A DNA stretch of 64,000 bases from NCBI GenBank assembly GCA_017546025.1, contig JAFYYS010000027.1, positions 1 to 64,000 on the forward strand, given 5' to 3'. A program made the translations under genes and the position numbers. Below the pieces are notes generated by a model. That model worked only from the letters and a program-made list of their open reading frames with translations. It had not been told where the DNA came from and did not search any database. Shown piece after piece: positions 1 to 64,000 of this stretch; position 1 is the stretch's first letter, and every line of letters begins with the position of its first letter. Source of the stretch: Lachnospiraceae bacterium. GTDB lineage: Bacteria > Bacillota > Clostridia > Lachnospirales > Lachnospiraceae.

Positions 1-13
1 AGTGACAATCATA

Positions 14-72
14 TTAGTTGGAAAATGAAATACTTTAGCTGAAAAATGAAATGCATTAGCTGGAAAATGGCA
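14..72. repeat. three 21-bp direct repeats
   Basis: The word TTAGYTGRAAAATGRMA begins at 14, 35 and 56, an exact 21-bp period. It lies just upstream of a terminator and belongs to whatever ends outside the window. Multiple short terminal repeats of this kind are seen at the ends of some insertion sequences (IS21-type), but no inverted partner or transposase is visible, so that is only a guess. Confidence 0.6.
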
Positions 73-101
73 GGAGAGCCGAGAGGGCTCTCCTGTTTTT
101 T
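71..101 (+). terminator. intrinsic terminator of an upstream unit
   Basis: Ten-base-pair stem CAGGAGAGCC/GGCTCTCCTG (71-80 and 86-95) with a five-base loop, followed by six T. It closes a transcript entering from the left edge. Confidence 0.8.
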
Positions 102-146
102 GTCGTTTTTGGGGGTGCATGGAACTATTTGAAGGGGTTTGGCGGG

Positions 147-483
147 TTAGTACCACATGGCGGGGGCTATGTGGTACTATTCTCAGTTTTTTTATGGGGT
201 TAGTACCACGTGGCGGGGGCTATGTGGTACTATTCTCAGTTTTTTTATGGGGTTGGTACCACGTGGCGGGGGCCGCGTGGTACGGGAAATGGTTTTTACA
301 AGCTTTAGTACCACGGCGCACCGGATTGATGGAACTAATGGTAAGATTCTGGCCGCTTTAGTACCACGGCGCACCGGATTGATGGAACTAATGGTAAGAT
401 TCCGGTCGCTTTAGTACCACGGCGCACCGGATTGATGGAACTAATGGTAAGATTCTGGTCGCTTTAGTACCACGGCGCACCGG
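147..483. repeat. array of seven 53-bp dyad repeats
   Basis: Units begin at 147, 200, 253, 305, 358, 411 and 464 (spacing 53, 53, 52, 53, 53, 53); the last is cut at about 483. Every unit starts TTAGTACCAC (TTGG in unit 3). Units 1-2 form a perfect dyad AGTACCACAT (149-158) / ATGTGGTACT (169-178) and are almost identical to each other. Units 4-6 keep the left arm but carry a different body whose right arm is TGGAACTAA, complementary to the left arm with one mismatch. Unit 3 is a transition. Short open frames across the array have no ribosome site and shift frame from unit to unit, since 53 is not a multiple of three. Function unknown. Confidence 0.9.
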
Positions 484-525
484 GAAAACAGCGAAGGAAA
501 GGTGGAAGACTCAAAAAACACCCGT

Positions 526-598
526 ATCTTTACTTTTTGCCATGGCATTTGCCATTATCTTTACTTTTGCGGTGGAAAATGCTACAATAAGTAAAGAT
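526..598 (+). promoter_or_regulatory. promoter and three operator-like words for the first fic gene
   Basis: A -35 TTTACT (560-565) and -10 TACAAT (583-588) are 17 bp apart. The word ATCTTTACTT occurs at 526-535 and 557-566, and inverted as AAGTAAAGAT at 589-598, about 31-32 bp apart (three helical turns), so one copy overlaps the -35 and one lies just past the -10. The encoded protein has an N-terminal HTH, so self-regulation is the natural inference. Confidence 0.6.
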
Positions 599-613
599 TT
601 GGGAGGCGAAACG

Positions 614-1525
614 ATGATTTCTTACGAGATTCTTGAAAAAGTGCTTAAGGACAGAGGGATTGGGAAGACCGAGCTTTCAACGGAGCTTGGCCTGTCGACG
701 CGCACGGTTGCGAAGATCGGGCGGGGCGAGCGGCTCTCGAAAAGGACCGTGGCGCGGCTTGCGGGGTATCTGGACATCGCGCCGGAGCTCATCATGAAAG
801 AGGTCTCGGCCAATCCGATTCTTCAGAGGCTTCGGGACGAGAAAGAGGCGAGACTTCCGGGCGGGCTTTACCACGAGCTGCAGGTCCGCATGACTTACAA
901 TTCGAATCACATTGAGGGCATCAGACTGTCCGAAGAGCAGACGCGAATGATTTTCGAGACAGACACCATTAATGCCGGCGACGGCATCTCCGTGGACGAT
1001 GTGCTCGAGACGATTCACCATTTCCGCGCCATCGATTTCGTGATTGATCATGCCGAGGAGGAGCTGACGGAGGACATGATCAAGCAGCTGCACTATATCC
1101 TGAAGCACGACACAAAGGATTCGATGCTTGGCTGGTTCGCCGTGGGCGATTACAAGAAGCGCGCCAACACGGTCGGCGGCCGGGAGACCACCAAGCCTTC
1201 GGAGGTGCATGAGCATATGCAGGCGCTTCTGGCCGCATATAACGCGAAGGCCGATGCAACACTCGAGGATATAGTGGAACTCCACGCCGGGTTCGAACAC
1301 ATCCATCCGTTCCAGGACGGTAACGGCCGCGTCGGACGGCTCGTCGCCCTGAAGGAGTGCCTGCGGCACAGCATAACACCGTTCCTGATTGAGGACACCA
1401 AGAAAGCTTTCTATTACCGGGGCCTCGCCGAATGGAAAGACGAGCGAGGCTGGCTCACGGATACCTGCCGCGACGGTCAGGATACGTTTGTGAAGCTGCT
1501 TAAGATGTTGGAGATAGAAGCCTGA
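614..1525 (+). CDS. HTH-Fic domain protein (class II Fic AMP-transferase family)
   Basis: This protein of 303 residues probably transfers AMP (or another nucleotide part) from a nucleotide to a hydroxyl on a target protein. The Fic signature HPFQDGNGRVGR lies at 231-242 and contains the catalytic His. An N-terminal inhibitory motif SNHIEG (97-102) fits the (S/T)xxxE(G/N) rule of class II Fic proteins, in which the Glu blocks ATP until displaced. Residues 1-60 form an XRE-like helix-turn-helix. The start at 614 follows GGGAGGCG; an in-frame ATG at 542 lies upstream of the -35 and is rejected. A second Fic gene follows in the same direction but has its own promoter. The target is unknown; no separate antitoxin gene is visible, consistent with the built-in inhibitory helix. 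Confidence 0.88.
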   Translation: MISYEILEKVLKDRGIGKTELSTELGLSTRTVAKIGRGERLSKRTVARLAGYLDIAPELIMKEVSANPILQRLRDEKEARLPGGLYHELQVRMTYNSNHIEGIRLSEEQTRMIFETDTINAGDGISVDDVLETIHHFRAIDFVIDHAEEELTEDMIKQLHYILKHDTKDSMLGWFAVGDYKKRANTVGGRETTKPSEVHEHMQALLAAYNAKADATLEDIVELHAGFEHIHPFQDGNGRVGRLVALKECLRHSITPFLIEDTKKAFYYRGLAEWKDERGWLTDTCRDGQDTFVKLLKMLEIEA

Positions 1526-1565
1526 TTCGCGTTTCTTATGGCGAAACGAATTGAAAAAGAGGACT

Positions 1566-1640
1566 TTCCCTTATTTTCAGCATAAAAATAAGGGGATATT
1601 CCCTTAGGAGATTGACAATTCCCTTAAAAATGGGTAGAAT
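1566..1640 (+). promoter_or_regulatory. promoter with CCCTTA operator words for the second fic gene
   Basis: TTGACA (1612-1617) and TAGAAT (1635-1640) are separated by 17 bp. TTCCCTTA occurs at 1566-1573, 1599-1606 and 1619-1626, and TAAGGGGA (inverted) near 1588, so half-sites bracket the -35. The first and inverted copies also form a hairpin CCCTTATTTT/AAAATAAGGG. The winged-helix-like C-terminus of the downstream protein could be the binder. Confidence 0.65.
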
Positions 1641-1668
1641 TTAAGGAAAAAATATGGAGGGGAAGAGA

Positions 1669-2715
1669 ATGAGAGAGTTTAACTATTCGAAAATCAAAGA
1701 AAGAAAATGGGATTCCAACCTGCTTGGTCTTGTGGCGGCCATATATAAAGAGGCTGGAAAACAGGAAATGTATCTGAAACAAAGACCGGAGGAACTTGAA
1801 AAGCTGGTTGAGATTGCAAAGATACAAAGCACGGAGGCATCGAATGCCATAGAGGGCATTGTAACCACAAATACGAGAATCAAGCAGCTCGTAGAAGAAA
1901 AAACAACGCCCAGGAACCGGAATGAGCAGGAGATTGCCGGATACAGGGATGTTCTGGCTGTTATACATGAAAGCTTTGATTCAATTCCCATCACGAGAAA
2001 TTACATCCTTCAGTTGCACAAGATTATGTACGGTCACATGAATAACCCGATGGCCGGAAAGACTAAGAGCGTGCAAAACTATATCAGCGCAACATATCCG
2101 GATGGCCATGTGGAGACGCTGTTTACTCCGCTGGCACCGTATGAAACGCCGGAGGCGCTTGACAGAATATGTGAAGAGTATAACCGTGTTATTGGCAATG
2201 GGGAGCTGGAACCGCTTATCGCTATTCCGACCTTTATTCATGATTTCCTATGCATTCATCCGTTTAATGACGGAAACGGCCGCATGAGCCGGCTTTTGAC
2301 GACGCTGTTGCTTTACAGAAGCGGGTTTTATGTGGGAAAGTATATTTCCCTGGAAGCGGAAATTGCGAAGCACAAGGATCTTTACTATGAAGCGCTGGGA
2401 GCTTCTCAAAATGGCTGGCATGAAGGTGCGGATGATCCGGTTCCGTTTATCAAGTATCTTCTTGGGACAATTCTCGCTGCATATCGGGACTTTTCAGACC
2501 GCTTTGCCTTGGTAGAAGAAAAAAGGTCCGCATTAGACACGGTAAGACTCGCCTCGCAGAATAAGATCGGTCGTTTCACTAAACAGGACATTCGTGAATT
2601 ATGTCCTTCACTGAGCATCAGCTCTATCGAAGGTGCATTGCGGAAACTTGTGGCTTCAGGCGAGTTGAAGAGGATCGGAACCGGTAAAAATACTGGTTAC
2701 TGTAGGACATGGTGA
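1669..2715 (+). CDS. Fic domain protein with C-terminal winged helix (class II)
   Basis: This 348-residue protein is of the Fic/DUF4172-like type common in Firmicutes. HPFNDGNGRMSR (197-208) is the catalytic loop. SNAIEG (58-63) is the autoinhibitory motif at the N-terminus. The last 70 residues (FTKQDIRELCPSL..., then a SGELKRIG wing) look like a winged helix that could bind DNA. GGAGGGG at 1657-1662 fits the ATG at 1669 better than the one at 1654, which would overlap it. The base composition is AT-richer than the genes further right, hinting at acquisition. Target and regulation are unknown; the repeated CCCTTA words in its promoter suggest self-control. Confidence 0.87.
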   Translation: MREFNYSKIKERKWDSNLLGLVAAIYKEAGKQEMYLKQRPEELEKLVEIAKIQSTEASNAIEGIVTTNTRIKQLVEEKTTPRNRNEQEIAGYRDVLAVIHESFDSIPITRNYILQLHKIMYGHMNNPMAGKTKSVQNYISATYPDGHVETLFTPLAPYETPEALDRICEEYNRVIGNGELEPLIAIPTFIHDFLCIHPFNDGNGRMSRLLTTLLLYRSGFYVGKYISLEAEIAKHKDLYYEALGASQNGWHEGADDPVPFIKYLLGTILAAYRDFSDRFALVEEKRSALDTVRLASQNKIGRFTKQDIRELCPSLSISSIEGALRKLVASGELKRIGTGKNTGYCRTW

Positions 2716-2830
2716 TTTACGGCCCGGACGGATGAGCCGTCACACTGAAACGCAATTCTCACTTCGGTTGACTGATTCTTAACAAATGAGGTGTGGTATT
2801 TTCCGCAGAATGTTGTAAAATCGTTTCAGA

Positions 2831-2855
2831 AGGCTGCCGAAAGGCGGCCTTTCAT
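2831..2855 (+). terminator. weak terminator after the second fic gene
   Basis: AGGCTGCC / GGCGGCCT stem (one G-T pair) with a GAAA loop, followed by TTTCATT. The T-run is short. Confidence 0.5.
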
Positions 2856-2866
2856 TCGCAATAAGG

Positions 2867-2895
2867 TTTTCATACTGCTGTTGCTATGATATAAT
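2867..2895 (+). promoter_or_regulatory. promoter of the phosphotransferase gene
   Basis: TTTTCA (2867-2872), 17 bp, TATAAT (2890-2895), 39 bp upstream of the ATG. Confidence 0.65.
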
Positions 2896-2933
2896 ACCTG
2901 TTATAAATGCCGGTGAAATGGGGAAAGTAATTA

Positions 2934-3869
2934 ATGGACGAGAGAACACTGCAGGATATTCTTGCAACGCAATACGGAATAAAATCAGCCGCTTTGGAGT
3001 CACTGAGAGAAGGTGGCGGCCACACATACGCTGTGAACGGAAAAGGGAGATACCTCCTGAAGGTTATCGGTGCTGCTTTTCCGGCTACCGCGAAACAGTC
3101 GGTATCCGTTATGAGATATCTCGAAGAAAATGCATTTCCTGTTCCGAAAACGGTTCTGACCGCGGACGGAGAGGCTTTGTACGAAACTGAGGACGACGGG
3201 GAGAAGAAGCTGATTGTTCTCATGGAATATATCGAGGGAGACGAGCCGGAGTTTGAACTGTGCGCGGCTCAGGTCGGAGACCTCGTCGGAAAGTTTCACG
3301 AGCTTATGGAAAAGTACCCTGCGGAACCGGCTGTGCACGGCAGGGAATTTTTCATAGACCGATATCTCGGGTTCCTTCGAAGGAAGAACTATCCGCGCAT
3401 TGCCGAGTATGAGGAATTGGGAGAACGGTTATGGGATCAGGTCAAGGACCTTCCGTGTGGCATTTGCCACGGAGACCTGCACAGGGGAAACCTGCTGCGG
3501 AATGCGGACGGGAAGGTATTCCTTGAGGATTTTGATACCGTATGCCGGGCACCTCTGATGTTCGACGTCATGGTCATGTGTGACATGACGGATTATTTCC
3601 GACTGAAGCCGGACGATGTTGAACTGACGATGAAAGTGTATCGGGAGTTCCTTGCCGGATACGCGGCGCACCGCACGCTCAGCTGCGAAGAAATCCGGTC
3701 CTTCCCGTACTGGGTGGCGATCCGGCATTTTCAGCTGCAGGCCACGATTGTTGAGATATACGGACCGGACTGCATCGATGAGGCTTTCATTGACTGGCAG
3801 CTTTACTGGCTGAATGGTTGGCTTAAGGAGACGGAAGACAGGGATTGGTTGACACAGCAGGCAAATTAA
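2934..3869 (+). CDS. phosphotransferase of the APH / homoserine-kinase-II fold
   Basis: This 311-residue protein kinase-like enzyme phosphorylates an unknown small molecule with ATP. It has the APH-family catalytic loop HGDLHRGN (179-186) and metal-binding DFD at about 199-201, preceded by an N-lobe with a glycine-rich stretch. Family members act on aminoglycosides, homoserine, choline, methylthioribose or fructosamines; nothing here picks one. It has its own promoter and the start follows GGGGAAAG. The next gene, cysE, begins 37 bp after its stop and also has a promoter, embedded in the end of this gene. Confidence 0.75.
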   Translation: MDERTLQDILATQYGIKSAALESLREGGGHTYAVNGKGRYLLKVIGAAFPATAKQSVSVMRYLEENAFPVPKTVLTADGEALYETEDDGEKKLIVLMEYIEGDEPEFELCAAQVGDLVGKFHELMEKYPAEPAVHGREFFIDRYLGFLRRKNYPRIAEYEELGERLWDQVKDLPCGICHGDLHRGNLLRNADGKVFLEDFDTVCRAPLMFDVMVMCDMTDYFRLKPDDVELTMKVYREFLAGYAAHRTLSCEEIRSFPYWVAIRHFQLQATIVEIYGPDCIDEAFIDWQLYWLNGWLKETEDRDWLTQQAN

Positions 3870-3878
3870 TGGTAGAAT
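3849..3878 (+). promoter_or_regulatory. cysE promoter inside the end of the kinase gene
   Basis: TTGACA (3849-3854), 18 bp, TAGAAT (3873-3878), 28 bp before the cysE start; cysE can be transcribed independently of the kinase gene. Confidence 0.65.
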
Positions 3879-3906
3879 TGAGAAAATTTCCAATGAGGAA
3901 AAAAGC

Positions 3907-4863
3907 ATGAATAACGTGATTAAGGAAGAAGAAATCAATCAGATTGTTCAGGACCTTTTTAAAGACTATGAAGGCGACAAGACGATTGACGAAATCAATA
4001 CGGACAACAAGCCGAACAAGGCGGAGGTTTATGCCCTGATCGAGGACCTGTTCGGGGTCATCTATCCCGGTTACTATCAGGACAGACAGTATAAGACGTT
4101 TAACCCGCAGTCGAATCTGACCGTGGTGATTGAGGACGTGTTCTACCGTCTGTGCAAGCAGATTAATCTGGCCCTCGACTACTGCGGCGATGACAAGGCT
4201 TCGGAGGACGAGCGGAAGGCGGAAAGCTACCGCATCTGCAAGACCTTCTTCGCGAGAATGCCCAAGATTCGCGGCCTCCTTGAGAAGGATGTAAAAGCGA
4301 CCTACGACGGCGACCCGGCGGCCAGCTCGATGGCTGAAATCATTCTGGCCTACCCTGGACTGATGGCCATTACCGTATACCGCATGGCGCATGAGCTGTA
4401 CCTCGAGCAGGTGCCGATGCTGCCGAGACTGATGACGGAGTACGCGCATTCGAGAACCGGTATCGACATTCATCCGGGCGCAACGATTGACGAATATTTC
4501 TTCATCGACCACGGCACCGGCATTGTAATCGGTGAGACGTCCATCATCGGGAAAAATGTGAAGATCTACCAGGGCGTTACGATCGGCGCTCTGTCGACGC
4601 GCGGCGGCCAGAAGCTTGCCGGAAAGAAGAGACACCCTACGATCTGCGACAACGTGACCATCTACGCCAACGCATCCATTCTCGGCGGCGATACGATCAT
4701 CGGAGAGAATGCCGTCATCGGCGGTAACGCGTTCATCACGAAGAGTGTTGACCCGGACACGCGCGTCAGCATCAAGAATCTCGAGATGGAGTACCGGACC
4801 TCGGGCGACGTCAGAAAGAGCCAGGATTTTTCACAAGGCGACGAGTGGTATTACATTATCTGA
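3907..4863 (+). CDS. cysE: serine O-acetyltransferase
   Basis: Catalyses acetyl-CoA + L-serine to O-acetylserine, the entry to cysteine synthesis in the cytoplasm. The 318-residue protein has a helical N-terminal half (about 1-180) and then a left-handed beta-helix of hexapeptide repeats, including IDHGTGIVIGET near 200 with the catalytic Asp-His pair, and GGDTIIGENAVIGGNAFI near 260. The long N-terminal half places it with the approximately 300-residue clostridial type rather than the short Bacillus form. The start follows ATGAGGAAAA. No cysK neighbour is present, so regulation would depend on its own promoter. Confidence 0.9.
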   Translation: MNNVIKEEEINQIVQDLFKDYEGDKTIDEINTDNKPNKAEVYALIEDLFGVIYPGYYQDRQYKTFNPQSNLTVVIEDVFYRLCKQINLALDYCGDDKASEDERKAESYRICKTFFARMPKIRGLLEKDVKATYDGDPAASSMAEIILAYPGLMAITVYRMAHELYLEQVPMLPRLMTEYAHSRTGIDIHPGATIDEYFFIDHGTGIVIGETSIIGKNVKIYQGVTIGALSTRGGQKLAGKKRHPTICDNVTIYANASILGGDTIIGENAVIGGNAFITKSVDPDTRVSIKNLEMEYRTSGDVRKSQDFSQGDEWYYII

Positions 4864-4873
4864 ATGTGACACG

Positions 4874-4901
4874 AAGCACCCTTTTCGGAGGGTGCTTTTT
4901 C
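4874..4901 (+). terminator. cysE terminator
   Basis: AGCACCC (4875-4881) / GGGTGCT (4890-4896) stem, followed by TTTTTC. Confidence 0.85.
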
Positions 4902-5231
4902 ATTGCGGAGGGGCGGAAAATATGATAAAATCAGCCGTAAGGTACACTGCGTGGAGCGGGATTATCAAACCGAGCGGAGATCAGACGGATAGTCAGTGAA
5001 CGGAAAGCCCCTGAAAATAGGGAATTATGATAATTTTTCAAACGAATTTACACCCCGGTTACACCTTTTGAAGGTGAACTACCCGATGAAAATAATGATA
5101 CCGCGGTTATCTGCTATACGTGGATGATCGCGGGTATTTTATAAATAGCAAAAACGGAAATACTATTATGATGATAGAAGACTAAGATTGGTGTGTAGCT
5201 ACGAAATATCACAGAAAGGAGGAAACTGCGT
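4902..5231. other. non-coding stretch before the AraC-phosphotransferase gene
   Basis: No convincing gene. It holds a small hairpin CACCTT/AAGGTG near 5068-5085 and a longer imperfect dyad ATACCGCG (about 5098) / CGCGGGTAT (5129-5137) followed by TTTTAT, which could act as an attenuator or terminator ahead of the next gene. A TATGAT box at 5167-5172 has no good -35 partner. Confidence 0.4.
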
Positions 5232-6527
5232 ATGGTCAGGGAGATGATCCAGAAAACATTGGATTATGTTGATAGCAACATAAAAGAAGACATTACTGCG
5301 GAAGAACTGGCTGAAGTTGCGGGATATTCTGTTTTTCACTTTTACAGATTGTTCCAATCAGCTGTTGGAATACCAGTTATGCAGTATGTTTTAAGAAGAA
5401 AGCTCTTGTATGTTATCTATGAGATAGGCTTGGAACGAAAGAAAAACGAAGTGGTTTACGAGTATGGTTTCGAAACATATTCGGGTTTCTACAGAGCTTT
5501 TATCCGCGAGATCGGATATACTCCGGCGCAGTACCTCCGGGAATATAAGGCAAAAAGACCTTATAAGATTAATATTTTTCAGGAGGAACACATCATGGTC
5601 AGTAATAAGTTGATTTCTGAAGTGCTGGTTAATTGGGGGCTTCAGGATGAGAAAGTATTGGATATCGTCTTTCCGGAAACTGGAGAGATCAGTGATTCTG
5701 CGAAGTATGTCGGAAGCAATATGGTGATAAAGTATACGGCCAATCTTGGCTCGGTGAAGAAGGCAATAGAGATTTCCAGGGCACTTAACAATGTTGGTCT
5801 TACCGCACCTGAAGTTATTCCGACTACTGATGGTAAAGAATATGCTACAGTCGGAGAACTATACTTCACCCTCACCCAAAAGGTAGAAGGAGAGAGAGTT
5901 ATGGCGAGCGGGCTTTATCTTGACGATTATAAAGAAAAAGCACGTTTTATCGGGGAAATCGTTGGACAATTGGATCTTGCGCTTGCCAAGATAGACACGA
6001 TTGCGGATGAAGCGGACTTAGGAAAGAGTGTCAGGGAGTGGGCGGTCCCGGCCTTGAAGGGTAAAATCGATATGAATCCGGAAGCTATGGAGAAATATGC
6101 AGCGCAGTTTTGTGATCTCTATAGGGCTTTGCCGCGCCAGGTGATTCATAGGGATCCGAATCCGAGCAATATTATCCTGGCGAAGGACAAGTGGGGATTT
6201 ATTGATTTTGAACTAAGCGAGGAAAACGCCCGGATATTTGATCCATGTTATGCGGCAACAGCCATACTGTCAGAGACTTTTGAAGAAGAAAACGAAGATA
6301 AGTTACTTACCTGGGTAGAAGTCATGAAAGAGATCATGTACGGATATGACAGTGTTGTAAAATTGACAGATGCGGAAAAGAAGGCTATTCCATATATGAT
6401 ATTGGCAAATCAGTTTGTGTCTACTGCTTTCTTTGCTGGGAAAGATAAGTACGAGGAACTATACAGGACAAACAAGGCTATGACTGAATGGATTGGCACA
6501 AATATGGACAAATTGAGTATATCTTAA
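5232..6527 (+). CDS. AraC-type HTH fused to an APH-fold phosphotransferase
   Basis: Residues 1-105 are a complete AraC/XylS DNA-binding domain with its two helix-turn-helices (DITAEELAEVAGYSVFHF and the GYTPAQYLREY end). Residues 120-431 are an aminoglycoside-phosphotransferase-like kinase with catalytic loop HRDPNPSN (306-313) and metal Asp in DFE at 325. The combination suggests a regulator whose kinase part senses or modifies a small ligand such as an antibiotic; this is inference. The start follows AAAGGAGG. An internal ATG at 5595 (MVSNKL), preceded by AGGAGG, could yield the kinase domain alone. The gene is AT-richer than the surrounding housekeeping genes. Confidence 0.82.
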   Translation: MVREMIQKTLDYVDSNIKEDITAEELAEVAGYSVFHFYRLFQSAVGIPVMQYVLRRKLLYVIYEIGLERKKNEVVYEYGFETYSGFYRAFIREIGYTPAQYLREYKAKRPYKINIFQEEHIMVSNKLISEVLVNWGLQDEKVLDIVFPETGEISDSAKYVGSNMVIKYTANLGSVKKAIEISRALNNVGLTAPEVIPTTDGKEYATVGELYFTLTQKVEGERVMASGLYLDDYKEKARFIGEIVGQLDLALAKIDTIADEADLGKSVREWAVPALKGKIDMNPEAMEKYAAQFCDLYRALPRQVIHRDPNPSNIILAKDKWGFIDFELSEENARIFDPCYAATAILSETFEEENEDKLLTWVEVMKEIMYGYDSVVKLTDAEKKAIPYMILANQFVSTAFFAGKDKYEELYRTNKAMTEWIGTNMDKLSIS

Positions 6528-6560
6528 GTAGAAGTTAAAGAAATACGCAGAGATATTGAG

Positions 6561-6600
6561 AAAAAACAGCTGATGAAGAAAATCATCGGCTGTTTTTTAA
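6561..6600. terminator. bidirectional terminator
   Basis: AAAAAACAGC-TGATGA ... TCATC-GGCTGTTTTTT: long stem with A-run on one side and T-run on the other, closing the AraC-kinase gene. Confidence 0.85.
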
Positions 6601-6615
6601 TTTGTAGCAATTAAA

Positions 6616-6795
6616 GTAGCAAATAAGGTGGTAAAAAAAGTGACAAAAAGAACTATGCAAGATTAAAATGTCGGTATAAATGTCGGTATATGTTGAATAA
6701 ATGTCGGTTTGAATAAAACAGAAAAGAGCGGTTTTAAGAATATTGATTGAAAAGAAAGATATAGGATTGAAGGAATGGTAGCTTTTGGGTATAGA
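6616..6795 (+). pseudogene. decayed C-terminal fragment of a DNA-binding ATPase-like protein
   Basis: From 6616 one frame reads VANKVVKKV, a stop, then three NVGI/NVGL units separated by one more stop, then NKTEK; after a frame change it reads RAVLRILIEKKDIGLKEW. Repeats of the VGIN type followed by a K-T-E-K helix are typical of the linker and C-terminal winged helix of AlbA_2/Schlafen-type putative DNA-binding proteins. With at least two stops and a frameshift it cannot be functional. Confidence 0.5.
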
Positions 6796-6870
6796 AACTT
6801 TGAAGAAACGGTATTATAATGCGATTGAAACATTGAAGAAATGGAACCACATGTTCCTTGGAGGACCAAA

Positions 6871-6981
6871 ATGTTTAAGAGAAAAGCATTTGAAAAGTTG
6901 ATGTACTGGAAAGAAAAGAAAGCTCCAAAATACTCTGTACTTTTGGAGGGAGCAAAAGGTGTGAAATCCCTGGAGAAATAA
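6871..6981 (+). pseudogene. truncated N-terminus of an AAA ATPase (DUF4143-type)
   Basis: After a good GGAGG site, 36 codons read MFKRKAFEKLMYWKEKK... ending LLEGAKGVKSLEK. Intact family members begin with the same K-R-K ... W-K pattern and then LLIEGARRVGKST, the Walker A loop. Here the loop is shortened and the protein stops, so only the first 5-10 percent survives. It sits 12 bp before the LMW phosphatase gene. Confidence 0.6.
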
Positions 6982-6992
6982 GGAAAAAGCAT

Positions 6993-7484
6993 ATGATTAG
7001 AATACTATTCGTCTGTCACGGCAACATCTGCCGTTCGCCGATGGCGGAGTTTACGTTTAAGGATATGGTGGAGAAGAAGGGACTGTGTGATCAGTTCCTG
7101 ATTGAGTCCGCCGCCACGAGCTCGGAAGAGGTGTGGCGCGGGGTCGGAAACCCCATTAATCCGCCGGCGGCAGCCGTTCTGAAGTATAACGACATCGGGC
7201 TGACGCCGTACACAAATTATGACGCGAAGCGTGCGCGGCAGATCACGAAGGCGGATTACGACCGCTATGACTACATCATCGGCATGGACCGGTGGAACGT
7301 CCGGAACATGACCGCCCTGTTCGGCGGCGACCCGCAGAAGAAGGTGCACATGCTCCTCGATTACACCGGCATTTACGGGCGCGAGGTTGCGGACCCGTGG
7401 TACACAAACGATTATGAGATGGCATTTTCCGACATCAAGGAAGGCTGCGAGGCACTGATGAAGTATCTCCTGAGGAAAATGTGA
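6993..7484 (+). CDS. low-molecular-weight protein tyrosine phosphatase
   Basis: This 163-residue cytoplasmic phosphatase removes phosphate from protein tyrosine (or arginine) residues. The P-loop CHGNICRSP (8-16, C-x5-R) sits at the extreme N-terminus and the general acid Asp is in DPWY at 134, both in the places usual for the family. The length is normal. The start follows AAGGAAAAAG, just after the truncated ATPase fragment. The downstream argC has its own promoter, so no operon partner is evident. In Firmicutes such enzymes often counter BY-kinases or McsB; neither is in view. Confidence 0.9.
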   Translation: MIRILFVCHGNICRSPMAEFTFKDMVEKKGLCDQFLIESAATSSEEVWRGVGNPINPPAAAVLKYNDIGLTPYTNYDAKRARQITKADYDRYDYIIGMDRWNVRNMTALFGGDPQKKVHMLLDYTGIYGREVADPWYTNDYEMAFSDIKEGCEALMKYLLRKM

Positions 7485-7499
7485 CACATCGGAATGGTG

Positions 7500-7528
7500 T
7501 TGCATTTTTCATCAAAACGAATTATGAT
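7500..7528 (+). promoter_or_regulatory. argC promoter
   Basis: TTGCAT (7500-7505), 17 bp, TATGAT (7523-7528), 40 bp upstream of the argC ATG. Confidence 0.65.
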
Positions 7529-7568
7529 GTGAGACAATTAAGTGATTCGCGGCTTTTAGGAGGCTGAT

Positions 7569-8513
7569 ATGGCAACGAAGGTTTTTATTGACGGAAGCGA
7601 AGGAACGACGGGGCTTCGGATTTTCGAGCGGTTCGAGGGAAGGGATGATATTGAGCTTTTGAAGATTCCCTCGGAGCTTCGCAAGGACCCCGATACGATT
7701 AAGAAATATATCAACGATTCGGACATTACGTTTCTGTGTCTGCCGGATGCGGCTGCAATTGAGGCGGCTGACATGGCGGACGACAGGGTTGTGATCATCG
7801 ACACCTCGACGGCGCACAGAACGTCGGCGGGCTGGGCGTACGGCTTCCCGGAGCTCTCGAAGGAGCACAGAAACGCCATCCGCAACGGAAAGAGAATTGC
7901 CGTGCCGGGCTGCTATGCGTCCGGATTTATCGGAATCGGCTACCCGCTTGTTAAGGAGGGCATTCTGCCGGCGGATTATCCGGTTTCCATCTTCGCGGTT
8001 TCGGGTTACAGCGGCGGCGGTAAGAAGCTGATTGCCGCTTATGAGGAAGAGGGACGCGACGCGAAGTTTGATTCCGCGAGAATGTATGCGTGGACGCAGA
8101 GCCACAAGCATCTGAAGGAGATGAAGGCGATTACGGGGCTTGCCGCGGATCCGCTTTTCTGCCCGATGACGACCGATTACCACAGCGGAATGATTGTGCA
8201 GGTTCCGCTTTTTGCTGACAGACTGAATAAGAAGATGACGCCCGGGGAGCTGCGCGATTTCTTCGCGGAGTACTATAAGGGCGAGCAGTTCATAAAGGTT
8301 CTGCCGTTCGGCGCCGACGTGGAGGCCGGCGGAGCACTGTTCTCCGACGCCTGCGCAGGCTGGGACGGCATGGAGATTCTCGTGACCGGAAACAATGACC
8401 GCATCGTTGTCGCGACCCGCTTTGACAACCTTGGAAAAGGCGCCAGCGGCGCAGCCATCCAGTGCATGAACATTGTCCTCGGCTGTGAGGAGGCAAAGGG
8501 CTTGAATCTTTAA
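7569..8513 (+). CDS. argC: N-acetyl-gamma-glutamyl-phosphate reductase (short type)
   Basis: Third step of arginine synthesis: NADPH reduces N-acetylglutamyl phosphate to the semialdehyde. The 314-residue length and FIDGSEGTTGLRI nucleotide-binding start mark the short (type 2) form rather than the approximately 345-residue form. The catalytic Cys is in PGCYASG (C115); the later HxSGMIVQVP segment and VATRFDNLGKGASG end are also typical. The start follows TAGGAGG. No other arg genes are adjacent, so arginine genes must be dispersed. Confidence 0.92.
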   Translation: MATKVFIDGSEGTTGLRIFERFEGRDDIELLKIPSELRKDPDTIKKYINDSDITFLCLPDAAAIEAADMADDRVVIIDTSTAHRTSAGWAYGFPELSKEHRNAIRNGKRIAVPGCYASGFIGIGYPLVKEGILPADYPVSIFAVSGYSGGGKKLIAAYEEEGRDAKFDSARMYAWTQSHKHLKEMKAITGLAADPLFCPMTTDYHSGMIVQVPLFADRLNKKMTPGELRDFFAEYYKGEQFIKVLPFGADVEAGGALFSDACAGWDGMEILVTGNNDRIVVATRFDNLGKGASGAAIQCMNIVLGCEEAKGLNL

Positions 8514-8525
8514 TCGGAGGGCGTT

Positions 8526-10226
8526 GTGACTTCCATTCGTTACATGCTGGAGACAATTGACCGAAAGGACAGAGGGCGGTTCGTCCGCTTCATTTTGCTG
8601 AGCCTGTTAAGCCCCGCGCTTGACATTTTCAGTATCTCGATGCTGCTTCCGATTCTGTCGGACCTTGCGTCGGGGGAACCCGCGGACAGCGTGCTCCCGC
8701 GCATCTTCGTAATCGGCGCGATGCTCCTTTTAAAAACCGTTTACGATATCCTCCTGCGCAGGCTGGAGGATTCGTTTCGTTGTGACTGTATTCACAAGCT
8801 CTCGCTGCGCATCTTCGAGCTTTCCGTTTCCGAAGATTTCCCTGCCCATAGGAAAATGACACACAGCACGAACCTTGCCCGCGTCCGTCCGGATGTAACC
8901 TCATCGGTCAACATGCTTTTAAGCGCAGCGTTGCTGACGGTTGACGCGCTGACGTTCGTCGGATTTGCAGCTGTTCTGATGGTGGCAGCAGGGTTCACCG
9001 GGCTTTTCTGTCTTTTGGGAATCAGTGTTGTTTTATGTCTTCTGTTCTTCGCGAACCGGGCGCGCATCAAGGCGTACGGCGAGAAGATCAGAAACATGGA
9101 AATCAAGGCCGGCGAGATGGTCTACCACGCGTTCGGTGCCTACAAAGAAGTGCGCATCGACGGACGCCGCGACGAGCTTGTCAGACGTTTCGACAGGGCT
9201 TCCGCGGAGCTCATCAAAGAACAGAAAAAGTATTCCCTTTTTGCCGGCGGGACGGCGGTGCTTGCGACCGATGTGCTGCAGGCTTTCGTCTTCTTCGGAC
9301 TCGGCCTTCTGATTCTTTTCAAGGTTGATTTCGGCGCGCACCTGACCGCCTTTGCCGTCGCCGTGACGGTACTTATTAAGCTGATGCCGCTCGGCGCGAG
9401 ACTGTTGCACGGCCTGATGAACATGACCTACGCGAAGTCCGCTTTCCTCAATTTCAAAAAGGCGAACGACGAGTGGACGGCGCTTCAGAAGAATGCCGAC
9501 GCAGCGGAGAACCTGCGCGTCCGCAAACCTTCATTTGATAAGGGCGTAACGATGAAGGGTGTCACATTTTCCTACGAGGACGGCACCGAGCCGATTCTTG
9601 AAAATGCAGACATCACGGTTCCGAAGGGCGCGACGGTTGCGATTACCGGCTCCTCGGGCATCGGTAAGACGACATTTCTCGACCTTCTGATTGGGCTTTT
9701 GAAGCCGCAAAAAGGCGAAATTTTATATGACGACGCGGACATCGCCGCCGGGAGCGACGCCGATGGAGCGTGCCGCATCGAAATCGGCGGGCTGATCAGC
9801 TACATCCCGCAGGACATCTACTTAAACGGTTACACGATTCGGGAAAATGTGACGTTCCTCGCCCCGGCAGAAGAAGCCGACGAGGCGCGCATCGAGGAGT
9901 GCCTCAGGATCGCGAAGCTTTACGATGACGTGTGCGCGATGCCCGACGGACTTGACACGCTGATCGGAGAGAGCGGCGTTCGGCTTTCAGGCGGACAGCG
10001 GCAGAGACTGGCGCTCGCGAGAGCTTTGTATAAGGATTTCGAGCTGTTGATTCTTGATGAGGCGACGGCGTCGCTGGATATGGAAACCGAGACCGCAATC
10101 TTAGAGTCGATTCGCGAGAAGAAGCCCGGAAAGACCGTTCTTTTGGTGACGCACCACACCGGCCTTGCCGAGGCGTGCGAGATGCAGTACCGGCTTGAGG
10201 ACCGCAAGTTCACGAGAGTGCGGTAA
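8526..10226 (+). CDS. ABC exporter, fused membrane and ATPase domains
   Basis: This 566-residue half-transporter works as a dimer in the membrane to export or flip a substrate. Residues 20-310 hold about six membrane helices; the ATPase has Walker A GSSGIGKT (375-382), Q-loop IPQD, signature LSGGQ (487-491) and Walker B LLILDEAT (about 506-513). The start is GTG, 5 bp after CGGAGG; no ATG at this point fits. It begins 12 bp after argC and may be co-transcribed. The general form resembles lipid-linked glycan flippases (PglK/MsbA-like), but no neighbour fixes the substrate. Confidence 0.85.
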   Translation: MTSIRYMLETIDRKDRGRFVRFILLSLLSPALDIFSISMLLPILSDLASGEPADSVLPRIFVIGAMLLLKTVYDILLRRLEDSFRCDCIHKLSLRIFELSVSEDFPAHRKMTHSTNLARVRPDVTSSVNMLLSAALLTVDALTFVGFAAVLMVAAGFTGLFCLLGISVVLCLLFFANRARIKAYGEKIRNMEIKAGEMVYHAFGAYKEVRIDGRRDELVRRFDRASAELIKEQKKYSLFAGGTAVLATDVLQAFVFFGLGLLILFKVDFGAHLTAFAVAVTVLIKLMPLGARLLHGLMNMTYAKSAFLNFKKANDEWTALQKNADAAENLRVRKPSFDKGVTMKGVTFSYEDGTEPILENADITVPKGATVAITGSSGIGKTTFLDLLIGLLKPQKGEILYDDADIAAGSDADGACRIEIGGLISYIPQDIYLNGYTIRENVTFLAPAEEADEARIEECLRIAKLYDDVCAMPDGLDTLIGESGVRLSGGQRQRLALARALYKDFELLILDEATASLDMETETAILESIREKKPGKTVLLVTHHTGLAEACEMQYRLEDRKFTRVR

Positions 10227-10232
10227 AAACAT

Positions 10233-10261
10233 TTGACAAATCTAAAGAGTTGCAATATGAT
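10233..10261 (+). promoter_or_regulatory. promoter of the pheST T-box transcript
   Basis: Consensus TTGACA (10233-10238), 17 bp, TATGAT (10256-10261), directly ahead of the T-box leader. Confidence 0.8.
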
Positions 10262-10520
10262 ATGCGTGTTAGGCGTTGAACGTACGTGAGTACGGAAGAG
10301 GTAGTTGCAAAGAGACAGAGTGTCACCGGCTGAAAGCACTCTGCGCGAACCTTTCGGAATTTTCAGTACGGGAGCCTTCCGGCGAAAAGCACTGCGTTAA
10401 GCCGGATGCCCGTGTAGCAAACAGAATACACATACGAGTGCAGAACAACGTTCTGAAATAGGGTGGTACCGCGGTAATAATCGTCCCTTGCTGTAAACAG
10501 CAAGGGATGTTTTTGTTTTC
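10262..10520 (+). promoter_or_regulatory. T-box riboswitch, phenylalanine
   Basis: The leader contains a canonical T-box AGGGTGGTACCGCGG (10460-10474), whose TGGT would pair with an ACCA tRNA end (discriminator A, as in tRNA-Phe), and a competing terminator CCCTTGCTGT (10485-10494) / ACAGCAAGGG (10497-10506) followed by a T-rich tract. TTC triplets suitable as the Phe specifier lie at 10353 and 10362; I cannot decide which without folding stem I. Uncharged tRNA-Phe should stabilise the antiterminator and switch pheST on. Confidence 0.88.
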
Positions 10521-10536
10521 TCAGAAAGGAGTCATC

Positions 10537-11574
10537 ATGAAAGACAAGATCGAAAGCATTTTATCGCTTGCCAAGGCGAAAATTGCGGAGGCTGCAGACG
10601 AGAATCTTCTGCAGAAGGTTAGAAGCGACATCATCGGTAAGCAGGGTTCCCTGACCCTTCTTTTGAAGGAACTGCCGACGGTTGACGTTTCCTTAAGACC
10701 GGAGATGGGTAAGCTTTTGAACCAGGCGAAGAACCATATTTCCGAGTTGATTGACACAAAGCGTACGGAGCTCAAACTGAAGGCATCCGAGGTTTCTCCG
10801 GATTTCGACTGCTCGGTTCCCGGCGTTATGCCGATGAACGGAGGTCTTCATCCGATTACCCAGATGTGCTACGATTTGAACGATGCGTTCCGTTCCATGG
10901 GCTTTGAGGTCTATCAGGAGGACGACATCACGAGTGAGATGTATGCGTTCGACAAGCTGAATTTCCCGCAGAACCATCCGGCACGTGAGAGCATGGATAC
11001 GTACTGGCTTGCCGGTCATGACTCCGGAAGCACCAACGAGAAGCTTTGCCTTCGTCCGCACCTGACCGGCGGCAGCGTCCGTTACATGCAGACGCATAAG
11101 CCTCCGTACCGTTTCGTATATCCGGGACGCGTGTACCGTAACGAGACGACCGATGCGCATCATGAGAGAGCTTTCTTCCAGTATGAGGCGCTGATTGTCG
11201 ACAAAGACATCACATTTACCTCGGGTAAGGTTTTGATTAAGAGCATTCTGAGCAAGGTGTTCGGGACTGACGTTCCGGTTCGTATGCGTTCCGGTTTCTT
11301 CCCGTTCGTTGAGCCCGGATTTGAAATCGATATGCAGTGCCAGGTTTGCGGTGGCAAAGGCTGCAGCGTCTGCAAGCATGTCGGCTGGATTGAAGTTATG
11401 CCGGGCGGCTCGCCGCATCCGAACGTGCTTCGCGCGGCCGGTCTTGACCCCGACGAGTACACCGGTTTCTATGTCAACATCGGTCTCGACCGTCTCGTCA
11501 TGATGCGTTACGGCGTGGACGATGTGCGTCTGTTCCACAGCGCGGACCTGAGATTCCTCAGACAGTTCAGATAG
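10537..11574 (+). CDS. pheS: phenylalanyl-tRNA synthetase alpha subunit
   Basis: This is the catalytic subunit of the alpha2-beta2 enzyme that charges tRNA-Phe. Its 345 residues match the usual length. An N-terminal coiled-coil for tRNA binding (1-90) precedes the class II core, with motif 2 in GRVYRNE (197-203) and motif 3 in GLDRLVMMRYG (316-326). The segment around 270-285 contains a CxxC...CxxC cluster, common in this subgroup. The start at 10537 follows AAAGGAG; the longer open frame from 10507 begins inside the T-box terminator and is rejected. pheT follows after 15 bp. Confidence 0.96.
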   Translation: MKDKIESILSLAKAKIAEAADENLLQKVRSDIIGKQGSLTLLLKELPTVDVSLRPEMGKLLNQAKNHISELIDTKRTELKLKASEVSPDFDCSVPGVMPMNGGLHPITQMCYDLNDAFRSMGFEVYQEDDITSEMYAFDKLNFPQNHPARESMDTYWLAGHDSGSTNEKLCLRPHLTGGSVRYMQTHKPPYRFVYPGRVYRNETTDAHHERAFFQYEALIVDKDITFTSGKVLIKSILSKVFGTDVPVRMRSGFFPFVEPGFEIDMQCQVCGGKGCSVCKHVGWIEVMPGGSPHPNVLRAAGLDPDEYTGFYVNIGLDRLVMMRYGVDDVRLFHSADLRFLRQFR

Positions 11575-11589
11575 GAGGAAAATAGAAAA

Positions 11590-14028
11590 ATGATACTTTC
11601 GTTATCCTGGATCAAAGATTATGTTAGTCTTCCCGATGACGCGGACCTCAACAAGCTCGCGTACGACCTGACGATGGACACCGTCGAGGTGGAGGACGTG
11701 GAATATCTCGGAAAGCGTTTCGAGAACATGGTTGTCGGCGTGATTAAGGCGGTTAATCCCCATCCGAACGCTGACAAATTAAGAGTCTGCACGGTAGACC
11801 TCGGCGAGGCCGAGCCCAAGGAAATCGTGTGCGGCGGCATCAACCTCGAGGTCGGCATGCGCGTTGCGGTTGCCGTTCCCGGTGCGATTGTCCGCTGGCA
11901 CGGCGAGGGCGAGCCCGTTGAGATCAAAAAGAGCAAGCTGCGCGGCGTAGAGTCGTACGGCATGATCTGTGCTTCCGACGAAATCGGTCTCGGTGACCTG
12001 CTTCCTTCTAAGCAGGAGGCTGAGATCCTCGACCTGTCCGCATGGGACGTTCCGGCCGGAACCCCGATTGCGGATGCCCTCGATCTGAACGACGTCCTTC
12101 TTGAGATCGATAACAAGTCGATGACGAACCGTCCCGACCTCTGGGGTCATTACGGCATCGCCCGTGAGATCGCCGCTCTTTACAAACTTCCGATGAAGAA
12201 GATTGAGCCCGTGAAGGTTGACGCAACGTCCGATTTCAAGGTGGAGATCAAAGACATCGACCGTTGCCCTCGTTACATCGGCGTGGAGATGAACGGTGTT
12301 TCCGTAAAGGCTTCCCCGTTCTCGATGCAGAGCCGCATCTGGCGTGTCGGCATGCGTCCGATTAATGCGCTTGTTGATATCACGAACTACGTCATGCTGG
12401 CGACCGGTAACCCGACGCACGCATTTGACGCGGACAATATTGAAGACCACATCACCGTTCGCCGCGCGGCGGAAGGCGAGAAGCTGCTTCTGTTAAATGG
12501 TAAGGAGCTTGCCCTTTGCGGCGATGACCTTGTAATTGCAGACGGCGAGGGCGCTGTTGCTCTTGCAGGCGTCATGGGCGGCGCAAAGGATTCCATCCTG
12601 CCGAAGACGACCCGCGTCATCCTCGAGGTTGCGAACTTCGAGTCGACCGGCATCCGTCGGACTGCGCTTCGCTACGACAACCGTACCGAGGCTTCGTCCC
12701 GTTATGAAAAGGCTGTCGATCCCGAGCGTTGTGACCAGGCACTGGCACTTTCCCTGGCATTTTTCAAAGAGCTCTATCCGGAGCTTCAGATTACCGGCTT
12801 CTGTGACCGTTACGAGAAGAAGCTGGAGCGCGCTGAAATTGATGTAAGCCTGACCTGGCTTGCAAAGCGTCTCGGTAAGCATCTGACAAATGACGACATC
12901 CGCGCCAAGCTTGAGATTCTCGGTTTTGATGTGGCGATTGACGGTGACAACATGCATGTCATCGCGCCGACCTGGCGTTCCACCGGCGACATCTCCATCA
13001 AGGATGACGTCATGGAGGAAGTGGCCAGAATGTACGGCTACGACAACTTCGAATCCACGCCTTTCACGACGAGCTTCGAGGGTGCCATCAACCAGAAGGA
13101 TATTTCTCTTGTTCGCAACATCAAGGAATACCTTGCCATCCGTTGCGGCATGCAGGAGATTTTCACCTACCCGTGGATGAACGACACATTTGTCAATGCC
13201 GTGATGCAGGATACGACCGGCATGCTCCGTCTTTCGACGCCGCCCGCTCCGGAACTCAGCTGGCTGAGAAGCTCGCTTCTTCCGAACATGTGCGAAGCGG
13301 TTATGAAGAACGAGCGTTACTTTGACGATTTCGCCATCTTTGAAGAGGCTCAGGTATTCACCGACAGCGATTACACGTCGCCTTACGACGCTACGGAATC
13401 CCTGCCGAAGCAGCGCAGAAACATCGCGGCCGCCATCGCAAGCGGTACGAGAAGCGTGAACGACCTGTTCCGCGAGATGAAGGGCTTCCTTGCTTATATG
13501 CCGCGTTACACCCATATGGAAGGCTTTACCTTTAAGAAGGATGTGAAGCCGGTCTGGGCGGATTCGGTTGTATGGCAGAACATCTACGTCGGCGACACGA
13601 AGATCGGTGACCTCGGTCTCGTTGCCAAGAAGGTGACGATGGAATGCGGCATTAAGAACCTGACCGTTCTTGTATTCGAGATGGATACGACGCTTCTTCG
13701 GCCTTTGATTTCGAGAACCAATAAGTTCACGCATCTTGCCGAGTATCCGGTAACGGATTACGACATCTCGATGCTGTTCGATTCGGCTACGACCTGGGAA
13801 GAGATTGACGCCGTCATCGCGAAGAAGGAAGCAGGCCCTGTCAAGGCGGCAGGCTTCGTGGACGAGTACCGCGGCAAGCAGATTCCTGCCGGAAAGAAGT
13901 CGGTAACAATCCGCCTGACCATCGGCTCGAACGAGAAGACGCTTACCTCCGACGAGATCGAAGCAGCAGCCGGCAGCGTCATGAAGCAGCTCACCAAGAG
14001 ACTCGGCGCCGAGCTGAGAACGCAGTAA
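11590..14028 (+). CDS. pheT: phenylalanyl-tRNA synthetase beta subunit
   Basis: Partner of PheS. The 812 residues contain the expected order: N-terminal domain, an EMAP/OB-type tRNA-binding domain (about 40-150), the B3/B4 editing domain that hydrolyses Tyr-tRNA-Phe (about 210-370), B5 (about 410-480), a catalytic-like core, and the C-terminal ferredoxin-fold anticodon-binding domain (about 715-812, starting LAEYPVTDYD). Start after GGAGGAAAATAG. It is co-transcribed with pheS and followed by a strong terminator. Confidence 0.96.
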   Translation: MILSLSWIKDYVSLPDDADLNKLAYDLTMDTVEVEDVEYLGKRFENMVVGVIKAVNPHPNADKLRVCTVDLGEAEPKEIVCGGINLEVGMRVAVAVPGAIVRWHGEGEPVEIKKSKLRGVESYGMICASDEIGLGDLLPSKQEAEILDLSAWDVPAGTPIADALDLNDVLLEIDNKSMTNRPDLWGHYGIAREIAALYKLPMKKIEPVKVDATSDFKVEIKDIDRCPRYIGVEMNGVSVKASPFSMQSRIWRVGMRPINALVDITNYVMLATGNPTHAFDADNIEDHITVRRAAEGEKLLLLNGKELALCGDDLVIADGEGAVALAGVMGGAKDSILPKTTRVILEVANFESTGIRRTALRYDNRTEASSRYEKAVDPERCDQALALSLAFFKELYPELQITGFCDRYEKKLERAEIDVSLTWLAKRLGKHLTNDDIRAKLEILGFDVAIDGDNMHVIAPTWRSTGDISIKDDVMEEVARMYGYDNFESTPFTTSFEGAINQKDISLVRNIKEYLAIRCGMQEIFTYPWMNDTFVNAVMQDTTGMLRLSTPPAPELSWLRSSLLPNMCEAVMKNERYFDDFAIFEEAQVFTDSDYTSPYDATESLPKQRRNIAAAIASGTRSVNDLFREMKGFLAYMPRYTHMEGFTFKKDVKPVWADSVVWQNIYVGDTKIGDLGLVAKKVTMECGIKNLTVLVFEMDTTLLRPLISRTNKFTHLAEYPVTDYDISMLFDSATTWEEIDAVIAKKEAGPVKAAGFVDEYRGKQIPAGKKSVTIRLTIGSNEKTLTSDEIEAAAGSVMKQLTKRLGAELRTQ

Positions 14029-14130
14029 AACCGGAGAAGAACCAGACTTACAGCAGAAGACAGCACACAGCTTTATATGGCGGTATGCTGAAAGAATAAT
14101 GGTTCTACCACGGTAGAATAATGGATTTTA

Positions 14131-14175
14131 ACGGGCCGTACCCTGATTTTCGGGGTGCGGCCCGCTTTGTTTCTA
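14131..14175 (+). terminator. pheST terminator
   Basis: Long stem ACGGGCCGTACCC / GGGTGCGGCCCG, followed by CTTTGTTT. A small perfect dyad TTCTACC/GGTAGAA precedes it at 14103-14118. Confidence 0.8.
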
Positions 14176-14213
14176 ATAGGACAAAACGCCCTTTTTTCGG
14201 ATTGTTTATGACA

Positions 14214-14242
14214 TTGAATCGGGATTTTTCCTGGGCTAATAT
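14214..14242 (+). promoter_or_regulatory. promoter of the MATE gene
   Basis: TTGAAT (14214-14219), 17 bp, TAATAT (14237-14242), 28 bp before the ATG. Confidence 0.6.
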
Positions 14243-14270
14243 ATAGGCGGTTTTCAGAGAGAGGGATATT

Positions 14271-15671
14271 ATGAGTAAACGCAGCAATGTCGTAAACATG
14301 ACGGAAGGGAATCCGGCGAAACTGATTCTTGCCTTTGCCCTGCCGATGCTTTTAGGGAATCTGTTCCAGCAGATGTACAACATGGTGGACTGCATCATCG
14401 TCGGCAAATGTGTCGGTGACGATGCCCTGGCAGCAGTAGGCGCAACGGGATCGGTGAACTTTTTCTTCTTCTCCATCAGCAACGGTATCGGAACCGGTGT
14501 CGGAATTGTCGCCGCGCAGTTTTTCGGCGCGGGCGAGCACAGCAGAGTGCGCCGCGCGGTTTCGAACAGCATTTATGTCGTCGGCGCAGTCGGCATCGTG
14601 ATGAGTCTCCTGGGCTTTTTCGCGGCGTCGCCTTTGCTGCATCTTTTGAATACACCCGAGGAATGCATCGACATGTCGATCACGTATATGCGAATCACAT
14701 GCGGCGGCAGCCTTGCGGTGGTCGGATATAATACGGTTTCTTCGCTGCTTCGGGCGCTCGGCGACTCGAAGACGCCTCTGATGTTTTTGATTGTTTCGTG
14801 CGTGCTGAATATCGGGCTTGACCTCACATTTGTCCGCACGCTCCATATGGGTGTCGCAGGCGTCGCATTTGCCACGGTCATCTCACAGCTGTTCTCGACA
14901 TTCTGCTGCGTCGCATTTGCCAGAATGCGCAATCCTTACTTCCGGATTGAAAAGGACGAGCGGAAGCCGAGTCCGGAAATCATCAAAAAGTCATTCTCGC
15001 TCGGCGTTCCGATTGCGTTCATGATGTCGACAATTTCCGTTTCGTGCATCGCCCTGCAGTGGGTTGTTAACGGATTCGGGCCGGTTGTCGGCGCAGCCAA
15101 TACATCAATCACCAAGATTGAGCAGATCATCCAGCAGCCGTACGGCTCGCTCGGCGCGGCGCTTTCGTCGTACGCCGGACAGAACCTCGGCGCCGGAAAG
15201 ACGGACCGCATCCGGAAAGGATTTTTCGTCGGCGTGCGCTTCGTCGCCGTTTTCTCCGCTATCATGTTTCTCATCCCTAAATTATTCGGACGGCAGATTA
15301 TCGGCATCTTCATCAATGACCCGGAAGCCATTTCCATCGGCGCCCGCGGCCTGATGATCAGCAGCTCGTTCTACTTCTTCCTCGGCATGATTTACGTGTG
15401 CCGCGGAACGCTGAACGGCATCGGCGACAGCCGCTATGCCATGCTGAACGGCTTCACCGAGCTCGGATGCCGCTGCTGCCTCCCGAAACCCATCACTTCG
15501 ATTCCGTCTATCGGCAAATGGGGCATCTGGATGACGACCGGTCTCACCTGGACCATCACCGGCGTCATGAGCCTGTTCCGTTTCCGCAGCAAGATGCGCA
15601 GCATCACCGGAATCATGAAACCGAAGGAACTGTTTTTGGACGAGCCGGCCGCTGACGCGCAGCAGGCCTGA
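14271..15671 (+). CDS. MATE family efflux transporter
   Basis: This 466-residue membrane protein has about twelve hydrophobic segments in two homologous halves and belongs to the MATE family, which exports cationic drugs or metabolites against Na+ or H+. Typical segments are MTEGNPAKLILAFALPML at the N-terminus, the LFQQMYNMVD stretch, and an equivalent AGQNLGAGK in the second half. The start follows GAGGGAT. It is a single gene between two T-box operons with its own promoter. The substrate is unknown. Confidence 0.9.
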   Translation: MSKRSNVVNMTEGNPAKLILAFALPMLLGNLFQQMYNMVDCIIVGKCVGDDALAAVGATGSVNFFFFSISNGIGTGVGIVAAQFFGAGEHSRVRRAVSNSIYVVGAVGIVMSLLGFFAASPLLHLLNTPEECIDMSITYMRITCGGSLAVVGYNTVSSLLRALGDSKTPLMFLIVSCVLNIGLDLTFVRTLHMGVAGVAFATVISQLFSTFCCVAFARMRNPYFRIEKDERKPSPEIIKKSFSLGVPIAFMMSTISVSCIALQWVVNGFGPVVGAANTSITKIEQIIQQPYGSLGAALSSYAGQNLGAGKTDRIRKGFFVGVRFVAVFSAIMFLIPKLFGRQIIGIFINDPEAISIGARGLMISSSFYFFLGMIYVCRGTLNGIGDSRYAMLNGFTELGCRCCLPKPITSIPSIGKWGIWMTTGLTWTITGVMSLFRFRSKMRSITGIMKPKELFLDEPAADAQQA

Positions 15672-15768
15672 CAACTGTTTTCTGACAAATGTGACACCGC
15701 TCCGTCCGGGGAACTCTCCCGGTCGGGGCTTTTGCTTGGAATTCTTGCGGAGGAATGGATTTTGTGTC

Positions 15769-15798
15769 TTGACATTTTCCATATGCATGGTCTATATT
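15769..15798 (+). promoter_or_regulatory. promoter of the ileS T-box transcript
   Basis: TTGACA (15769-15774), 18 bp, TATATT (15793-15798), just ahead of the leader. Confidence 0.65.
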
Positions 15799-15799
15799 A

Positions 15800-16078
15800 T
15801 CTTGCATAGAGAAATAGCATAAAGACTGAGACGGAGACAGTAGCCTTCAAACAGATCCAAAGCGAGCCGGGGACGGTGTGAGCCCGGTGTGAACTTTGCA
15901 GGGGAACATCACTCCCGAGTCGTGTGAGCGAAAGGGTACGGCATTGGCCGGAGCCGAGTAGTCCGCAACGGAATGTCCGCCGTTACAAGGACAACGTATT
16001 TCTGCACGGCAGCGTACGCAAAAAGGTGGTTATGAGAAACTATGTCCCTCATCCTTTTTGGATGAGGGGCTTTTTTGT
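15800..16078 (+). promoter_or_regulatory. T-box riboswitch, isoleucine, with non-canonical T-box
   Basis: Stem I carries the ATC specifier at 15908-15910 (context GGGGAACATCACTCCC), matching the downstream IleRS gene. The terminator is CCCTCATCC (16046-16054) / GGATGAGGGG followed by TTTTTT. The T-box at 16021-16036 reads AAAAGGTGGTTATGAG: the TGGT that pairs with the tRNA end is kept, but the normally conserved ACCGCG that follows is replaced by TATGAG. Confidence 0.82.
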
Positions 16079-16129
16079 TACCAACGGACTGCATCCGAAC
16101 CGTGGCAACGAGACCAAGGAGGACAAGAA

Positions 16130-19100
16130 ATGTATCAAAAGGTTGACGCCAACATGGACTTTGTCGGTCGTGAAAAAGAGACCCTGAAGTTCTGGCAGGA
16201 CAATGACATCTTCAAGAAGAGCATGGAGTCGAGAAAGGAAGGCCCGACGTACACATTTTACGACGGACCGCCGACCGCGAACGGCAAGCCGCACATCGGT
16301 CACGTTCTGACCCGTGTCATCAAGGATATGATCCCGCGTTACCGTACCATGAAGGGCTTTATGGTACCGCGTAAGGCAGGCTGGGACACGCACGGACTCC
16401 CGGTTGAAATCGAAGTCGAGAAGCTGCTCGGCATCAACGGCAAGGACCAGATTGAATCGTACGGTCTTGAGCCTTTCATTGACAAATGTAAGGAATCCGT
16501 TTGGAAATACAAGGGCATGTGGGAGGATTTCTCCGGCACCGTTGGTTTCTGGGCGGACATGGATAACCCGTATGTAACGTATCACGACGACTATATCGAG
16601 TCGGAGTGGTGGGCACTTCGTCAGATCTGGGACAAGGGCCTTCTTTATAAGGGCTTCAAGATTGTTCCGTACTGCCCGCGCTGCGGCACGCCGCTTTCCT
16701 CGGCTGAGGTTTCCCAGGGCTACAAGACCGTTAAGGAGCGCTCTGCCGTTGTCCGTTTCAAGGCTGTCGGCGAAGATGCTTACTTCCTTGCATGGACGAC
16801 CACGCCGTGGACGCTTCCGTCTAACGTTGCGCTCTGCGTAAACCCGAGCGATACGTATGTGAAGGTGAAGGCTGCTGACGGCTATACCTATTATCTTGCG
16901 CAGGCTTTGGCCGATACGGTTCTCGCACCTCTTTCGAAGGACGGTGCGGCTGCTTATGAAGTCATCGAGACCTTCAAGGGTACCGACCTTGAGCGCCGCG
17001 AGTACGAGCCTCTCTATCAGTGCGCTGCCGATGAGGCGAAGAAGCAGGGCAAGAAAGCTTTCTACGTAACCTGTGATGATTACGTAACGATGTCCGACGG
17101 TACCGGTATCGTTCACATCGCACCGGCATTCGGTGAAGACGACGCCAACGTCGGCCGTAATTATGACCTTCCGCTCGTGCAGATGGTTAACGAGAAGGGT
17201 GTCATGCTCGATGTGACTCCTTTCGCAGGCATGCGCTGCAAGCCTACCGCTGCCGAGATGGAAAAGGGTGCGATCAGTGCCGACCCCGAGGTGATCAAGG
17301 ATCTTTCTTCGAGAAAGCTTCTGTTTGATGCGCCGAAGTTTGAGCATGAGTATCCGCACTGCTGGCGTTGTGACACGCCTCTGATTTACTATGCGCGTGA
17401 GTCCTGGTACATCCGTGAGACCGCTGTCCGCGATGACCTCGTGCGCAACAACAATACCGTTAACTGGATCCCCGAGTCCATCGGTAAGGGACGTTTCGGC
17501 AACTGGCTTGAGAACATTCAGGACTGGGCTATCAGCCGTAACCGTTACTGGGGCACGCCTCTGAATATCTGGGAGTGTGAGTGCGGCCACCGTGAGTGTA
17601 TCGGAAGCCGCGCAGAGCTTGCTGAGCGTTCCGGTAACCCGGATGACGCTAAGGTTGAGCTGCATCGTCCTTATATCGACGGTGTCACATTTGTCTGCCC
17701 CGATTGCGGCAAGACGATGCACCGTGTTCCTGAGGTTATCGACTGCTGGTTTGACAGCGGCGCTATGCCTTTTGCACAGCATCATTATCCGTTTGAGAAT
17801 AAGGACCTCTTTGAGGCACAGTTCCCGGCGCAGTTCATCTCTGAGGCCGTTGACCAGACGCGCGGATGGTTCCACTCTTTGATGGCAGAGTCGACGCTTC
17901 TGTTCAACAAGGCTCCTTATGAGAACGTAATCGTGCTCGGTCACGTGCAGGACGAGAACGGCCAGAAGATGAGTAAGAGTAAGGGCAACGCGGTTGATCC
18001 GTTCGAGGCTCTTGCAACGCACGGCGCCGACGCCATCCGCTGGTACTTCTACATCAACAGCGCACCGTGGCTGCCGAACCGTTTCCATGACAAAGCCGTA
18101 ACCGAAGGCCAGAGAAAGTTCATGGGTACGCTTTGGAACACCTATGCATTCTTCGTGCTGTACGCGAACATCGATAACTTTGATGCGACCAAATATACGC
18201 TTGACTATGATAAGCTTCCGGTCATGGACCGCTGGCTTCTGTCCCGTCTGGAGACGACCGTAAAGACCGTGGACGATCATCTTTGGAATTACCGCATTCC
18301 GGAGGCCGCCCGTGCTCTTGATTCGTTCGTTGACGAGATGAGTAACTGGTATGTCCGCCGCGGCCGTGAGCGTTTCTGGGCAAAGGGCATGGAGCAGGAC
18401 AAGATCAATGCTTACATGACGCTTTACACCGCTCTTGTAACCATCGCCAAGACCGCTGCGCCGATGATCCCGTTCATGAGCGAGGCAATCTACCGGAATC
18501 TCGTTTGCTCCATCGATGCTACTGCTCCCGAGAGCGTACATCTGTGTGACTATCCGACGGTTGAGGAGTCCTGGATTGATACTGACCTCGAGAAGAACAT
18601 GGAAGAGGTTCTTGACATCGTTGTACTCGGCCGTGCATGCCGTAATGCTTCCAACATCAAGCAGCGTCAGCCGATGTCTGAGATGTATGTAAAGAACGAC
18701 CTTGCTTTGAATGAATTCTATAAAGAAATCATCGAGGACGAGCTGAACGTCAAGGAAGTAACGTTCCGCGAGGATGTCAGCGAGTTCACCGGCTACACCT
18801 TCAAGCCGCAGCTCCGCACGCTCGGTAAGCGCTTCGGTGCGAAGATTAATGCCGTGAAGGAAGCGCTTCTCGCGCTTGATTCCGCTAAGGCTATGGCTGA
18901 GCTGAACGCAACCGGTTCCGTAACGATTACGGTTGACGGCGCAGACGAGCAGATTTCGAAGGATGACCTGCTGATCGAAGCCAAGAAGGTTGAAGGATAC
19001 GTATCCGATTCCGACGGCAAAGTAACGGTTGTCATGAACACGACGCTTACGCCCGAGCTCATCGAGGAAGGTTACGTCCGCGAAGTCATCAGTAAGGTTC

Positions 19101-19321
19101 AGACGATGCGTAAGGACGCTGACTTTGAGGTTATGGATCACATCACCCTTGCCCTTGCCGGCAACGACAAGATCGCCGAAATCTGCAAGCGCAACGAAGC
19201 CTTCATCAAGAAGACCGTTCTCGCTGACGAGATGCTGTTCGAAGCCCTCGGCGCCGACGCCGTTTCCAAGGACTGGAACCTGAACGGCGAAGACGTCACG
19301 ATTTGGGTGAAGAGGAAGTAA
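16130..19321 (+). CDS. ileS: isoleucyl-tRNA synthetase
   Basis: Charges tRNA-Ile. The 1063 residues include the class I signatures HIGH (55-58) and KMSKS (613-617), with the CP1 editing domain in between and a long C-terminal anticodon-binding region. The length and segments such as NRYWGTPLNIWEC followed by a zinc-like CGHxxC agree with the type 2 (eukaryote-like) IleRS, whose members are typically less sensitive to mupirocin; this is inferred from family knowledge. The start at 16130 follows AGGAGG; the longer frame from 16058 starts inside the T-box terminator. A 1030-codon antisense frame here is a codon-bias shadow. Confidence 0.95.
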   Translation: MYQKVDANMDFVGREKETLKFWQDNDIFKKSMESRKEGPTYTFYDGPPTANGKPHIGHVLTRVIKDMIPRYRTMKGFMVPRKAGWDTHGLPVEIEVEKLLGINGKDQIESYGLEPFIDKCKESVWKYKGMWEDFSGTVGFWADMDNPYVTYHDDYIESEWWALRQIWDKGLLYKGFKIVPYCPRCGTPLSSAEVSQGYKTVKERSAVVRFKAVGEDAYFLAWTTTPWTLPSNVALCVNPSDTYVKVKAADGYTYYLAQALADTVLAPLSKDGAAAYEVIETFKGTDLERREYEPLYQCAADEAKKQGKKAFYVTCDDYVTMSDGTGIVHIAPAFGEDDANVGRNYDLPLVQMVNEKGVMLDVTPFAGMRCKPTAAEMEKGAISADPEVIKDLSSRKLLFDAPKFEHEYPHCWRCDTPLIYYARESWYIRETAVRDDLVRNNNTVNWIPESIGKGRFGNWLENIQDWAISRNRYWGTPLNIWECECGHRECIGSRAELAERSGNPDDAKVELHRPYIDGVTFVCPDCGKTMHRVPEVIDCWFDSGAMPFAQHHYPFENKDLFEAQFPAQFISEAVDQTRGWFHSLMAESTLLFNKAPYENVIVLGHVQDENGQKMSKSKGNAVDPFEALATHGADAIRWYFYINSAPWLPNRFHDKAVTEGQRKFMGTLWNTYAFFVLYANIDNFDATKYTLDYDKLPVMDRWLLSRLETTVKTVDDHLWNYRIPEAARALDSFVDEMSNWYVRRGRERFWAKGMEQDKINAYMTLYTALVTIAKTAAPMIPFMSEAIYRNLVCSIDATAPESVHLCDYPTVEESWIDTDLEKNMEEVLDIVVLGRACRNASNIKQRQPMSEMYVKNDLALNEFYKEIIEDELNVKEVTFREDVSEFTGYTFKPQLRTLGKRFGAKINAVKEALLALDSAKAMAELNATGSVTITVDGADEQISKDDLLIEAKKVEGYVSDSDGKVTVVMNTTLTPELIEEGYVREVISKVQTMRKDADFEVMDHITLALAGNDKIAEICKRNEAFIKKTVLADEMLFEALGADAVSKDWNLNGEDVTIWVKRK

Positions 19322-19367
19322 GCTTTTTTGTTGAATTCTCTTGTGTTTTCACGTTGAATCTTCAATT

Positions 19368-19396
19368 ATTCCCGCGGGGCGATGCCCCGCGGGAAT
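19368..19396. terminator. perfect GC-rich hairpin after ileS
   Basis: ATTCCCGCGGGGC / GCCCCGCGGGAAT, 13 bp with a 3-base loop. It is followed by a T-rich but interrupted tract (CTTTTCT), so it is a probable terminator, usable from either side. Confidence 0.65.
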
Positions 19397-19440
19397 GAAT
19401 CTTTTCTAAAGCCCCGTGCTTTCTATTGATTTCTTGCCGG

Positions 19441-19900
19441 ATTACTACAAAAGTGCCGGTTTTCAGCTTGGCTTGTAGTAAAACCCCGTTAATCCTTTTG
19501 TTATCAAACTTGATATTCTGCGAATTACTACATGATTGTCTTCTTTGAGGCTACTTTGTAGTAAATCTTTTCCGTTTCTTGATGCTAACAAACTTCATAT
19601 TTCTTGAATTACTACAGAAACATCCGTTTTGAAGATGCTTTGTAGTAAAACCCTCTTGTCTCTGGCCGAAACACAAACTTGATGCTTCACGGATTACTAC
19701 AGTTTTGCAACTTTTGCGTTGAGATTGTAGTAAAGGCCGGTTTTTCAAAAGTTTATGCCAACACTGAAGAACGGTCTTTACTACATTTGAATTCATTCCT
19801 GCCAAACTCAGTAGTAATTCTCCCCGAACCGTTTTTCAAGAAACTTTGGCGCTGAGCCCTTTACTACACTAACGTGTTTTCTGTGCTCAAAGTGGAGTAA
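19441..19900. repeat. array of six inverted-repeat units, about 84-bp period
   Basis: Left arms TTACTACA start at 19442, 19525, 19609, 19694, 19778 and 19861 (spacing 83, 84, 85, 84, 83). Each is followed after 22-26 bases by a right arm TGTAGTAA (perfect in units 1-4, GTAGTAA in 5, AGTGGAGTAA pairing with TTACTACACT in 6). The bases between arms and between units vary in sequence but hardly in length. Several loops contain a second short stem of different sequence: GTCT/AGGC, CATC/GATG, CAAC/GTTG, TTTG/CAAA in units 2-5. No gene fits here; the array ends about 115 bp before the putative nuclease gene. Neither a CRISPR nor a terminator series explains it. Confidence 0.9.
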
Positions 19901-20016
19901 TTCTCGGCAAACGAGTCGAAATAGCTTTACTTGCTCAAATCAAAGAGCAACGCATTCTAACATTCTCAACCCTTCTAAACAAATTCTATAAATTTCTATC
20001 TTCGGAGGACAATCTA

Positions 20017-20820
20017 ATGAATCTGAATCTGTACGAACTCCTTAACCAAGAAAAGAAAACGGCCGAGCGTCTGATGCATCGTGCCGAAAAAGAAATGAAG
20101 CGCATGCCCGGCGGAACGCTTGAAGCCAGACTGACCAAAGGCAAATATCCTCAATATGTCCACACTTCTTCTGTAAACGGCAAACGGGTGTCGAAGTATA
20201 TTTCCAAAAAGAATCTGAAGCTTGCCCGGCAGTTGGCACAACGGGATTACGACCGTGACCTGATGAGAGCAGCCGCGCAACTGACGGAGGCTTTGGAGAC
20301 GGCGTCAAATGCAATCAGAGAATATGATTTGGAAGCAATATACCAAAAAGAGAAGAGTATCCGCCGAAACCTTATCACACCCCTCATCCCAACCGACGAA
20401 ATGTTTATCGAGCAGTGGTATGAGGAGCATCATGGGGCGCAGAATTCGCTGCCGATGACAAATTCGTACACAACCATTCGCGGCGAAACGGTCCGCTCGA
20501 AGTCTGAGAAGATGATTGCGGATGCGTATCATATGGCGGGGATTCCGTATGTTTATGAGCCGTCCGTCTGCCTCGCGAACGGGCACGGCCGGAGGCCTGA
20601 CTTCGCAGTATTAAATGTCAGGCTGCGGAAGACTATGTACCATGAGCACTTCGGCATGATGGACGATGACGAGTACCGCCAGCACGCCATCCTCAAGATG
20701 CGGGAGTACAACCGCAGCGGGTACCGCGCCGGCGAGGTGATGCTTTACACCTTTGAGGGAGAGGGGATTCCGTTCGATCAGGATGAGCTTGATGAGCTGA
20801 TTCGTGCATTTCTGATGTGA
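20017..20820 (+). CDS. putative PD-(D/E)XK nuclease of unknown role
   Basis: A 267-residue cytoplasmic protein. Residues 1-30 are helical; 31-80 (GGTLEARLTKGKYPQYV, then NGKRVSKYISKKNLKLA) look like a small basic beta-hairpin plus helix nucleic-acid-binding module. Residues 155-267 fit a PD-(D/E)XK fold: SKSE (161-164), YE (180-181), RRPDF with Asp195, then YHEHFGMMDD (Glu210) and Lys227. The EHFGMMDD..Y pattern occurs in many uncharacterised Firmicutes proteins, recalled from memory. Start after CGGAGGAC. It stands alone, preceded by the inverted-repeat array and followed by an unrelated amidase gene. Whether it cuts DNA or RNA, and whether it acts on the array, is unknown. Confidence 0.65.
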   Translation: MNLNLYELLNQEKKTAERLMHRAEKEMKRMPGGTLEARLTKGKYPQYVHTSSVNGKRVSKYISKKNLKLARQLAQRDYDRDLMRAAAQLTEALETASNAIREYDLEAIYQKEKSIRRNLITPLIPTDEMFIEQWYEEHHGAQNSLPMTNSYTTIRGETVRSKSEKMIADAYHMAGIPYVYEPSVCLANGHGRRPDFAVLNVRLRKTMYHEHFGMMDDDEYRQHAILKMREYNRSGYRAGEVMLYTFEGEGIPFDQDELDELIRAFLM

Positions 20821-20978
20821 GGATGCAGCGTTCGCGCCCGCGCCGTCGGAAACACGGGCATATGACAGATGCAATAAGACTATGCGTGGCCGCTTTGCCT
20901 CGATTTCACCCCGCCGGATAAACCCTTGCAGAGTGTGTGCGCGTACGTAAAACCATCGTACCATATGTCTTATTAACC

Positions 20979-21007
20979 TTGTTATTTCCCGCTTCTTTTG
21001 GTATACT
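20979..21007 (+). promoter_or_regulatory. promoter of the amidase gene
   Basis: TTGTTA (20979-20984), 17 bp, TATACT (21002-21007). It lies inside the longest open frame and so supports the downstream ATG at 21063. Confidence 0.65.
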
Positions 21008-21062
21008 GTCTTTACTGCTTCCGCGCGCAATTTCGGCGGAATCAGAGAGTGGGAGGATAGAA

Positions 21063-22076
21063 ATGAACAAGAGTAAAAACTTTGGATTGGCGGCGGCCTG
21101 TAAGAAGGCTGCGGCAGTGCTTTTGACGGTGATAATCGGGCTTTCGGCCGCCGGCTGCAGTGCGGAACCCGCGAAGAGCGACATCGTTACCCCGACGAAA
21201 AGTGTATCGCCGGACAACAAACTGACAGAGACTGCTACCCCGACCGATAGCACAATGCCGGACAATACCCCGACCGGCAGCACTACACCGGATAACCAAC
21301 CGACCGGCAGCGCAACGCCGGACAACAAACCGACGGAAAACGCCACGCCGACAGAAACCGTCAACCCGACGGAAGCTGTCACGCCGACCCCGACCGCCAC
21401 ACCGACACCGACAGCTGCGCCGACACCGACCAAACAGGCGGGCAACGGTAAGCTTGTTGTCATCGATGCGGGGCACCAGCTTAAGGGCAACAACGAAAAG
21501 GAGCCCGACGGCCCCGGTTCGTCGACGATGAAAGCCAAGGTGAGCTCGGGAACGAAGGGGCATTTTACGGGGATTCCCGAATATGAACTGAACCTGATTG
21601 TCGCGAAAAAACTTGAGGCAATTCTTCTCGAGCGCGGGTACCGCGTGATTATGGTGCGCGACACGCACGACGTCAACCTGAGCAACAGCGAGCGGGCGGA
21701 AATCGCCAACAAGGCCGGAGCCGACGTGTTCATCCGGATTCACGCGAACGCGCATGACAACAGCGACGTGCACGGGGCGGAAACGCTTTGTCAGACGAAG
21801 AACAATCCGTATAACGCCGACCTCTACGCGAAGAGCCGCCGTCTTTCGGAGACGGTGCTGAACGCGCTCTGCACGGAGTGCGGCTGTAAGAAGCGAAGCG
21901 TCGTCGAAACCGACACGATGAGCGGCATCAACTGGTGCCGCGTCCCGGTAACCATCGTCGAAATGGGCTTTATGACAAATGAGGACGAAGACCGTCTTAT
22001 GGCAACCGAAGAATACCGGAACAAGCTTGCCAAAGGCATTGCCGATGGCATCGACGAGTACTTCCGGACAGAGTGA
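21063..22076 (+). CDS. N-acetylmuramoyl-L-alanine amidase, Amidase_3, secreted
   Basis: Cleaves the amide bond between muramic acid and the stem peptide of peptidoglycan. The 337-residue protein has a signal peptide ending SAAGC, a plausible but imperfect lipobox, then a Thr/Pro/Asp-rich repetitive linker (about 45-125) that would span the wall. The zinc amidase domain follows, with ligands His138 (DAGH), Glu173 (PEYELN) and His227 (RIHAN) and catalytic Glu300 (VEMGFMTN). The start follows GGGAGGATAG; an ATG 126 bp upstream lies before the promoter and is rejected. It is monocistronic or nearly so. Confidence 0.9.
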
Positions 22077-22093
22077 TTAATAACGGATGAAGT

Positions 22094-22240
22094 GCCACCG
22101 CCCCGCCGGGCAGGTGACAACAGTAAACCTTAGCCACCGCCCCGCCGGGCAGGTGACAACAGTAAACCTTAGCCACCGCCCCGTCGGGCAGGTGACAACA
22201 GTAAACCTTAGCCACCGCCCCGCCGGGCAGGTGACAACAC
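22094..22240. repeat. 39-bp tandem repeats, 3.8 copies
   Basis: Units begin at 22094, 22133, 22172 and 22211, nearly identical (one C/T change in unit 3). Each holds GCCACCGCCCCGCCGGGC followed by AGGTGACAACAGTAAAC, with a CACC...GGTG imperfect stem. As 39 is a multiple of three the frame stays open and makes a false extension of the next gene. Confidence 0.9.
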
Positions 22241-22287
22241 ATAACCGCAACCCGCCCCGCAGGGGCACGGAAATATATGGGGGAAAT

Positions 22288-22758
22288 ATGGCCAATTACA
22301 TTAAGGAGCTGCGAAGCGTCATCGGACATCGGCCGATTATTTACGGGGCCGGCAGCATCATTGTTGAGAATGAGCGCGGCGAAGTGCTCCTCGGAAAGCG
22401 GACCGACAACCATCTGTGGGGATACTCGGGCGGCGGCATGGAAATCGGCGAGAGCGTCGAAGAAACCGCGAAGCGCGAACTGAGAGAAGAGATGGGAATT
22501 GAGGCGGACGAACTCACATTTTTCATGGTGAATTCGGGGCCGGAGTCTTATATCAAATATCCGAACGGCGATGAGGTATATTATGTGGAGGTCATCTTCC
22601 GCTGCGGAAAATACCACGGCGAGCCCAAACGGCAGCCGGAAGAGCTTGAGGAGCTTCGGTTCTTCAAGCCGGAGGAAATTACGCTTGATATGATTTCACC
22701 GCCGATCAGGCCGGTATTCCGCAAGTATCTTACCGAGCGCGGCGTTAAAACCGAGTGA
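22288..22758 (+). CDS. NUDIX hydrolase
   Basis: This 156-residue protein hydrolyses a nucleoside diphosphate linked to another group. The NUDIX box runs from Gly49, with the pattern G-x5-E-x7-REL-x-EE-x-G (GGMEIGESVEETAKREL, then REEMG). The central beta strands GSIIVENERGEVLLGKR are typical. The start at 22288 follows GGGGGA. A longer frame starting at 22087 reads through the 39-bp repeats and is not believed. The substrate is unknown. A second NUDIX gene, fused to an HD domain, follows 59 bp downstream. Confidence 0.88.
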   Translation: MANYIKELRSVIGHRPIIYGAGSIIVENERGEVLLGKRTDNHLWGYSGGGMEIGESVEETAKRELREEMGIEADELTFFMVNSGPESYIKYPNGDEVYYVEVIFRCGKYHGEPKRQPEELEELRFFKPEEITLDMISPPIRPVFRKYLTERGVKTE

Positions 22759-22817
22759 AGGCGCAAGCCGTTTGCGCCGCGAAATGACTGACAGAAATAA
22801 TCCGAAGGAGCAACCCG

Positions 22818-24050
22818 ATGAGAGAATTGTTTCGCATGGACCGGCAGAATTACAACCCGGACGGCAAGGTTTACACGCGGCCGTCGGCAAGAGCCATCAT
22901 TGTGAAGGACGGCAAGGTTCTGCTGAATTACATCAAAAAGTTTGAAAGCTACGAGTTTCCGGGCGGCGGCATCGAGGCCGGCGAGACGCCCGAGCAGGCG
23001 ATGATCCGCGAGGTCGCTGAGGAGACCGGACGCGTGGTCATTCCGGAGTCGGTCAGGGAGTTCGGCATTGTCATCCGAAGACAGCAGGACAGCATGGATC
23101 CCGACGGCATCTTCGAGCAGCGAAATTACTATTATTATTGCGACATCACCGACGAGGTGGTGCCGAGAAAGCCCGACGAGCATGAGCTGAAGGAGGGCGC
23201 CGAGCCCGTATTTGTCGATTCGCTCTGGGGTCCGATACACTGCACGAGAAAGGCGTGGAACCGGATCGGGGAAGCCTTTTTGGAACGCGAGTACCGCGTG
23301 ATGGACATGGTGGACAACGAGCTTCGAAAGACCGCGTGGGAACGGACCGAGAACGAAGCCATCAGGGCGCTCGGCGAGGATGACTACGAGGGCATGCTCA
23401 CATTTGTCAAAGAAACGCTCGGCGAGACTCAGACAGAGGGCGAGAGCGGCGTCGGTGTGCACAAGATGGAATTCGGCTACACGCGGTTTGAACACACGAA
23501 GCGCGTACTTGCCTGGTCCAAGCGGCTGTACGACGCGACACCGGACAAGACGGGACTTCGGTACGCCGATCTGATGATTGCGACGATCTTCCACGATGTC
23601 GGGCGGGCCGTCACGGCGCGCGAGGGCGGCAACCACGCGACAGCCGGCATCCCGATTACGAAGGACTACCTGCTCGCGCACGGCTACGGCGAAGAACGCG
23701 CGGAGTACATTTCGTGGCTCGTCGGCGCACACTCTGACAAATGGCGCATGAAGGACCCCGACGTCGACCGTAACCTTCTGATGCTGATGGAGGCCGATCT
23801 GCTCGACGACATGGGACTTCTCGGAATCATCATGGACACGATAATCGTGCGTGCCCGGAAGGAAAAAGCGACGTTCTTCGACTGCTTCAACCACTTCGAG
23901 CGGTACACGCACCCGATGCAGCACGATGTCCCGGTGGTGACCCCCGAGGCGCTCGCGTTCTGGAACGAAAAGACGGAGGCGGTCGACCACTTCATCGAGT
24001 TCTACCGACGCGACATTCTGATCGGCAGCGAAAACTACAAAGAGTATTAA
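22818..24050 (+). CDS. NUDIX hydrolase fused to an HD phosphohydrolase
   Basis: This 410-residue protein has an N-terminal NUDIX domain (about 15-150, box GGIEAGETPEQAMIREVAEE, then TG) joined to a C-terminal HD domain (about 210-400). The HD metal ligands are visible as FEHTKR, FHDVG (His259-Asp260), GNHATAG and a later Asp in MEADLLDD. Both halves hydrolyse phosphate esters of nucleotides, so it may take a modified nucleotide through two steps or clear a signal; this is inference. Start after AAGGAG. Linked with the preceding NUDIX gene, and perhaps the kinases after it. Confidence 0.85.
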   Translation: MRELFRMDRQNYNPDGKVYTRPSARAIIVKDGKVLLNYIKKFESYEFPGGGIEAGETPEQAMIREVAEETGRVVIPESVREFGIVIRRQQDSMDPDGIFEQRNYYYYCDITDEVVPRKPDEHELKEGAEPVFVDSLWGPIHCTRKAWNRIGEAFLEREYRVMDMVDNELRKTAWERTENEAIRALGEDDYEGMLTFVKETLGETQTEGESGVGVHKMEFGYTRFEHTKRVLAWSKRLYDATPDKTGLRYADLMIATIFHDVGRAVTAREGGNHATAGIPITKDYLLAHGYGEERAEYISWLVGAHSDKWRMKDPDVDRNLLMLMEADLLDDMGLLGIIMDTIIVRARKEKATFFDCFNHFERYTHPMQHDVPVVTPEALAFWNEKTEAVDHFIEFYRRDILIGSENYKEY

Positions 24051-24062
24051 ATCATCGCGATT

Positions 24063-24159
24063 ATGGAAAATGTGACGGCGCCGCGGGAGTGACTCCGCCC
24101 CGTAAGGCGCCCCGCCAGAGGAGCAGAGCCCCAAAACGGCTTAGTCACACATTTACCAT
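24063..24159. repeat. imperfect inverted repeat between the NUDIX-HD and PfkB genes
   Basis: ATGGAAAATGTGAC (24063-24076) is mirrored by GTCACACATTTACCAT (24144-24159), with one mismatch and a two-base insertion, enclosing a GC-rich 67-bp segment. It could form a long transcript hairpin between the two genes. No T-run follows. Confidence 0.55.
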
Positions 24160-24174
24160 AAGGAGGAGGTTTAC

Positions 24175-25083
24175 ATGAGAAAGGATGCTGAAGTTTATCT
24201 GTTCGGGCAGGTGATGGGGAGCCACTCGTTCCTGCTTCGGGACGGGTTTTTACAGCCCGATGAGTATTCGGAAATCGCGGAGCAGTATTTCCTGCCGGGC
24301 GGCGAGACCGGAACGGCGGCAACCGTTCTTAACTCCCTCGGCGTTTCGGTTAAGATGGACGGCACGTTTTTGGGAACCGAGGTCGGCCCGATGCTTCTTG
24401 ACTTTTATAAGGATAAGAACGTGGACTGCTCAAGCCTTTATGTCCGCAACGACGATCCGGGCGTGATGGACTATGTGGTCATTTCGGGCACCGTGCGCTC
24501 CCCGATGGGACGGTTCCAGACACTTTTTGCCTCCGGCAAACGCTGGTGGAGCATCCCGAAGGAAGAGGACATCAAGGGCTGCAAGGTTGCGGCAATCGAT
24601 CCGTTCTTCGGCGACGAGACGATGAAGGCTGCGGAAATCTGCGTGAAACTCGGCATCCCGTATGTGACCATTGACTGCCGCCACGACACGGAATTACACC
24701 GCAATGCGGCCATCAATGTCGTTTCGAAGGAGTGCACGTCGTGGAAGTACGACAACATGCCGGTCGAGGAAATCTTCAAACTGATGCAGGCGGAGACCGA
24801 CGGTCTCACAATCATCACCCGGGGCGGCGGTGAGATGCTGTACGGCCGAAAGGGCGAAGAGATGCACCGTATGAAGCCGTTCCCGGTTGAGGTGAAAAGT
24901 ACGCTCGGTGCGGGCGATACGTTCAAGGCCGGCTGCGTGTACGGGCTGTTAAAGGGCATGAAGGACGAGGATCTCGTGCGGTTTGCGAGCGCCTGCTCGG
25001 GCGTGGCAATCTCGCGGTTCCCGCTTCCTCTTTTCCCGCCGAAGCTTTCGGAGGTTGAGGCGCTGATTGCATCGAACCGTTAA
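24175..25083 (+). CDS. PfkB-family carbohydrate kinase
   Basis: This 302-residue ribokinase-like enzyme transfers phosphate from ATP to a sugar hydroxyl. The N-terminal sugar-binding part has PGGETGTAATVLNSLG; the C-terminal signature STLGAGDTFKAG contains the catalytic Asp248 and anion hole. Members phosphorylate ribose, fructose, KDG, nucleosides or sugar phosphates. The FGGY kinase that follows suggests a shared sugar pathway. Start after AAGGAGGAGG. Confidence 0.85.
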   Translation: MRKDAEVYLFGQVMGSHSFLLRDGFLQPDEYSEIAEQYFLPGGETGTAATVLNSLGVSVKMDGTFLGTEVGPMLLDFYKDKNVDCSSLYVRNDDPGVMDYVVISGTVRSPMGRFQTLFASGKRWWSIPKEEDIKGCKVAAIDPFFGDETMKAAEICVKLGIPYVTIDCRHDTELHRNAAINVVSKECTSWKYDNMPVEEIFKLMQAETDGLTIITRGGGEMLYGRKGEEMHRMKPFPVEVKSTLGAGDTFKAGCVYGLLKGMKDEDLVRFASACSGVAISRFPLPLFPPKLSEVEALIASNR

Positions 25084-25158
25084 GAAACCGCTCTGAGGCG
25101 GAGACACTGAGCGCCTCAAAGCACTGCAAAAAGGATGCGCCCCGGGGCACGTTCCGAC

Positions 25159-25187
25159 TTGAAAAAACAGGTGAAATATGAGATGAT
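25159..25187 (+). promoter_or_regulatory. possible promoter of the FGGY kinase gene
   Basis: TTGAAA (25159-25164), 17 bp, GATGAT (25182-25187). The -10 is poor. A weak stem GAGGCG/CGCCTC (near 25094-25117) between the kinases could end the upstream transcript. Confidence 0.35.
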
Positions 25188-25246
25188 ATCCGGTGGACGA
25201 CGCGTAACGTCTCATTTTCCAATAATGAAAAAGGAAGGTATCAGGG

Positions 25247-26815
25247 ATGGACAACAAAACGATTCTTGCACAGGGCAAGGCGATACTCGGCATCGAATTC
25301 GGTTCGACGAGAATCAAGGCAGTTGCGATTGATGAGCGCGGCAACGTTCTCGCGCAGGGCGGTCACGGTTGGGAGAACCGCTATGAGAACGGCGTTTGGA
25401 CATACAGTGAGGAGGATATCCGGCTCGGCCTGCAGGACTGCTACGCTGATCTTGTGGCCAATGTGAAGTCCGAGTACGGCGTAGCGCTGACCGGCTTTGC
25501 CGCCATCGGCATTTCCGCGATGATGCACGGTTACCTCGCATTTGATAAGGACGAAAAGCTTCTGGTGCCGTTCCGCACCTGGAGAAACACAATCACCGAG
25601 GATGCGGCAGCCGTTCTGACAAAGGCTTTCGATTTCAACATCCCGCAGCGCTGGAGCATCGCGCACATCTACCAGGCGATGCGCAACGGCGAGGCACATG
25701 TGAACAGCATCGCGCATTTTACAACGCTTGCAGGCTGGGTGCATGAGTGGCTGACCGGGCAGAAGGTGCTCGGCGTCGGCGACGCTTCCGGCATGTTCCC
25801 GATTGATTCCGCGACCGGCGATTACGACGCGCGGATGCTCGATATCTTCGATACGCTTCCCGAGGCAAAGGCAGTTCCGTGGAAGCTTCGCGACATTCTT
25901 CCGAAGGTGCTCAGTGCCGGCGAGCCGGCAGGTGTCCTGACCGAGGAAGGCGCAAAGCTTCTCGATCCGACCGGCGCGCTGCAGGCAGGCATTCCGCTCT
26001 GCCCGCCCGAAGGTGACGCAGGCACCGGCATGGTGGCAACGAACAGCGTAGGCCTCCGCACCGGTAACATTTCCGCCGGCACGAGCGTGTTCGCCATGGT
26101 TGTTCTCGAGAAGCCGCTCAGCAGGGTTTATCCCGAGATTGACCTCGTAACGACGCCCGACGGCGCGGCGGTTGCAATGGTGCACTGCAACAACTGTACT
26201 TCCGATATCAACGCATGGGTCGGCCTGTTCGGCGAGTTCGGCAGGCTGATGGGCTATGACATTCCGACCGGCGAGCTGTTTACGAAGCTGTATTCCGCAG
26301 CCCTTTCGGGTGAGCCGGACTGCGGCGGCCTGCTTTCCTATAACTTCCTTTCCGGCGAGCCGGTTGTGGGCGTTGCGGACAGCAGACTGGCGGTTCTTCG
26401 CACGGCCGAAAGCCGCTTCACGCTTTCAAACTTCATGCGCATGCATATGTACTCCGCGCTCGGTGCTTTGAAGGTCGGCCTTGATCTTCTTCTGAAGAAA
26501 GAGGGCGTTAAGGTTGACAAGATGCTCGGCCACGGCGGCTATTTCAAGACGCCCGTTGTCGGACAGCGTTTCGCCGCTGCAGCGGTCGGCGCTCCGGTTT
26601 CCGTCATGGAGACGGCAGGCGAGGGCGGCGCATGGGGCATCGGCATTCTGGCCGCTTACATGCTCGCTAAGAAGTTCGGCGCAGGTGCTTTGCAGAGCTA
26701 CCTTGACAACGTGATCTTCGCCGACATGAAGGCCGTTTCCCTCGCTCCTACGGACGAGGACATTGCCGGTTTCGAAGCCTTCATGGCAGAGTTCCGCAAG
26801 GGTCTTAACCTCTAA
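25247..26815 (+). CDS. FGGY-family sugar kinase (xylulokinase-like)
   Basis: This 522-residue cytoplasmic kinase of the FGGY family phosphorylates a pentulose or similar ketose. The ATPase-type N-terminal fold begins [15 protein letters not shown]; the substrate-side MMHGYLAF stretch and the C-terminal [13 protein letters not shown] segment match the xylulokinase/ribulokinase branch. The length is usual. With PfkB just upstream it may serve a pentose route. The exact sugar cannot be read from the sequence. Start after AAGGAAGG. Confidence 0.85.
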
Positions 26816-26872
26816 TGGAAAATGCCACGCGATGACGGAAAACAAGTCGCAAATAAAGAAAAAGTGAATGCG

Positions 26873-26920
26873 GGACATTTCAGCCGGGTTTTCTTCGGTT
26901 GAAATGTCCTGTTCTTTTTG
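26873..26920 (+). terminator. terminator after the FGGY kinase
   Basis: GGACATTTCA / TGAAATGTCC (26873-26882 and 26900-26909) with an inner CCG/CGG, followed by TGTTCTTTTTG. Confidence 0.75.
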
Positions 26921-27032
26921 AGATAATAAGGACAATTAATATGCGGGGGAATGCGGTTGGTGCATTCCGATGGTTTTACGGCGGAAGGGAACCGCCGGGA
27001 CGATAACATACGGGACGAAAGGAGGCGGCGTC

Positions 27033-27230
27033 ATGAGCGGAAAAGTGATTCGCATGTCTGATTATCTGGTTCGCAGAAACCGGAAGACACAACTGCCGTA
27101 TGACGAAGCCGAAGCCAGGGCAGCGGAGCGCGCCATGGAGGAATTCGACAGAATCGCAGCAACAATGGATGAGGAAAGCATCGACGAGTATTTGCTCGGA
27201 ACGAAGCTGGATACCAAATATACGGGATGA
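27033..27230 (+). CDS. small hypothetical protein, 65 residues
   Basis: Supported mainly by a strong AAAGGAGG site (27018-27024) and codon use like its neighbours. The product is charged and predicted helical (MSGKVIRMSDYLVRR, then an acidic AEARAAERAMEEFDRIAA stretch), without a membrane segment. I do not recognise it. It sits between the FGGY terminator and the promoter of the next lipoprotein gene. An ATG further upstream (26970) has no ribosome site. Confidence 0.6.
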   Translation: MSGKVIRMSDYLVRRNRKTQLPYDEAEARAAERAMEEFDRIAATMDEESIDEYLLGTKLDTKYTG

Positions 27231-27285
27231 ATGCCGGTCGTTTATTTTCTTAAAAAACGCAGTCTAAAAGTTAAAAAATTACTAC

Positions 27286-27313
27286 TTGACTTGCATTCCA
27301 AATATGATATAAT
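27286..27313 (+). promoter_or_regulatory. promoter and structured leader of the lipoprotein gene
   Basis: TTGACT (27286-27291), 16 bp, TATAAT (27308-27313). The roughly 95-base leader that follows contains a GCACC/GGTGC hairpin (about 27371-27390) but no recognised riboswitch. Confidence 0.7.
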
Positions 27314-27413
27314 TTCAAGTGTAGATTGTGGGATGTGGTAGGGCAACTGTCGCCTTTTAAGCCCGCACGGCACCGACTTTTCGGGTGCTGAACTGTTAAG
27401 GAACATTTGATTT

Positions 27414-28013
27414 ATGAGAATAAAAAGAGCGGTTCTCATGGCATTTTCCATCATGATGATGTGCTTCATCCTGACGGGGTGCAAGGAGGACACGAAGAAT
27501 AAAGAAGATTTAAGCAACGTTGCGGAACGTTGGGCCTATTCCCATGAAACGGACAAGGCAGTCCTGATTCTTTACAAGGACGGAACCGCATCGTTCAACG
27601 GAATCAAATATAAGAGCTATGAGGTTACGGATAAGTCCTATAAGTTTACGGCAGAGGACGGAACCGTGACGGAGCATCGGTATTATGACGGCAAGGACTT
27701 CGACGGACAGTCCAGGCGTTACATTTACCGCAAGATGTACTACCGGCTCGTACCTGATCTGCTGACCGGCGATTCTCCGGTAATCGGATACTGGCAGGGC
27801 GTCGGAGAGTACGAAAAACTGAGTTATCAGTTTACCGATAAAGGAACCTTCTACGAGGATGAGACGCTTCCGGGCCACTACTTCGTAGACGAAGACGAAG
27901 GATCGATTCTTCTGAGTTACGACGGTTACCTTTCCAATACATTAATCTATTACTCGATCGACGGAGATAAGATGACAGTCGATTATCCTTGGGGAATGGT
28001 ACAGATGCCCTAG
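27414..28013 (+). CDS. lipoprotein of unknown function
   Basis: A 199-residue protein with a clear lipoprotein signal (MRIKRAV, hydrophobic core, lipobox ILTGC at about 19-23), so it is anchored on the outer face of the membrane. The mature part is rich in aromatic and charged residues and suggests beta strands made of short repeated turns (FNGIKYKSYEVTDKSYKF). No family recognised. It precedes a sugar-binding protein gene by 84 bp with no terminator between, so it may be co-transcribed with the importer. Confidence 0.8.
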   Translation: MRIKRAVLMAFSIMMMCFILTGCKEDTKNKEDLSNVAERWAYSHETDKAVLILYKDGTASFNGIKYKSYEVTDKSYKFTAEDGTVTEHRYYDGKDFDGQSRRYIYRKMYYRLVPDLLTGDSPVIGYWQGVGEYEKLSYQFTDKGTFYEDETLPGHYFVDEDEGSILLSYDGYLSNTLIYYSIDGDKMTVDYPWGMVQMP

Positions 28014-28097
28014 GATACATAATGTTCGTTGGCGGTTTCCGCTTTCGATAAACCTTCAGCGCAAGCTGAAATAATCTATCTCTTTAAGGAGGGAAAC

Positions 28098-29354
28098 ATG
28101 AAAAAATTCCTTGCAACAGTACTGGTAGTTGTTATGGTACTGTCTCTTGCCGGCTGTAAGGACGACAAGAAGAAAGATGGTTTGAGCGGAAAGCTCACGC
28201 TGTGGACGATTGCTGTAGAGGGTGACTCCAACTATCCTGCTTATCAGCAAGCGCTCAAAGAGATGAAGGAGAAGTATCCTAATGTTGAGGTTAAGATGGA
28301 GTCGACTCAGAACGACGACTACAAGCTCAAGATTAAGACTGCTATGCAGGGTAACGATGTTGCCGACATCTTCTTTACATGGTCCTGCGCATTCCTTGGC
28401 GACTTCGTAGAGAACGGAAAGGTTTACTGCCTTGACGATATGTACAAGAAGTACGCTGACAAGCTGCCTGAGGCTATGTGCCGTAACACCACGTACAACG
28501 GTAAGAAGTACGGTGTTCCGTTGACCATGAACGTTGTAACCCTTTTCGCTAACCTTGATCTCCTCAAGAAGGCCGGTTACGATGACGTTCCTACCACCTA
28601 CGAAGACCTCATTAAGTGCTGTGACGCTCTTCTTGCAAAGGGAATCATCCCGTTTGGTTGCGCTGGCGCAGCTAACCAGGAGTGGTGTATCACCGAGTAC
28701 ATCGAGCCCTTGATCATCAAGACCGCAGGCGCTGATGTAATGGATGGTATCTTCCAGGGTACGAAGTCTTGGAATGATGATGGCGTTGCTAAGGCAATTG
28801 ATACCTTCAACGACTTCATGAAGAAGGGTTACTTTGCTGCTGATGATGCTGCTCTTGACAATGATACTGTTAAGGCTAACTTCATCGCTGGTGAGTATGC
28901 TTTCTATCAGAACGGTTCTTGGAACTGTGGTGACCTTGCTGCTAGCGGCCTTAACATCAAGGCTTGCGAGTTCCCGGTTATCGATGCTTCCAAGTCCAAG
29001 CTTGGTCAGCTCACTGGTGGCCCGAATGATACGCTTGCCGTATTCTCCGGCTCCAAGGACTGCGAGCTTGCTGCTCAGTACTGCTTCGAACTCGGTCAGT
29101 TGATTTGTAAGTATGGCTACCTTGCAGGTTCCGGTCTTCCGGCTTGGAAGGTTGACTACGAAGCAAAGGATGTCAACTACCTTACTGCTCAGGTTGCTAA
29201 GCTTGTTGAAGGCGCTAACTACCTTGTACTTTTCGGTGACAACCTTCAGTCCACTGAGGCTACCGAAATCTACCTCAAGGAAATCCGTAAGGCTTACAAC
29301 GGTGAGGTTTCCGGTAAGCAGTTCGCCGAGGATCTTGCTAAGGCAATTAGATAA
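28098..29354 (+). CDS. sugar ABC importer, substrate-binding lipoprotein
   Basis: This extracellular solute-binding protein (family 1), 418 residues, captures a sugar outside the cell and delivers it to the permeases encoded next. The signal peptide ends with lipobox LAGC, followed by a lysine/aspartate-rich tether and the two-lobed binding domain (LTLWTIAVEGDSN onward). Start after AGGAGGG; the 69 bp of open frame upstream are not translated in my view. Codons are biased to T-ending Ala/Leu/Val triplets unlike its neighbours, as expected of a very highly expressed gene. A TTCAGC/GCTGAA hairpin lies in its leader at 28055-28070. The downstream glycogen phosphorylase points to maltodextrins, by inference. 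Confidence 0.92.
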   Translation: MKKFLATVLVVVMVLSLAGCKDDKKKDGLSGKLTLWTIAVEGDSNYPAYQQALKEMKEKYPNVEVKMESTQNDDYKLKIKTAMQGNDVADIFFTWSCAFLGDFVENGKVYCLDDMYKKYADKLPEAMCRNTTYNGKKYGVPLTMNVVTLFANLDLLKKAGYDDVPTTYEDLIKCCDALLAKGIIPFGCAGAANQEWCITEYIEPLIIKTAGADVMDGIFQGTKSWNDDGVAKAIDTFNDFMKKGYFAADDAALDNDTVKANFIAGEYAFYQNGSWNCGDLAASGLNIKACEFPVIDASKSKLGQLTGGPNDTLAVFSGSKDCELAAQYCFELGQLICKYGYLAGSGLPAWKVDYEAKDVNYLTAQVAKLVEGANYLVLFGDNLQSTEATEIYLKEIRKAYNGEVSGKQFAEDLAKAIR

Positions 29355-29378
29355 TTGCTTGGTTAAGTACTAATTGGG

Positions 29379-29410
29379 GTGGCCTTTCCTAGGAGAGGCC
29401 ACTTCTTTTT
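29379..29410 (+). terminator. attenuating stem-loop between binding protein and permease
   Basis: Twelve-base inverted repeat GTGGCCTTTCCT / AGGAGAGGCCAC (29379-29402, one G-T pair) followed by TTCTTTTT. It should end many transcripts after the binding protein gene and protect its 3' end, giving more binding protein than permease. Confidence 0.75.
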
Positions 29411-29426
29411 GAGGAAGGTAGGCACT

Positions 29427-30320
29427 ATGAAACACAGATCGACATCTGATACGATCAGCATCATCGTTTTCCTTACCCCGGCGGTTTTGCTGTTCGCTGC
29501 AATTCTCATCGCCCCTATGGTGATGTCGGCTTACTACAGCTTCTTTGACTGGAAAGGTCTCGGTGAGGCTAAGTTCGTCGGAATTAGTAACTACAAAGAA
29601 TTATTTACTTCGGAACTGACGCCTTTTCCGTCCGCTTTGAAGAACGTTTTCATACTGGCGGGTCTTTCTGTATTTCTTCAGTTGCCGATTTCACTGGGGT
29701 TGGCTTTAATTCTCGGCCGCGGAATCAAGGGAGAGAGATTCTTCCTGTCCGTAAACTTTATTCCGGTTCTGATTTCCACCGTAGTTATCGCTATGCTGTG
29801 GAAGGTTATCTACCAGCCTAAGGGCTTGCTGAACAACTTGCTCAGAATGCTCGGAATCCTGAAGGAAGGCGATAATAACATCCTCTTCCTGGCCGACGGA
29901 CCGAAAGGTCATTTGCTCGGATCGGTTATCGCTCCGATGCTTTGGCAGTATGTAGGTTATCACATGCTGCTTATGTATGCAGGCGTTAAGAACGTATCTC
30001 CCGAACTTCGTGAGGCAGCCATGATCGACGGTGCTACACCGTGGCAGGTTGACCGTTTCATCGTTATTCCTTCGATGAAGCAGGTTATCAAGGTCTGCGT
30101 TATCTTCTCGGTAACCGGTTCCCTGAAGTCTTACGACCTTCCTGCATTGCTCGCAGGTATGAGATCCGTAACGGCTGCGTTCCCGAGCACCATGCTCATG
30201 AACCAGATGTTTAAAGCAAACAGATACGGTATGGGTAGCGCGATTGCAGTTCTGCTCATTCTGATGTGCTTTGCGTTTGCTTTGCTCATCAACTTTATTT
30301 TCAGAGAGAAGGATGAGTGA
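29427..30320 (+). CDS. sugar ABC importer permease, MalF/UgpA type
   Basis: This 297-residue inner-membrane subunit has six hydrophobic helices and the EAA loop (ELREAAMIDGATPWQ) that docks the ATPase. It pairs with the next permease. No ATPase gene is in the cluster; Firmicutes often share one MsmK-type ATPase among several sugar importers. The start at 29427 follows GAGGAAGG rather than the ATG at 29379, which lies inside the stem-loop. Confidence 0.92.
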   Translation: MKHRSTSDTISIIVFLTPAVLLFAAILIAPMVMSAYYSFFDWKGLGEAKFVGISNYKELFTSELTPFPSALKNVFILAGLSVFLQLPISLGLALILGRGIKGERFFLSVNFIPVLISTVVIAMLWKVIYQPKGLLNNLLRMLGILKEGDNNILFLADGPKGHLLGSVIAPMLWQYVGYHMLLMYAGVKNVSPELREAAMIDGATPWQVDRFIVIPSMKQVIKVCVIFSVTGSLKSYDLPALLAGMRSVTAAFPSTMLMNQMFKANRYGMGSAIAVLLILMCFAFALLINFIFREKDE

Positions 30321-30321
30321 T

Positions 30322-31206
30322 ATGGCGAAGAATAAAGGTGTATATCAACCTAACGAATATACCATTCGGAAGGGTGGCAAGGCATTCGGGATCTTCGGCG
30401 TAGTACTCCTTGTACTGTGGTCCCTCATCAACCTGTATCCTCTCTTCTGGATGATTACATTTTCCCTGAAGGATAACCAGCAGATTCAGAAAACACACCG
30501 TTTCCTGTTCCCGAAGGGTTTGCCGAATGAGTGGCATTGGGAGAACTATAAGGCGCTGGACTATTCCTCCCTTTTGACTTACTTCAAGAACTCAGTAATT
30601 GTTACCGTTCTTGCTATTTTGATTTCCATGGTTGCAGCTATGATGGCTTCTTACGCAATCATGAGAATTCAGTGGAGAGCCAGCAAGGCCGTGAACCGTA
30701 TGTTCCTTCTCGGTATTACGATTCCCGTACAGGCTTCTCTGGTTCCCGTTTACATGATCTGTCGTTCTTTCGGCTGGCTTGATACGAGGTGGTCACTGAT
30801 TATTCCTTACGCCGCTTTCGCATTGGCCATGTCCATATTGATTGCGAACAGTTTCATCGTAGGAATCCCGAAGGATCTCGACGAAGCGGCTTACATCGAC
30901 GGCTGCAGCCGTTACGGTGTATTCTTCCGTATCATCGTTCCTTTGATGCTTCCTTCGGTTTCGACCATCGCGATTTATTCGTTCCTGCAGTGCTGGAACG
31001 AGCTGATGTTTGCATCCGTATTCATCAGTTCCAGTGAATACAGAACACTCCCTGTCGGTGTTCAGTCCTATACCGGTACGTTCACGGTTAAGTGGGGCCC
31101 GATTGGTGCTGTAATCACGATCGCGACGATTCCTATGGTTATTGCTTATATTCTGTTGAGCAGAAAGATTCAGGAAAGCTTTATCGCCGGCGCTATCAAG
31201 GGCTGA
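30322..31206 (+). CDS. sugar ABC importer permease, MalG/UgpE type
   Basis: Second permease, 294 residues, with six helices and an EAA loop (DLDEAAYIDGCSRYG). It begins immediately after the stop of the preceding gene (one base between), with GAAGGA inside that gene as ribosome site, so translation is probably coupled. It completes the importer begun at 28098 and ends before a strong terminator. Confidence 0.92.
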   Translation: MAKNKGVYQPNEYTIRKGGKAFGIFGVVLLVLWSLINLYPLFWMITFSLKDNQQIQKTHRFLFPKGLPNEWHWENYKALDYSSLLTYFKNSVIVTVLAILISMVAAMMASYAIMRIQWRASKAVNRMFLLGITIPVQASLVPVYMICRSFGWLDTRWSLIIPYAAFALAMSILIANSFIVGIPKDLDEAAYIDGCSRYGVFFRIIVPLMLPSVSTIAIYSFLQCWNELMFASVFISSSEYRTLPVGVQSYTGTFTVKWGPIGAVITIATIPMVIAYILLSRKIQESFIAGAIKG

Positions 31207-31239
31207 TGCGGCTTTCACAAAACTTAGCTTGATGCTTCA

Positions 31240-31269
31240 CGGCGGTTGCTTCGGCAACCGCCGTTTTTT
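31240..31269 (+). terminator. terminator of the sugar importer operon
   Basis: CGGCGGTTGC-TTCG-GCAACCGCCG followed by TTTTTT; ten perfect pairs with a UUCG loop. Confidence 0.95.
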
Positions 31270-31451
31270 GTGCGCCTGGGGCGTGCTGCAGCATACTGTG
31301 CGGCAAGCCTCGGACAGGCATGCCCCGCACGCCCGGGCCCCCTGTCCTTTATGCAATGAGATATTGCAAAAACGGCGAAAAAGTATCACTTTGCCCAAAA
31401 AACATGAATCTTTTATGAAAACTTTGTGTGGTCGGTAAAAATGTCATGTGC

Positions 31452-31457
31452 TATAAT
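31452..31457 (+). promoter_or_regulatory. -10 box of the glycogen phosphorylase gene
   Basis: TATAAT with an upstream TG (TGCTATAAT). The -35 region is poor, so this may be an extended -10 promoter. Confidence 0.5.
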
Positions 31458-31503
31458 CGGACTTGGTTTGTGCCTAAATGAAGACGGAAGAGGGGCCTTT
31501 AAA

Positions 31504-33954
31504 ATGGTAATCAACAAGAAAGAATTCAAGAAGAATGTTCAGGACTATCTGAAGACCTTCTACAGAAGAACGGTAGAGGATGCGTCGCAGCAGCAGATTT
31601 ACTCCGCGGTCGCATTTGCCGTAAAAGATTATATAGTGGACCGCTGGGCAGCGAGCCAGAAGGAATTCGAAAAGAAGGATGCGAAGACCGTTTACTATCT
31701 CTCCATGGAATTCCTGATGGGACGCGCACTCGGCAACACCGTCATCAACCTGAAAGCCGACAAGGAGATTCGCAAAGCGCTTGAGGAGCTCGGACTTGAT
31801 CTCGATGCCATCGAGGATCAGGAGCCCGATGCAGCGCTCGGTAACGGCGGTCTCGGCCGTCTGGCAGCGTGCTTTCTGGATTCGCTTGCTACACTCGGAT
31901 ACCCGGCATACGGCTGCGGCATCCGTTACAAATACGGCATGTTCAAGCAGGAGATTAAAGACGGCTACCAGGTAGAGCGTCCGGATGACTGGCTTGCAGA
32001 AGGCAACCCGTTCGAGATTAAGCGTCCCGAATATGCCTGCGAGGTTAAGTTCGGCGGTTATGTCCGTTACTCCAGAGACGAGCAGGGACGTGAGCATTTT
32101 ACACAGGAGGGCGCACAGTCCGTTCGTGCCATTCCTTATGACCTTCCGGTTGTCGGCTACGGCAACAACGTTGTAAATACGCTTCGTATCTGGGATGCGG
32201 AAGCAATTGACAACTTCAACCTTGAGAGCTTTGACCGCGGCGATTATCATAAGGCCGTTGAGCAGCAGAACCTTGCCAGACTGATCTGCGAGGTGCTCTA
32301 CCCGAACGACAACCACTACGCCGGCAAGGAGCTTCGCTTAAAGCAGCAGTACTTCTTCGTTTCCGCCAGCATTCAGCGTGCGGTTGCGAAGTTCATGAGC
32401 ACGCACGACGATATCCGCAAGCTGCCGGAGAAGGTTGTATTTCAGTTAAATGATACACATCCGACCGTAACGGTTCCCGAGCTCATGCGCATCCTGATGG
32501 ATGATTACTACCTGAGCTGGGATGAGGCATGGTCCATCACGAACCGCTGCTGTGCTTATACGAACCACACCATCATGTCGGAAGCTCTTGAAAAATGGCC
32601 CATCGACCTTTTCTCGCGCCTGCTTCCGCGTGTATACCAGATCGTTGAGGAAATCAACCGCCGGTTTACCGAGCAGCTGCAGCAGAGATATCCGAATGAC
32701 TACAGCAAGCTTCAGAAGATGGCCATCCTGATGGACGGTCAGGTCCGCATGGCGAACCTCGCCATCGTGGCCGGCTTCTCCGTAAACGGTGTTGCAAGAC
32801 TTCATACGGAAATCCTGAAGAAGGAACAGCTTCGCGATTTCTATGAGATTTTCCCTGAAAAATTCAACAACAAGACGAACGGCATCACACAGCGCCGCTT
32901 CCTGCTGCACGGCAACCCGCTGCTTGCCAACTGGGTAACCGGCAAGATCGGCGATGAGTGGATTACCAACCTGCCGCACATCAACGAGCTTGCGGTTTAC
33001 GCCGACGACAAGAAGAGCCAGAAGGAGTTCATGAACATCAAGTATCAGAACAAGCTCCGTCTGTGCAAATACATTCAGGAACACAACGGCATCGAAGTGG
33101 ATCCGAGATCGATCTTCGACGTACAGGTTAAGCGTCTGCATGAGTACAAGCGTCAGCTTCTTAATATCATGCATGTGATGTACCTATACAACCAGCTTCG
33201 CGCGAATCCCGAGATGGACTTCTATCCGAGAACCTTCATCTTCGGCGCAAAGGCAAGTGCCGGTTACAGAAGAGCTAAGGCCATCATCAAGCTGATCAAC
33301 AGCGTGGCCGACGTAGTCAACAACGACAAGTCCATCAAGGGCAAGATGAAGGTTGTCTTCATCGAGAACTACCGTGTAAGCAATGCCGAGTGGATCTTCG
33401 CAGCGTCTGACGTTTCCGAGCAGATCTCGACGGCCAGCAAGGAAGCAAGCGGTACCGGTAACATGAAGTTCATGCTGAACGGCGCCGTGACAATCGGCAC
33501 GATGGACGGTGCCAACGTGGAAATCGTCGAGGAAGTCGGCGCAGAGAACGCCTTCATCTTCGGTCTCTCGAGTGATGAAGTCATCAACTACGAGAACAAC
33601 GGCGGCTACAATCCGTGCGAGATTTTCAACACCGACCAGGATATCCGCCTTGTGATGACGCAGATGATCAACGGCTTCTATAGCCCGGACGATCCGGACC
33701 GTTTCCGTGAGATCTACGACTCCCTGCTTTGCACGCGCGGCGGTGAGAGAGCAGACCAGTACTTCATCCTGAAGGACTTCCGCTCCTACGCCGAGGCGCA
33801 GAAGAAGGTTGAGGAAGCTTACCGCGACGAGCAGCGCTGGGCGAAGATGGCACTTCTCAATGTTGCCAAGTCCGGCAAATTCAGTTCCGACCGTACGATT
33901 GAGGAGTATGTCAGGGATATCTGGCACCTTGACAAGGTGACCGTTGAATTGTAG
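31504..33954 (+). CDS. glgP: glycogen/maltodextrin phosphorylase
   Basis: Releases glucose-1-phosphate from alpha-1,4-glucans with phosphate and pyridoxal phosphate. The 816 residues match the usual length. The PLP lysine is Lys655 in ASGTGNMKFMLNG; the N-terminal VYYLSMEFLMGRALGN and the GNGGLGRLAACF stretches are family hallmarks. The start at 31504 follows GAGGGG. Its position after a sugar ABC importer suggests that imported maltodextrins are its substrates, but intracellular glycogen is equally possible. Confidence 0.94.
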   Translation: MVINKKEFKKNVQDYLKTFYRRTVEDASQQQIYSAVAFAVKDYIVDRWAASQKEFEKKDAKTVYYLSMEFLMGRALGNTVINLKADKEIRKALEELGLDLDAIEDQEPDAALGNGGLGRLAACFLDSLATLGYPAYGCGIRYKYGMFKQEIKDGYQVERPDDWLAEGNPFEIKRPEYACEVKFGGYVRYSRDEQGREHFTQEGAQSVRAIPYDLPVVGYGNNVVNTLRIWDAEAIDNFNLESFDRGDYHKAVEQQNLARLICEVLYPNDNHYAGKELRLKQQYFFVSASIQRAVAKFMSTHDDIRKLPEKVVFQLNDTHPTVTVPELMRILMDDYYLSWDEAWSITNRCCAYTNHTIMSEALEKWPIDLFSRLLPRVYQIVEEINRRFTEQLQQRYPNDYSKLQKMAILMDGQVRMANLAIVAGFSVNGVARLHTEILKKEQLRDFYEIFPEKFNNKTNGITQRRFLLHGNPLLANWVTGKIGDEWITNLPHINELAVYADDKKSQKEFMNIKYQNKLRLCKYIQEHNGIEVDPRSIFDVQVKRLHEYKRQLLNIMHVMYLYNQLRANPEMDFYPRTFIFGAKASAGYRRAKAIIKLINSVADVVNNDKSIKGKMKVVFIENYRVSNAEWIFAASDVSEQISTASKEASGTGNMKFMLNGAVTIGTMDGANVEIVEEVGAENAFIFGLSSDEVINYENNGGYNPCEIFNTDQDIRLVMTQMINGFYSPDDPDRFREIYDSLLCTRGGERADQYFILKDFRSYAEAQKKVEEAYRDEQRWAKMALLNVAKSGKFSSDRTIEEYVRDIWHLDKVTVEL

Positions 33955-33966
33955 AATTTAAAAGAA

Positions 33967-33997
33967 CCGGGGATGCCTGTTCATCCCCGGATTTTTT
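33967..33997 (+). terminator. glgP terminator
   Basis: CCGGGGATG (33967-33975) / CATCCCCGG (33982-33990) followed by A and TTTTTT. Confidence 0.93.
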
Positions 33998-34016
33998 GTT
34001 TTTTTGGAGGAGCAGC

Positions 34017-35390
34017 ATGGCATTTTCCATTATCCTTCCGGAAAATGTGAAACGGATTATAAAGACACTCGAAACGGCCGGTTTTGAAGCCTACGCCGTC
34101 GGCGGGTGTGTTCGTGATGCGCTCCTTAAGAGGGTTCCGCAGGACTGGGACATCACGACTTCGGCGCTGCCGGAGGAGGTGAAGCGGCTCTTTCCGCGGA
34201 CTGTCGACACCGGCATTGAGCACGGTACCGTGACAATCATGCGCGGGCAGGAGGGTTACGAGGTGACGACCTACCGCATCGACGGCAAATACGAAGACTG
34301 CCGCCATCCGGATTCGGTCACCTTCACGAGAAGCCTGAAGGAAGACCTGCTGCGCCGCGATTTCACGATTAACGCGATGGCTTATAACGAGAGCACTGGC
34401 CTGGTCGATCTGTTCGGCGGAATCGAGGACCTGCAGGCGGGCATCATCCGCGCGGTCGGCAATCCGACGGAACGCTTTTCGGAGGACGCGCTTCGGATTC
34501 TGCGTGCTGTCCGGTTCGCTGCCCAGCTCGGCTTCACGATTGAACCTGAGACGAAGAAAGCAATGAAGACTTTGTCCGGCAATCTCAGGGTGGTAAGCGC
34601 CGAGCGGATTCGCGAGGAACTGACCAAACTGATTGGTTCGGACCATCCGGAGGAACTGTTTGAGGCACGGGATCTCGGGATTACGGCAGACTGGCTGCCC
34701 GAATGGGACCTCATGTGTGAGACGCTGCAGGAAAATGTGCACCATATCTACGACGTAGCGCACCACACCGCGGAAACCATCCGCGGGCTTCATCAGACCG
34801 AAGAGTATCAGAATGCTTCCGCGAAGGAGCAGGCGATGCTTAACTATACGATGCTTTTGCACGATTGCGCCAAGCCGCAGTGTAAGACATTCGATGAGAA
34901 CGGGCAGGCGCATTTCAAAGGCCACGCGAAGCCCGGCGCAACGCTGGCGCGCGAGGTGTTGCGGCGCCTGAAGTGCGACAACGAGACCGTCGATTCGTGC
35001 ACGAAGCTCATCTGTTATCATGACACTTTGTACCGCAGGCACGGCGAGGAGCCCGAGGTAACGGTCCGCTTTTTAATGAACCGGATCGGGACGGAAAGAA
35101 TGCCGTTTCTGTTTGCGGTTTTCACGGCCGATGCGGGAGCGAAGGCACCGCAGTATCTGGCGGGCTGCATGCGCCGGATTGAACTCTTGCGGGAGGCTTA
35201 CCGGAAGGTCGTTTCGGAGGGGCACTGCGTCAACCTCAAAATGCTTGCCGTGAACGGCGCCGACCTGATGGCGCTCGGGTATCCGGCCGGACCGGAGCTC
35301 GGCGAGGTTTTGAACGAGCTGCTCGAGGATGTTTTACTCACCCCGGAGCACAATACAAAGGAATACCTGCTTAAAAAAGCGAAGCGTTAA
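34017..35390 (+). CDS. cca: CCA tRNA nucleotidyltransferase
   Basis: Adds or repairs the 3' CCA of tRNAs. This 457-residue protein has the class II nucleotidyltransferase head: GGCVRDALL near 28 and catalytic DWD (43-45). The RRDFTINAMAYN stretch and the template helix region with ERIREEL follow. A C-terminal HD-type domain has HHTAETI and LLHDCAKP. Start after TGGAGGAGC. It is flanked by terminators on both sides and so is transcribed alone. Confidence 0.92.
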   Translation: MAFSIILPENVKRIIKTLETAGFEAYAVGGCVRDALLKRVPQDWDITTSALPEEVKRLFPRTVDTGIEHGTVTIMRGQEGYEVTTYRIDGKYEDCRHPDSVTFTRSLKEDLLRRDFTINAMAYNESTGLVDLFGGIEDLQAGIIRAVGNPTERFSEDALRILRAVRFAAQLGFTIEPETKKAMKTLSGNLRVVSAERIREELTKLIGSDHPEELFEARDLGITADWLPEWDLMCETLQENVHHIYDVAHHTAETIRGLHQTEEYQNASAKEQAMLNYTMLLHDCAKPQCKTFDENGQAHFKGHAKPGATLAREVLRRLKCDNETVDSCTKLICYHDTLYRRHGEEPEVTVRFLMNRIGTERMPFLFAVFTADAGAKAPQYLAGCMRRIELLREAYRKVVSEGHCVNLKMLAVNGADLMALGYPAGPELGEVLNELLEDVLLTPEHNTKEYLLKKAKR

Positions 35391-35421
35391 AAGAAGCCCT
35401 GAATCGGGGCTTCTTTTGTTT
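35391..35421 (+). terminator. cca terminator
   Basis: AAGAAGCCC / GGGGCTTCTT stem around a TGAATC loop, then TTGTTTTG. Confidence 0.88.
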
Positions 35422-35504
35422 TGTTTCGCGGAGATGCTTTCCCCGAGATACTGTGGACGGGGATTCGGGAAGCACTTTTATTTGTGATTTCTTTCAGATT
35501 TTCC

Positions 35505-35534
35505 GTGACAGAAACGGGGGTCTTGTGGTATAAT
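35505..35534 (+). promoter_or_regulatory. promoter of the envelope operon
   Basis: GTGACA (35505-35510), 18 bp, TATAAT (35529-35534). Confidence 0.65.
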
Positions 35535-35607
35535 ATATCCGATTATGGGCTACCATGTCGAAGCGTCTGATTTCGGCATGACAAAACCCTTTGGAGCGGA
35601 GGTTTTT

Positions 35608-36273
35608 ATGCTTGGTTTTCTCGGAATTGTAGAGATGGACAAAGACATTCTTTTGTACATTCAGGATCACTGGAGGGGAGGATTTTTCGACGGTTTCTTT
35701 TCGCTGATCACACATCTCGGCGATGTGGGAATCTTCTGGATGGTTCTTACTGCAATTCTTTTGTGCTTTAAAAAGACACGGAAAGCGGGCTTCATTTCCG
35801 CAATCGCGCTTGTCGGCTCGGTGCTTTTAAACAATGTGATTCTGAAGAACCTGATCGGCAGAGAACGCCCGTATAACGTATTTGATGAGCTGCATCTCTT
35901 AAAGGGAATCAAGGAGGCTTCCGATGCTTCGTTCCCGTCGGGACACACGGCGGCGAGCTTTGCTTCGTGCGTGGCAATCCTTCCGAACGTGAAGAAGCGC
36001 TGGTGGGCCCCTCTGATTCTGATGGCGGTTCTCATCTCATTTTCCAGAATTTACATCGGCATTCACTATCCGTCCGATATTGTCGGCGGTTTTGTGAGCG
36101 GCGTGATTCTCGGAATATCGGCCAATTTCATCGGCAATTACATAATCAACAAGTTGACTGCGAAAGCACATGATTCGGAAGGACCGCTGCGTTTCTTCGG
36201 CGCCTTTTTCGGAGATGTCAATCCCGCGGAAGCGGCCGGAACGGAAGCACCGGCAGAGGAACCGAAGCAGTAA
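35608..36273 (+). CDS. PAP2-family membrane phosphatase
   Basis: This 221-residue membrane protein has about six helices and the three acid-phosphatase motifs: a KNLIGRERP stretch near 85, SFPSGH (PSGH 110-113) and SRIYIGIHYPSD (His153). Such enzymes dephosphorylate undecaprenyl diphosphate or other lipid phosphates on the outer face. The start at 35608 follows GGAGCGGAGG. It is first of four same-strand genes with gaps of 10-15 bp, all linked to the envelope. Confidence 0.88.
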   Translation: MLGFLGIVEMDKDILLYIQDHWRGGFFDGFFSLITHLGDVGIFWMVLTAILLCFKKTRKAGFISAIALVGSVLLNNVILKNLIGRERPYNVFDELHLLKGIKEASDASFPSGHTAASFASCVAILPNVKKRWWAPLILMAVLISFSRIYIGIHYPSDIVGGFVSGVILGISANFIGNYIINKLTAKAHDSEGPLRFFGAFFGDVNPAEAAGTEAPAEEPKQ

Positions 36274-36288
36274 GAAGGTGGTGGGACT

Positions 36289-37347
36289 ATGAATACGACC
36301 GTTATCGTTCCCTCCCTCAATCCGGACGGGAAGATGGTCAATACGGTTAAAAGCATTCTGGCGGAAGGCTTCACCGATGTCGTTGTGGTCAACGACGGAA
36401 GCGGCCCCGAGTATACGCCGTTCTTTGAAGAAGTGGCGGCGCTCCCCGGAGTGACGGTTTTAACCCATGAAGTGAATAAAGGTAAGGGCAGAGCCATGAA
36501 GACGGCATTTGCCTACATCCTTGAAAATCGAAAAGACGTTGCGGGCGTTGTGACCGTGGATGCCGACGGGCAGCATCTGCCGAAGGACATCCGGGCATGC
36601 GCGGAGGCGATGGAGGCAAGCGGGGAAAATGTGATCCTCGGCGTCCGGGATTTCTCACTGCCGCACGTTCCGAAGAAGAGCCGCATCGGAAACAACATTA
36701 CAAAAGCAGTGTTCCGATTTGCCTGCGGCATCAAAATCAGCGACACGCAGACCGGACTTCGGGCGATTCCGTTTAAGCACCTGCCGGCGATGTGTGAGGT
36801 TGCGGGTGACCGGTACGAATACGAGACCAACCAGCTGCTTGTCATGAAGCGTGCCGGAATCGGATTTTCCGAGGTGGTCATCGACACGGTGTACATCGAC
36901 GACAACGCTTCGTCGCATTTTCACCCGTTCCGCGATTCGATGCGGATTTACATGATCATCCTGAAGTTCATCGGCAGCTCGATCGCTTCGTTTCTTCTCG
37001 ACTTCCTGCTGTTCACGATTATCAACCTGGCAATTGGTGACAGCATGGACGGTTCGGTCCGTCTGCTGATTGCGACAGTCGGCGCGAGAGTGGTAAGCTC
37101 GCTGTTCAATTACACGGTGAACCGGAAGGTTGTCTTCCGTTCCGATGCGGACGTGAAACGTTCACTTGTGCGGTATTACATCCTGGCGGCGTGCCAACTT
37201 CTGGCATCGTACCTCCTGGTGAACATTGTGGCCGAGAAGATTCTCGACCTGGGTGCCACATTCTTAGAGTCCGTCATCAAGATGATTGTGGACTTCGTCC
37301 TGTTCCTGCTCAGTTACCAATTCCAGCAGCGCTGGGTTTTTAAATAG
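36289..37347 (+). CDS. glycosyltransferase 2 fused to GtrA-like membrane domain
   Basis: Residues 1-220 are a GT-A family 2 glycosyltransferase with VNDGSG and DADGQ (91-95), the nucleotide-sugar and metal site. Residues 225-352 carry four hydrophobic helices of the GtrA type, including FNYTVNRKVVF, a segment characteristic of that family. GtrB-like enzymes load a sugar on undecaprenyl phosphate and GtrA flips it; here both functions are in one chain. The adjacent PAP2 phosphatase could recycle the lipid carrier. Start after AAGGTGGTGGG. Confidence 0.88.
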   Translation: MNTTVIVPSLNPDGKMVNTVKSILAEGFTDVVVVNDGSGPEYTPFFEEVAALPGVTVLTHEVNKGKGRAMKTAFAYILENRKDVAGVVTVDADGQHLPKDIRACAEAMEASGENVILGVRDFSLPHVPKKSRIGNNITKAVFRFACGIKISDTQTGLRAIPFKHLPAMCEVAGDRYEYETNQLLVMKRAGIGFSEVVIDTVYIDDNASSHFHPFRDSMRIYMIILKFIGSSIASFLLDFLLFTIINLAIGDSMDGSVRLLIATVGARVVSSLFNYTVNRKVVFRSDADVKRSLVRYYILAACQLLASYLLVNIVAEKILDLGATFLESVIKMIVDFVLFLLSYQFQQRWVFK

Positions 37348-37359
37348 GAGAGTGACATA

Positions 37360-38457
37360 ATGAAAGCAAAAAAAGTGTTGAAGTACGTGGGGAGAGTACT
37401 TTTGGTGATTGTTGTCACACTTGTGCTTTTGGTAGGCACGGTATATCTTGTACTCCACAAAATCTGCAAAGGACCGTCTCCGGCAGCTAAGGCCGAGCTC
37501 GGATCCTCGCTTCTTGAAAGCGGTCAGCTGAAGTTTGTTGCGAAGCTCGTTCTCTCGAAGGAAGAAATCGACGAGATCACGAAGATGAACGAACGTAAGC
37601 CGATGGATACGGAATCCCAGGATTCCAGCCTGATTCACATCGTGAACGAGGACAATCCTGACCCGGATGTTACGCCGGACCCGAGCATTCCCGAAGAGGA
37701 GTTCGATGAGAACGGTGTCCGCATCGTGAAGATTGCCGGACGTTCCTTCCTTGCGAAGCTTATGATCATCAAGGATCCTTCACAGGTTAAGGTCGGAACG
37801 ACCTATCCTTACGGGGAATACGGCAAAAACCTCGATGTCATTGTAAAGAACAGCGGTGCCGTAGGCGGTGTTAACGGCGGACTTTACGAGTCGACCGGTA
37901 ACAAGGGCGGCCAGCCGCTCGGCGTTGTCGTTCAGGACGGCGTCATCAACTGCAACAGACCGCAGTCCAACAAAGGTCTTTACATGATCGGCCTCAACAA
38001 GGACAACATCCTTCTGATCAAGGACATTCAGGGTTACAGCCAGGCCGATGTCATCCGTTATGTAGAGGAAGCCGGCATCCGCGATGCCGTATGCTTCCAG
38101 GAAGAAAGCTCCGATTCCAATAACCACTTCGTTCCCCTGATCATCAACGGCGAGGGCCGCGAGATGAACGGACAGGGAAGCGGCGCGAACCCGCGTACGG
38201 TTATCGCGCAGCGTTCGGACGGCGCCATCATGCTTCTCGTTACGGACGGCCGTGCGGCAAACGGACACCTCGGTGCAACCGCTGCCGATCTGATTGCCAT
38301 CCTGCTTGAGTACGGCGCAGTCAATGCAGCGAACCTTGACGGCGGAAGCTCTTCCACCATGGTTTACAAGGACGTCTATGAGATGCCCAGCGTAACCTTC
38401 TATTACAACAACAAATCCTGGAACATGCCGACGGCCTTCGTCGTAATGCCTAAGTAA
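37360..38457 (+). CDS. phosphodiester glycosidase (NAGPA-type) membrane-anchored protein
   Basis: This 365-residue protein has an N-terminal membrane anchor (about 12-32), an acidic Pro/Asp linker (about 85-125), and a C-terminal domain of the NAGPA / exopolysaccharide phosphodiester-alpha-N-acetylglucosaminidase family, with GVNGGLYES, the QPLGVVVQDG strand, and ANLDGGSSSTMVY. Family members remove GlcNAc from phosphodiesters in glycans. Its place in an envelope operon suggests editing of a wall glycopolymer. Start after AGGAGAG. Confidence 0.85.
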   Translation: MKAKKVLKYVGRVLLVIVVTLVLLVGTVYLVLHKICKGPSPAAKAELGSSLLESGQLKFVAKLVLSKEEIDEITKMNERKPMDTESQDSSLIHIVNEDNPDPDVTPDPSIPEEEFDENGVRIVKIAGRSFLAKLMIIKDPSQVKVGTTYPYGEYGKNLDVIVKNSGAVGGVNGGLYESTGNKGGQPLGVVVQDGVINCNRPQSNKGLYMIGLNKDNILLIKDIQGYSQADVIRYVEEAGIRDAVCFQEESSDSNNHFVPLIINGEGREMNGQGSGANPRTVIAQRSDGAIMLLVTDGRAANGHLGATAADLIAILLEYGAVNAANLDGGSSSTMVYKDVYEMPSVTFYYNNKSWNMPTAFVVMPK

Positions 38458-38467
38458 GGAGGGAAAC

Positions 38468-40027
38468 ATGAGCGATTTCAATGATGATGATTTTAAGCCC
38501 GATTCCCTCGGTGACTTTAAGGACGAGAGCGAGAAGAAGCTTTACGAAGCGCTTCGCAAGAGCCCGAATCTGGATTACGATCCCGATGAGGACGAGATGA
38601 CCGAGGAGCAGTTCAGGGCTTATCAGGAGCGCAGACAGCGCATCGCGGAAAGACGCGAAGCCGGAAGAAACAAGCGCGCCAAAGAGATTGCCGACCGCGA
38701 AGCCCGTGTAAAGAGCATGGGCAAGGTTGCCGGAACGAGAATGGTTCCCGCCAAGACAAAGCCCGCCCGCGGCATTGCCGATATCACGAAGGAAGAGACA
38801 AAGCCTCTCACGGTCATGCAGAAGCGGGCCGAGGAAAAGGAGAAGAGAGGCCGCAAGATCTTCTATGTCTGCCTTGGCATTTATGTCCTTATCTTCGTCG
38901 TGCTGGCATTTATCTTCTTGCGCTATACCGACAAATGCCTGCGCCGTTACGAGGCATCCCAGTATGAGAACGTCATCGGCGGCATCGTCGACAAGTTCGC
39001 CGACAGCGTAAAGGACGGCACGGTGCTTGACTCTGTGCAGATTCCGGAGCATGCCTGTGTATTCGAGAGCGAAGATCTTTACAGACAGACCTACCTGAAG
39101 CTGCTTCGTGACAGCGGCACATTTTCCTACGGCAAGGATAAGAAGAGCTACGATACAAGCCACCCGGTTTATGACATTTTCTCTTCGGACGGCACGCTGG
39201 TTGCCAAGATCGGCCTCCGTCCCGAAAATGAAAAGACAATCTTCGCGATGCTTCGCGTCAGCGACTGGGTTGTCGATTATGTAACGCCTGTATTCAGCGT
39301 GACGACCAGCTCGTACCGCATTACGATTCCGGACAACTACCGTGTAGCCGTGAACGGCATTACGGTAGGCGATGAGTTCCTTAAGGGCGATCCGGTTCCG
39401 GTGAAGACCAATCTGAATCAGGAGGTTCTGGCATATGTCACGATTCCTTCCCTGATTACGTATGAGGTTGTCGGACTTGCTGAGAAGCCGGAGATTACGA
39501 TTTACAACGGTCTCGGCAACGAAGTGGAATACACGCCGGACGAAGCCGGAAACATCAAGATCGATGTGCAGGTCGGCGTAAAGGGCGAGATGTCTCAGGA
39601 CCGCCGCGAGTTTGCACTAGAGACCGCGCAGATGTATGCGGACTTCCTGGCAAGAGACCTCGGCGGAGAGAAGTACGGACTTGCCAAGATTCAGAAGCGT
39701 CTTCTGAAGGGCTCGTTCCATTATGAGGAAGCAAAGCATTACGCTAACGACTGGGATATCACTTTCATCAGCGATCATAAGGATGACAAGCCGAAGTACA
39801 CGGACGTTTCCGTTTCGGATTATACCGAGTACAGCGACGAATGCTACAGCTGTAGAATCAAGTTCACAAAGAACATGATCCTGATTAAGACGAACGGTCA
39901 TAAGGAAGTAAACGTGGATTCGATTTACTACTTCGTCTATGCGGATGACAGCGATGACAACGTCATCAACCCGCATTGGTGCATGGTGGCCGAGGAGTCT
40001 TACGAGGCTGTTAACACGGGTAACTGA
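38468..40027 (+). CDS. membrane-anchored protein of unknown function, 519 residues
   Basis: Residues 1-130 are highly charged, cytoplasmic and probably helical or coiled. One membrane helix (131-151, IFYVCLGIYVLIFVVLAFIF) follows, then a 365-residue outer part rich in beta strands. A segment at about 265-335 (SYRITIPDNYRVAVNGITV) resembles the small extracytoplasmic beta domains of wall-associated proteins. I do not recognise the family. Last gene of the PAP2-GtrA-NAGPA operon, with a ribosome site AAGGAGGG 11 bp after the preceding stop. Confidence 0.8.
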   Translation: MSDFNDDDFKPDSLGDFKDESEKKLYEALRKSPNLDYDPDEDEMTEEQFRAYQERRQRIAERREAGRNKRAKEIADREARVKSMGKVAGTRMVPAKTKPARGIADITKEETKPLTVMQKRAEEKEKRGRKIFYVCLGIYVLIFVVLAFIFLRYTDKCLRRYEASQYENVIGGIVDKFADSVKDGTVLDSVQIPEHACVFESEDLYRQTYLKLLRDSGTFSYGKDKKSYDTSHPVYDIFSSDGTLVAKIGLRPENEKTIFAMLRVSDWVVDYVTPVFSVTTSSYRITIPDNYRVAVNGITVGDEFLKGDPVPVKTNLNQEVLAYVTIPSLITYEVVGLAEKPEITIYNGLGNEVEYTPDEAGNIKIDVQVGVKGEMSQDRREFALETAQMYADFLARDLGGEKYGLAKIQKRLLKGSFHYEEAKHYANDWDITFISDHKDDKPKYTDVSVSDYTEYSDECYSCRIKFTKNMILIKTNGHKEVNVDSIYYFVYADDSDDNVINPHWCMVAEESYEAVNTGN

Positions 40028-40051
40028 TAACCCCGATTAAACGCAAAAAAT

Positions 40052-40085
40052 AAGCGGAAGAGAAGGAATTCTCTTCCGCTTTTTG
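40052..40085. terminator. bidirectional terminator between convergent genes
   Basis: AGCGGAAGAGAA / TTCTCTTCCGCT (40053-40064, 40069-40080), loop GGAA, T-run on one side and an A-run just upstream on the other, shared with the minus-strand AraC gene. Confidence 0.93.
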
Positions 40086-40087
40086 TT

Positions 40088-40966
40088 TCATCGGATCCGG
40101 CTTCGCCGGTGGTAGAACACTTTGTATTCCGAAGGGGTACAGTCCTTGGACTGCCGGAACACCCGGTTGAAGGTGGCGATTGAGGTGAAGCCGGACTGCA
40201 TGGCCACGTCGGTGACCGAAAGATGCGGGTTCAAAAGGAGCGCCTCCGCAGCCTTGACGCGTCTTTGGTTCAGGTAATTGTAGTAGGACTGCCCGGTAAA
40301 CTGCTTAAACAGTCTTGAGAAGTGAAATTTCGAAAAACCGGCAATCGAGGCCGCTTTCTCAAGCGTGATCTCCTCAACATAGTTCGTGTTTATGTACGTG
40401 ATGACGTTGTTCAGCTTTTCAACGTATTCCATCTGCTTCCCCGCTCTGACGTCGGGAAAGATCACATTTGTCCTGATGTGACGCCGCCCGATGTTGGCGA
40501 AGAACTGAAGCAGGTAGGAGTAGATCATGGCCACACGCATCGTGGCGGAACGGTTTTCGTATTCCGCGATAGCCAGGTTCAGCAGCTCGACTTCGCGCTC
40601 GTGAATCTCGGGATAGGCATCCTCGGTGATCAGAATCGGCTGCGAGAGAACGGGGCTCATTGCGGTGAAGTCACCCATCGAATTGAATACCGAAAAGTCA
40701 AACATCAGAATCAGTCTCGAACCGGTTGCCGGGGCCTGCATTTCGTGCAGTTCGCCGGGCGGAACGAAGAGGATGTCACGTTCGCCGAGCATGTAGACGC
40801 GGTTGTTGATGGTGACGCTGTAATCGTTCTCAATCGGCATGATGATTTCAGCTGCGGCGTGCCAGTGCGTGTCGTAGTTCACATTTTGCCGGTTAATGTA
40901 TAAAAGCAGCATATTGTCGGCTTCAAATGCCACTTTTTCGAAGGTTCCGTCCAGTTCACGGGCCAT
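40088..40966 (-). CDS. AraC-family transcriptional regulator with cupin sensor
   Basis: A 292-residue regulator. Residues 15-130 form a cupin (HWHAAAEIIMPIEND, then PPGELHEM) that would bind a sugar; residues 190-292 are the two-helix-turn-helix AraC domain (ITLEKAASIAGFSKFHFSRLF, continuing to DCTPSEY). On this strand GGAGG precedes the ATG. It is transcribed away from the large glycan locus and shares a 377-bp regulatory region with it, so it is the probable activator of that locus. Confidence 0.9.
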   Translation of the reverse strand: MARELDGTFEKVAFEADNMLLLYINRQNVNYDTHWHAAAEIIMPIENDYSVTINNRVYMLGERDILFVPPGELHEMQAPATGSRLILMFDFSVFNSMGDFTAMSPVLSQPILITEDAYPEIHEREVELLNLAIAEYENRSATMRVAMIYSYLLQFFANIGRRHIRTNVIFPDVRAGKQMEYVEKLNNVITYINTNYVEEITLEKAASIAGFSKFHFSRLFKQFTGQSYYNYLNQRRVKAAEALLLNPHLSVTDVAMQSGFTSIATFNRVFRQSKDCTPSEYKVFYHRRSRIR

Positions 40967-41040
40967 GTTTTTTCCTCCGGTGTTTCAAGATTTGTCATTC
41001 TATACCCCTAGAACAAATGTTGCTAAATCCGGAAAAGCAA

Positions 41041-41267
41041 ATTTGCACAAAAAACAGGGGTGATTTTTGCCTATTTTATAGTAAGAAAAGGGAATGAACA
41101 AGGTAAATACCATTTATCATCGCATTTTCCACTCCATTTTTTGCACAAATAGACGTCAAAAATTGAGCAAAAAATTGGTCAGACAGCCTCATTTAGCAAT
41201 ATTTGATTATAATATAGCAAAATATGAAGTGCAAATGCAACACTTTTTTTATATAATATTTGCACAT
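41041..41267 (+). promoter_or_regulatory. regulatory region of the glycan locus with four TTTGCACA sites
   Basis: The AT-rich divergent region 40967-41343 holds no believable gene. TTTGCACA appears at 41042, 41140 and 41259, and inverted as GTGCAAAT at 41230. The last two bracket a -10 TATAAT at 41252-41257. Direct and inverted copies of a 7-8 bp word are what AraC-type dimers bind, and the regulator gene is adjacent. The -35 is not consensus, as expected for an activated promoter. Confidence 0.6.
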
Positions 41268-41343
41268 CATGGTGATTTCTGAGGTGTTGTGCCCGGCAGA
41301 TTGAAGGCATGAGGTGACTGACACTTACAGAACGGAGGGTCCA

Positions 41344-44343
41344 ATGTTAAAACTTTTAAAGAAAAAAAGCGTATATTGGTCGATTATCATCGTGGCGATA
41401 ATTGCGTTCCTTTTGATCTGGAACGGCGTTACCAAGACGACGAATTATTCCGACAAGTACGCGGGCTTTGACTTCTCAAAGGTTGAGAGTGAAGGCCGTG
41501 CGGACTCCTATACCGCTTACCGCGCAAAGTACAGAGATGCCGGCTATCCTACGAACGACATTGAAGTGAATCTGCGCAATGCGACCGGAGACTGCGAATT
41601 GGCCGATATGTTCGGCGAGACCGGCGTGCTGGTATCCAAAGAAAGCGGTACCACTGTCATTCCGGTTAACGTTGATGAAGCGGGATTCTACAACGTTAGA
41701 CTGAAGTACTATCCCGACCCCAGCAGAGAGACTTCCCGAGGCGTTCAGATTGAGCGTGAGTTCAAGATTAACGGCGAGAGTCCTTTCAGCGGCGCAGATA
41801 ATATTATGTTCCCCCGTATTTATACGGATGAAGGGGACCCGAAAGAGGATAACAGAGGTAACCAGATCCGCCCCAAGATCGTTGAGGCGCCCCGCTGGGA
41901 GACTGTATACTTCAAAGATGAACTGGGTTACATCACCGAGCCTTATCAGTTCTATTTCGAAAAAGGTGAAAACACAATCGAGCTCGTAGGCGCTCAGGAG
42001 CCCCTTGTTATTAAGGAGCTGGCTCTTACTGCAGTTACGCAGCGTGATTCTTATTCGGAATATCTCAGCAAGATGACTGCCGAGCATGGCAGTGCTACTG
42101 CTAAGAACTCCAATTCCGTTCGTGTCGAAGGTGAAAAGGCGCAGTACCGTTCCGCGCAGTCTCTGTATCCTTTGTACGACCGTTCCTCCGCAGTCACCTA
42201 CCCTTACAGTGTAACGAAGCAGGTGCTGAACATCATCGGCGGTGAGAACTGGAAGATCCCCGGTCAGTGGATTGAGTGGGAATTCGAAGCTCCGGCCGAC
42301 GGTTTCTATGAAATTACCCTGAAGGCAAGACAGAACTACAACCGTGGTTTTGTGTCGTGCCGTTCTCTTTATGTCAACGGAGAGATTCCTTTCGATGAAG
42401 CGGCTACCGTGAAATTCGATTTCTCCAGCGACTGGAAGATGTTCACCATCAGCGATGACAAGGGCGAGCCTTACAAGTTCTGGCTCCATAAGGGAACCAA
42501 CAGCATCCGCCTTGAGGTTACGCTCGGTGAGATGGGCGATATCCTGTCCCGCATGAACGACAGCGTATTCCGGATGAACTCCATGTATCGTCAGATTCTG
42601 GTACTCACCGGCGCAACGCCTGACGAAAACCGTGACTACAATATCGCAACCCGTTATCCCGAGGTTGTTGCCGCAATGGGCGACGAGTACAAGGTTCTCT
42701 ACAAGCTGATTGACGACCTTGTAGCATACACCGGTGAGAAAGGCTCTCAGGTTACCGCATGTCTTACGCTTGCAGACCAGCTTGAGAAGTTCTCCAAGGA
42801 CGATGCCAAGATTCCGAAGAACCTTGTAGCATTCAAGAACAATGTCAGCTCCCTCGGTTCCGCTATTCTGACCCTCAGCGAAGCACAGCTTGACATTGAC
42901 TACATTGTTATTTCCGGTGCCGACTATAAAGTAAAGAAGGATACCGCGAACTGGTTCCAGAAAGCCATCCATGAGGTTCGCGCTTTCTTCGCTTCCTTCA
43001 CGGTTGACTATAACGCAATCGGTAACGTATACGAAGACGATGACCGGCCTACCATTACGGTATGGATCTTCGGCGGTCGTGATCAGAGTACGATTCTGAA
43101 GACCATGATCGACGAGCAGTTCGTCAGCAAGTACGGCATTTGCGTAAACCTCGACCTGATTACGGCCGATGTACTTCTTCCTGCGACGGTTGCCGGAACC
43201 GGCCCCGACGTTGCACTCGGAGCAGGTACAGCCGAACCGGTTAACTACGCACTCCGAGGAGCCGCCTGTGAGCTGTCCCAGTTCAAGGGCGACCCGATTG
43301 AACAGATACGAGGCTTTGACGAGGTAGTATCGGAATTCACGGATTCCTCCCTTGTTCCGTTTATATACGGTAAGGGCTACTACAACGGCAAGGGCGTATA
43401 TGCACTTCCCGAAACCCAGTACTTCAACGTTATGTTCTACAGAACAGATATCTTTGAGCAGCTGGGCATCGAAATTCCGAACACCTGGGATGATCTGATT
43501 TCCATCCTTTCCACGATTGAAAAGGCTCACATGGATGTCGGTATTCCTTCTACGGAACGTAAGATCAACAACGTTGCCAACCCGGATATGAACGGTTTCT
43601 ACGCACAGCTGTATCAGCGCGGCGCTTCCCTCTATTCTCCGGAAGGCGACAAGGTTATGCTTGACACGGATGTGGCCATCGAAGCTTTCGAAGCGTATAC
43701 GATGTTCTTTACACATTACAACACGCCTCGTGATTACAACTTCGTAGACCGTTTCCGTACCGGTGAGATGCCTCTGGCATTTGCCGATTACAACAACTTC
43801 AACACCCTCTGCGTATCCGCACCTGAGATTCGCGGTCTCTGGGATATGGCCATCATGCCCGGTACTTATGTTAAGGATGAGAACGGCAATAAGGTCGACA
43901 GAGACGGTGACGGTGAGTACGATATCGACCGAAGCGTACAGTGCTGGGGCGTTTGCTCCATCATGCTGCAGAACTCCAAGATGCATAAAGAAGCATGGAC
44001 GTTCTTACAGTGGTGGGCAAGTGCAGAAGTACAGGCCCGTTACGGTATCGAGCTTGAGGCTGTCATGGGTGAGTCCGCAAGATATGCAACCGCAAACAAG
44101 AAGGCATTTGACCAGCTTGCATGGAGCGCTAAGCAGCGTGAGATTCTGCTTGAGCAGTGGAAGTGGGTTAAGGGTACTCCTGAGGTTGCCGGCGGATACT
44201 ACACCACCAGACATATCGTAAACGCAGTTCGTCGAGTAATTAATAATAATGAAGATCCTCGTGAAACGCTCCTTGATTACACCCGTGATATTAACGAAGA
44301 AATCCATAAGAAGCGCGTCGAGTTCGGTCTTGAGAAGAAGTAA
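41344..44343 (+). CDS. membrane-anchored fusion: beta-rich outer domains plus ABC substrate-binding domain
   Basis: The 999 residues are arranged as: membrane helix 10-30; two beta-sandwich-like segments (about 60-235 and 270-400) resembling carbohydrate-binding modules; a helical region (about 420-555); and from about 568 a full solute-binding domain (TITVWIFGGRDQST onward). Near 852 the solute-binding part contains DRDGDGEYDID, a calcium-loop-like stretch. Ordinary binding proteins are lipoproteins of about 420 residues; this one is twice that, held by a helix, with its own glycan-binding arms. It precedes a permease pair, so it probably feeds them. Start after CGGAGGG. Confidence 0.82.
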   Translation: MLKLLKKKSVYWSIIIVAIIAFLLIWNGVTKTTNYSDKYAGFDFSKVESEGRADSYTAYRAKYRDAGYPTNDIEVNLRNATGDCELADMFGETGVLVSKESGTTVIPVNVDEAGFYNVRLKYYPDPSRETSRGVQIEREFKINGESPFSGADNIMFPRIYTDEGDPKEDNRGNQIRPKIVEAPRWETVYFKDELGYITEPYQFYFEKGENTIELVGAQEPLVIKELALTAVTQRDSYSEYLSKMTAEHGSATAKNSNSVRVEGEKAQYRSAQSLYPLYDRSSAVTYPYSVTKQVLNIIGGENWKIPGQWIEWEFEAPADGFYEITLKARQNYNRGFVSCRSLYVNGEIPFDEAATVKFDFSSDWKMFTISDDKGEPYKFWLHKGTNSIRLEVTLGEMGDILSRMNDSVFRMNSMYRQILVLTGATPDENRDYNIATRYPEVVAAMGDEYKVLYKLIDDLVAYTGEKGSQVTACLTLADQLEKFSKDDAKIPKNLVAFKNNVSSLGSAILTLSEAQLDIDYIVISGADYKVKKDTANWFQKAIHEVRAFFASFTVDYNAIGNVYEDDDRPTITVWIFGGRDQSTILKTMIDEQFVSKYGICVNLDLITADVLLPATVAGTGPDVALGAGTAEPVNYALRGAACELSQFKGDPIEQIRGFDEVVSEFTDSSLVPFIYGKGYYNGKGVYALPETQYFNVMFYRTDIFEQLGIEIPNTWDDLISILSTIEKAHMDVGIPSTERKINNVANPDMNGFYAQLYQRGASLYSPEGDKVMLDTDVAIEAFEAYTMFFTHYNTPRDYNFVDRFRTGEMPLAFADYNNFNTLCVSAPEIRGLWDMAIMPGTYVKDENGNKVDRDGDGEYDIDRSVQCWGVCSIMLQNSKMHKEAWTFLQWWASAEVQARYGIELEAVMGESARYATANKKAFDQLAWSAKQREILLEQWKWVKGTPEVAGGYYTTRHIVNAVRRVINNNEDPRETLLDYTRDINEEIHKKRVEFGLEKK

Positions 44344-44360
44344 GGAAGGAGAGAATACGT

Positions 44361-45293
44361 ATGAGTTACGCTAACTGGCGGAGACAGAAACAGTTACGCC
44401 GCAAGTTTATGCTTCGTGATATCAGAACATTCCGTACATGCTATCTTTTCCTTGCTCCTTATGCTCTGATTTTCACATTGTTCTATGTAGTACCGGTAGT
44501 CGTTTCCATCTGGTTCGGCTTCACCTACTATAACGTTTTGCAGCCGGCCCGTTTCATCGGCATGCAGAACTACATCAACCTGATTCTGGTTGACGATATC
44601 TTCCTGACGGCCGTTAAGAATACATTCCTGATTGCCGCCATTACAGGGCCGATCGGTTACATTGCCGCATTCCTTTTCGCATGGCTCATTCACGAGCTGC
44701 CGAAGAGAATCCGTGCATTTGCCGTATTGATTTTCTACGCACCGACCATTTCCGGTCAGGTTTACCTGATTTGGACCTTCATCTTCTCCGGTGACTCTTA
44801 CGGATACGCAAACGCCATTGGTGTTGACCTCGGTATTCTGGAATCGCCGAAGCTGTGGCTGACAGACCCCCGTTACATGATGACCATCGTTATCATCGTA
44901 ATCCTGTGGGCGTCTCTCGGTACCGGATTCCTTTCCTTCATCGCAGGTTTGAATACCATCCCGGATGACCAGTATGAAGCAGGTTATGTGGACGGTGTTA
45001 AAAACCGTTGGCAGGAGCTTTGGTACATCACCCTTCCGAACATGAAGTCCATGTTGATGTTCGGTGCGGTTATGTCCATTACGACCGCATTCAATACCGC
45101 GGACGTTACGATGGCTCTCTGCGGTTTCCCGAGTACCGACTATGCAGCACGTACCGTTGTTACCCACCTGATTGACTATGGTCAGCAGCGTTTCGAGATG
45201 GGTTATGCATCCGCAATTGCAACAGTGCTTTTCCTGACGATGTACCTGTGTAACAAGTTCATCCAGAAGGCACTCATGCGACTTGGAACCTGA
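44361..45293 (+). CDS. ABC importer permease (first pair, MalF type)
   Basis: 310 residues with six helices and an EAA-type loop (DQYEAGYVDGVKNRWQ). Partner of the next gene. The N-terminus is basic (WRRQKQLRRKFMLRD), typical of the MalF-like subunit. Start after AAGGAAGGAG, 17 bp past the fusion protein gene. Confidence 0.9.
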   Translation: MSYANWRRQKQLRRKFMLRDIRTFRTCYLFLAPYALIFTLFYVVPVVVSIWFGFTYYNVLQPARFIGMQNYINLILVDDIFLTAVKNTFLIAAITGPIGYIAAFLFAWLIHELPKRIRAFAVLIFYAPTISGQVYLIWTFIFSGDSYGYANAIGVDLGILESPKLWLTDPRYMMTIVIIVILWASLGTGFLSFIAGLNTIPDDQYEAGYVDGVKNRWQELWYITLPNMKSMLMFGAVMSITTAFNTADVTMALCGFPSTDYAARTVVTHLIDYGQQRFEMGYASAIATVLFLTMYLCNKFIQKALMRLGT

Positions 45294-45310
45294 TAGGAGG
45301 GAATGACGAG

Positions 45311-46177
45311 ATGAAAAAGATTAAAGCCGGAAGACAGCCCAACCGATCACTCGCGGGTGATATCGGTGTCGGCATTATCCTGATTATTTTTGGATGCTTT
45401 TTCGCATTCCCGCTTGTATACGTTATCAACTCCGCTTTCAAGCCTCTTGATGAGTTGTTCGTATACCCGCCCAAGTTGTTCGTTCGTAACCCTACGACGA
45501 AGAACATCAGCGATATGTTCCTTCTTATGAATAAGCAGGGCGTCATCACATTTACCAGATACGCATTCAACTCCTTATTCATTACCGCAGTCGGTACTGC
45601 AGGACATATCCTGATTGCCTCCATGGCAGCTTACGTACTTGCCAAGTACCGCTTCCCCGGATCGGGTCCTTTCTTCAAGATGGTTACCGTAGCCCTTATG
45701 TTCACCGGTTACGTTCTGGCTATCCCGAACTACCTGATCATGTCGAAGATCGGTTTGGTAGATACCTATTTAGCATTGATTATCCCGGCATTTGCTTCGC
45801 CGATGGGCCTCTTCCTGATGAAACAGTTCATGGAATCCAGTATTCCGGACGTTCTGATTGAGGCAGCCAAGATCGACGGCGCAAAGGAAGGAAAGATCTT
45901 CTTCACGATTGTTATGCCGCTTGTAAAGCCCGCAATCCTGACCCTGATGATCTTCTCCATCCAGAGCCTGTGGAACAATATCGGTACAACCTACATCTAT
46001 TCGGAGGAATTGAAGACCTTGCCGTTCGCACTTCGTACGTTGGCGGCAGGCGGTGTAGCCCGTACCGGTGTATCTTCGGCATCAACCCTCTTCATGATGA
46101 TTCTGCCGGTTGTATGCTTCATCTTTTCACAGAGCAACATTGTTGAGACAATGGCAAGCTCCGGTATTAAGGAATAA
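45311..46177 (+). CDS. ABC importer permease (first pair, MalG type)
   Basis: 288 residues, six helices, EAA loop DVLIEAAKIDGAKEGK. With the preceding permease and the 999-residue binding protein it forms the first importer of the locus; no ATPase is encoded. Start after TAGGAGGG. Confidence 0.9.
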   Translation: MKKIKAGRQPNRSLAGDIGVGIILIIFGCFFAFPLVYVINSAFKPLDELFVYPPKLFVRNPTTKNISDMFLLMNKQGVITFTRYAFNSLFITAVGTAGHILIASMAAYVLAKYRFPGSGPFFKMVTVALMFTGYVLAIPNYLIMSKIGLVDTYLALIIPAFASPMGLFLMKQFMESSIPDVLIEAAKIDGAKEGKIFFTIVMPLVKPAILTLMIFSIQSLWNNIGTTYIYSEELKTLPFALRTLAAGGVARTGVSSASTLFMMILPVVCFIFSQSNIVETMASSGIKE

Positions 46178-46191
46178 GGAGGAAGGATTAT

Positions 46192-48063
46192 ATGAAGAAA
46201 CGTATTATGGCACTCCTTCTTCTTGTATGCCTGGTGCTTTCCGGTCTGTCCAATTCGAGAACAGCACGTGCGGACGATGACTGGTATACCTACACATACA
46301 ATTACTGGGGTGATGAAGCTGCTTCTCCGGATGCTTATACGGTAGACCGAGTAATTTCCGGAAGCGCTTTCGGCGAAGAGGTCGGCAGTCTTTCGAACCC
46401 GGACAGCCTTTTCGCAATTGATGATTTGCTTTATGTTGTCGACTCTAAAAACAACCGAATCATTGAGGCACAGTGGAAGAACGGCGAATTCAGAACGGTT
46501 CGTGAGATTTACCACGTAAATGTGTCCGAAGAGAAGAAAGATCTTCTGATGATTGACGGCAAGGTTGAACTTTGCCTGCTTCAGCCCGGCGATGTTTTTG
46601 TAAAGCCGATTACGAAGGAACAGCGTGAAAAAGTCTTCGGTGAGTATCTCGGAACGCCTTACGTTCCCGAAATCGAGCCTGAGGAAGAAGAAAAAGGCGA
46701 AGAAGGCGGCGACACGGATGCTGACAAAGCGGACGGTGAGAATACAGACGCCGAAAAGAGCGACAGCTCTTCCGACTCCGACGGAGAAGCCGGTGACGGC
46801 GAGACCGCGGACGCCGGAGAAGCCGGCGAGACCGGCGAGACCGGCGAGGCCGGCGAAGGTAGCGAATCTTCCGAGAGCGGTAAGAAGAGCAAGACAAAGT
46901 GGCATGAAAATGTTGTAGTCAGAAAGTTCAACAGAGACTATGACATTTACATTGCAGATACGCAGAACTTCCGTATCATCCATTGCGACTACGACCTGAA
47001 CGTCATCGACGTTATACAGAATCCGAAGGATGAGACGCTTGCAGATGACTACAAGTTCCTTCCGTCGCACTTTGTAGTGGATGATTCCTATCGTTGCTAT
47101 GTACAGGCGCAGAACATCAACGCCGGCATCATGGAATTCACGAAGGACGGAACGTTCAACGGTTACATCGGCGCCAGCCCGGTTACGATTTCTTTCGCAC
47201 AGAGAATCTGGAGAAGAATTCAGACCAAGGAACAGAGACAGAAGACCAAACAGTTCGTTCCTACCGAATATAACAATATTTGCATCGATTCGAAGGGCTT
47301 CCTCTATGTAACGACGAGTACCCTGAAGGATAACGAGATTCAGACCGGTACCGGTAAGCCCGTCCGGAAGCTGAACTCCATGGGTACGGATATCCTGATT
47401 CGTAACGGCAATCACTTCCCGATCGGAGATCTGAAGACCGGAAATGTTGCCGCAGCAATGGAACAGGGACTTTCCATTACCGGACCTTCTGCATTTGTTG
47501 ATGTCGTAACATTCGAGAATGAGACATACTGTTGTCTGGATAAGACCCGCGGAAGACTTTTCGTATATGACTTCCAGGGCAACCTGCTTTATGCATTCGG
47601 AAACTCCGGCATGAACGAAGGAAGTTTCCTGAACCCGTCCGCAGTCGTCAAACTTGACGAGGAGACGCTCGCGGTTCTTGACCGTTTCGCCGGAACGATT
47701 ACCATCTTTACGATGACTTCGTACGGTAAGCTGATTAATAAGGCACTGAGTCTGTACCGTGTAGGTGAGTATGACAAGTCCGCTGATGTTTGGCGTGACG
47801 TTCTGAAGTACAACGGAAACTGCGAACTGGCTTATGTCGGCATCGGACGTTCCCTGCTTCGTCAGAAACGCTACAAGGAAGCGATGGATCAGTTCGAGAT
47901 TGCAAGAGATTCCGTGAACTACTCAAAGGCATTCAAGTACTATCGCGAAGAGGTCGTAGAAGACAACATTGTATGGTTTATCGTTATAATAGCAGCGCTC
48001 ATCCTGATTCCGAAGGGAATTAAGACTGCGAAACGATTGAGAAAGGAGATTAGCGAAGCATGA
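46192..48063 (+). CDS. secreted NHL/beta-propeller and TPR protein with C-terminal membrane helix
   Basis: The 623 residues comprise a cleavable-type signal (1-27, ending ARADD); NHL-like strands (SNPDSLFAIDDLLYVVDSKNNRI and later FLNPSAVVKLDEETLAVLDRF); a long Glu/Gly/Asp-rich acidic insert with GETGETGEAG repeats (about 163-235); a TPR-like pair of helices near 530-585 (GEYDKSADVWRDVLKYNGN); and a membrane helix at 593-608 followed by a basic tail. It would sit outside the membrane anchored by its C-terminus. The stop overlaps the next start (ATGA). Its role is unknown; context suggests a scaffold or sensor for the importer. Confidence 0.8.
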   Translation: MKKRIMALLLLVCLVLSGLSNSRTARADDDWYTYTYNYWGDEAASPDAYTVDRVISGSAFGEEVGSLSNPDSLFAIDDLLYVVDSKNNRIIEAQWKNGEFRTVREIYHVNVSEEKKDLLMIDGKVELCLLQPGDVFVKPITKEQREKVFGEYLGTPYVPEIEPEEEEKGEEGGDTDADKADGENTDAEKSDSSSDSDGEAGDGETADAGEAGETGETGEAGEGSESSESGKKSKTKWHENVVVRKFNRDYDIYIADTQNFRIIHCDYDLNVIDVIQNPKDETLADDYKFLPSHFVVDDSYRCYVQAQNINAGIMEFTKDGTFNGYIGASPVTISFAQRIWRRIQTKEQRQKTKQFVPTEYNNICIDSKGFLYVTTSTLKDNEIQTGTGKPVRKLNSMGTDILIRNGNHFPIGDLKTGNVAAAMEQGLSITGPSAFVDVVTFENETYCCLDKTRGRLFVYDFQGNLLYAFGNSGMNEGSFLNPSAVVKLDEETLAVLDRFAGTITIFTMTSYGKLINKALSLYRVGEYDKSADVWRDVLKYNGNCELAYVGIGRSLLRQKRYKEAMDQFEIARDSVNYSKAFKYYREEVVEDNIVWFIVIIAALILIPKGIKTAKRLRKEISEA

Positions 48064-48737
48064 GTAACGTACTCTCCAAAATTCTCGGCTTTTTCACCGG
48101 CGAAGGCTTTAAGCATTATCTGAAGAGCCTTAAGTACAGCCTGTACATGATTCTGCATCCGTTTGACGGTTCGTGGGATCTGATCCATGAAAAGAGAGGA
48201 TCCATGGCGGCGGCGCATACGATTGTTATTCTCGCGTTGCTCACCAATATCTGGGACATGAGATTCTCCAACTTCATGGTTAATAATACCCGATGGAGCG
48301 AAGTCAACATTCTGATGAGACTGGCCAGCATCCTGGTTCCGCTTTTCATCTGGGTTCTGTCTAACTGGTGTCTTACGACACTGTTTGACGGCAAAGGACG
48401 TTTCGGGGACATTTACATGGCTACGGCCTACTCCTTCACTCCTTATGTATTGATTGGCATTCCGATGATTCTTGTCAGCAATGTCGTAACGAAGGAAGAA
48501 GGCGTATTCTACACCTACTTCAACATTTTCGCTTTGATCTGGTGTGTGTTCCTGATTCTTTGTGCAATGATGATGATTCACGACTACGGTCTTGGCGGCG
48601 GACTTCTTTCCACCATCGCATCCGTAGCGGGCATGGCGGTTATTATGTTCATCATCCTGCTGTTCTTCAGCTTGATCAGTGACGCCATTGCTTACTTCGT
48701 GTCCATCTATAAAGAAATTACAATGCGAATCAGTTAA
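48060..48737 (+). CDS. Yip1-family membrane protein
   Basis: This 225-residue protein has five hydrophobic helices after a short amphipathic start and the Yip1-like pattern (a conserved FDGSWD loop near 30, PYVLIGIPM in the third helix). It overlaps the preceding NHL gene by four bases, indicating coupled translation and probably a complex of the two. Function unknown. Confidence 0.75.
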   Translation: MSNVLSKILGFFTGEGFKHYLKSLKYSLYMILHPFDGSWDLIHEKRGSMAAAHTIVILALLTNIWDMRFSNFMVNNTRWSEVNILMRLASILVPLFIWVLSNWCLTTLFDGKGRFGDIYMATAYSFTPYVLIGIPMILVSNVVTKEEGVFYTYFNIFALIWCVFLILCAMMMIHDYGLGGGLLSTIASVAGMAVIMFIILLFFSLISDAIAYFVSIYKEITMRIS

Positions 48738-48753
48738 CGCAGGGAGGCATAGA

Positions 48754-51339
48754 ATGAAGAAAAAGATTATAAGTTATGCAATCACCTGCGCCATCATTGC
48801 CGTACTTACGATTCTTGCAATCAAGTTCGGCGGTGATAAGGAAACTGCAAAGAAGCAGATTGATGCATATCGTTTTGACTCGGACATGGACACGGATCTC
48901 CAGACGATTACGAATGGTAAGGTTTCTTTGGAATTCAACCCGAAGACGACACAGTTCACCTATACCGATGCAAGCGGAAATAAGTGGACCGGATATCCGG
49001 AAGGCGTGGAAAATACGAACCAGGCCATGCTGAAGTCGCTGTTGTATGTTCAGTACAAGAACTCTAACGGTCAGAAATATTATCTGAGCAGTTATGAGCA
49101 CAGTGTAGCGAAAGAGAACTACACTTACGAAGTTCTTGCCGATCAGAATGCAATCCGCATTGACTTCACAATCGGTTTGATTTCCAAGACCTATCTGATT
49201 CCGGCAGCAATGCCCGAGGCCAGATTCGAAGAGTGGAAGGCAAAGAATACCGAAGAAGGCGCAAAGCACATGCGCGACTGGTATACGAAATATGATGCCA
49301 AGAAGCTCCAGAAGGATAAAGAGAAATGGGCAACCCTTTCCGAAAAGTATCCTGACCTTACGGTGGATAATGACGGAGACGGAACCCCGGACGGTATCGT
49401 GTACGAAATCTTCCCGAACCTTCAGAACTACCAGAAGGAAAGACTCGAGACGGAATTCATGGAGATGGGATACACCAGAGAGGACTATGAGGCCGATATG
49501 GAGTACGGTTCTCATGAGGAAGACTCCGATATTAAGCCGACCATTAACCTTTCGCTTTATCTGAAGCTTGAGGATGATACTCTGGTAGCCGAAGTAGGTT
49601 ACGATTCCCTCGCATTTTACCCGGAATACCCGATTACCGGTCTCCGCATTCTTCCGTTCATGTGTGCAGCAGGAATGGATGAAGAAGGTTTCCTGTTCAT
49701 CCCCGACGGTTCCGGTGCGAAGATTAACTTCAACAACGGAAAGATTTCCTCCACAACGTACAGCGCACGTGTTTACGGTTGGGACTACGCACAGGCCCGT
49801 AAGGAAATTGTAAGTGACCCGATTGCCCGCTTCCCTGTATACGGCATCTCATTTTCCGACAGAGACGCATCCCTTCTCTGCATGATTGAAGAAGGTGAAG
49901 CGTATGCAAGCATCGAGGCTGATATTTCCGGTAAGAGCCACGATTACAACTATGTATCGAACGAGTTCCTGATTGTACATAATGACCTCGCCGATATTGC
50001 GGGACGTTCCCTGCAGGATATTTACATCTTCGAGAGCAAGCTTCCGCAGGACGAGAAATTGCGCATCCGCGTGAAGACCGTTGATTCTTCCAGCTATGTG
50101 GAAATGGCGAAGGCCTATCATGATTATCTGGCAGAAATCTATCCGGAACTCGGACAGAAGGTTACCAAGACCCAGCTTCCGACCGCTGTCGAGCTGGTTG
50201 GTTCCATCATCAAGACGCAGCACATTTTAGGATTCCCGAAGGATCTTCCTTATGCGCTTACGACTTACGAAGAGATGGGCGAAATCATGAAGGATCTTCA
50301 TGATGCAGGATGGTCCGGCGTAAATGTCATCCTGAACGGCTGGTTCAACCGAGGCGTTGTTCATGACTGGCCCGATGATATTAACCTGATCAGAAAGCTC
50401 GGTTCCAAGAAGACCTTCAAGGGATTGGTAAGCACTTTGGAAGGATACGGATACTCCGTTGCCGGAAAGGCTGACTTCCAGTTTGTTCATCATAACAAAC
50501 TCCTTGATACCTTCGTTGCCAAGTCCGATGCGGCAAGACTTCTGAACAGAGAACCTGTTAAGATCTATCCGTACAGCAACGTTTGGTATGGCGAGAATAA
50601 AGAGAAGGATTCCTATTATCTTGCAAAACCTTCTTACACCGAAAAGGCTTTGGAATCCTTTGTTAAGGACGCTGATAAGCTCGGACTTAAGAACATTGCA
50701 TTCAGCACAATCGGAGATAAGCTCGGGGCCGACTATCACCCGAGAAAGGGCATCAGCCGTCAGGCAAATATGAAACTGCAGGTGAAACAGATTTCTGCTC
50801 TTGCTTCGAGAGAGAATGTGTTCTATAATAGTAATATGTACGTGGTTCCTTATGCCGACCTTTTGGTTGACTTCCCGATTCACGCGCAGGGCACCGGCCT
50901 TGAAGATGAGTCGATTCCGTTCTTCCCGATTGCATTGCACGGCTATGTTCGGTACACGGGCGATTCCATCAACATTACCAATGACTATATTACGAACCTT
51001 TTGAATTCCGCCGAGACGGGCGCCGGCCTGTACTTCATCTTCATGGATGCTACCGGAGATGAGCTTCAGGAGTCCGACTTTACGTACTACTTCGGTGCAA
51101 ACTATGATTCCTGGGCGAAGAGCGCGAAAGAACTGTATGACCGCTACAATAAGGATTTCGGTTCTCTTGCGACGGAAACCATCACGGATCATCAGCAGAT
51201 TGCCGAGAGAGTATACATGACCGAATTCTCCAACGGAACAAAGGTATATGTAAACTATCGTACATTGGATTATAAAGCGAACGGCATGACCATTCCCGCA
51301 CAGGATTGGGTCGTTGTCAACGGGAAAGGAGGAAACTAA
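48754..51339 (+). CDS. DUF5696-like surface protein, possible glycan-active barrel
   Basis: The 861 residues start with a membrane anchor (5-25). The N-terminal half is beta-rich, with a calcium-type DNDGDGTPDG loop near 205. The second half (about 500-800) alternates strands and helices with aromatic loops (SGVNVILNGWFNRGV; LKNIAFSTIGDKLG) in a way that suggests a TIM barrel as in glycoside hydrolases. From memory it resembles DUF5696 proteins, found beside Yip1, NHL and binding-protein genes. No catalytic pair can be named. The start follows GGGAGGC; 48679 would overlap the Yip1 gene. Confidence 0.7.
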   Translation: MKKKIISYAITCAIIAVLTILAIKFGGDKETAKKQIDAYRFDSDMDTDLQTITNGKVSLEFNPKTTQFTYTDASGNKWTGYPEGVENTNQAMLKSLLYVQYKNSNGQKYYLSSYEHSVAKENYTYEVLADQNAIRIDFTIGLISKTYLIPAAMPEARFEEWKAKNTEEGAKHMRDWYTKYDAKKLQKDKEKWATLSEKYPDLTVDNDGDGTPDGIVYEIFPNLQNYQKERLETEFMEMGYTREDYEADMEYGSHEEDSDIKPTINLSLYLKLEDDTLVAEVGYDSLAFYPEYPITGLRILPFMCAAGMDEEGFLFIPDGSGAKINFNNGKISSTTYSARVYGWDYAQARKEIVSDPIARFPVYGISFSDRDASLLCMIEEGEAYASIEADISGKSHDYNYVSNEFLIVHNDLADIAGRSLQDIYIFESKLPQDEKLRIRVKTVDSSSYVEMAKAYHDYLAEIYPELGQKVTKTQLPTAVELVGSIIKTQHILGFPKDLPYALTTYEEMGEIMKDLHDAGWSGVNVILNGWFNRGVVHDWPDDINLIRKLGSKKTFKGLVSTLEGYGYSVAGKADFQFVHHNKLLDTFVAKSDAARLLNREPVKIYPYSNVWYGENKEKDSYYLAKPSYTEKALESFVKDADKLGLKNIAFSTIGDKLGADYHPRKGISRQANMKLQVKQISALASRENVFYNSNMYVVPYADLLVDFPIHAQGTGLEDESIPFFPIALHGYVRYTGDSINITNDYITNLLNSAETGAGLYFIFMDATGDELQESDFTYYFGANYDSWAKSAKELYDRYNKDFGSLATETITDHQQIAERVYMTEFSNGTKVYVNYRTLDYKANGMTIPAQDWVVVNGKGGN

Positions 51340-52245
51340 ATGGCTAAAGCGAAACGTAAATCGATGGCCAAAGGGAATGCGAAAGCAGGATATCTGTTCA
51401 TCACTCCCTTCATAATCGGTTTCCTGTTATTCCTGGTTGTACCGCTCGTTCAGTCGCTTCGCATGTCCTTCTGCGAAGTTGCCGCTACGAACGGACAGGG
51501 ACTTAAGTATAAGTGGGTATTCCTTGACAAATACAAAGAAGTATTCTTCAAAGATCCCGATTATGTCCCGAGACTCCTTGACAACCTGAAGAACATGGCA
51601 TTGTTCGTTCCCGGAATTCTCGTATTCAGCTTCTTCATGGCGATTCTGCTGAATCAGGAATTTGCAGGCAGAGCATTTGTACGTGCCGTATTCTTCCTGC
51701 CGGTTATTCTTTCTTCCGGTATCATGGTAAGCATTGAGAGCAACAACTCTCTGATGGGCTCCATGCAGAGCGCCATCAAGGAAGACACTTCGCTGACTTC
51801 CATCACGAAGACGCTCGAGAACATCCTGCTGACCGGTGAGAAAGCAAGTAAGTTCTTTGAATATGTCATTAACCTCGTAGATAAGGTATACGATATCGCG
51901 AATTCTTCCGGTATTCAGATCATTATCTTCCTGTCCGGTTTGCAGACGATTTCGCCGAGCATGTACGAAGCAGCGAAGATTGAGGGTTGTACCGCATGGG
52001 AGAATTTCTGGAAGATTACTCTTCCGATGATCAGTTCCCTGATTCTGGTAAATGTCATCTATACGATTGTTGATTACTGTACGAAGTCCAACAACCAGGT
52101 TATGGATTTGATTAACGATAAACTCTTTAAGAACGTTGACTACGGTCTTTGTGCCGCAATGTCCTGGGTTTATTTCGGAGTGATAATGGTAATACTCGGC
52201 ATATTAGCATTCATTATTTCAAGGTGGGTATACTATTATGACTAG
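51340..52245 (+). CDS. ABC importer permease (second pair, MalF type)
   Basis: 301 residues with six helices and EAA loop SMYEAAKIEGCTAWE. The ATG follows the preceding stop with no gap and its AAAGGAGG lies in that gene. An insert of about 40 residues between helices 3 and 4 (IKEDTSLTSITKTLENILL) is unusual. Confidence 0.9.
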   Translation: MAKAKRKSMAKGNAKAGYLFITPFIIGFLLFLVVPLVQSLRMSFCEVAATNGQGLKYKWVFLDKYKEVFFKDPDYVPRLLDNLKNMALFVPGILVFSFFMAILLNQEFAGRAFVRAVFFLPVILSSGIMVSIESNNSLMGSMQSAIKEDTSLTSITKTLENILLTGEKASKFFEYVINLVDKVYDIANSSGIQIIIFLSGLQTISPSMYEAAKIEGCTAWENFWKITLPMISSLILVNVIYTIVDYCTKSNNQVMDLINDKLFKNVDYGLCAAMSWVYFGVIMVILGILAFIISRWVYYYD

Positions 52246-53260
52246 AAAAGAGAGACGTGCGTATTTCAAAGAAAGAAACAGGAAGTCCGGAGGATACCTG
52301 TTACGGAAGAAGATTTGGAATTTCATCTTCCGTTTTTGCCGAGCGGTATTGATTTTCGGATTGTGCTTCCTGATTCTGCAGCCTTTGTTGAATAAGATTT
52401 CCCTTTGTTTCATGACAAAGGACGATTTGTTCGACCGTACGGTCATCAGTATACCGAGACACTTTTCCACTCAGGCCATCCGCCTCGGATGGAAGTTGAT
52501 GTATCACTTCAAACCGTTCTGGTATTCCATCTGGATCGGCGTACTGGTTGGTGTCCTTCAGGTTATTTCCAGTACCCTTGTCGGTTACGGATTTGCCAGA
52601 TTCAAGTTCCCGCTTAAGAACTTCTGGTTTGCCTGTGTCATCCTGATGATCATTGTTCCTCCGCAGACACTGCTTACTCCTATGTATCTGATGTTCTCCG
52701 ATTTCGACATCTTCGGAATCATCAAAGCAGTTCACGGCGGTAAGGGAGTCAACCTTCTCGGCTCCTTCTGGGCATACCTTGCGGTATGTGCAGGTTGTGC
52801 CGGTTACAAGAGCGGCCTTTACATTTACATGATGCGTCAGCATTTCCGTAATGAGCCGAAAGAACTTGAGGAAGCAGCATGGGTAGACGGTTGCGGTAAG
52901 TTCCGTACTTTCTGGAGCATCCTTCTCCCCGGTGCAAGACCGATGATGGTTTCCTGTTTCCTGTTTGCATTTGTTTGGTGGTGGACCGATGGTATTTACT
53001 CCCGAATCTTCTTCTCAAGAGGTATGGGATGGTATACCGTTGCGAACTGTCTGCCCGGTGTTGTAGAACGTTTGAACCACGAGTATAAACAGATTTTCAA
53101 TATCGTGTCGAGCTCCGGTGGTAACTTCGTTCCCCCGGCTTACGGTAACCAGATTCTGTCCGCTGCAACGATGATCACACTGGTGCCTATCATTATCATC
53201 TATCTGCTGGCCCAGAAGAGCTTCGTTGAAAGTATCAGCCAGAGTGGTATTAAAGGCTGA
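52238..53260 (+). CDS. ABC importer permease (second pair, MalG type)
   Basis: 340 residues, longer than usual because of a 35-residue basic cytoplasmic start (RKERRAYFKERNRK) and an extra loop (FDIFGIIKAVHGGKGVNLLG). EAA loop ELEEAAWVDGCGKFR. Overlaps the preceding permease by 8 bp. With it and the downstream lipoprotein it forms the second importer of the locus. Confidence 0.9.
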   Translation: MTRKERRAYFKERNRKSGGYLLRKKIWNFIFRFCRAVLIFGLCFLILQPLLNKISLCFMTKDDLFDRTVISIPRHFSTQAIRLGWKLMYHFKPFWYSIWIGVLVGVLQVISSTLVGYGFARFKFPLKNFWFACVILMIIVPPQTLLTPMYLMFSDFDIFGIIKAVHGGKGVNLLGSFWAYLAVCAGCAGYKSGLYIYMMRQHFRNEPKELEEAAWVDGCGKFRTFWSILLPGARPMMVSCFLFAFVWWWTDGIYSRIFFSRGMGWYTVANCLPGVVERLNHEYKQIFNIVSSSGGNFVPPAYGNQILSAATMITLVPIIIIYLLAQKSFVESISQSGIKG

Positions 53261-53274
53261 TGCACAAACCCGAA

Positions 53275-53355
53275 TTAAAGTCGTGACGACGGCTTTAAGA
53301 TATCGGTTCCCAGGCATGGGGGCGCCCTTCATACTTCTCACCTCACGGTGAGGAG
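53275..53355 (+). promoter_or_regulatory. two hairpins ahead of the binding protein gene
   Basis: TTAAAGTCG / CGGCTTTAA (53275-53298) and CTTCTCACC / GGTGAGGAG (53334-53355), each nine pairs with one G-T pair, no T-runs. Such stems usually stabilise or set a processing point in operon mRNA, matching the very strong codon bias of the next gene. Confidence 0.55.
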
Positions 53356-53401
53356 TTGGCCCGGGATAATCGAATTCATTATTTAAAGGAGGATCCTTAA
53401 A

Positions 53402-54838
53402 ATGAGAAACGCAAAGAAACTTGTGCTCGTGCTTGCTGTTGCTGTCTTCGCATTCTGCTTCGTAGCATGCGATGGAAAGAATAACAAGGCTACGGACACC
53501 CCTACTCCTACGCAGGCTGCTACTCAGGCACCTACCGAGGATGTAACCCCTACCCCTACTCCCAGAGATTGTAAGGGTATCGAAGTTTTCCTTCTTGACT
53601 GGTGGTCAAACCCTGAGACCTGGAGAACACCGAACAACCAGTATCAGACCGTATTCTTTGATATGCTCGCTGATGCTGAGGAAACCTACAACTTCAAGTT
53701 CAACCGTAAGAATGCTGAGTACGGCTGGGGTAACAACTACATTGAAGCAACGACCCTTTCCATCACCAACAACAAGCCCGACGGCCAGATTGTAACGATG
53801 GATAACCGTTGGATCGCTTCTCTTCTGAGCAACGGTCAGTTTACGGATGTAAGCAAGGTTTCTACCGTTGACTGGAACGACGAGAAGTGGAATGCAAGAG
53901 TTAAAGAAGTTATGACCATTAATGGCGGTCTCTACGGCTTTGCTGCAGGTACCGAGGCCAGAACCGGTGTCTTCTTCAACAAGGGCATCTTCAAGCAGTT
54001 CAACGTTGATCCTGAGCTTCCTTACGACCTTCAGAAGGAAGGCAAGTGGAGTTGGGAAGAGTTCTCCAAGCTCTGCAAGCAGCTCACCAAGGATACCAAC
54101 AACGACGATGTTACTGATGTTTACGCAGTTTGCGGACAGGATTACATTGTAGCTTACGGCGCAATGCAGTCCAATGGTGTATTCGTAATCGAGAAGGAGT
54201 CCAATGGTCTCCTTAAGGTTAACGCCAGCGATTCCAAGGTTATCGATGCGCTGAACTTTGTTACCAGCCTTCGTACCGATGGTTACATGTTCCCGAGACC
54301 GGAGACGGTTGACGGTTCCAACTGGGATTTCTTCAAGAAGGCTTTCTATGATGGTAAGTCTGCTATGTACATCGAGGAAGAGTGGGCTGATACCCAGGAA
54401 ATCAGAGTTAACGCTCCTGAGCTTGACTACGGTTTCGTATGCTTCCCTTATGGTCCTGCAGAAGGCAAGCTTGTTTCCATCATTCGTGAGAACATCCTCT
54501 TCGTTCCTAGCTGCCCGGCTACCGCTGATGTTGTAGAAGATATCCTCTTCGCTTACAACATTTACACTTCTACTCCTGAGGAGTACAAGGGTGATGACGC
54601 TATCTGGCAGTCCAGCTACGACTGGAAGTTCAACGATGAGAGAGCTGTCAACGAGACCATTCGCCTTATGGTGAAAGATCTTCCTCAGTTGATGTATGCA
54701 GCTACTCTTCTTCCGCAGTTTGGTGATGAGTCCTGGCCGGCTGAGCTCCAGGCAGGCAGCACTGTAGCTGAGGTTCTTGAGTCCTGGACTCCTAAGTGGG
54801 AGACCGAAGTTGGTGACTTCAACGCTAAGTTCAAGTAA
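53402..54838 (+). CDS. sugar ABC importer, substrate-binding lipoprotein (second)
   Basis: 478 residues. Signal peptide with lipobox FVAC (about 20-23), a Thr/Pro-rich tether (DTPTPTQAATQAPTEDV), then a family 1 binding domain (GIEVFLLDWWSNPETW onward). It serves the permease pair just upstream. Codons are enriched in T-ending triplets, as in the gene at 28098, suggesting very high expression. Start after AAAGGAGG. Confidence 0.92.
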   Translation: MRNAKKLVLVLAVAVFAFCFVACDGKNNKATDTPTPTQAATQAPTEDVTPTPTPRDCKGIEVFLLDWWSNPETWRTPNNQYQTVFFDMLADAEETYNFKFNRKNAEYGWGNNYIEATTLSITNNKPDGQIVTMDNRWIASLLSNGQFTDVSKVSTVDWNDEKWNARVKEVMTINGGLYGFAAGTEARTGVFFNKGIFKQFNVDPELPYDLQKEGKWSWEEFSKLCKQLTKDTNNDDVTDVYAVCGQDYIVAYGAMQSNGVFVIEKESNGLLKVNASDSKVIDALNFVTSLRTDGYMFPRPETVDGSNWDFFKKAFYDGKSAMYIEEEWADTQEIRVNAPELDYGFVCFPYGPAEGKLVSIIRENILFVPSCPATADVVEDILFAYNIYTSTPEEYKGDDAIWQSSYDWKFNDERAVNETIRLMVKDLPQLMYAATLLPQFGDESWPAELQAGSTVAEVLESWTPKWETEVGDFNAKFK

Positions 54839-54862
54839 AACATAATTGTTTTTTGGACTCTA

Positions 54863-54940
54863 TTCCCTTTGAGAGGGGAATTCCTTCGGGAATTCCCCTC
54901 TTATCACAAGTAGCAGAAAACTGTTGCCTGTGATAAGAGG
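54863..54940 (+). promoter_or_regulatory. mutually exclusive hairpins between binding protein and GH3 genes
   Basis: Hairpin A: AGAGGGGAATTCC (54872-54884) / GGAATTCCCCTCT (54889-54901), UUCG-type loop. Hairpin B: CCTCTTATCACA (54897-54908) / TGTGATAAGAGG (54929-54940), 20-base loop. Both are perfect and share 54897-54901, so they compete at that edge. No T-run follows either. Confidence 0.7.
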
Positions 54941-54982
54941 ATGCCCAAAGGGTTTTCCCGCGTAATACAATCGGAGGCTTAT

Positions 54983-57157
54983 ATGAGCAAACCCGTCTAT
55001 CTTGATGAGTCTCGTACCTTTTCGGAAAGAGCAGCTGCGCTGGTGTCGGAGATGACTTTAGAGGAAAAGGTCATGGAGACTCTTTTTAATGCACCGGCAA
55101 TTGAGCGCCTTGATGTAAAAGCGTACAACTATTGGAACGAAGCCCTGCACGGTGTTGCCAGGGCAGGCGTTGCCACCGTATTCCCGCAGGCCATCGGCCT
55201 GGCGGCTGCTTTTGATGAGGAAATGATGGAACAGGTCGGCGATGTCATCTCGACCGAGGGCCGTGCCAAATTCAACATGCAGTCCGCATACGGTGACCGT
55301 GACATCTATAAGGGCCTGACCTTCTGGTCTCCGAACGTGAACATCTTCCGTGATCCCCGCTGGGGCCGCGGCCATGAGACCTACGGAGAGGACCCGTATC
55401 TGAGCAGCCGTCTCGGCGTGCGTTTCATCGAAGGCATCCAGGGCCATGATCCGAAATACCTGAAGGCCGCAGCATGCGCCAAGCATTTCGCCGTGCACAG
55501 CGGTCCCGAAGACATCCGCCATTCCTTCAACGCGGTTGTTTCCGAGCAGGATCTTTATGAGACATATCTGCCGGCTTTTGAAGCATGCGTGACCGAGGGC
55601 AACGTTGAGGCTGTCATGGGCGCCTACAACCGCACGAACGGCGAACCTTGCTGCGGAAGCAAAAAGCTTCTGACGGATCTGCTCCGTGAGCGTTGGCATT
55701 TTTCAGGGCATGTAACATCCGACTGCTGGGCACTCAAGGACTTCCACGAGGGGCACATGGTAACGTCGAATGAAGTGGAGACCGTCGCGCTTGCGATGAA
55801 TGCGGGCTGCGATCTGAACTGCGGCAATCTGTATGTGCGCCTTCTGCAGGCGGTTAAGGAAGGGCTTGTCGAAGAAGCAACGATTGACCGCGCGCTCACG
55901 AGACTGTTCACGACCCGCATGAAGCTCGGTCTGTTCGATCAGCCGGAGAATGTGCCGTATTCCGCCATCGGTTATGACGCTGTTGATACGGACGAAAACC
56001 GCGCGTTTAACCGGAGCGTTGCGAAGAAGACGATTGTCCTTTTGAAAAATGAGGACAGCCTCCTGCCGCTTGACCTCAGTAATCTTGGCACCATCGGTGT
56101 CATCGGCCCCAATGCAGACAACAGAAAGGCCCTTGTGGGCAACTACGAGGGCACCAGCTCGCAATATATTACCGTACTTGAAGGAATTCGCGACTACGTC
56201 GGAAACAACGCCAGAATCGTTTATTCCGAGGGCTGTCACCTGTTCAAGGACCGCGTGCAGGGACTCGGACAGGCCAATGACCGCATCGCCGAGGTAAAGG
56301 CTGTTGCGGCGATGAGTGACGTCGTGATTGCCGTGATGGGACTCGATCCCGGACTCGAAGGCGAAGAGGGCGACCAGGGTAACGAATTTGCCTCGGGCGA
56401 TAAGCCGAATCTCAAGCTTCCGGGACTGCAGGAAGAGGTTCTCAAGGTTCTTTCGGAAAGCGGCAAGCCGGTTGTTTTAGTGCTTCTTTCGGGAAGCGCT
56501 CTGGCGGTTCCTTTTGCGGACGAGCATATCCCCGCCATCCTGGAGGGCTGGTATCCGGGAGCGCAGGGCGGCCGCGCAATCGCAGACATTCTGTTCGGCG
56601 CCGCATGTCCGGAGGGCAAGCTTCCGGTGACGTTCTACCGTTCCGACGAAGATCTGCCGGCATTCACCGATTATGCGATGAAGGGCAGAACATACCGTTA
56701 CATGGAGAAGGATGCGCTGTATCCGTTCGGCTACGGCCTGAGTTATACAAAGTTCGCTTTCACGGACGCAGGCATCAGCGGTACCGTTTCGGACGGAGCG
56801 GAGGTAACCGTGACCGTGACCAATACGGGAAGCATGGAAGGCCGCGAGACCGTTCAGGTTTATGTGAAATCGCCGCTTAAAGGCTCGCCGAATGCCCAGC
56901 TGAAGGGGCTTAAGAAGCTTTCGCTCAAGCCGGGCGAGTCGAAGACTGTCACGATTCCGGTTTCCGCGAAATCGTTCGGCGTATACGACGAGAAGGCCGA
57001 CCGCGTGATTGTACCGGGCGAGTATGAGATTTATGTGGGTGGTTCCGCTCCTGATCAGAGAAGTGCGGAACTTTTGGGGAGAACACCGCAGAGGCTGTCG
57101 CTTCGCTACGACGGACCGCGTGCGGCATTTGACGATACGGAGAAGAAATACGTATGA
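54983..57157 (+). CDS. glycoside hydrolase family 3, beta-xylosidase/glucosidase-like
   Basis: A 724-residue enzyme without signal peptide, so cytoplasmic, that cleaves beta-linked oligosaccharides after import. The N-terminal barrel has YNYWNEALHGVARAG and TVFPQAIGLAAAFD, the pattern of the beta-xylosidase branch. The nucleophile is Asp247 in VTSDCW. A second alpha/beta domain carries GLEGEEGDQGNEFASGD with the likely acid/base region. A C-terminal fibronectin-like domain (NTGSMEGRETVQVYV) completes the usual order. Start after CGGAGG; the in-frame ATG at 54941 lies directly after hairpin B without a site. Shares ATGA with the next gene. Confidence 0.9.
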   Translation: MSKPVYLDESRTFSERAAALVSEMTLEEKVMETLFNAPAIERLDVKAYNYWNEALHGVARAGVATVFPQAIGLAAAFDEEMMEQVGDVISTEGRAKFNMQSAYGDRDIYKGLTFWSPNVNIFRDPRWGRGHETYGEDPYLSSRLGVRFIEGIQGHDPKYLKAAACAKHFAVHSGPEDIRHSFNAVVSEQDLYETYLPAFEACVTEGNVEAVMGAYNRTNGEPCCGSKKLLTDLLRERWHFSGHVTSDCWALKDFHEGHMVTSNEVETVALAMNAGCDLNCGNLYVRLLQAVKEGLVEEATIDRALTRLFTTRMKLGLFDQPENVPYSAIGYDAVDTDENRAFNRSVAKKTIVLLKNEDSLLPLDLSNLGTIGVIGPNADNRKALVGNYEGTSSQYITVLEGIRDYVGNNARIVYSEGCHLFKDRVQGLGQANDRIAEVKAVAAMSDVVIAVMGLDPGLEGEEGDQGNEFASGDKPNLKLPGLQEEVLKVLSESGKPVVLVLLSGSALAVPFADEHIPAILEGWYPGAQGGRAIADILFGAACPEGKLPVTFYRSDEDLPAFTDYAMKGRTYRYMEKDALYPFGYGLSYTKFAFTDAGISGTVSDGAEVTVTVTNTGSMEGRETVQVYVKSPLKGSPNAQLKGLKKLSLKPGESKTVTIPVSAKSFGVYDEKADRVIVPGEYEIYVGGSAPDQRSAELLGRTPQRLSLRYDGPRAAFDDTEKKYV

Positions 57158-57756
57158 ATGATGAAGAACTTGAATTAACGGAAGAGGCTGTGGAAAAGGA
57201 GACGTCTGACGCCCTTTGTGACGAGCAGGAGCCCGTGGAAACCGAGGAGGAGAGAAAGGCACGGAAGCGGAAGGAACTGAGAGGCGACATCGTATTTTTC
57301 ATCGTCAGTTTCATCGTGATTTACACAATCTTCCGGATCTTTCCGCCGTACCACGTGTCCGGCAACTCCATGAACAATACGCTGCAGAATAAGGCGTTCG
57401 GCTTCGGCATTGTATTCTTTACGCCGGATTACGGCGACATCGTTGTGCTGCACGGCGATGACGGAAAGACGAACAACGACGATTTCATCAAGCGCGTCAT
57501 CGGAAAGCCCGGCGATGTACTCGACATCACCGACGGACACGTTGTCCGTAACGGCGAGGAGATAACCGAGGAGTATGCTTATTACGACCCGAACAGCATT
57601 GCGAACGGCATCACGCAGCATGTCGAGCTCCGCGAAGGCGAGTATTTCGTCATGGGCGATAACCGGATGCATTCCTCGGACAGCAGATACTTCGGAGCAA
57701 TCAAAAAGTCCGAAATGAAATGCAAGATGCTGTTCTTCCTGTGGGGCAAAAAATGA
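57154..57756 (+). CDS. lepB: signal peptidase I
   Basis: Removes signal peptides of secreted proteins on the outer face of the membrane. 200 residues: an acidic N-terminal tail (1-45, rich in Glu), one membrane helix (about 47-65), Ser72 in SGNSM, Lys113 in FIKRVIG, and the MGDNRMHSSDSR box near 170. The start overlaps the GH3 stop (ATGA), so it is translationally coupled to a glycan locus that makes several secreted proteins. The symbol is a family name; the cell may have more copies. Confidence 0.9.
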   Translation: MNDEELELTEEAVEKETSDALCDEQEPVETEEERKARKRKELRGDIVFFIVSFIVIYTIFRIFPPYHVSGNSMNNTLQNKAFGFGIVFFTPDYGDIVVLHGDDGKTNNDDFIKRVIGKPGDVLDITDGHVVRNGEEITEEYAYYDPNSIANGITQHVELREGEYFVMGDNRMHSSDSRYFGAIKKSEMKCKMLFFLWGKK

Positions 57757-57763
57757 GTGTGAA

Positions 57764-57793
57764 AGGAGTGGGAGAGGTCCTGCTCCTTTTTTC
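57764..57793 (+). terminator. terminator of the glycan locus
   Basis: GGAG / CTCC stem with an inner GAGG/CCTG-like pairing, followed by TTTTTT. A modest stem with a good T-run. Confidence 0.6.
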
Positions 57794-57835
57794 GTGCAGG
57801 AAAGGGCAGACGTCGCATTTACCATTGACAAATAC

Positions 57836-57864
57836 TTGATTTAGGGGGGAGTTTCTGCTATAAT
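57836..57864 (+). promoter_or_regulatory. fba promoter
   Basis: TTGATT (57836-57841), 17 bp, TATAAT (57859-57864). A TTGACA at 57825 is too far from the -10. Confidence 0.7.
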
Positions 57865-57935
57865 CATCTCGGCTGTGCGGTTTGTCCGCGCGACCGTCTG
57901 AAATTAAATCTTATTTTAAGAAAGGAAGATATATC

Positions 57936-58904
57936 ATGGCTTTAGTTACCACAAAAGAAATGTTTGCGAAAGCTTATGACGGCGGCTACGCTATCGGTGC
58001 TTTTAACGTAAACAACATGGAAATCGTTCAGGGTATCACTGAGGCTGCAGGCGAGCTGAACAGCCCTGTTATCCTTCAGGTATCCAAGGGTGCACGCGCG
58101 TATGCAAACCACACCTACCTTGTAAAACTCGTTGAGGCTGCCGTTATCGAGAATCCTCAGATTCCGATCGCTCTTCACCTTGACCATGGTGACAGCTTTG
58201 AACTTTGTAAGTCCTGCATCGACGGCGGTTTCACTTCCGTTATGATCGATGCTTCCAGCAAGTCCTTCGATGAGAACGTTGCTCTTACCAAGCAGGTTGT
58301 TGAGTATGCACATGCTCACGGCGTTGTAGTTGAGGCTGAGCTCGGTACTCTCGCCGGCATTGAGGATGAGGTTGTTGTAGAGTCCGGTAAGGAAAGCTAC
58401 ACCCGTCCTGAAGAGGTTGAGGAATTCGTTGCAAGAACCGGATGTGACTCCCTTGCAATTGCTATCGGAACCTCTCACGGCGCATACAAGTTCACCGCTG
58501 CACAGTGCACGAGAAATGCTGACGGCATCCTTGTTCCCCCGCCGCTCCGTTTTGACGTACTCGAGGAGTGCATCAAGAGACTTCCCGGCTTCCCGATTGT
58601 TCTTCACGGCTCCAGCTCCGTTCCGCAGGAATTCGTTAAGATGGTTAACCAGTACGGCGGCAATATGCCTGATGCCGTAGGTATTCCGGAAGAGCAGCTT
58701 CGTAAGGCAGCTCAGCTTGCCGTATGTAAGATCAATATCGACTCCGATATCCGTCTTGCCATGACCGGTAACATCCGTAAGTACTTCGCAGAGCATCCGG
58801 ATCATTTCGATCCCCGTCAGTATCTGAAGCCCGCCCGTCAGGCTGTTAAGGATATGGTTGCTCATAAGATTAAGTACGTACTTGGTTCCGATAATAAGAT
58901 CTAA
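57936..58904 (+). CDS. fba: class II fructose-1,6-bisphosphate aldolase
   Basis: Central glycolysis: splits fructose-1,6-bisphosphate to DHAP and GAP using zinc. The 322-residue length is normal. Asp83 and His84 in HLDHGD, the VEAELG loop, the IGTSHGAYK His, and VLHGSSS are the metal and phosphate sites. Start after AAGGAAG; the earlier in-frame codon at 57882 lies close to the -10 and has no site. Strong codon bias toward T- and C-ending triplets fits high expression. Monocistronic with its own promoter and terminator. Confidence 0.95.
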   Translation: MALVTTKEMFAKAYDGGYAIGAFNVNNMEIVQGITEAAGELNSPVILQVSKGARAYANHTYLVKLVEAAVIENPQIPIALHLDHGDSFELCKSCIDGGFTSVMIDASSKSFDENVALTKQVVEYAHAHGVVVEAELGTLAGIEDEVVVESGKESYTRPEEVEEFVARTGCDSLAIAIGTSHGAYKFTAAQCTRNADGILVPPPLRFDVLEECIKRLPGFPIVLHGSSSVPQEFVKMVNQYGGNMPDAVGIPEEQLRKAAQLAVCKINIDSDIRLAMTGNIRKYFAEHPDHFDPRQYLKPARQAVKDMVAHKIKYVLGSDNKI

Positions 58905-58919
58905 TTCAAGCGACTTCAG

Positions 58920-58950
58920 AGGGTCGGGCGTTTGCTCGGCCCTTTTTTTT
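58920..58950 (+). terminator. fba terminator
   Basis: GGGTCG / CGGCCC stem with an extended loop, followed by eight T. Confidence 0.8.
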
Positions 58951-58954
58951 CCTC

Positions 58955-58984
58955 TTGACTTTCCGCAAACGGTTATGGTATGGT
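58955..58984 (+). promoter_or_regulatory. possible promoter of the surface adhesin gene
   Basis: TTGACT (58955-58960), 18 bp, TATGGT (58979-58984). The 160-base leader that follows contains TCGG/CCGA stems but nothing recognised. Confidence 0.45.
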
Positions 58985-59147
58985 AATCCTACCGGAACCA
59001 AAGCGCAGATTCTTCCGGTTTCTTCGTCGGATTCTTCCGACATCCAAAAGGTCATTCGACCGAATTACCCGCTTATTGCATGCACCTTGACAATTGAACT
59101 TTTCTGAAACTCTGACAATTTCTGTAATTCTGAGAGGTTTTTTTGTT

Positions 59148-61127
59148 ATGAAATTAAGAAAACAACCGGCAAAGGCGGTGATGCTCGTCATCTGCCTTTT
59201 GCTTTCGCTTTTCCCGGGGGTACCGGTGCGCGCCGCGCAGGAAACCGGAAAAGCATATACCGAAACGACGCCAGTTTACGTCCTGATCAAGGAGGAGCCG
59301 GCCGGACGGTGGCTCACCAGGTACAATTTCATTCACAACATTGTGATAAATGGGACGACTTTCCCTGCATATTGCCTGGAATCCATGCTGAAAAGCCCGA
59401 ACGACGGAGTTTTGTATCATACAATTGACCCTTCGGTCATGGGCTATTCAGACCGCATGATGACGGGAATGCGCGAGATTCTTCGAAACGGTTATCCGTA
59501 CACGACGAAGATCTGCGGCTATGATTTCGGAAACGATACCGTGGCGGCGCAGGCGGCAACGCAGATTGCGGCGCGGATGTGGGCTTCGTATCAGAAGGAG
59601 CAGGAAGGGGCATCCTACCTGGCATTTTCCTTCTGGAATCCCGAACCGAAACGCGGCACTCCCCTGGTGAAAATGGGGACGGCGGACGGCGCGGAAGCGG
59701 TTTGGGGCGCTGCGACAGCGTTGTTTCAGCTTGCGAAAAGCGGGGCCGTGACGACGATTAACGCGGCATTTGCCATGGAGCGGATTGTCGTGCCGACGGA
59801 GAGCACCGGAGGCGGTATTCTCGTGTATCTGAAGGTTTCCCTGACCAACTGCGAGTATGCGACGCTGTCCTTCAGCGAGGAGGGCGCGGAGATCATAAGC
59901 GTCTCGAAGGGAACGGCGCAAAAGATTGAAGAAGGCGCAGAAGTGACGGTAAGGGTGCCTGCTTCCGCAGCGGGGCATGAGATGACCGTCACGGCGAGCG
60001 GATACAGCACGAAGGCGTCCTCGTCGTTACATTTCTATCAGGAGGACACGAGAACCATGCAGCGGCTGTTCGTCGGGCGGACCGACCGGTACGGCGTGAC
60101 AATCACGACGAAGACAGTAGCTCTGCCGACGCCGACTCCGACGCCGGTTGTCGGCAAGGTTTCCGTTTCGAAGAAGGCGCTGACATCGGGCTCCACATCG
60201 GCAGGATCTGGGCAGCAGGACGATAACGGTGAGCTTGCGGGCGCGAGGCTGCAGATTCTCGATGAGAGCGGCAAGGTGGTGTATGAGTGGGTAACGGACG
60301 GAAAGGAGAGGCAGTTAAACGGCGTTTTAGAGGCCGGTAAGACATATATTCTGCATGAGGCGGAAGCGCCTTTTGGGTACACGCTTGCGAAGGATCAGAC
60401 GTTTACCGTGCACGCGGACGGAAGCCTCAGCAGGGTCGTGATGGAGGACAAGCCGACCAGGGTGGAAATCAGCAAGAAATCGGCGCTTGACGGCTCGGAG
60501 CTTGTGGGCGCCAGGCTTCAGATTTACGAAGGAGAGAAGCTGGTTACCGAATGGGTGACGGACGGCAGAAAGCGGACGTTTACCGGGCTTTTGAAGGCGG
60601 GCGGAACGTACCGGCTCCATGAGGCGGAAGCGCCGAAGGGGTATGTGCTCGCAGCAGACATCACATTTACCGTCGGTACGAACGGCGAGACCGACAGGGT
60701 GGAGATGGTGGATGATTATACGCGTGTTGTGATCAGTAAGAGAAGCTACGGAAGCGAGGAAGCGCTGGCAGGCGCGTCGCTGCAGATACTGGACGGAACC
60801 GGGCAGGTCGTGGACGAATGGGTCAGCAACGGCTCGGATCACGAGACGGTTGCGATGCTGACGCCGGGCGGCTGCTACACGCTTCACGAGGCGGAGGCGC
60901 CCGCGGGCTATGTGCTCGGCGACGATGTCATCTTCACGGTGCCGCGCGGCGCGGAGATCGGCGAGGTGGTCATCTACAATGCGAAGATGGCGCTGACGTC
61001 CCCGATCACCGGCGACGGGACCGGAAACTATGTTTTGTACGGGATTTTCGCCTTCCTGGCGGCATTCAACACAAGCGCAATCAGGAGGCGGGGCCGGAAA
61101 CGGGGGTCCTTGCATGGCAGCAGTTGA
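59148..61127 (+). CDS. thioester-domain surface adhesin with SpaA repeats and sortase signal
   Basis: The 659-residue protein carries a signal peptide (1-29) and an N-terminal thioester domain in which Cys76 (AYCLE) and Gln139 (TQIA) would form an internal thioester used to bond host or food surfaces covalently. A beta-rich region (about 200-330) follows. Three prealbumin/SpaA-like repeats (about 340-612) each contain a GARLQI/GASLQI strand, a Trp-Val turn and a HEAEAP Glu, with Lys-containing starts (SKKAL, SKKSA, SKRSY) suited to isopeptide bonds. The C-terminus has SPITG (618-622), a hydrophobic stretch and RRRGRKRG, a sortase signal with S and I in the first and third positions. No sortase gene is in view. 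Start 59148 after GAGAGG. Confidence 0.85.
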   Translation: MKLRKQPAKAVMLVICLLLSLFPGVPVRAAQETGKAYTETTPVYVLIKEEPAGRWLTRYNFIHNIVINGTTFPAYCLESMLKSPNDGVLYHTIDPSVMGYSDRMMTGMREILRNGYPYTTKICGYDFGNDTVAAQAATQIAARMWASYQKEQEGASYLAFSFWNPEPKRGTPLVKMGTADGAEAVWGAATALFQLAKSGAVTTINAAFAMERIVVPTESTGGGILVYLKVSLTNCEYATLSFSEEGAEIISVSKGTAQKIEEGAEVTVRVPASAAGHEMTVTASGYSTKASSSLHFYQEDTRTMQRLFVGRTDRYGVTITTKTVALPTPTPTPVVGKVSVSKKALTSGSTSAGSGQQDDNGELAGARLQILDESGKVVYEWVTDGKERQLNGVLEAGKTYILHEAEAPFGYTLAKDQTFTVHADGSLSRVVMEDKPTRVEISKKSALDGSELVGARLQIYEGEKLVTEWVTDGRKRTFTGLLKAGGTYRLHEAEAPKGYVLAADITFTVGTNGETDRVEMVDDYTRVVISKRSYGSEEALAGASLQILDGTGQVVDEWVSNGSDHETVAMLTPGGCYTLHEAEAPAGYVLGDDVIFTVPRGAEIGEVVIYNAKMALTSPITGDGTGNYVLYGIFAFLAAFNTSAIRRRGRKRGSLHGSS

Positions 61128-61461
61128 AACGATGCAGAAAGGCTTTTTGGCGGAGCGGATCACGAAGCTTCGGCTCGGGCGCGGCGTCAGCGAGGCGAAG
61201 ATGAGCACCGACCTCGGCAGAGGGCGCGGCTACATCAACCGGATTACGACGGGAAGAGGGTTCCCGGGGTATCCGGAGCTTCTTCTGATCTGCCGGTACT
61301 TCGAAATGAGCCCGGAGGATTTCTTCTGTTCGGACGACTTAAGCGACGGCGACCGGACACTTTTTCATAAGCTGAAACGGCTGACAAAGCGGGAACAGGA
61401 CATGATCGAAGAAGTTGTGGACCGGCTGCTCGCGGCATCCGGAAAGAAAGCGGATGAGTAG
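61114..61461 (+). CDS. XRE-type HTH regulator overlapping the adhesin gene
   Basis: This 115-residue protein has one Cro/C1-like helix-turn-helix (about 15-70; VSEAKMSTDLGRGRGYINRI, then YPELLLICRYFEMSPEDF) and a short helical C-terminus (LTKREQDMIEEVVDRLL). The ATG at 61114 lies 14 bp inside the end of the adhesin gene after GGGGG; an ATG at 61132 is the alternative. The overlap suggests co-expression and a role in controlling the adhesin, by inference. Confidence 0.75.
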   Translation: MAAVETMQKGFLAERITKLRLGRGVSEAKMSTDLGRGRGYINRITTGRGFPGYPELLLICRYFEMSPEDFFCSDDLSDGDRTLFHKLKRLTKREQDMIEEVVDRLLAASGKKADE

Positions 61462-61504
61462 GGAGGGCGTCGCATTTGTCAGCGCCTTTTTGAAAGAAAA
61501 CAAT

Positions 61505-61535
61505 AAAAAACGGCGACCAGTAGTCGCCGTTTTTT
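61505..61535. terminator. bidirectional terminator between HTH gene and rubrerythrin
   Basis: AAAAAACGGCGAC / GTCGCCGTTTTTT with a CAGTA loop; serves both convergent genes. Confidence 0.95.
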
Positions 61536-61553
61536 GTGCCATTTCCGGATTGT

Positions 61554-62096
61554 TTAGCCGAAGTATCTCTTCAAAAGACCTGCCAAAGCCTTGCCGTGTC
61601 TTGCCTCGTCACGGGCCATCTCATGAACGGTGTCATGAATGGCATCCAGGCCGAGTTCCTTTGCACGCTTTGCAAGGTCGGTCTTGCCTGCGGTTGCGCC
61701 GTTCTCAGCGTCAACACGCATCTGGAGGTTCTTCTTGGTGGAATCGGTTACGACCTCGCCGAGCAGCTCTGCGAACTTCGCAGCATGCTCAGCTTCCTCA
61801 TAAGCAGCCTTCTCCCAGTAAAGACCGATTTCGGGATAACCTTCTCTGTGTGCAACCCTTGCCATTGCAAGGTACATGCCAACCTCGCGGCACTCACCTT
61901 CGTAGTTGGCGCGGAGATCCTTCAGGATATCCTCTCGAACGCCTGCCGCAACGCCTACAACATGCTCTGCAGCCCAGGAAAGCTCACCTTCCTGCTTATT
62001 GAATTTCGCGCCGGGAACGCCGCATACCGGACACTTTTCCGGGGGCTCATCACCCTCATGCACATAACCGCACACGGGACATACATATTTTGCCAT
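61554..62096 (-). CDS. rubrerythrin with N-terminal rubredoxin domain
   Basis: A peroxidase that protects anaerobes by reducing hydrogen peroxide. In its 180 residues the rubredoxin part (CPVCGY and CPVCGVPG, four Cys for one iron) comes first and the di-iron four-helix bundle (about 50-180; [32 protein letters not shown] supply Glu and His) second, the reverse of the classic order, as in clostridial reverse rubrerythrins. On this strand AGGAG lies 8 bases before the ATG at 62096; the ATG two codons upstream is too close to it. Confidence 0.93.
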
Positions 62097-62131
62097 ATCC
62101 ATCTCTCCTTTTCGGGTATTTCGGTAGTTTC

Positions 62132-62160
62132 ATTATGGATTGTTCCCGTGCTGTTGTCAA
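62132..62160 (-). promoter_or_regulatory. rubrerythrin promoter
   Basis: On the minus strand: TTGACA (62160-62155), 17 bp, CATAAT (62137-62132). Confidence 0.75.
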
Positions 62161-62198
62161 CTGAAACTTTGCCGCCTGCGGAGGTGAGTTTTTTATGG

Positions 62199-62227
62199 TT
62201 GAATTTCTGTCATTTTCCCTTTATAAT
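62199..62227 (+). promoter_or_regulatory. promoter of the TPR lipoprotein gene
   Basis: TTGAAT (62199-62204), 17 bp, TATAAT (62222-62227), 34 bp before the ATG. Confidence 0.75.
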
Positions 62228-62260
62228 CGAAGGCGGAATCAAAAAATACGGGAGAATGAC

Positions 62261-63442
62261 ATGAAACGGGCTGTATTCAGCATTTTGGTGCTGGCTCTTT
62301 TTATGCTCTGTGCCTGCGGCAAGGACAAAATGACTGCCGAGGGCGAGAACGACAAGGGGCTTGCTTATTATAATTCCGGTGACTACGAAACCGCGCGCGC
62401 TTACTTTGAGCGGGCGCTTAAAATCGAGCCGACGAACAAGGAAGTACTGAACAATTACGGGATGGTTCTGATTCAGCTGCGCGAGTATGACCTCGCGCTT
62501 GAGCAGTTTGCCGCGGTCATCACGCCGTCTGCCGAGGGCACGAAGGCGATGAAACGCAACAAGTTTGCGTACCGCGGGCAGGGAATCGCCTACATGCAGA
62601 AGCTTGAGTTTGAGAAGGCTCTCCAGAGCTTCATCAACGCGCTTGCCATCAGCACGGAATCGGGCTGGAACGTGGACATCATGTACTACAAGGCCAACGC
62701 CCAGGAGTGCCTCGGCAATACGGACGAAGCCATTTCGACCTACACGCAGGTGCTCGAAATGGACCCGAAGAACGTGAACGCGCTCTGCTCGCGCGCCAAT
62801 CTGTACCGTGAGCGCGGCGATTACTCTCGGGCTCTTGAGGATTACGAGGTTGCCCTTGCAAGAAGCGAAGGCAGCTACCAGTCGTATCTCGGTCTTTACA
62901 GCTGCTACCGTGACCAGGGGCAGGACGAGAAGGCCGCCAAGACGCTCGATACCGCAAGCCGCCTGAAGATTAACAACAACGAAGACAAGTATCTGCTCGG
63001 CCAGGTACATTTCTATCAGAAGAACTATACATCTGCCAAAATCGAGATGCAGAACGCCGTCGAGAACGGGTTCACGGAGGCTTACTATTTCCTCGGCGAA
63101 ATCGCTCTCTATGAAAAATGCTACGAAGAGGCCATCGGTTACTACGACAATTACCGCGCGAGCATCCTTTCGACCTCGCCTACGGTCTGCAACCAGGAGG
63201 CGGTATGCTATCTGGCACTGTTCGATTATGACAAAGCATCCGAAATGATAGAGATGGGACTTGCGTTCGGCGCTTCCTCCGCCCGCCAGCAGCTGCTTCG
63301 CAACCGCATTGTGGTTTTGGAGGGAAGATGTGACTTCGCCGGTGCTTACGATGCTTTCCAGACCTACATCGTGGAGTTCCCCGGCGACAACGAGGCCATT
63401 CGCGAATACAAATTTGTCAAGAAGCGTCTCGGCTTAGAATAG
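62261..63442 (+). CDS. TPR-repeat lipoprotein
   Basis: The 393-residue protein has a lipoprotein signal (lipobox MLCAC at about 15-19) followed by nine or so tetratricopeptide repeats, e.g. GLAYYNSGDYETARAYFERA and NYGMVLIQLREYDLALEQF, filling the rest of the chain. It would form a superhelical protein-binding scaffold on the outer face of the membrane. Partner unknown. The start at 62261 follows CGGGAGAA. hflX begins 9 bp after its stop, so the two may share a transcript. Confidence 0.87.
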   Translation: MKRAVFSILVLALFMLCACGKDKMTAEGENDKGLAYYNSGDYETARAYFERALKIEPTNKEVLNNYGMVLIQLREYDLALEQFAAVITPSAEGTKAMKRNKFAYRGQGIAYMQKLEFEKALQSFINALAISTESGWNVDIMYYKANAQECLGNTDEAISTYTQVLEMDPKNVNALCSRANLYRERGDYSRALEDYEVALARSEGSYQSYLGLYSCYRDQGQDEKAAKTLDTASRLKINNNEDKYLLGQVHFYQKNYTSAKIEMQNAVENGFTEAYYFLGEIALYEKCYEEAIGYYDNYRASILSTSPTVCNQEAVCYLALFDYDKASEMIEMGLAFGASSARQQLLRNRIVVLEGRCDFAGAYDAFQTYIVEFPGDNEAIREYKFVKKRLGLE

Positions 63443-63451
63443 TGAGGTTAT

Positions 63452-64000
63452 ATGTTTGAGAATAAGACAGAAGAGGAACGCGTCCTGATGGTCGCCGTTG
63501 CCGACGGCACACCGGGCTCCTCTTTTGAGGAAGTAAAGAAGTCCCTGGCGGAGCTTTCCGAGCTTGTGAAGACCGCCGGCGGCGTCACGGTCGGGGAGGT
63601 CATCCAGAATCGCGAAGCCGTGCATCCGGGGACATATATCGGCAAAGGTAAGATTGAAGAGGTTCGGGAAGAGGTTGCGAGAACCGAAGCCGATGCCGTC
63701 GTCACGGACGACGAACTGAGCCCCGCCCAGATGAAGAATCTGGAGGATGCGCTCGGTTGCAAGGTCATGGACCGCACGATGCTGATTCTCGATATTTTTG
63801 CAAAGCATGCGTCAACCAAAGAAGGCTCCGTGCAGGTTGAGCTGGCGCAGTTAAAGTACCGGTCCACAAGGCTCATCGGTGCCGGCAGCTCGATGTCCCG
63901 TCTCGGCGGCGGCATCGGCACGAGAGGACCCGGTGAGAAAAAGCTCGAAACCGACCGACGGGTCATCCGCGGACGGATTGCGCAGCTGAACCGGGAACTC
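63452..64000 (+). CDS. hflX: GTPase HflX, 5' part only
   Basis: 183 codons to the window edge without a stop. HflX is a ribosome-binding GTPase that splits stalled ribosomes. The visible part is the N-terminal HflX domain: YIGKGKIEEV near 62, VTDDELSPAQMKNLE near 90, DRTMLILDIFAKHA near 109, and the glycine-rich GGGIGTRGPGEKKLETDRR near 150. The GTPase domain lies beyond the edge. The start codon follows GTGAGG. Confidence 0.93.
   Translation, partial: MFENKTEEERVLMVAVADGTPGSSFEEVKKSLAELSELVKTAGGVTVGEVIQNREAVHPGTYIGKGKIEEVREEVARTEADAVVTDDELSPAQMKNLEDALGCKVMDRTMLILDIFAKHASTKEGSVQVELAQLKYRSTRLIGAGSSMSRLGGGIGTRGPGEKKLETDRRVIRGRIAQLNREL

Follow-up and report, generated by a model that had tools for sequence, protein, structure and literature searches.

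To our knowledge, the pairing of a repeat with its own dedicated nuclease is known only from REP/RAYT systems. Type III toxin-antitoxin loci carry tandem repeats directly 5' of a nuclease gene, and phased operator or iteron clusters, which function in plasmid replication and partition, consist of helix-phased repeats to which the neighbouring gene's product binds. REP/RAYT systems combine palindromes of alternating orientation with a dedicated nuclease, are vertically inherited, and show co-evolution of enzyme and repeat (PMC2817692, PMC8266576, PMC8049555); REPs usually exceed 100 copies per genome (PMC2817692), a GTAG/CGTC-type tag lies beside the REP palindrome (PMC3733652), and the benefit to the host is still open (PMC8049555).

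Here we describe a locus from a Lachnospiraceae bacterium, in which an array of palindromes lies upstream of a gene for a PD-(D/E)XK protein, P0001. The window, that is the whole stretch of DNA analysed, is 64,000 nucleotides long. We consider it probable that P0001 is a sequence-specific DNA-binding protein of the PD-(D/E)XK type and that the array consists of its own binding sites, with the nuclease driving the evolution of the array.

The palindrome array and the adjacent gene

Six dyads of the form TTACTACA-N24-TGTAGTAA occupy positions 19442-19900, with starts at 19442, 19525, 19609, 19694, 19778, and 19861 and spacings of 83, 84, 85, 84, and 83 bp. The start of the left arm precedes that of the right arm by 32 bp in all six. 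The sequence-only reading had reported a regular inverted-repeat array upstream of the nuclease gene, with twelve 8-base half-sites; the array is confirmed, with its spacing of 83-85 bp and constant arm distance, and all twelve half-sites are present, ten of them exactly and two (the right arms of dyads 5 and 6, AGTAGTAA and TGGAGTAA) with one mismatch apiece. The features of the locus are as follows.

19442..19481, no strand: dyad 1, TTACTACA-N24-TGTAGTAA
19525..19564, no strand: dyad 2, arms exact
19609..19648, no strand: dyad 3, arms exact
19694..19733, no strand: dyad 4, arms exact
19778..19817, no strand: dyad 5, right arm AGTAGTAA, one mismatch
19861..19900, no strand: dyad 6, right arm TGGAGTAA, one mismatch
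20004..20009, plus strand: ribosome-binding site GGAGGA of the nuclease gene, read by eye
20017..20820, plus strand: nuclease gene for P0001, 267 amino acids, an array-associated PD-(D/E)XK protein
20116..20202, plus strand: predicted three-stranded sheet, codons 34-62, proposed half-site reader (AF2 models, half-site covariation)
20464..20814, plus strand: PD-(D/E)XK domain, codons 150-266 (conserved residues, PADLOC, structure matches)

TTACTACA occurs 11 times on the two strands of the window, against 0.59 copies expected and a maximum of 3 in 100 shuffles, and 10 of the 11 copies fall in 19442-19868. A search of the draft genome to which the window belongs (98.7% complete) for the dyad with a 24-base loop and up to three mismatches returned ten places, and 21 for the reversed control pattern; the ten comprise the six array dyads (0 or 1 mismatch) and four places with three mismatches, so that no dyad at two mismatches or fewer was found in this draft genome outside the array. 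The loops, like the gaps, are related across units. A perfect 13-nt inverted repeat at 19368-19396, 3' of the gene read as ileS, is terminator-like by eye, and the array therefore probably starts beyond the end of the ileS transcript. (The names ileS, amidase, ruvA, atpC, purN, folC, panB, Fic, and NUDIX were given by reading translations by eye.)

The nuclease-like domain that had been suggested for the downstream gene was borne out by profile and structure comparisons. The C-terminal half of P0001 matched the PADLOC nuclease profiles PDC-S68 (2.9e-21), a match limited to the final ∼120 residues of profiles about 1200 residues long, and HEAT_CxxC_PD-DEXK (1.5e-5). The AF2 model, built from 75 sequences, has a mean pLDDT of 96.5 and places strands at residues 34-40, 44-53, and 56-62; its C-terminal half resembles solved PD-(D/E)XK structures weakly, the best Foldseek E value being 2.8e-3, with no match below 0.001. 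Across the 75 sequences, E164, P194-D195, and H211 are invariant, and E210 is conserved at 90% or more. The profile and fold matches and these residues together provide what characterizes the superfamily, a core fold with acidic active-site residues. The lysine of the canonical (D/E)-x-K motif is not conserved, position 212 being variable in the sequence E210-H211-x-G, and nuclease activity of P0001 is for this reason not certain; K227, which is nearly invariant, could substitute for it. Pfam gave no match for P0001, and a Pfam scan of 31 family members gave a single stray MerR match at 0.006.

Arrays and helical phasing across the family

The P0001 gene had been regarded as a lone nuclease gene, a description that proved incomplete: its genome encodes seven family members, the other six at 30-35% identity to P0001. 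A clear array accompanies six of the seven genes, each with a different half-site (TTACTACA; TATGACTGC; TACGGACT; GCGCATACC; CCTACGRAA; and GTTCCAA, which lies 3' of the gene on contig C32), and the seventh member, on C8, has loosely related sites only. At least one match was found in 15 of 22 genomes of the genus, with up to seven per genome, and at an E value of 0.001 or less in 111 of 298 genomes of the host family (109 of 293 of good quality). In 21 of the 111 the match is weaker than 1e-15 and may represent the nuclease domain alone; by our own count from the table this leaves 90 of 298, so that strong matches reach about 30% of the genomes sampled from the family. Among named genomes, a scan yielded at least 579 relatives. 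The best 80 of these come, by title, nearly all from Lachnospiraceae (Butyrivibrio, Pseudobutyrivibrio, Oribacterium, Lachnospira, and rumen MAGs) or from Clostridiales/Eubacteriales MAGs, the outliers among them being two loci in one Treponema MAG. The collections overlap, loci L045-L048 agreeing in arrays and identities with the genes of genus genomes G020, G010, G018, and G009, and from this overlap we take the sampled family to be Lachnospiraceae.

In a phylum-wide sample of 398 genomes, 15 matched at an E value of 1e-10 or less. Five of these belong to the host family and carry full-length members; in the other ten the match, in open frames of 199-1269 amino acids, extends only from profile position 98 onward. 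The N-terminal part thus looks restricted to the host family at that sensitivity, and the nuclease domain looks more widespread. A search of the open-access literature, which had clear limits, found no description of the family or its arrays; the gene family, which belongs to gut bacteria, is large and apparently undescribed.

We searched 1.5 kb on each side of 144 homologous loci, which are the best-scoring relatives and not a random sample, for the 8-base seed that gave the best set of inverted pairs, allowing up to one mismatch in each arm. Removal of 9 duplicates, and then of 20 of the remaining 135 with less than 1 kb upstream, left 115 distinct genes. Upstream of these, at least three dyads were found in 83, at least four in 63, at least five in 47, and at least six in 35. 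Distant flanks served as one control (at least three dyads in 2 of 60, at least four in 0 of 60) and dinucleotide shuffles as another (6 of 230 and 1 of 230). Downstream flanks had at least three dyads in 30 of 129 cases and at least four in 15 of 129; counting either side, 69 of the 115 genes have four or more. Some of the arrays counted are irregular or of low complexity (for example L086, L101, L122, and L147). The expectation that such arrays would be found beside homologues therefore holds for more than half of those tested, by the measure of four dyads, but 32 of the 115 genes have fewer than three upstream dyads by our detector. We conclude that the pairing of family members with helically phased arrays is well supported, and regard it as highly likely.

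The arrays vary in placement and size. They lie downstream at L003, L096, L098, L150, and L032, and on both sides with one half-site at L031, L110, and L123; the largest has up to 16 dyads (L127). From the last arm to the start codon the median distance is 93 bp (quartiles 59 and 204). Half-sites recur among close relatives, as in L093/L105, L109/L116, and L125/L031. Between the units of 63 arrays, identity is 94% for arms against 60% for loops and 58% for gaps, a difference to which the choice of seed contributes by favouring arms.

The distances between dyads cluster at whole turns of the DNA helix. Among distances of 40-115 bp in arrays of at least four dyads, 193 fall at 52-54 bp, 52 at 62-64, 37 at 73-75, and 34 at 84-86, corresponding to 5, 6, 7, and 8 turns, against 3, 4, 2, and 2 cases in the gaps at 55-61, 65-72, 76-82, and 87-93; the remainder are 7 at 43-51, 4 at 83, 2 at 94, and 11 at 103-108. 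With one modal period taken per array (n = 72), a Rayleigh scan of periods between 8 and 14 bp, at intervals of 0.25 bp, gave a maximum R of 0.826 at 10.5 bp (phase 0.19), for which the nominal P value is not to be taken literally, since the arrays share ancestry. Exceptions are modal periods of 48, 49, 61, and 103 bp in 5 of the 72 arrays and the downstream array L086 at 45 bp. Inside some arrays the spacing jumps by about one turn: L095 runs 94, 94, 84, 84, 84, 84, 84, L053 63 then 74, L111 74, 85, 85, and L099 62 then 53. Downstream arrays are spaced at 53 (L003, L096), 63 (L120, L150), 74 (L110), and 93-95 bp (L032).

Proteins assembled on one face of double-stranded DNA require whole-turn spacing, and RNA hairpins would not. 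The spacing, together with loops and gaps of free sequence, argues for recognition as double-stranded DNA rather than as RNA hairpins. It bears on a rival explanation on the pattern of type III toxin-antitoxin systems, in which transcription of the array yields hairpins for the protein to bind or process. Such a reading could point to the position of the repeats 5' of a nuclease gene, which is the type III layout, and to closed hairpins predicted for four of the six window dyads, at −10.8 to −13.7 kcal/mol. In the window array, however, the real loop is equalled in folding by 12-100% of its shuffled versions. Across arrays, whole loops have a slight folding advantage over shuffles (P = 0.0027, n = 63; P = 0.0036, n = 61), an excess that disappeared when 3 or 4 nt beside each arm were trimmed (P = 0.11, n = 54; P = 0.37, n = 47), and which probably reflects arms longer than 8 bases. 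Arrays also occur 3' of genes and without genes, and nothing in Rfam came near its gathering score in 19300-20050. The short inner stems earlier taken for compensatory change are not upheld, given how often shuffled loops fold as well and that trimmed loops show no excess, and the structured RNA then offered as one option is not supported, in view of the spacing in turns of B-DNA and of the same trimmed loops; we consider an RNA function very improbable.

Covariation with the gene and arrays without it

The order ileS-array-gene-amidase is found in 9 of the 22 genus genomes (that of the window, G002, G009, G010, G011, G015, G018, G020, and G021). At least three dyads were detected in eight of the nine; G020 has two, and by eye a degenerate 84-bp array of TTCCAATGGTTT. 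Spacing at the syntenic locus is mostly 83-86 bp, or about a multiple of this where units are missing. The half-site is of at least five kinds across the nine genomes: TTACTACA in the window, GCGGTG-type in G010, G011, and G018, CTGTTG-type in G021 and G002, TTTCAATG in G015, GTGCTACT in G009, and CCAATGG-type in G020. Ten further clear ileS loci lack an intact gene and have at most two dyads behind ileS, G013 being judged on 122 bp only; G006 has a gene remnant, and in G005 ileS is followed by the amidase, with the gene absent.

We examined half-site and protein together at 69 loci, comprising arrays of at least four dyads plus hand-named three-dyad arrays of P0001 orthologues; the irregular arrays L059, L086, L101, L102, L112, L122, and L147 and translations outside 230-330 amino acids were left out. 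Protein alignment A1 contains 31 of 34 proteins (without L019, L038 [in-frame stop], and L032 [odd start]), A2 contains P0001 and 74 of 79 proteins (L071 lacks a start), and A3 contains the P0001 segment and 48 of 74 segments. By Mantel test, half-site similarity correlates with identity of the N-terminal domain (r = 0.24; none of 2000 permutations as high), and also with that of the C-terminal domain (r = 0.27); the contrast between the two is weak, 56 of 300 and 17 of 300 permutations being as high. Within the protein, residues of the strands track half-site similarity better than others do (none of 2000 label permutations as high at identity thresholds of 0.40, 0.45, or 0.50). In related pairs the associated residues include 34, 38, 40, 46, 48, 50, and 59, with some outside the N-terminal domain such as 100, 212, and 216, and residues 38, 40, 48, and 50 rank in the top ten at all three thresholds. 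The best strand positions alternate, as would suit a single face of the sheet. On these sequence comparisons, gene and half-site evolve as a pair.

This evidence also bears on the possibility that array and gene are functionally unlinked, the array being simply tandem-repeat noise or belonging to a decayed mobile element. The number of units does vary strongly at orthologous spots, as in ordinary tandem repeats. Set against this are the association of arrays with the gene family, their helical phasing, the greater conservation of arms than of loops and gaps (to which seed choice contributes), and the covariation of sheet and half-site, and we find such an explanation scarcely credible. A decayed mobile element had been among the original suggestions and is not sustained, as the gene is kept at one locus in nine genus genomes, eight of them with three or more dyads; yet the G010 copy has one in-frame stop and the G020 array is degenerate. 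With respect to what characterizes insertion sequences and transposons, we note the fixed ileS-amidase locus in 9 of 22 genomes and a gene-less array upstream of ruvA in 2 of 22.

Arrays without the gene are found in the genome to which the window belongs, one of them inside the window.

120..480, no strand: gene-less array of TAGTWCCAA with a period of 52-53 bp; the half-site is common to the array beside the C32 paralogue, and the array is not that of P0001

In addition to the window array, TAGTWCCAA arrays with this period occur on C14, C32 (135.9-136.1 kb), C1, and C18. They lie away from all seven homologues found, the nearest about 17 kb away, on C32, and a nearly identical half-site composes the array downstream of the C32 gene. 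The C14 array, upstream of ruvA, is shared with G017, the nearest relative by RuvA. None was detected in the remaining 20 of the 22 genomes, one of them judged on just 508 bp of upstream sequence, a distribution that suggests a gain. G017, 79% complete, contains no family homologue at an E value of 0.001 or less.

A second half-site is dispersed in Pseudobutyrivibrio. Exact TTACCACT dyads number 36 in G711, 24 in G716, 10 in G713, and 2 in G712, against 0-1 for the reversed control, and none were found in G714 or G715. In each of G711, G716, and G713, a single homologue directly adjoins a TTACCACT array; the other dyads of these genomes are on contigs for which no homologue is listed, or lie at a distance of more than 25 kb from the nearest. 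At orthologous spots, G711 and G713 have 14 versus 1 gene-less dyads (purN), 6 versus 1 (panB), and 4 versus 6 (folC), and a stop codon lies within 5 bp of where the folC arrays and the purN array of G711 begin. Replication slippage, which needs no nuclease, can also alter copy number in tandem arrays. TATGACT and TTACTACA dyads were found only beside their genes, with none away from the gene for the C25 paralogue, so dispersal belongs to some subfamilies.

These arrays weigh on the reading that the nuclease has another job and that the dyads are only operators repressing its own gene, phased for oligomerization and DNA looping. That reading would account for the larger share of flanks with at least four dyads on the upstream side (63 of 115, against 15 of 129 downstream), for the median distance of the last arm from the start codon, and for TTACTACA, of which no other sites were found in its own genome. 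It sits poorly with the arrays downstream or on both sides of the gene, with gene-less arrays away from homologues, and with the 16 dyads of L127, which exceed what an operator needs; we regard pure autoregulation as rather unlikely.

Another alternative is an anti-phage or abortive system in which the array is a self-marker, a decoy, or a DNA antitoxin that holds the nuclease, and its loss, or occupation by an invader, frees cutting. The nearest PADLOC profiles, PDC-S68 and HEAT_CxxC_PD-DEXK, are candidate defence proteins, and several pairs per genome with fast-changing specificity would fit a conflict. The PDC-S68 match covers only the end of the profiles, however, and the locus is fixed between ileS and the amidase, as named by eye, in nine genomes. 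This makes a defence role improbable in our estimation.

Proposed mechanism and relation to known systems

Two of the options first suggested, a set of binding sites and a RAYT/REP-like pair, fit the results: arrays accompany more than half of the homologues tested, half-site and protein covary, and certain other half-sites occur dispersed without a gene. In the mechanism we favour, in which P0001 binds its own array, the N-terminal three-stranded sheet would read an 8-10 bp half-site in double-stranded DNA, with two subunits occupying both arms of one dyad. The placement of half-sites at whole helical turns would set the subunits on one face of the DNA and allow assembly along the array. The nuclease domain would nick or cut DNA in this assembly, and repair of the breaks could expand or shrink the array and homogenize its arms, so that protein and half-site drift together; in some subfamilies, repair could also seed gene-less arrays elsewhere. 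Occupancy of an array near the promoter may in addition limit expression of the gene. We infer binding, cleavage, break-driven array dynamics, and autoregulation from sequence comparison and predicted structure.

More tentatively, with confidence a little short of even, we suggest that the family represents a new class of genome-resident repeat system, in which a PD-(D/E)XK protein with a three-stranded DNA-reading module of a kind not recognized before maintains, homogenizes, and in some subfamilies disperses phased palindrome arrays, the half-site changing as the gene locus stays fixed, with several pairs per chromosome. If true, this would be an independent invention of the repeat-plus-nuclease arrangement of REP/RAYT, and would assign a role to a large group of genes for which a scan of 31 members showed no Pfam family of their own. 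The dozens of natural protein/half-site pairs would make the recognition code of a compact sheet module directly testable, and helical phasing predicts a specific nucleoprotein assembly.

Several known systems share single features with this one. PDC-S68 and HEAT_CxxC_PD-DEXK have a related C-terminal PD-(D/E)XK domain, that of PDC-S68 within profiles of about 1200 residues. In comparison with TnsA of Tn7, Bax1, VRR-NUC, XisH, and Hjc, no transposase or helicase partner was recognized by eye beside the P0001 gene. The identical direct repeats and unique spacers of CRISPR are not seen in the window array, where the conserved parts are 8-bp inverted arms and the loops and gaps are related. The locus differs from type III toxin-antitoxin systems of the ToxIN type in that spacing is phased as in B-DNA, arrays also occur by themselves or downstream of the gene, and the predicted structure resembles PD-(D/E)XK nucleases; we also found no RNA repeat with a conserved folded unit, the loops being 60% identical and showing no folding excess once trimmed. 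Among the structure matches listed for P0001 there are no ToxN, CptN, or TenpN toxins, an absence that tells neither way. Iterons differ from the arrays described here, which alternate in orientation, accompany a nuclease instead of an initiator or partition protein, and occur as several pairs per genome.

REP/BIME with RAYT is by analogy the closest working parallel, with an unrelated enzyme. In both, palindromic extragenic repeats of alternating orientation stand beside a dedicated nuclease gene and, in some subfamilies here, away from it; several pairs are possible per genome, the gene is vertically inherited, and repeat and enzyme appear to co-evolve. Dispersal of the REP kind was seen for TAGTWCCAA and TTACCACT, and not for TTACTACA or the C25 half-site, and no common tag was seen by eye in the list of half-site consensuses. 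RAYT is an HuH enzyme of the IS200/IS605 type that acts on single-stranded REPs, whereas the fold matches of P0001 are to PD-(D/E)XK proteins, with no Pfam match to an HuH tyrosine transposase; here, the spacers are of free sequence and spaced in whole turns, and each half-site forms one to about six arrays, in contrast to more than 100 REPs per genome.

Arrays without an intact gene

Phased arrays, in which inverted half-site pairs (dyads) are spaced by whole helical turns, were also found apart from an intact homologue of P0001, the 267-residue PD-(D/E)XK-like protein. One lies at the contig start, preceding a gene read by eye as Fic-like:

120-480: gene-less phased array, half-site TAGTWCCAA, period 52-53 bp

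Its half-site is nearly identical to that in the array of the C32 paralogue, one of six P0001 paralogues in the same genome. In two Pseudobutyrivibrio genomes, dyad counts at orthologous intergenic spots lacking the gene were strongly unequal:

L251/L257 (folC): 4/6 dyads
L250/L258 (panB): 6/1 dyads
L252/L259 (purN): 14/1 dyads

An array may persist for some time after loss of its gene, since at locus L038 an array of nine dyads with 63-bp spacing, in the upstream 1.5 kb, adjoins a homologue interrupted by an in-frame stop.

Other repeats and homologues

A further repeat, whose period does not match an integral number of turns of the helix, is flanked by an amidase-like gene and a NUDIX-like gene:

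22094-22239: tandem repeat, 39-bp unit, 3.7 copies, 98% match

Two homologues (L101 and L122), both with irregular repeats upstream, occur within one rumen Treponema MAG, reflecting either inter-phylum transfer or a binning error.

Active-site motif

20644-20697: P0001 residues 210-227, E-H-x-G motif to lysine 227

Lysine 227, nearly invariant across homologues, is possibly a migrated catalytic lysine; in P0001 and its homologues, E-H-x-G replaces the usual E-x-K.
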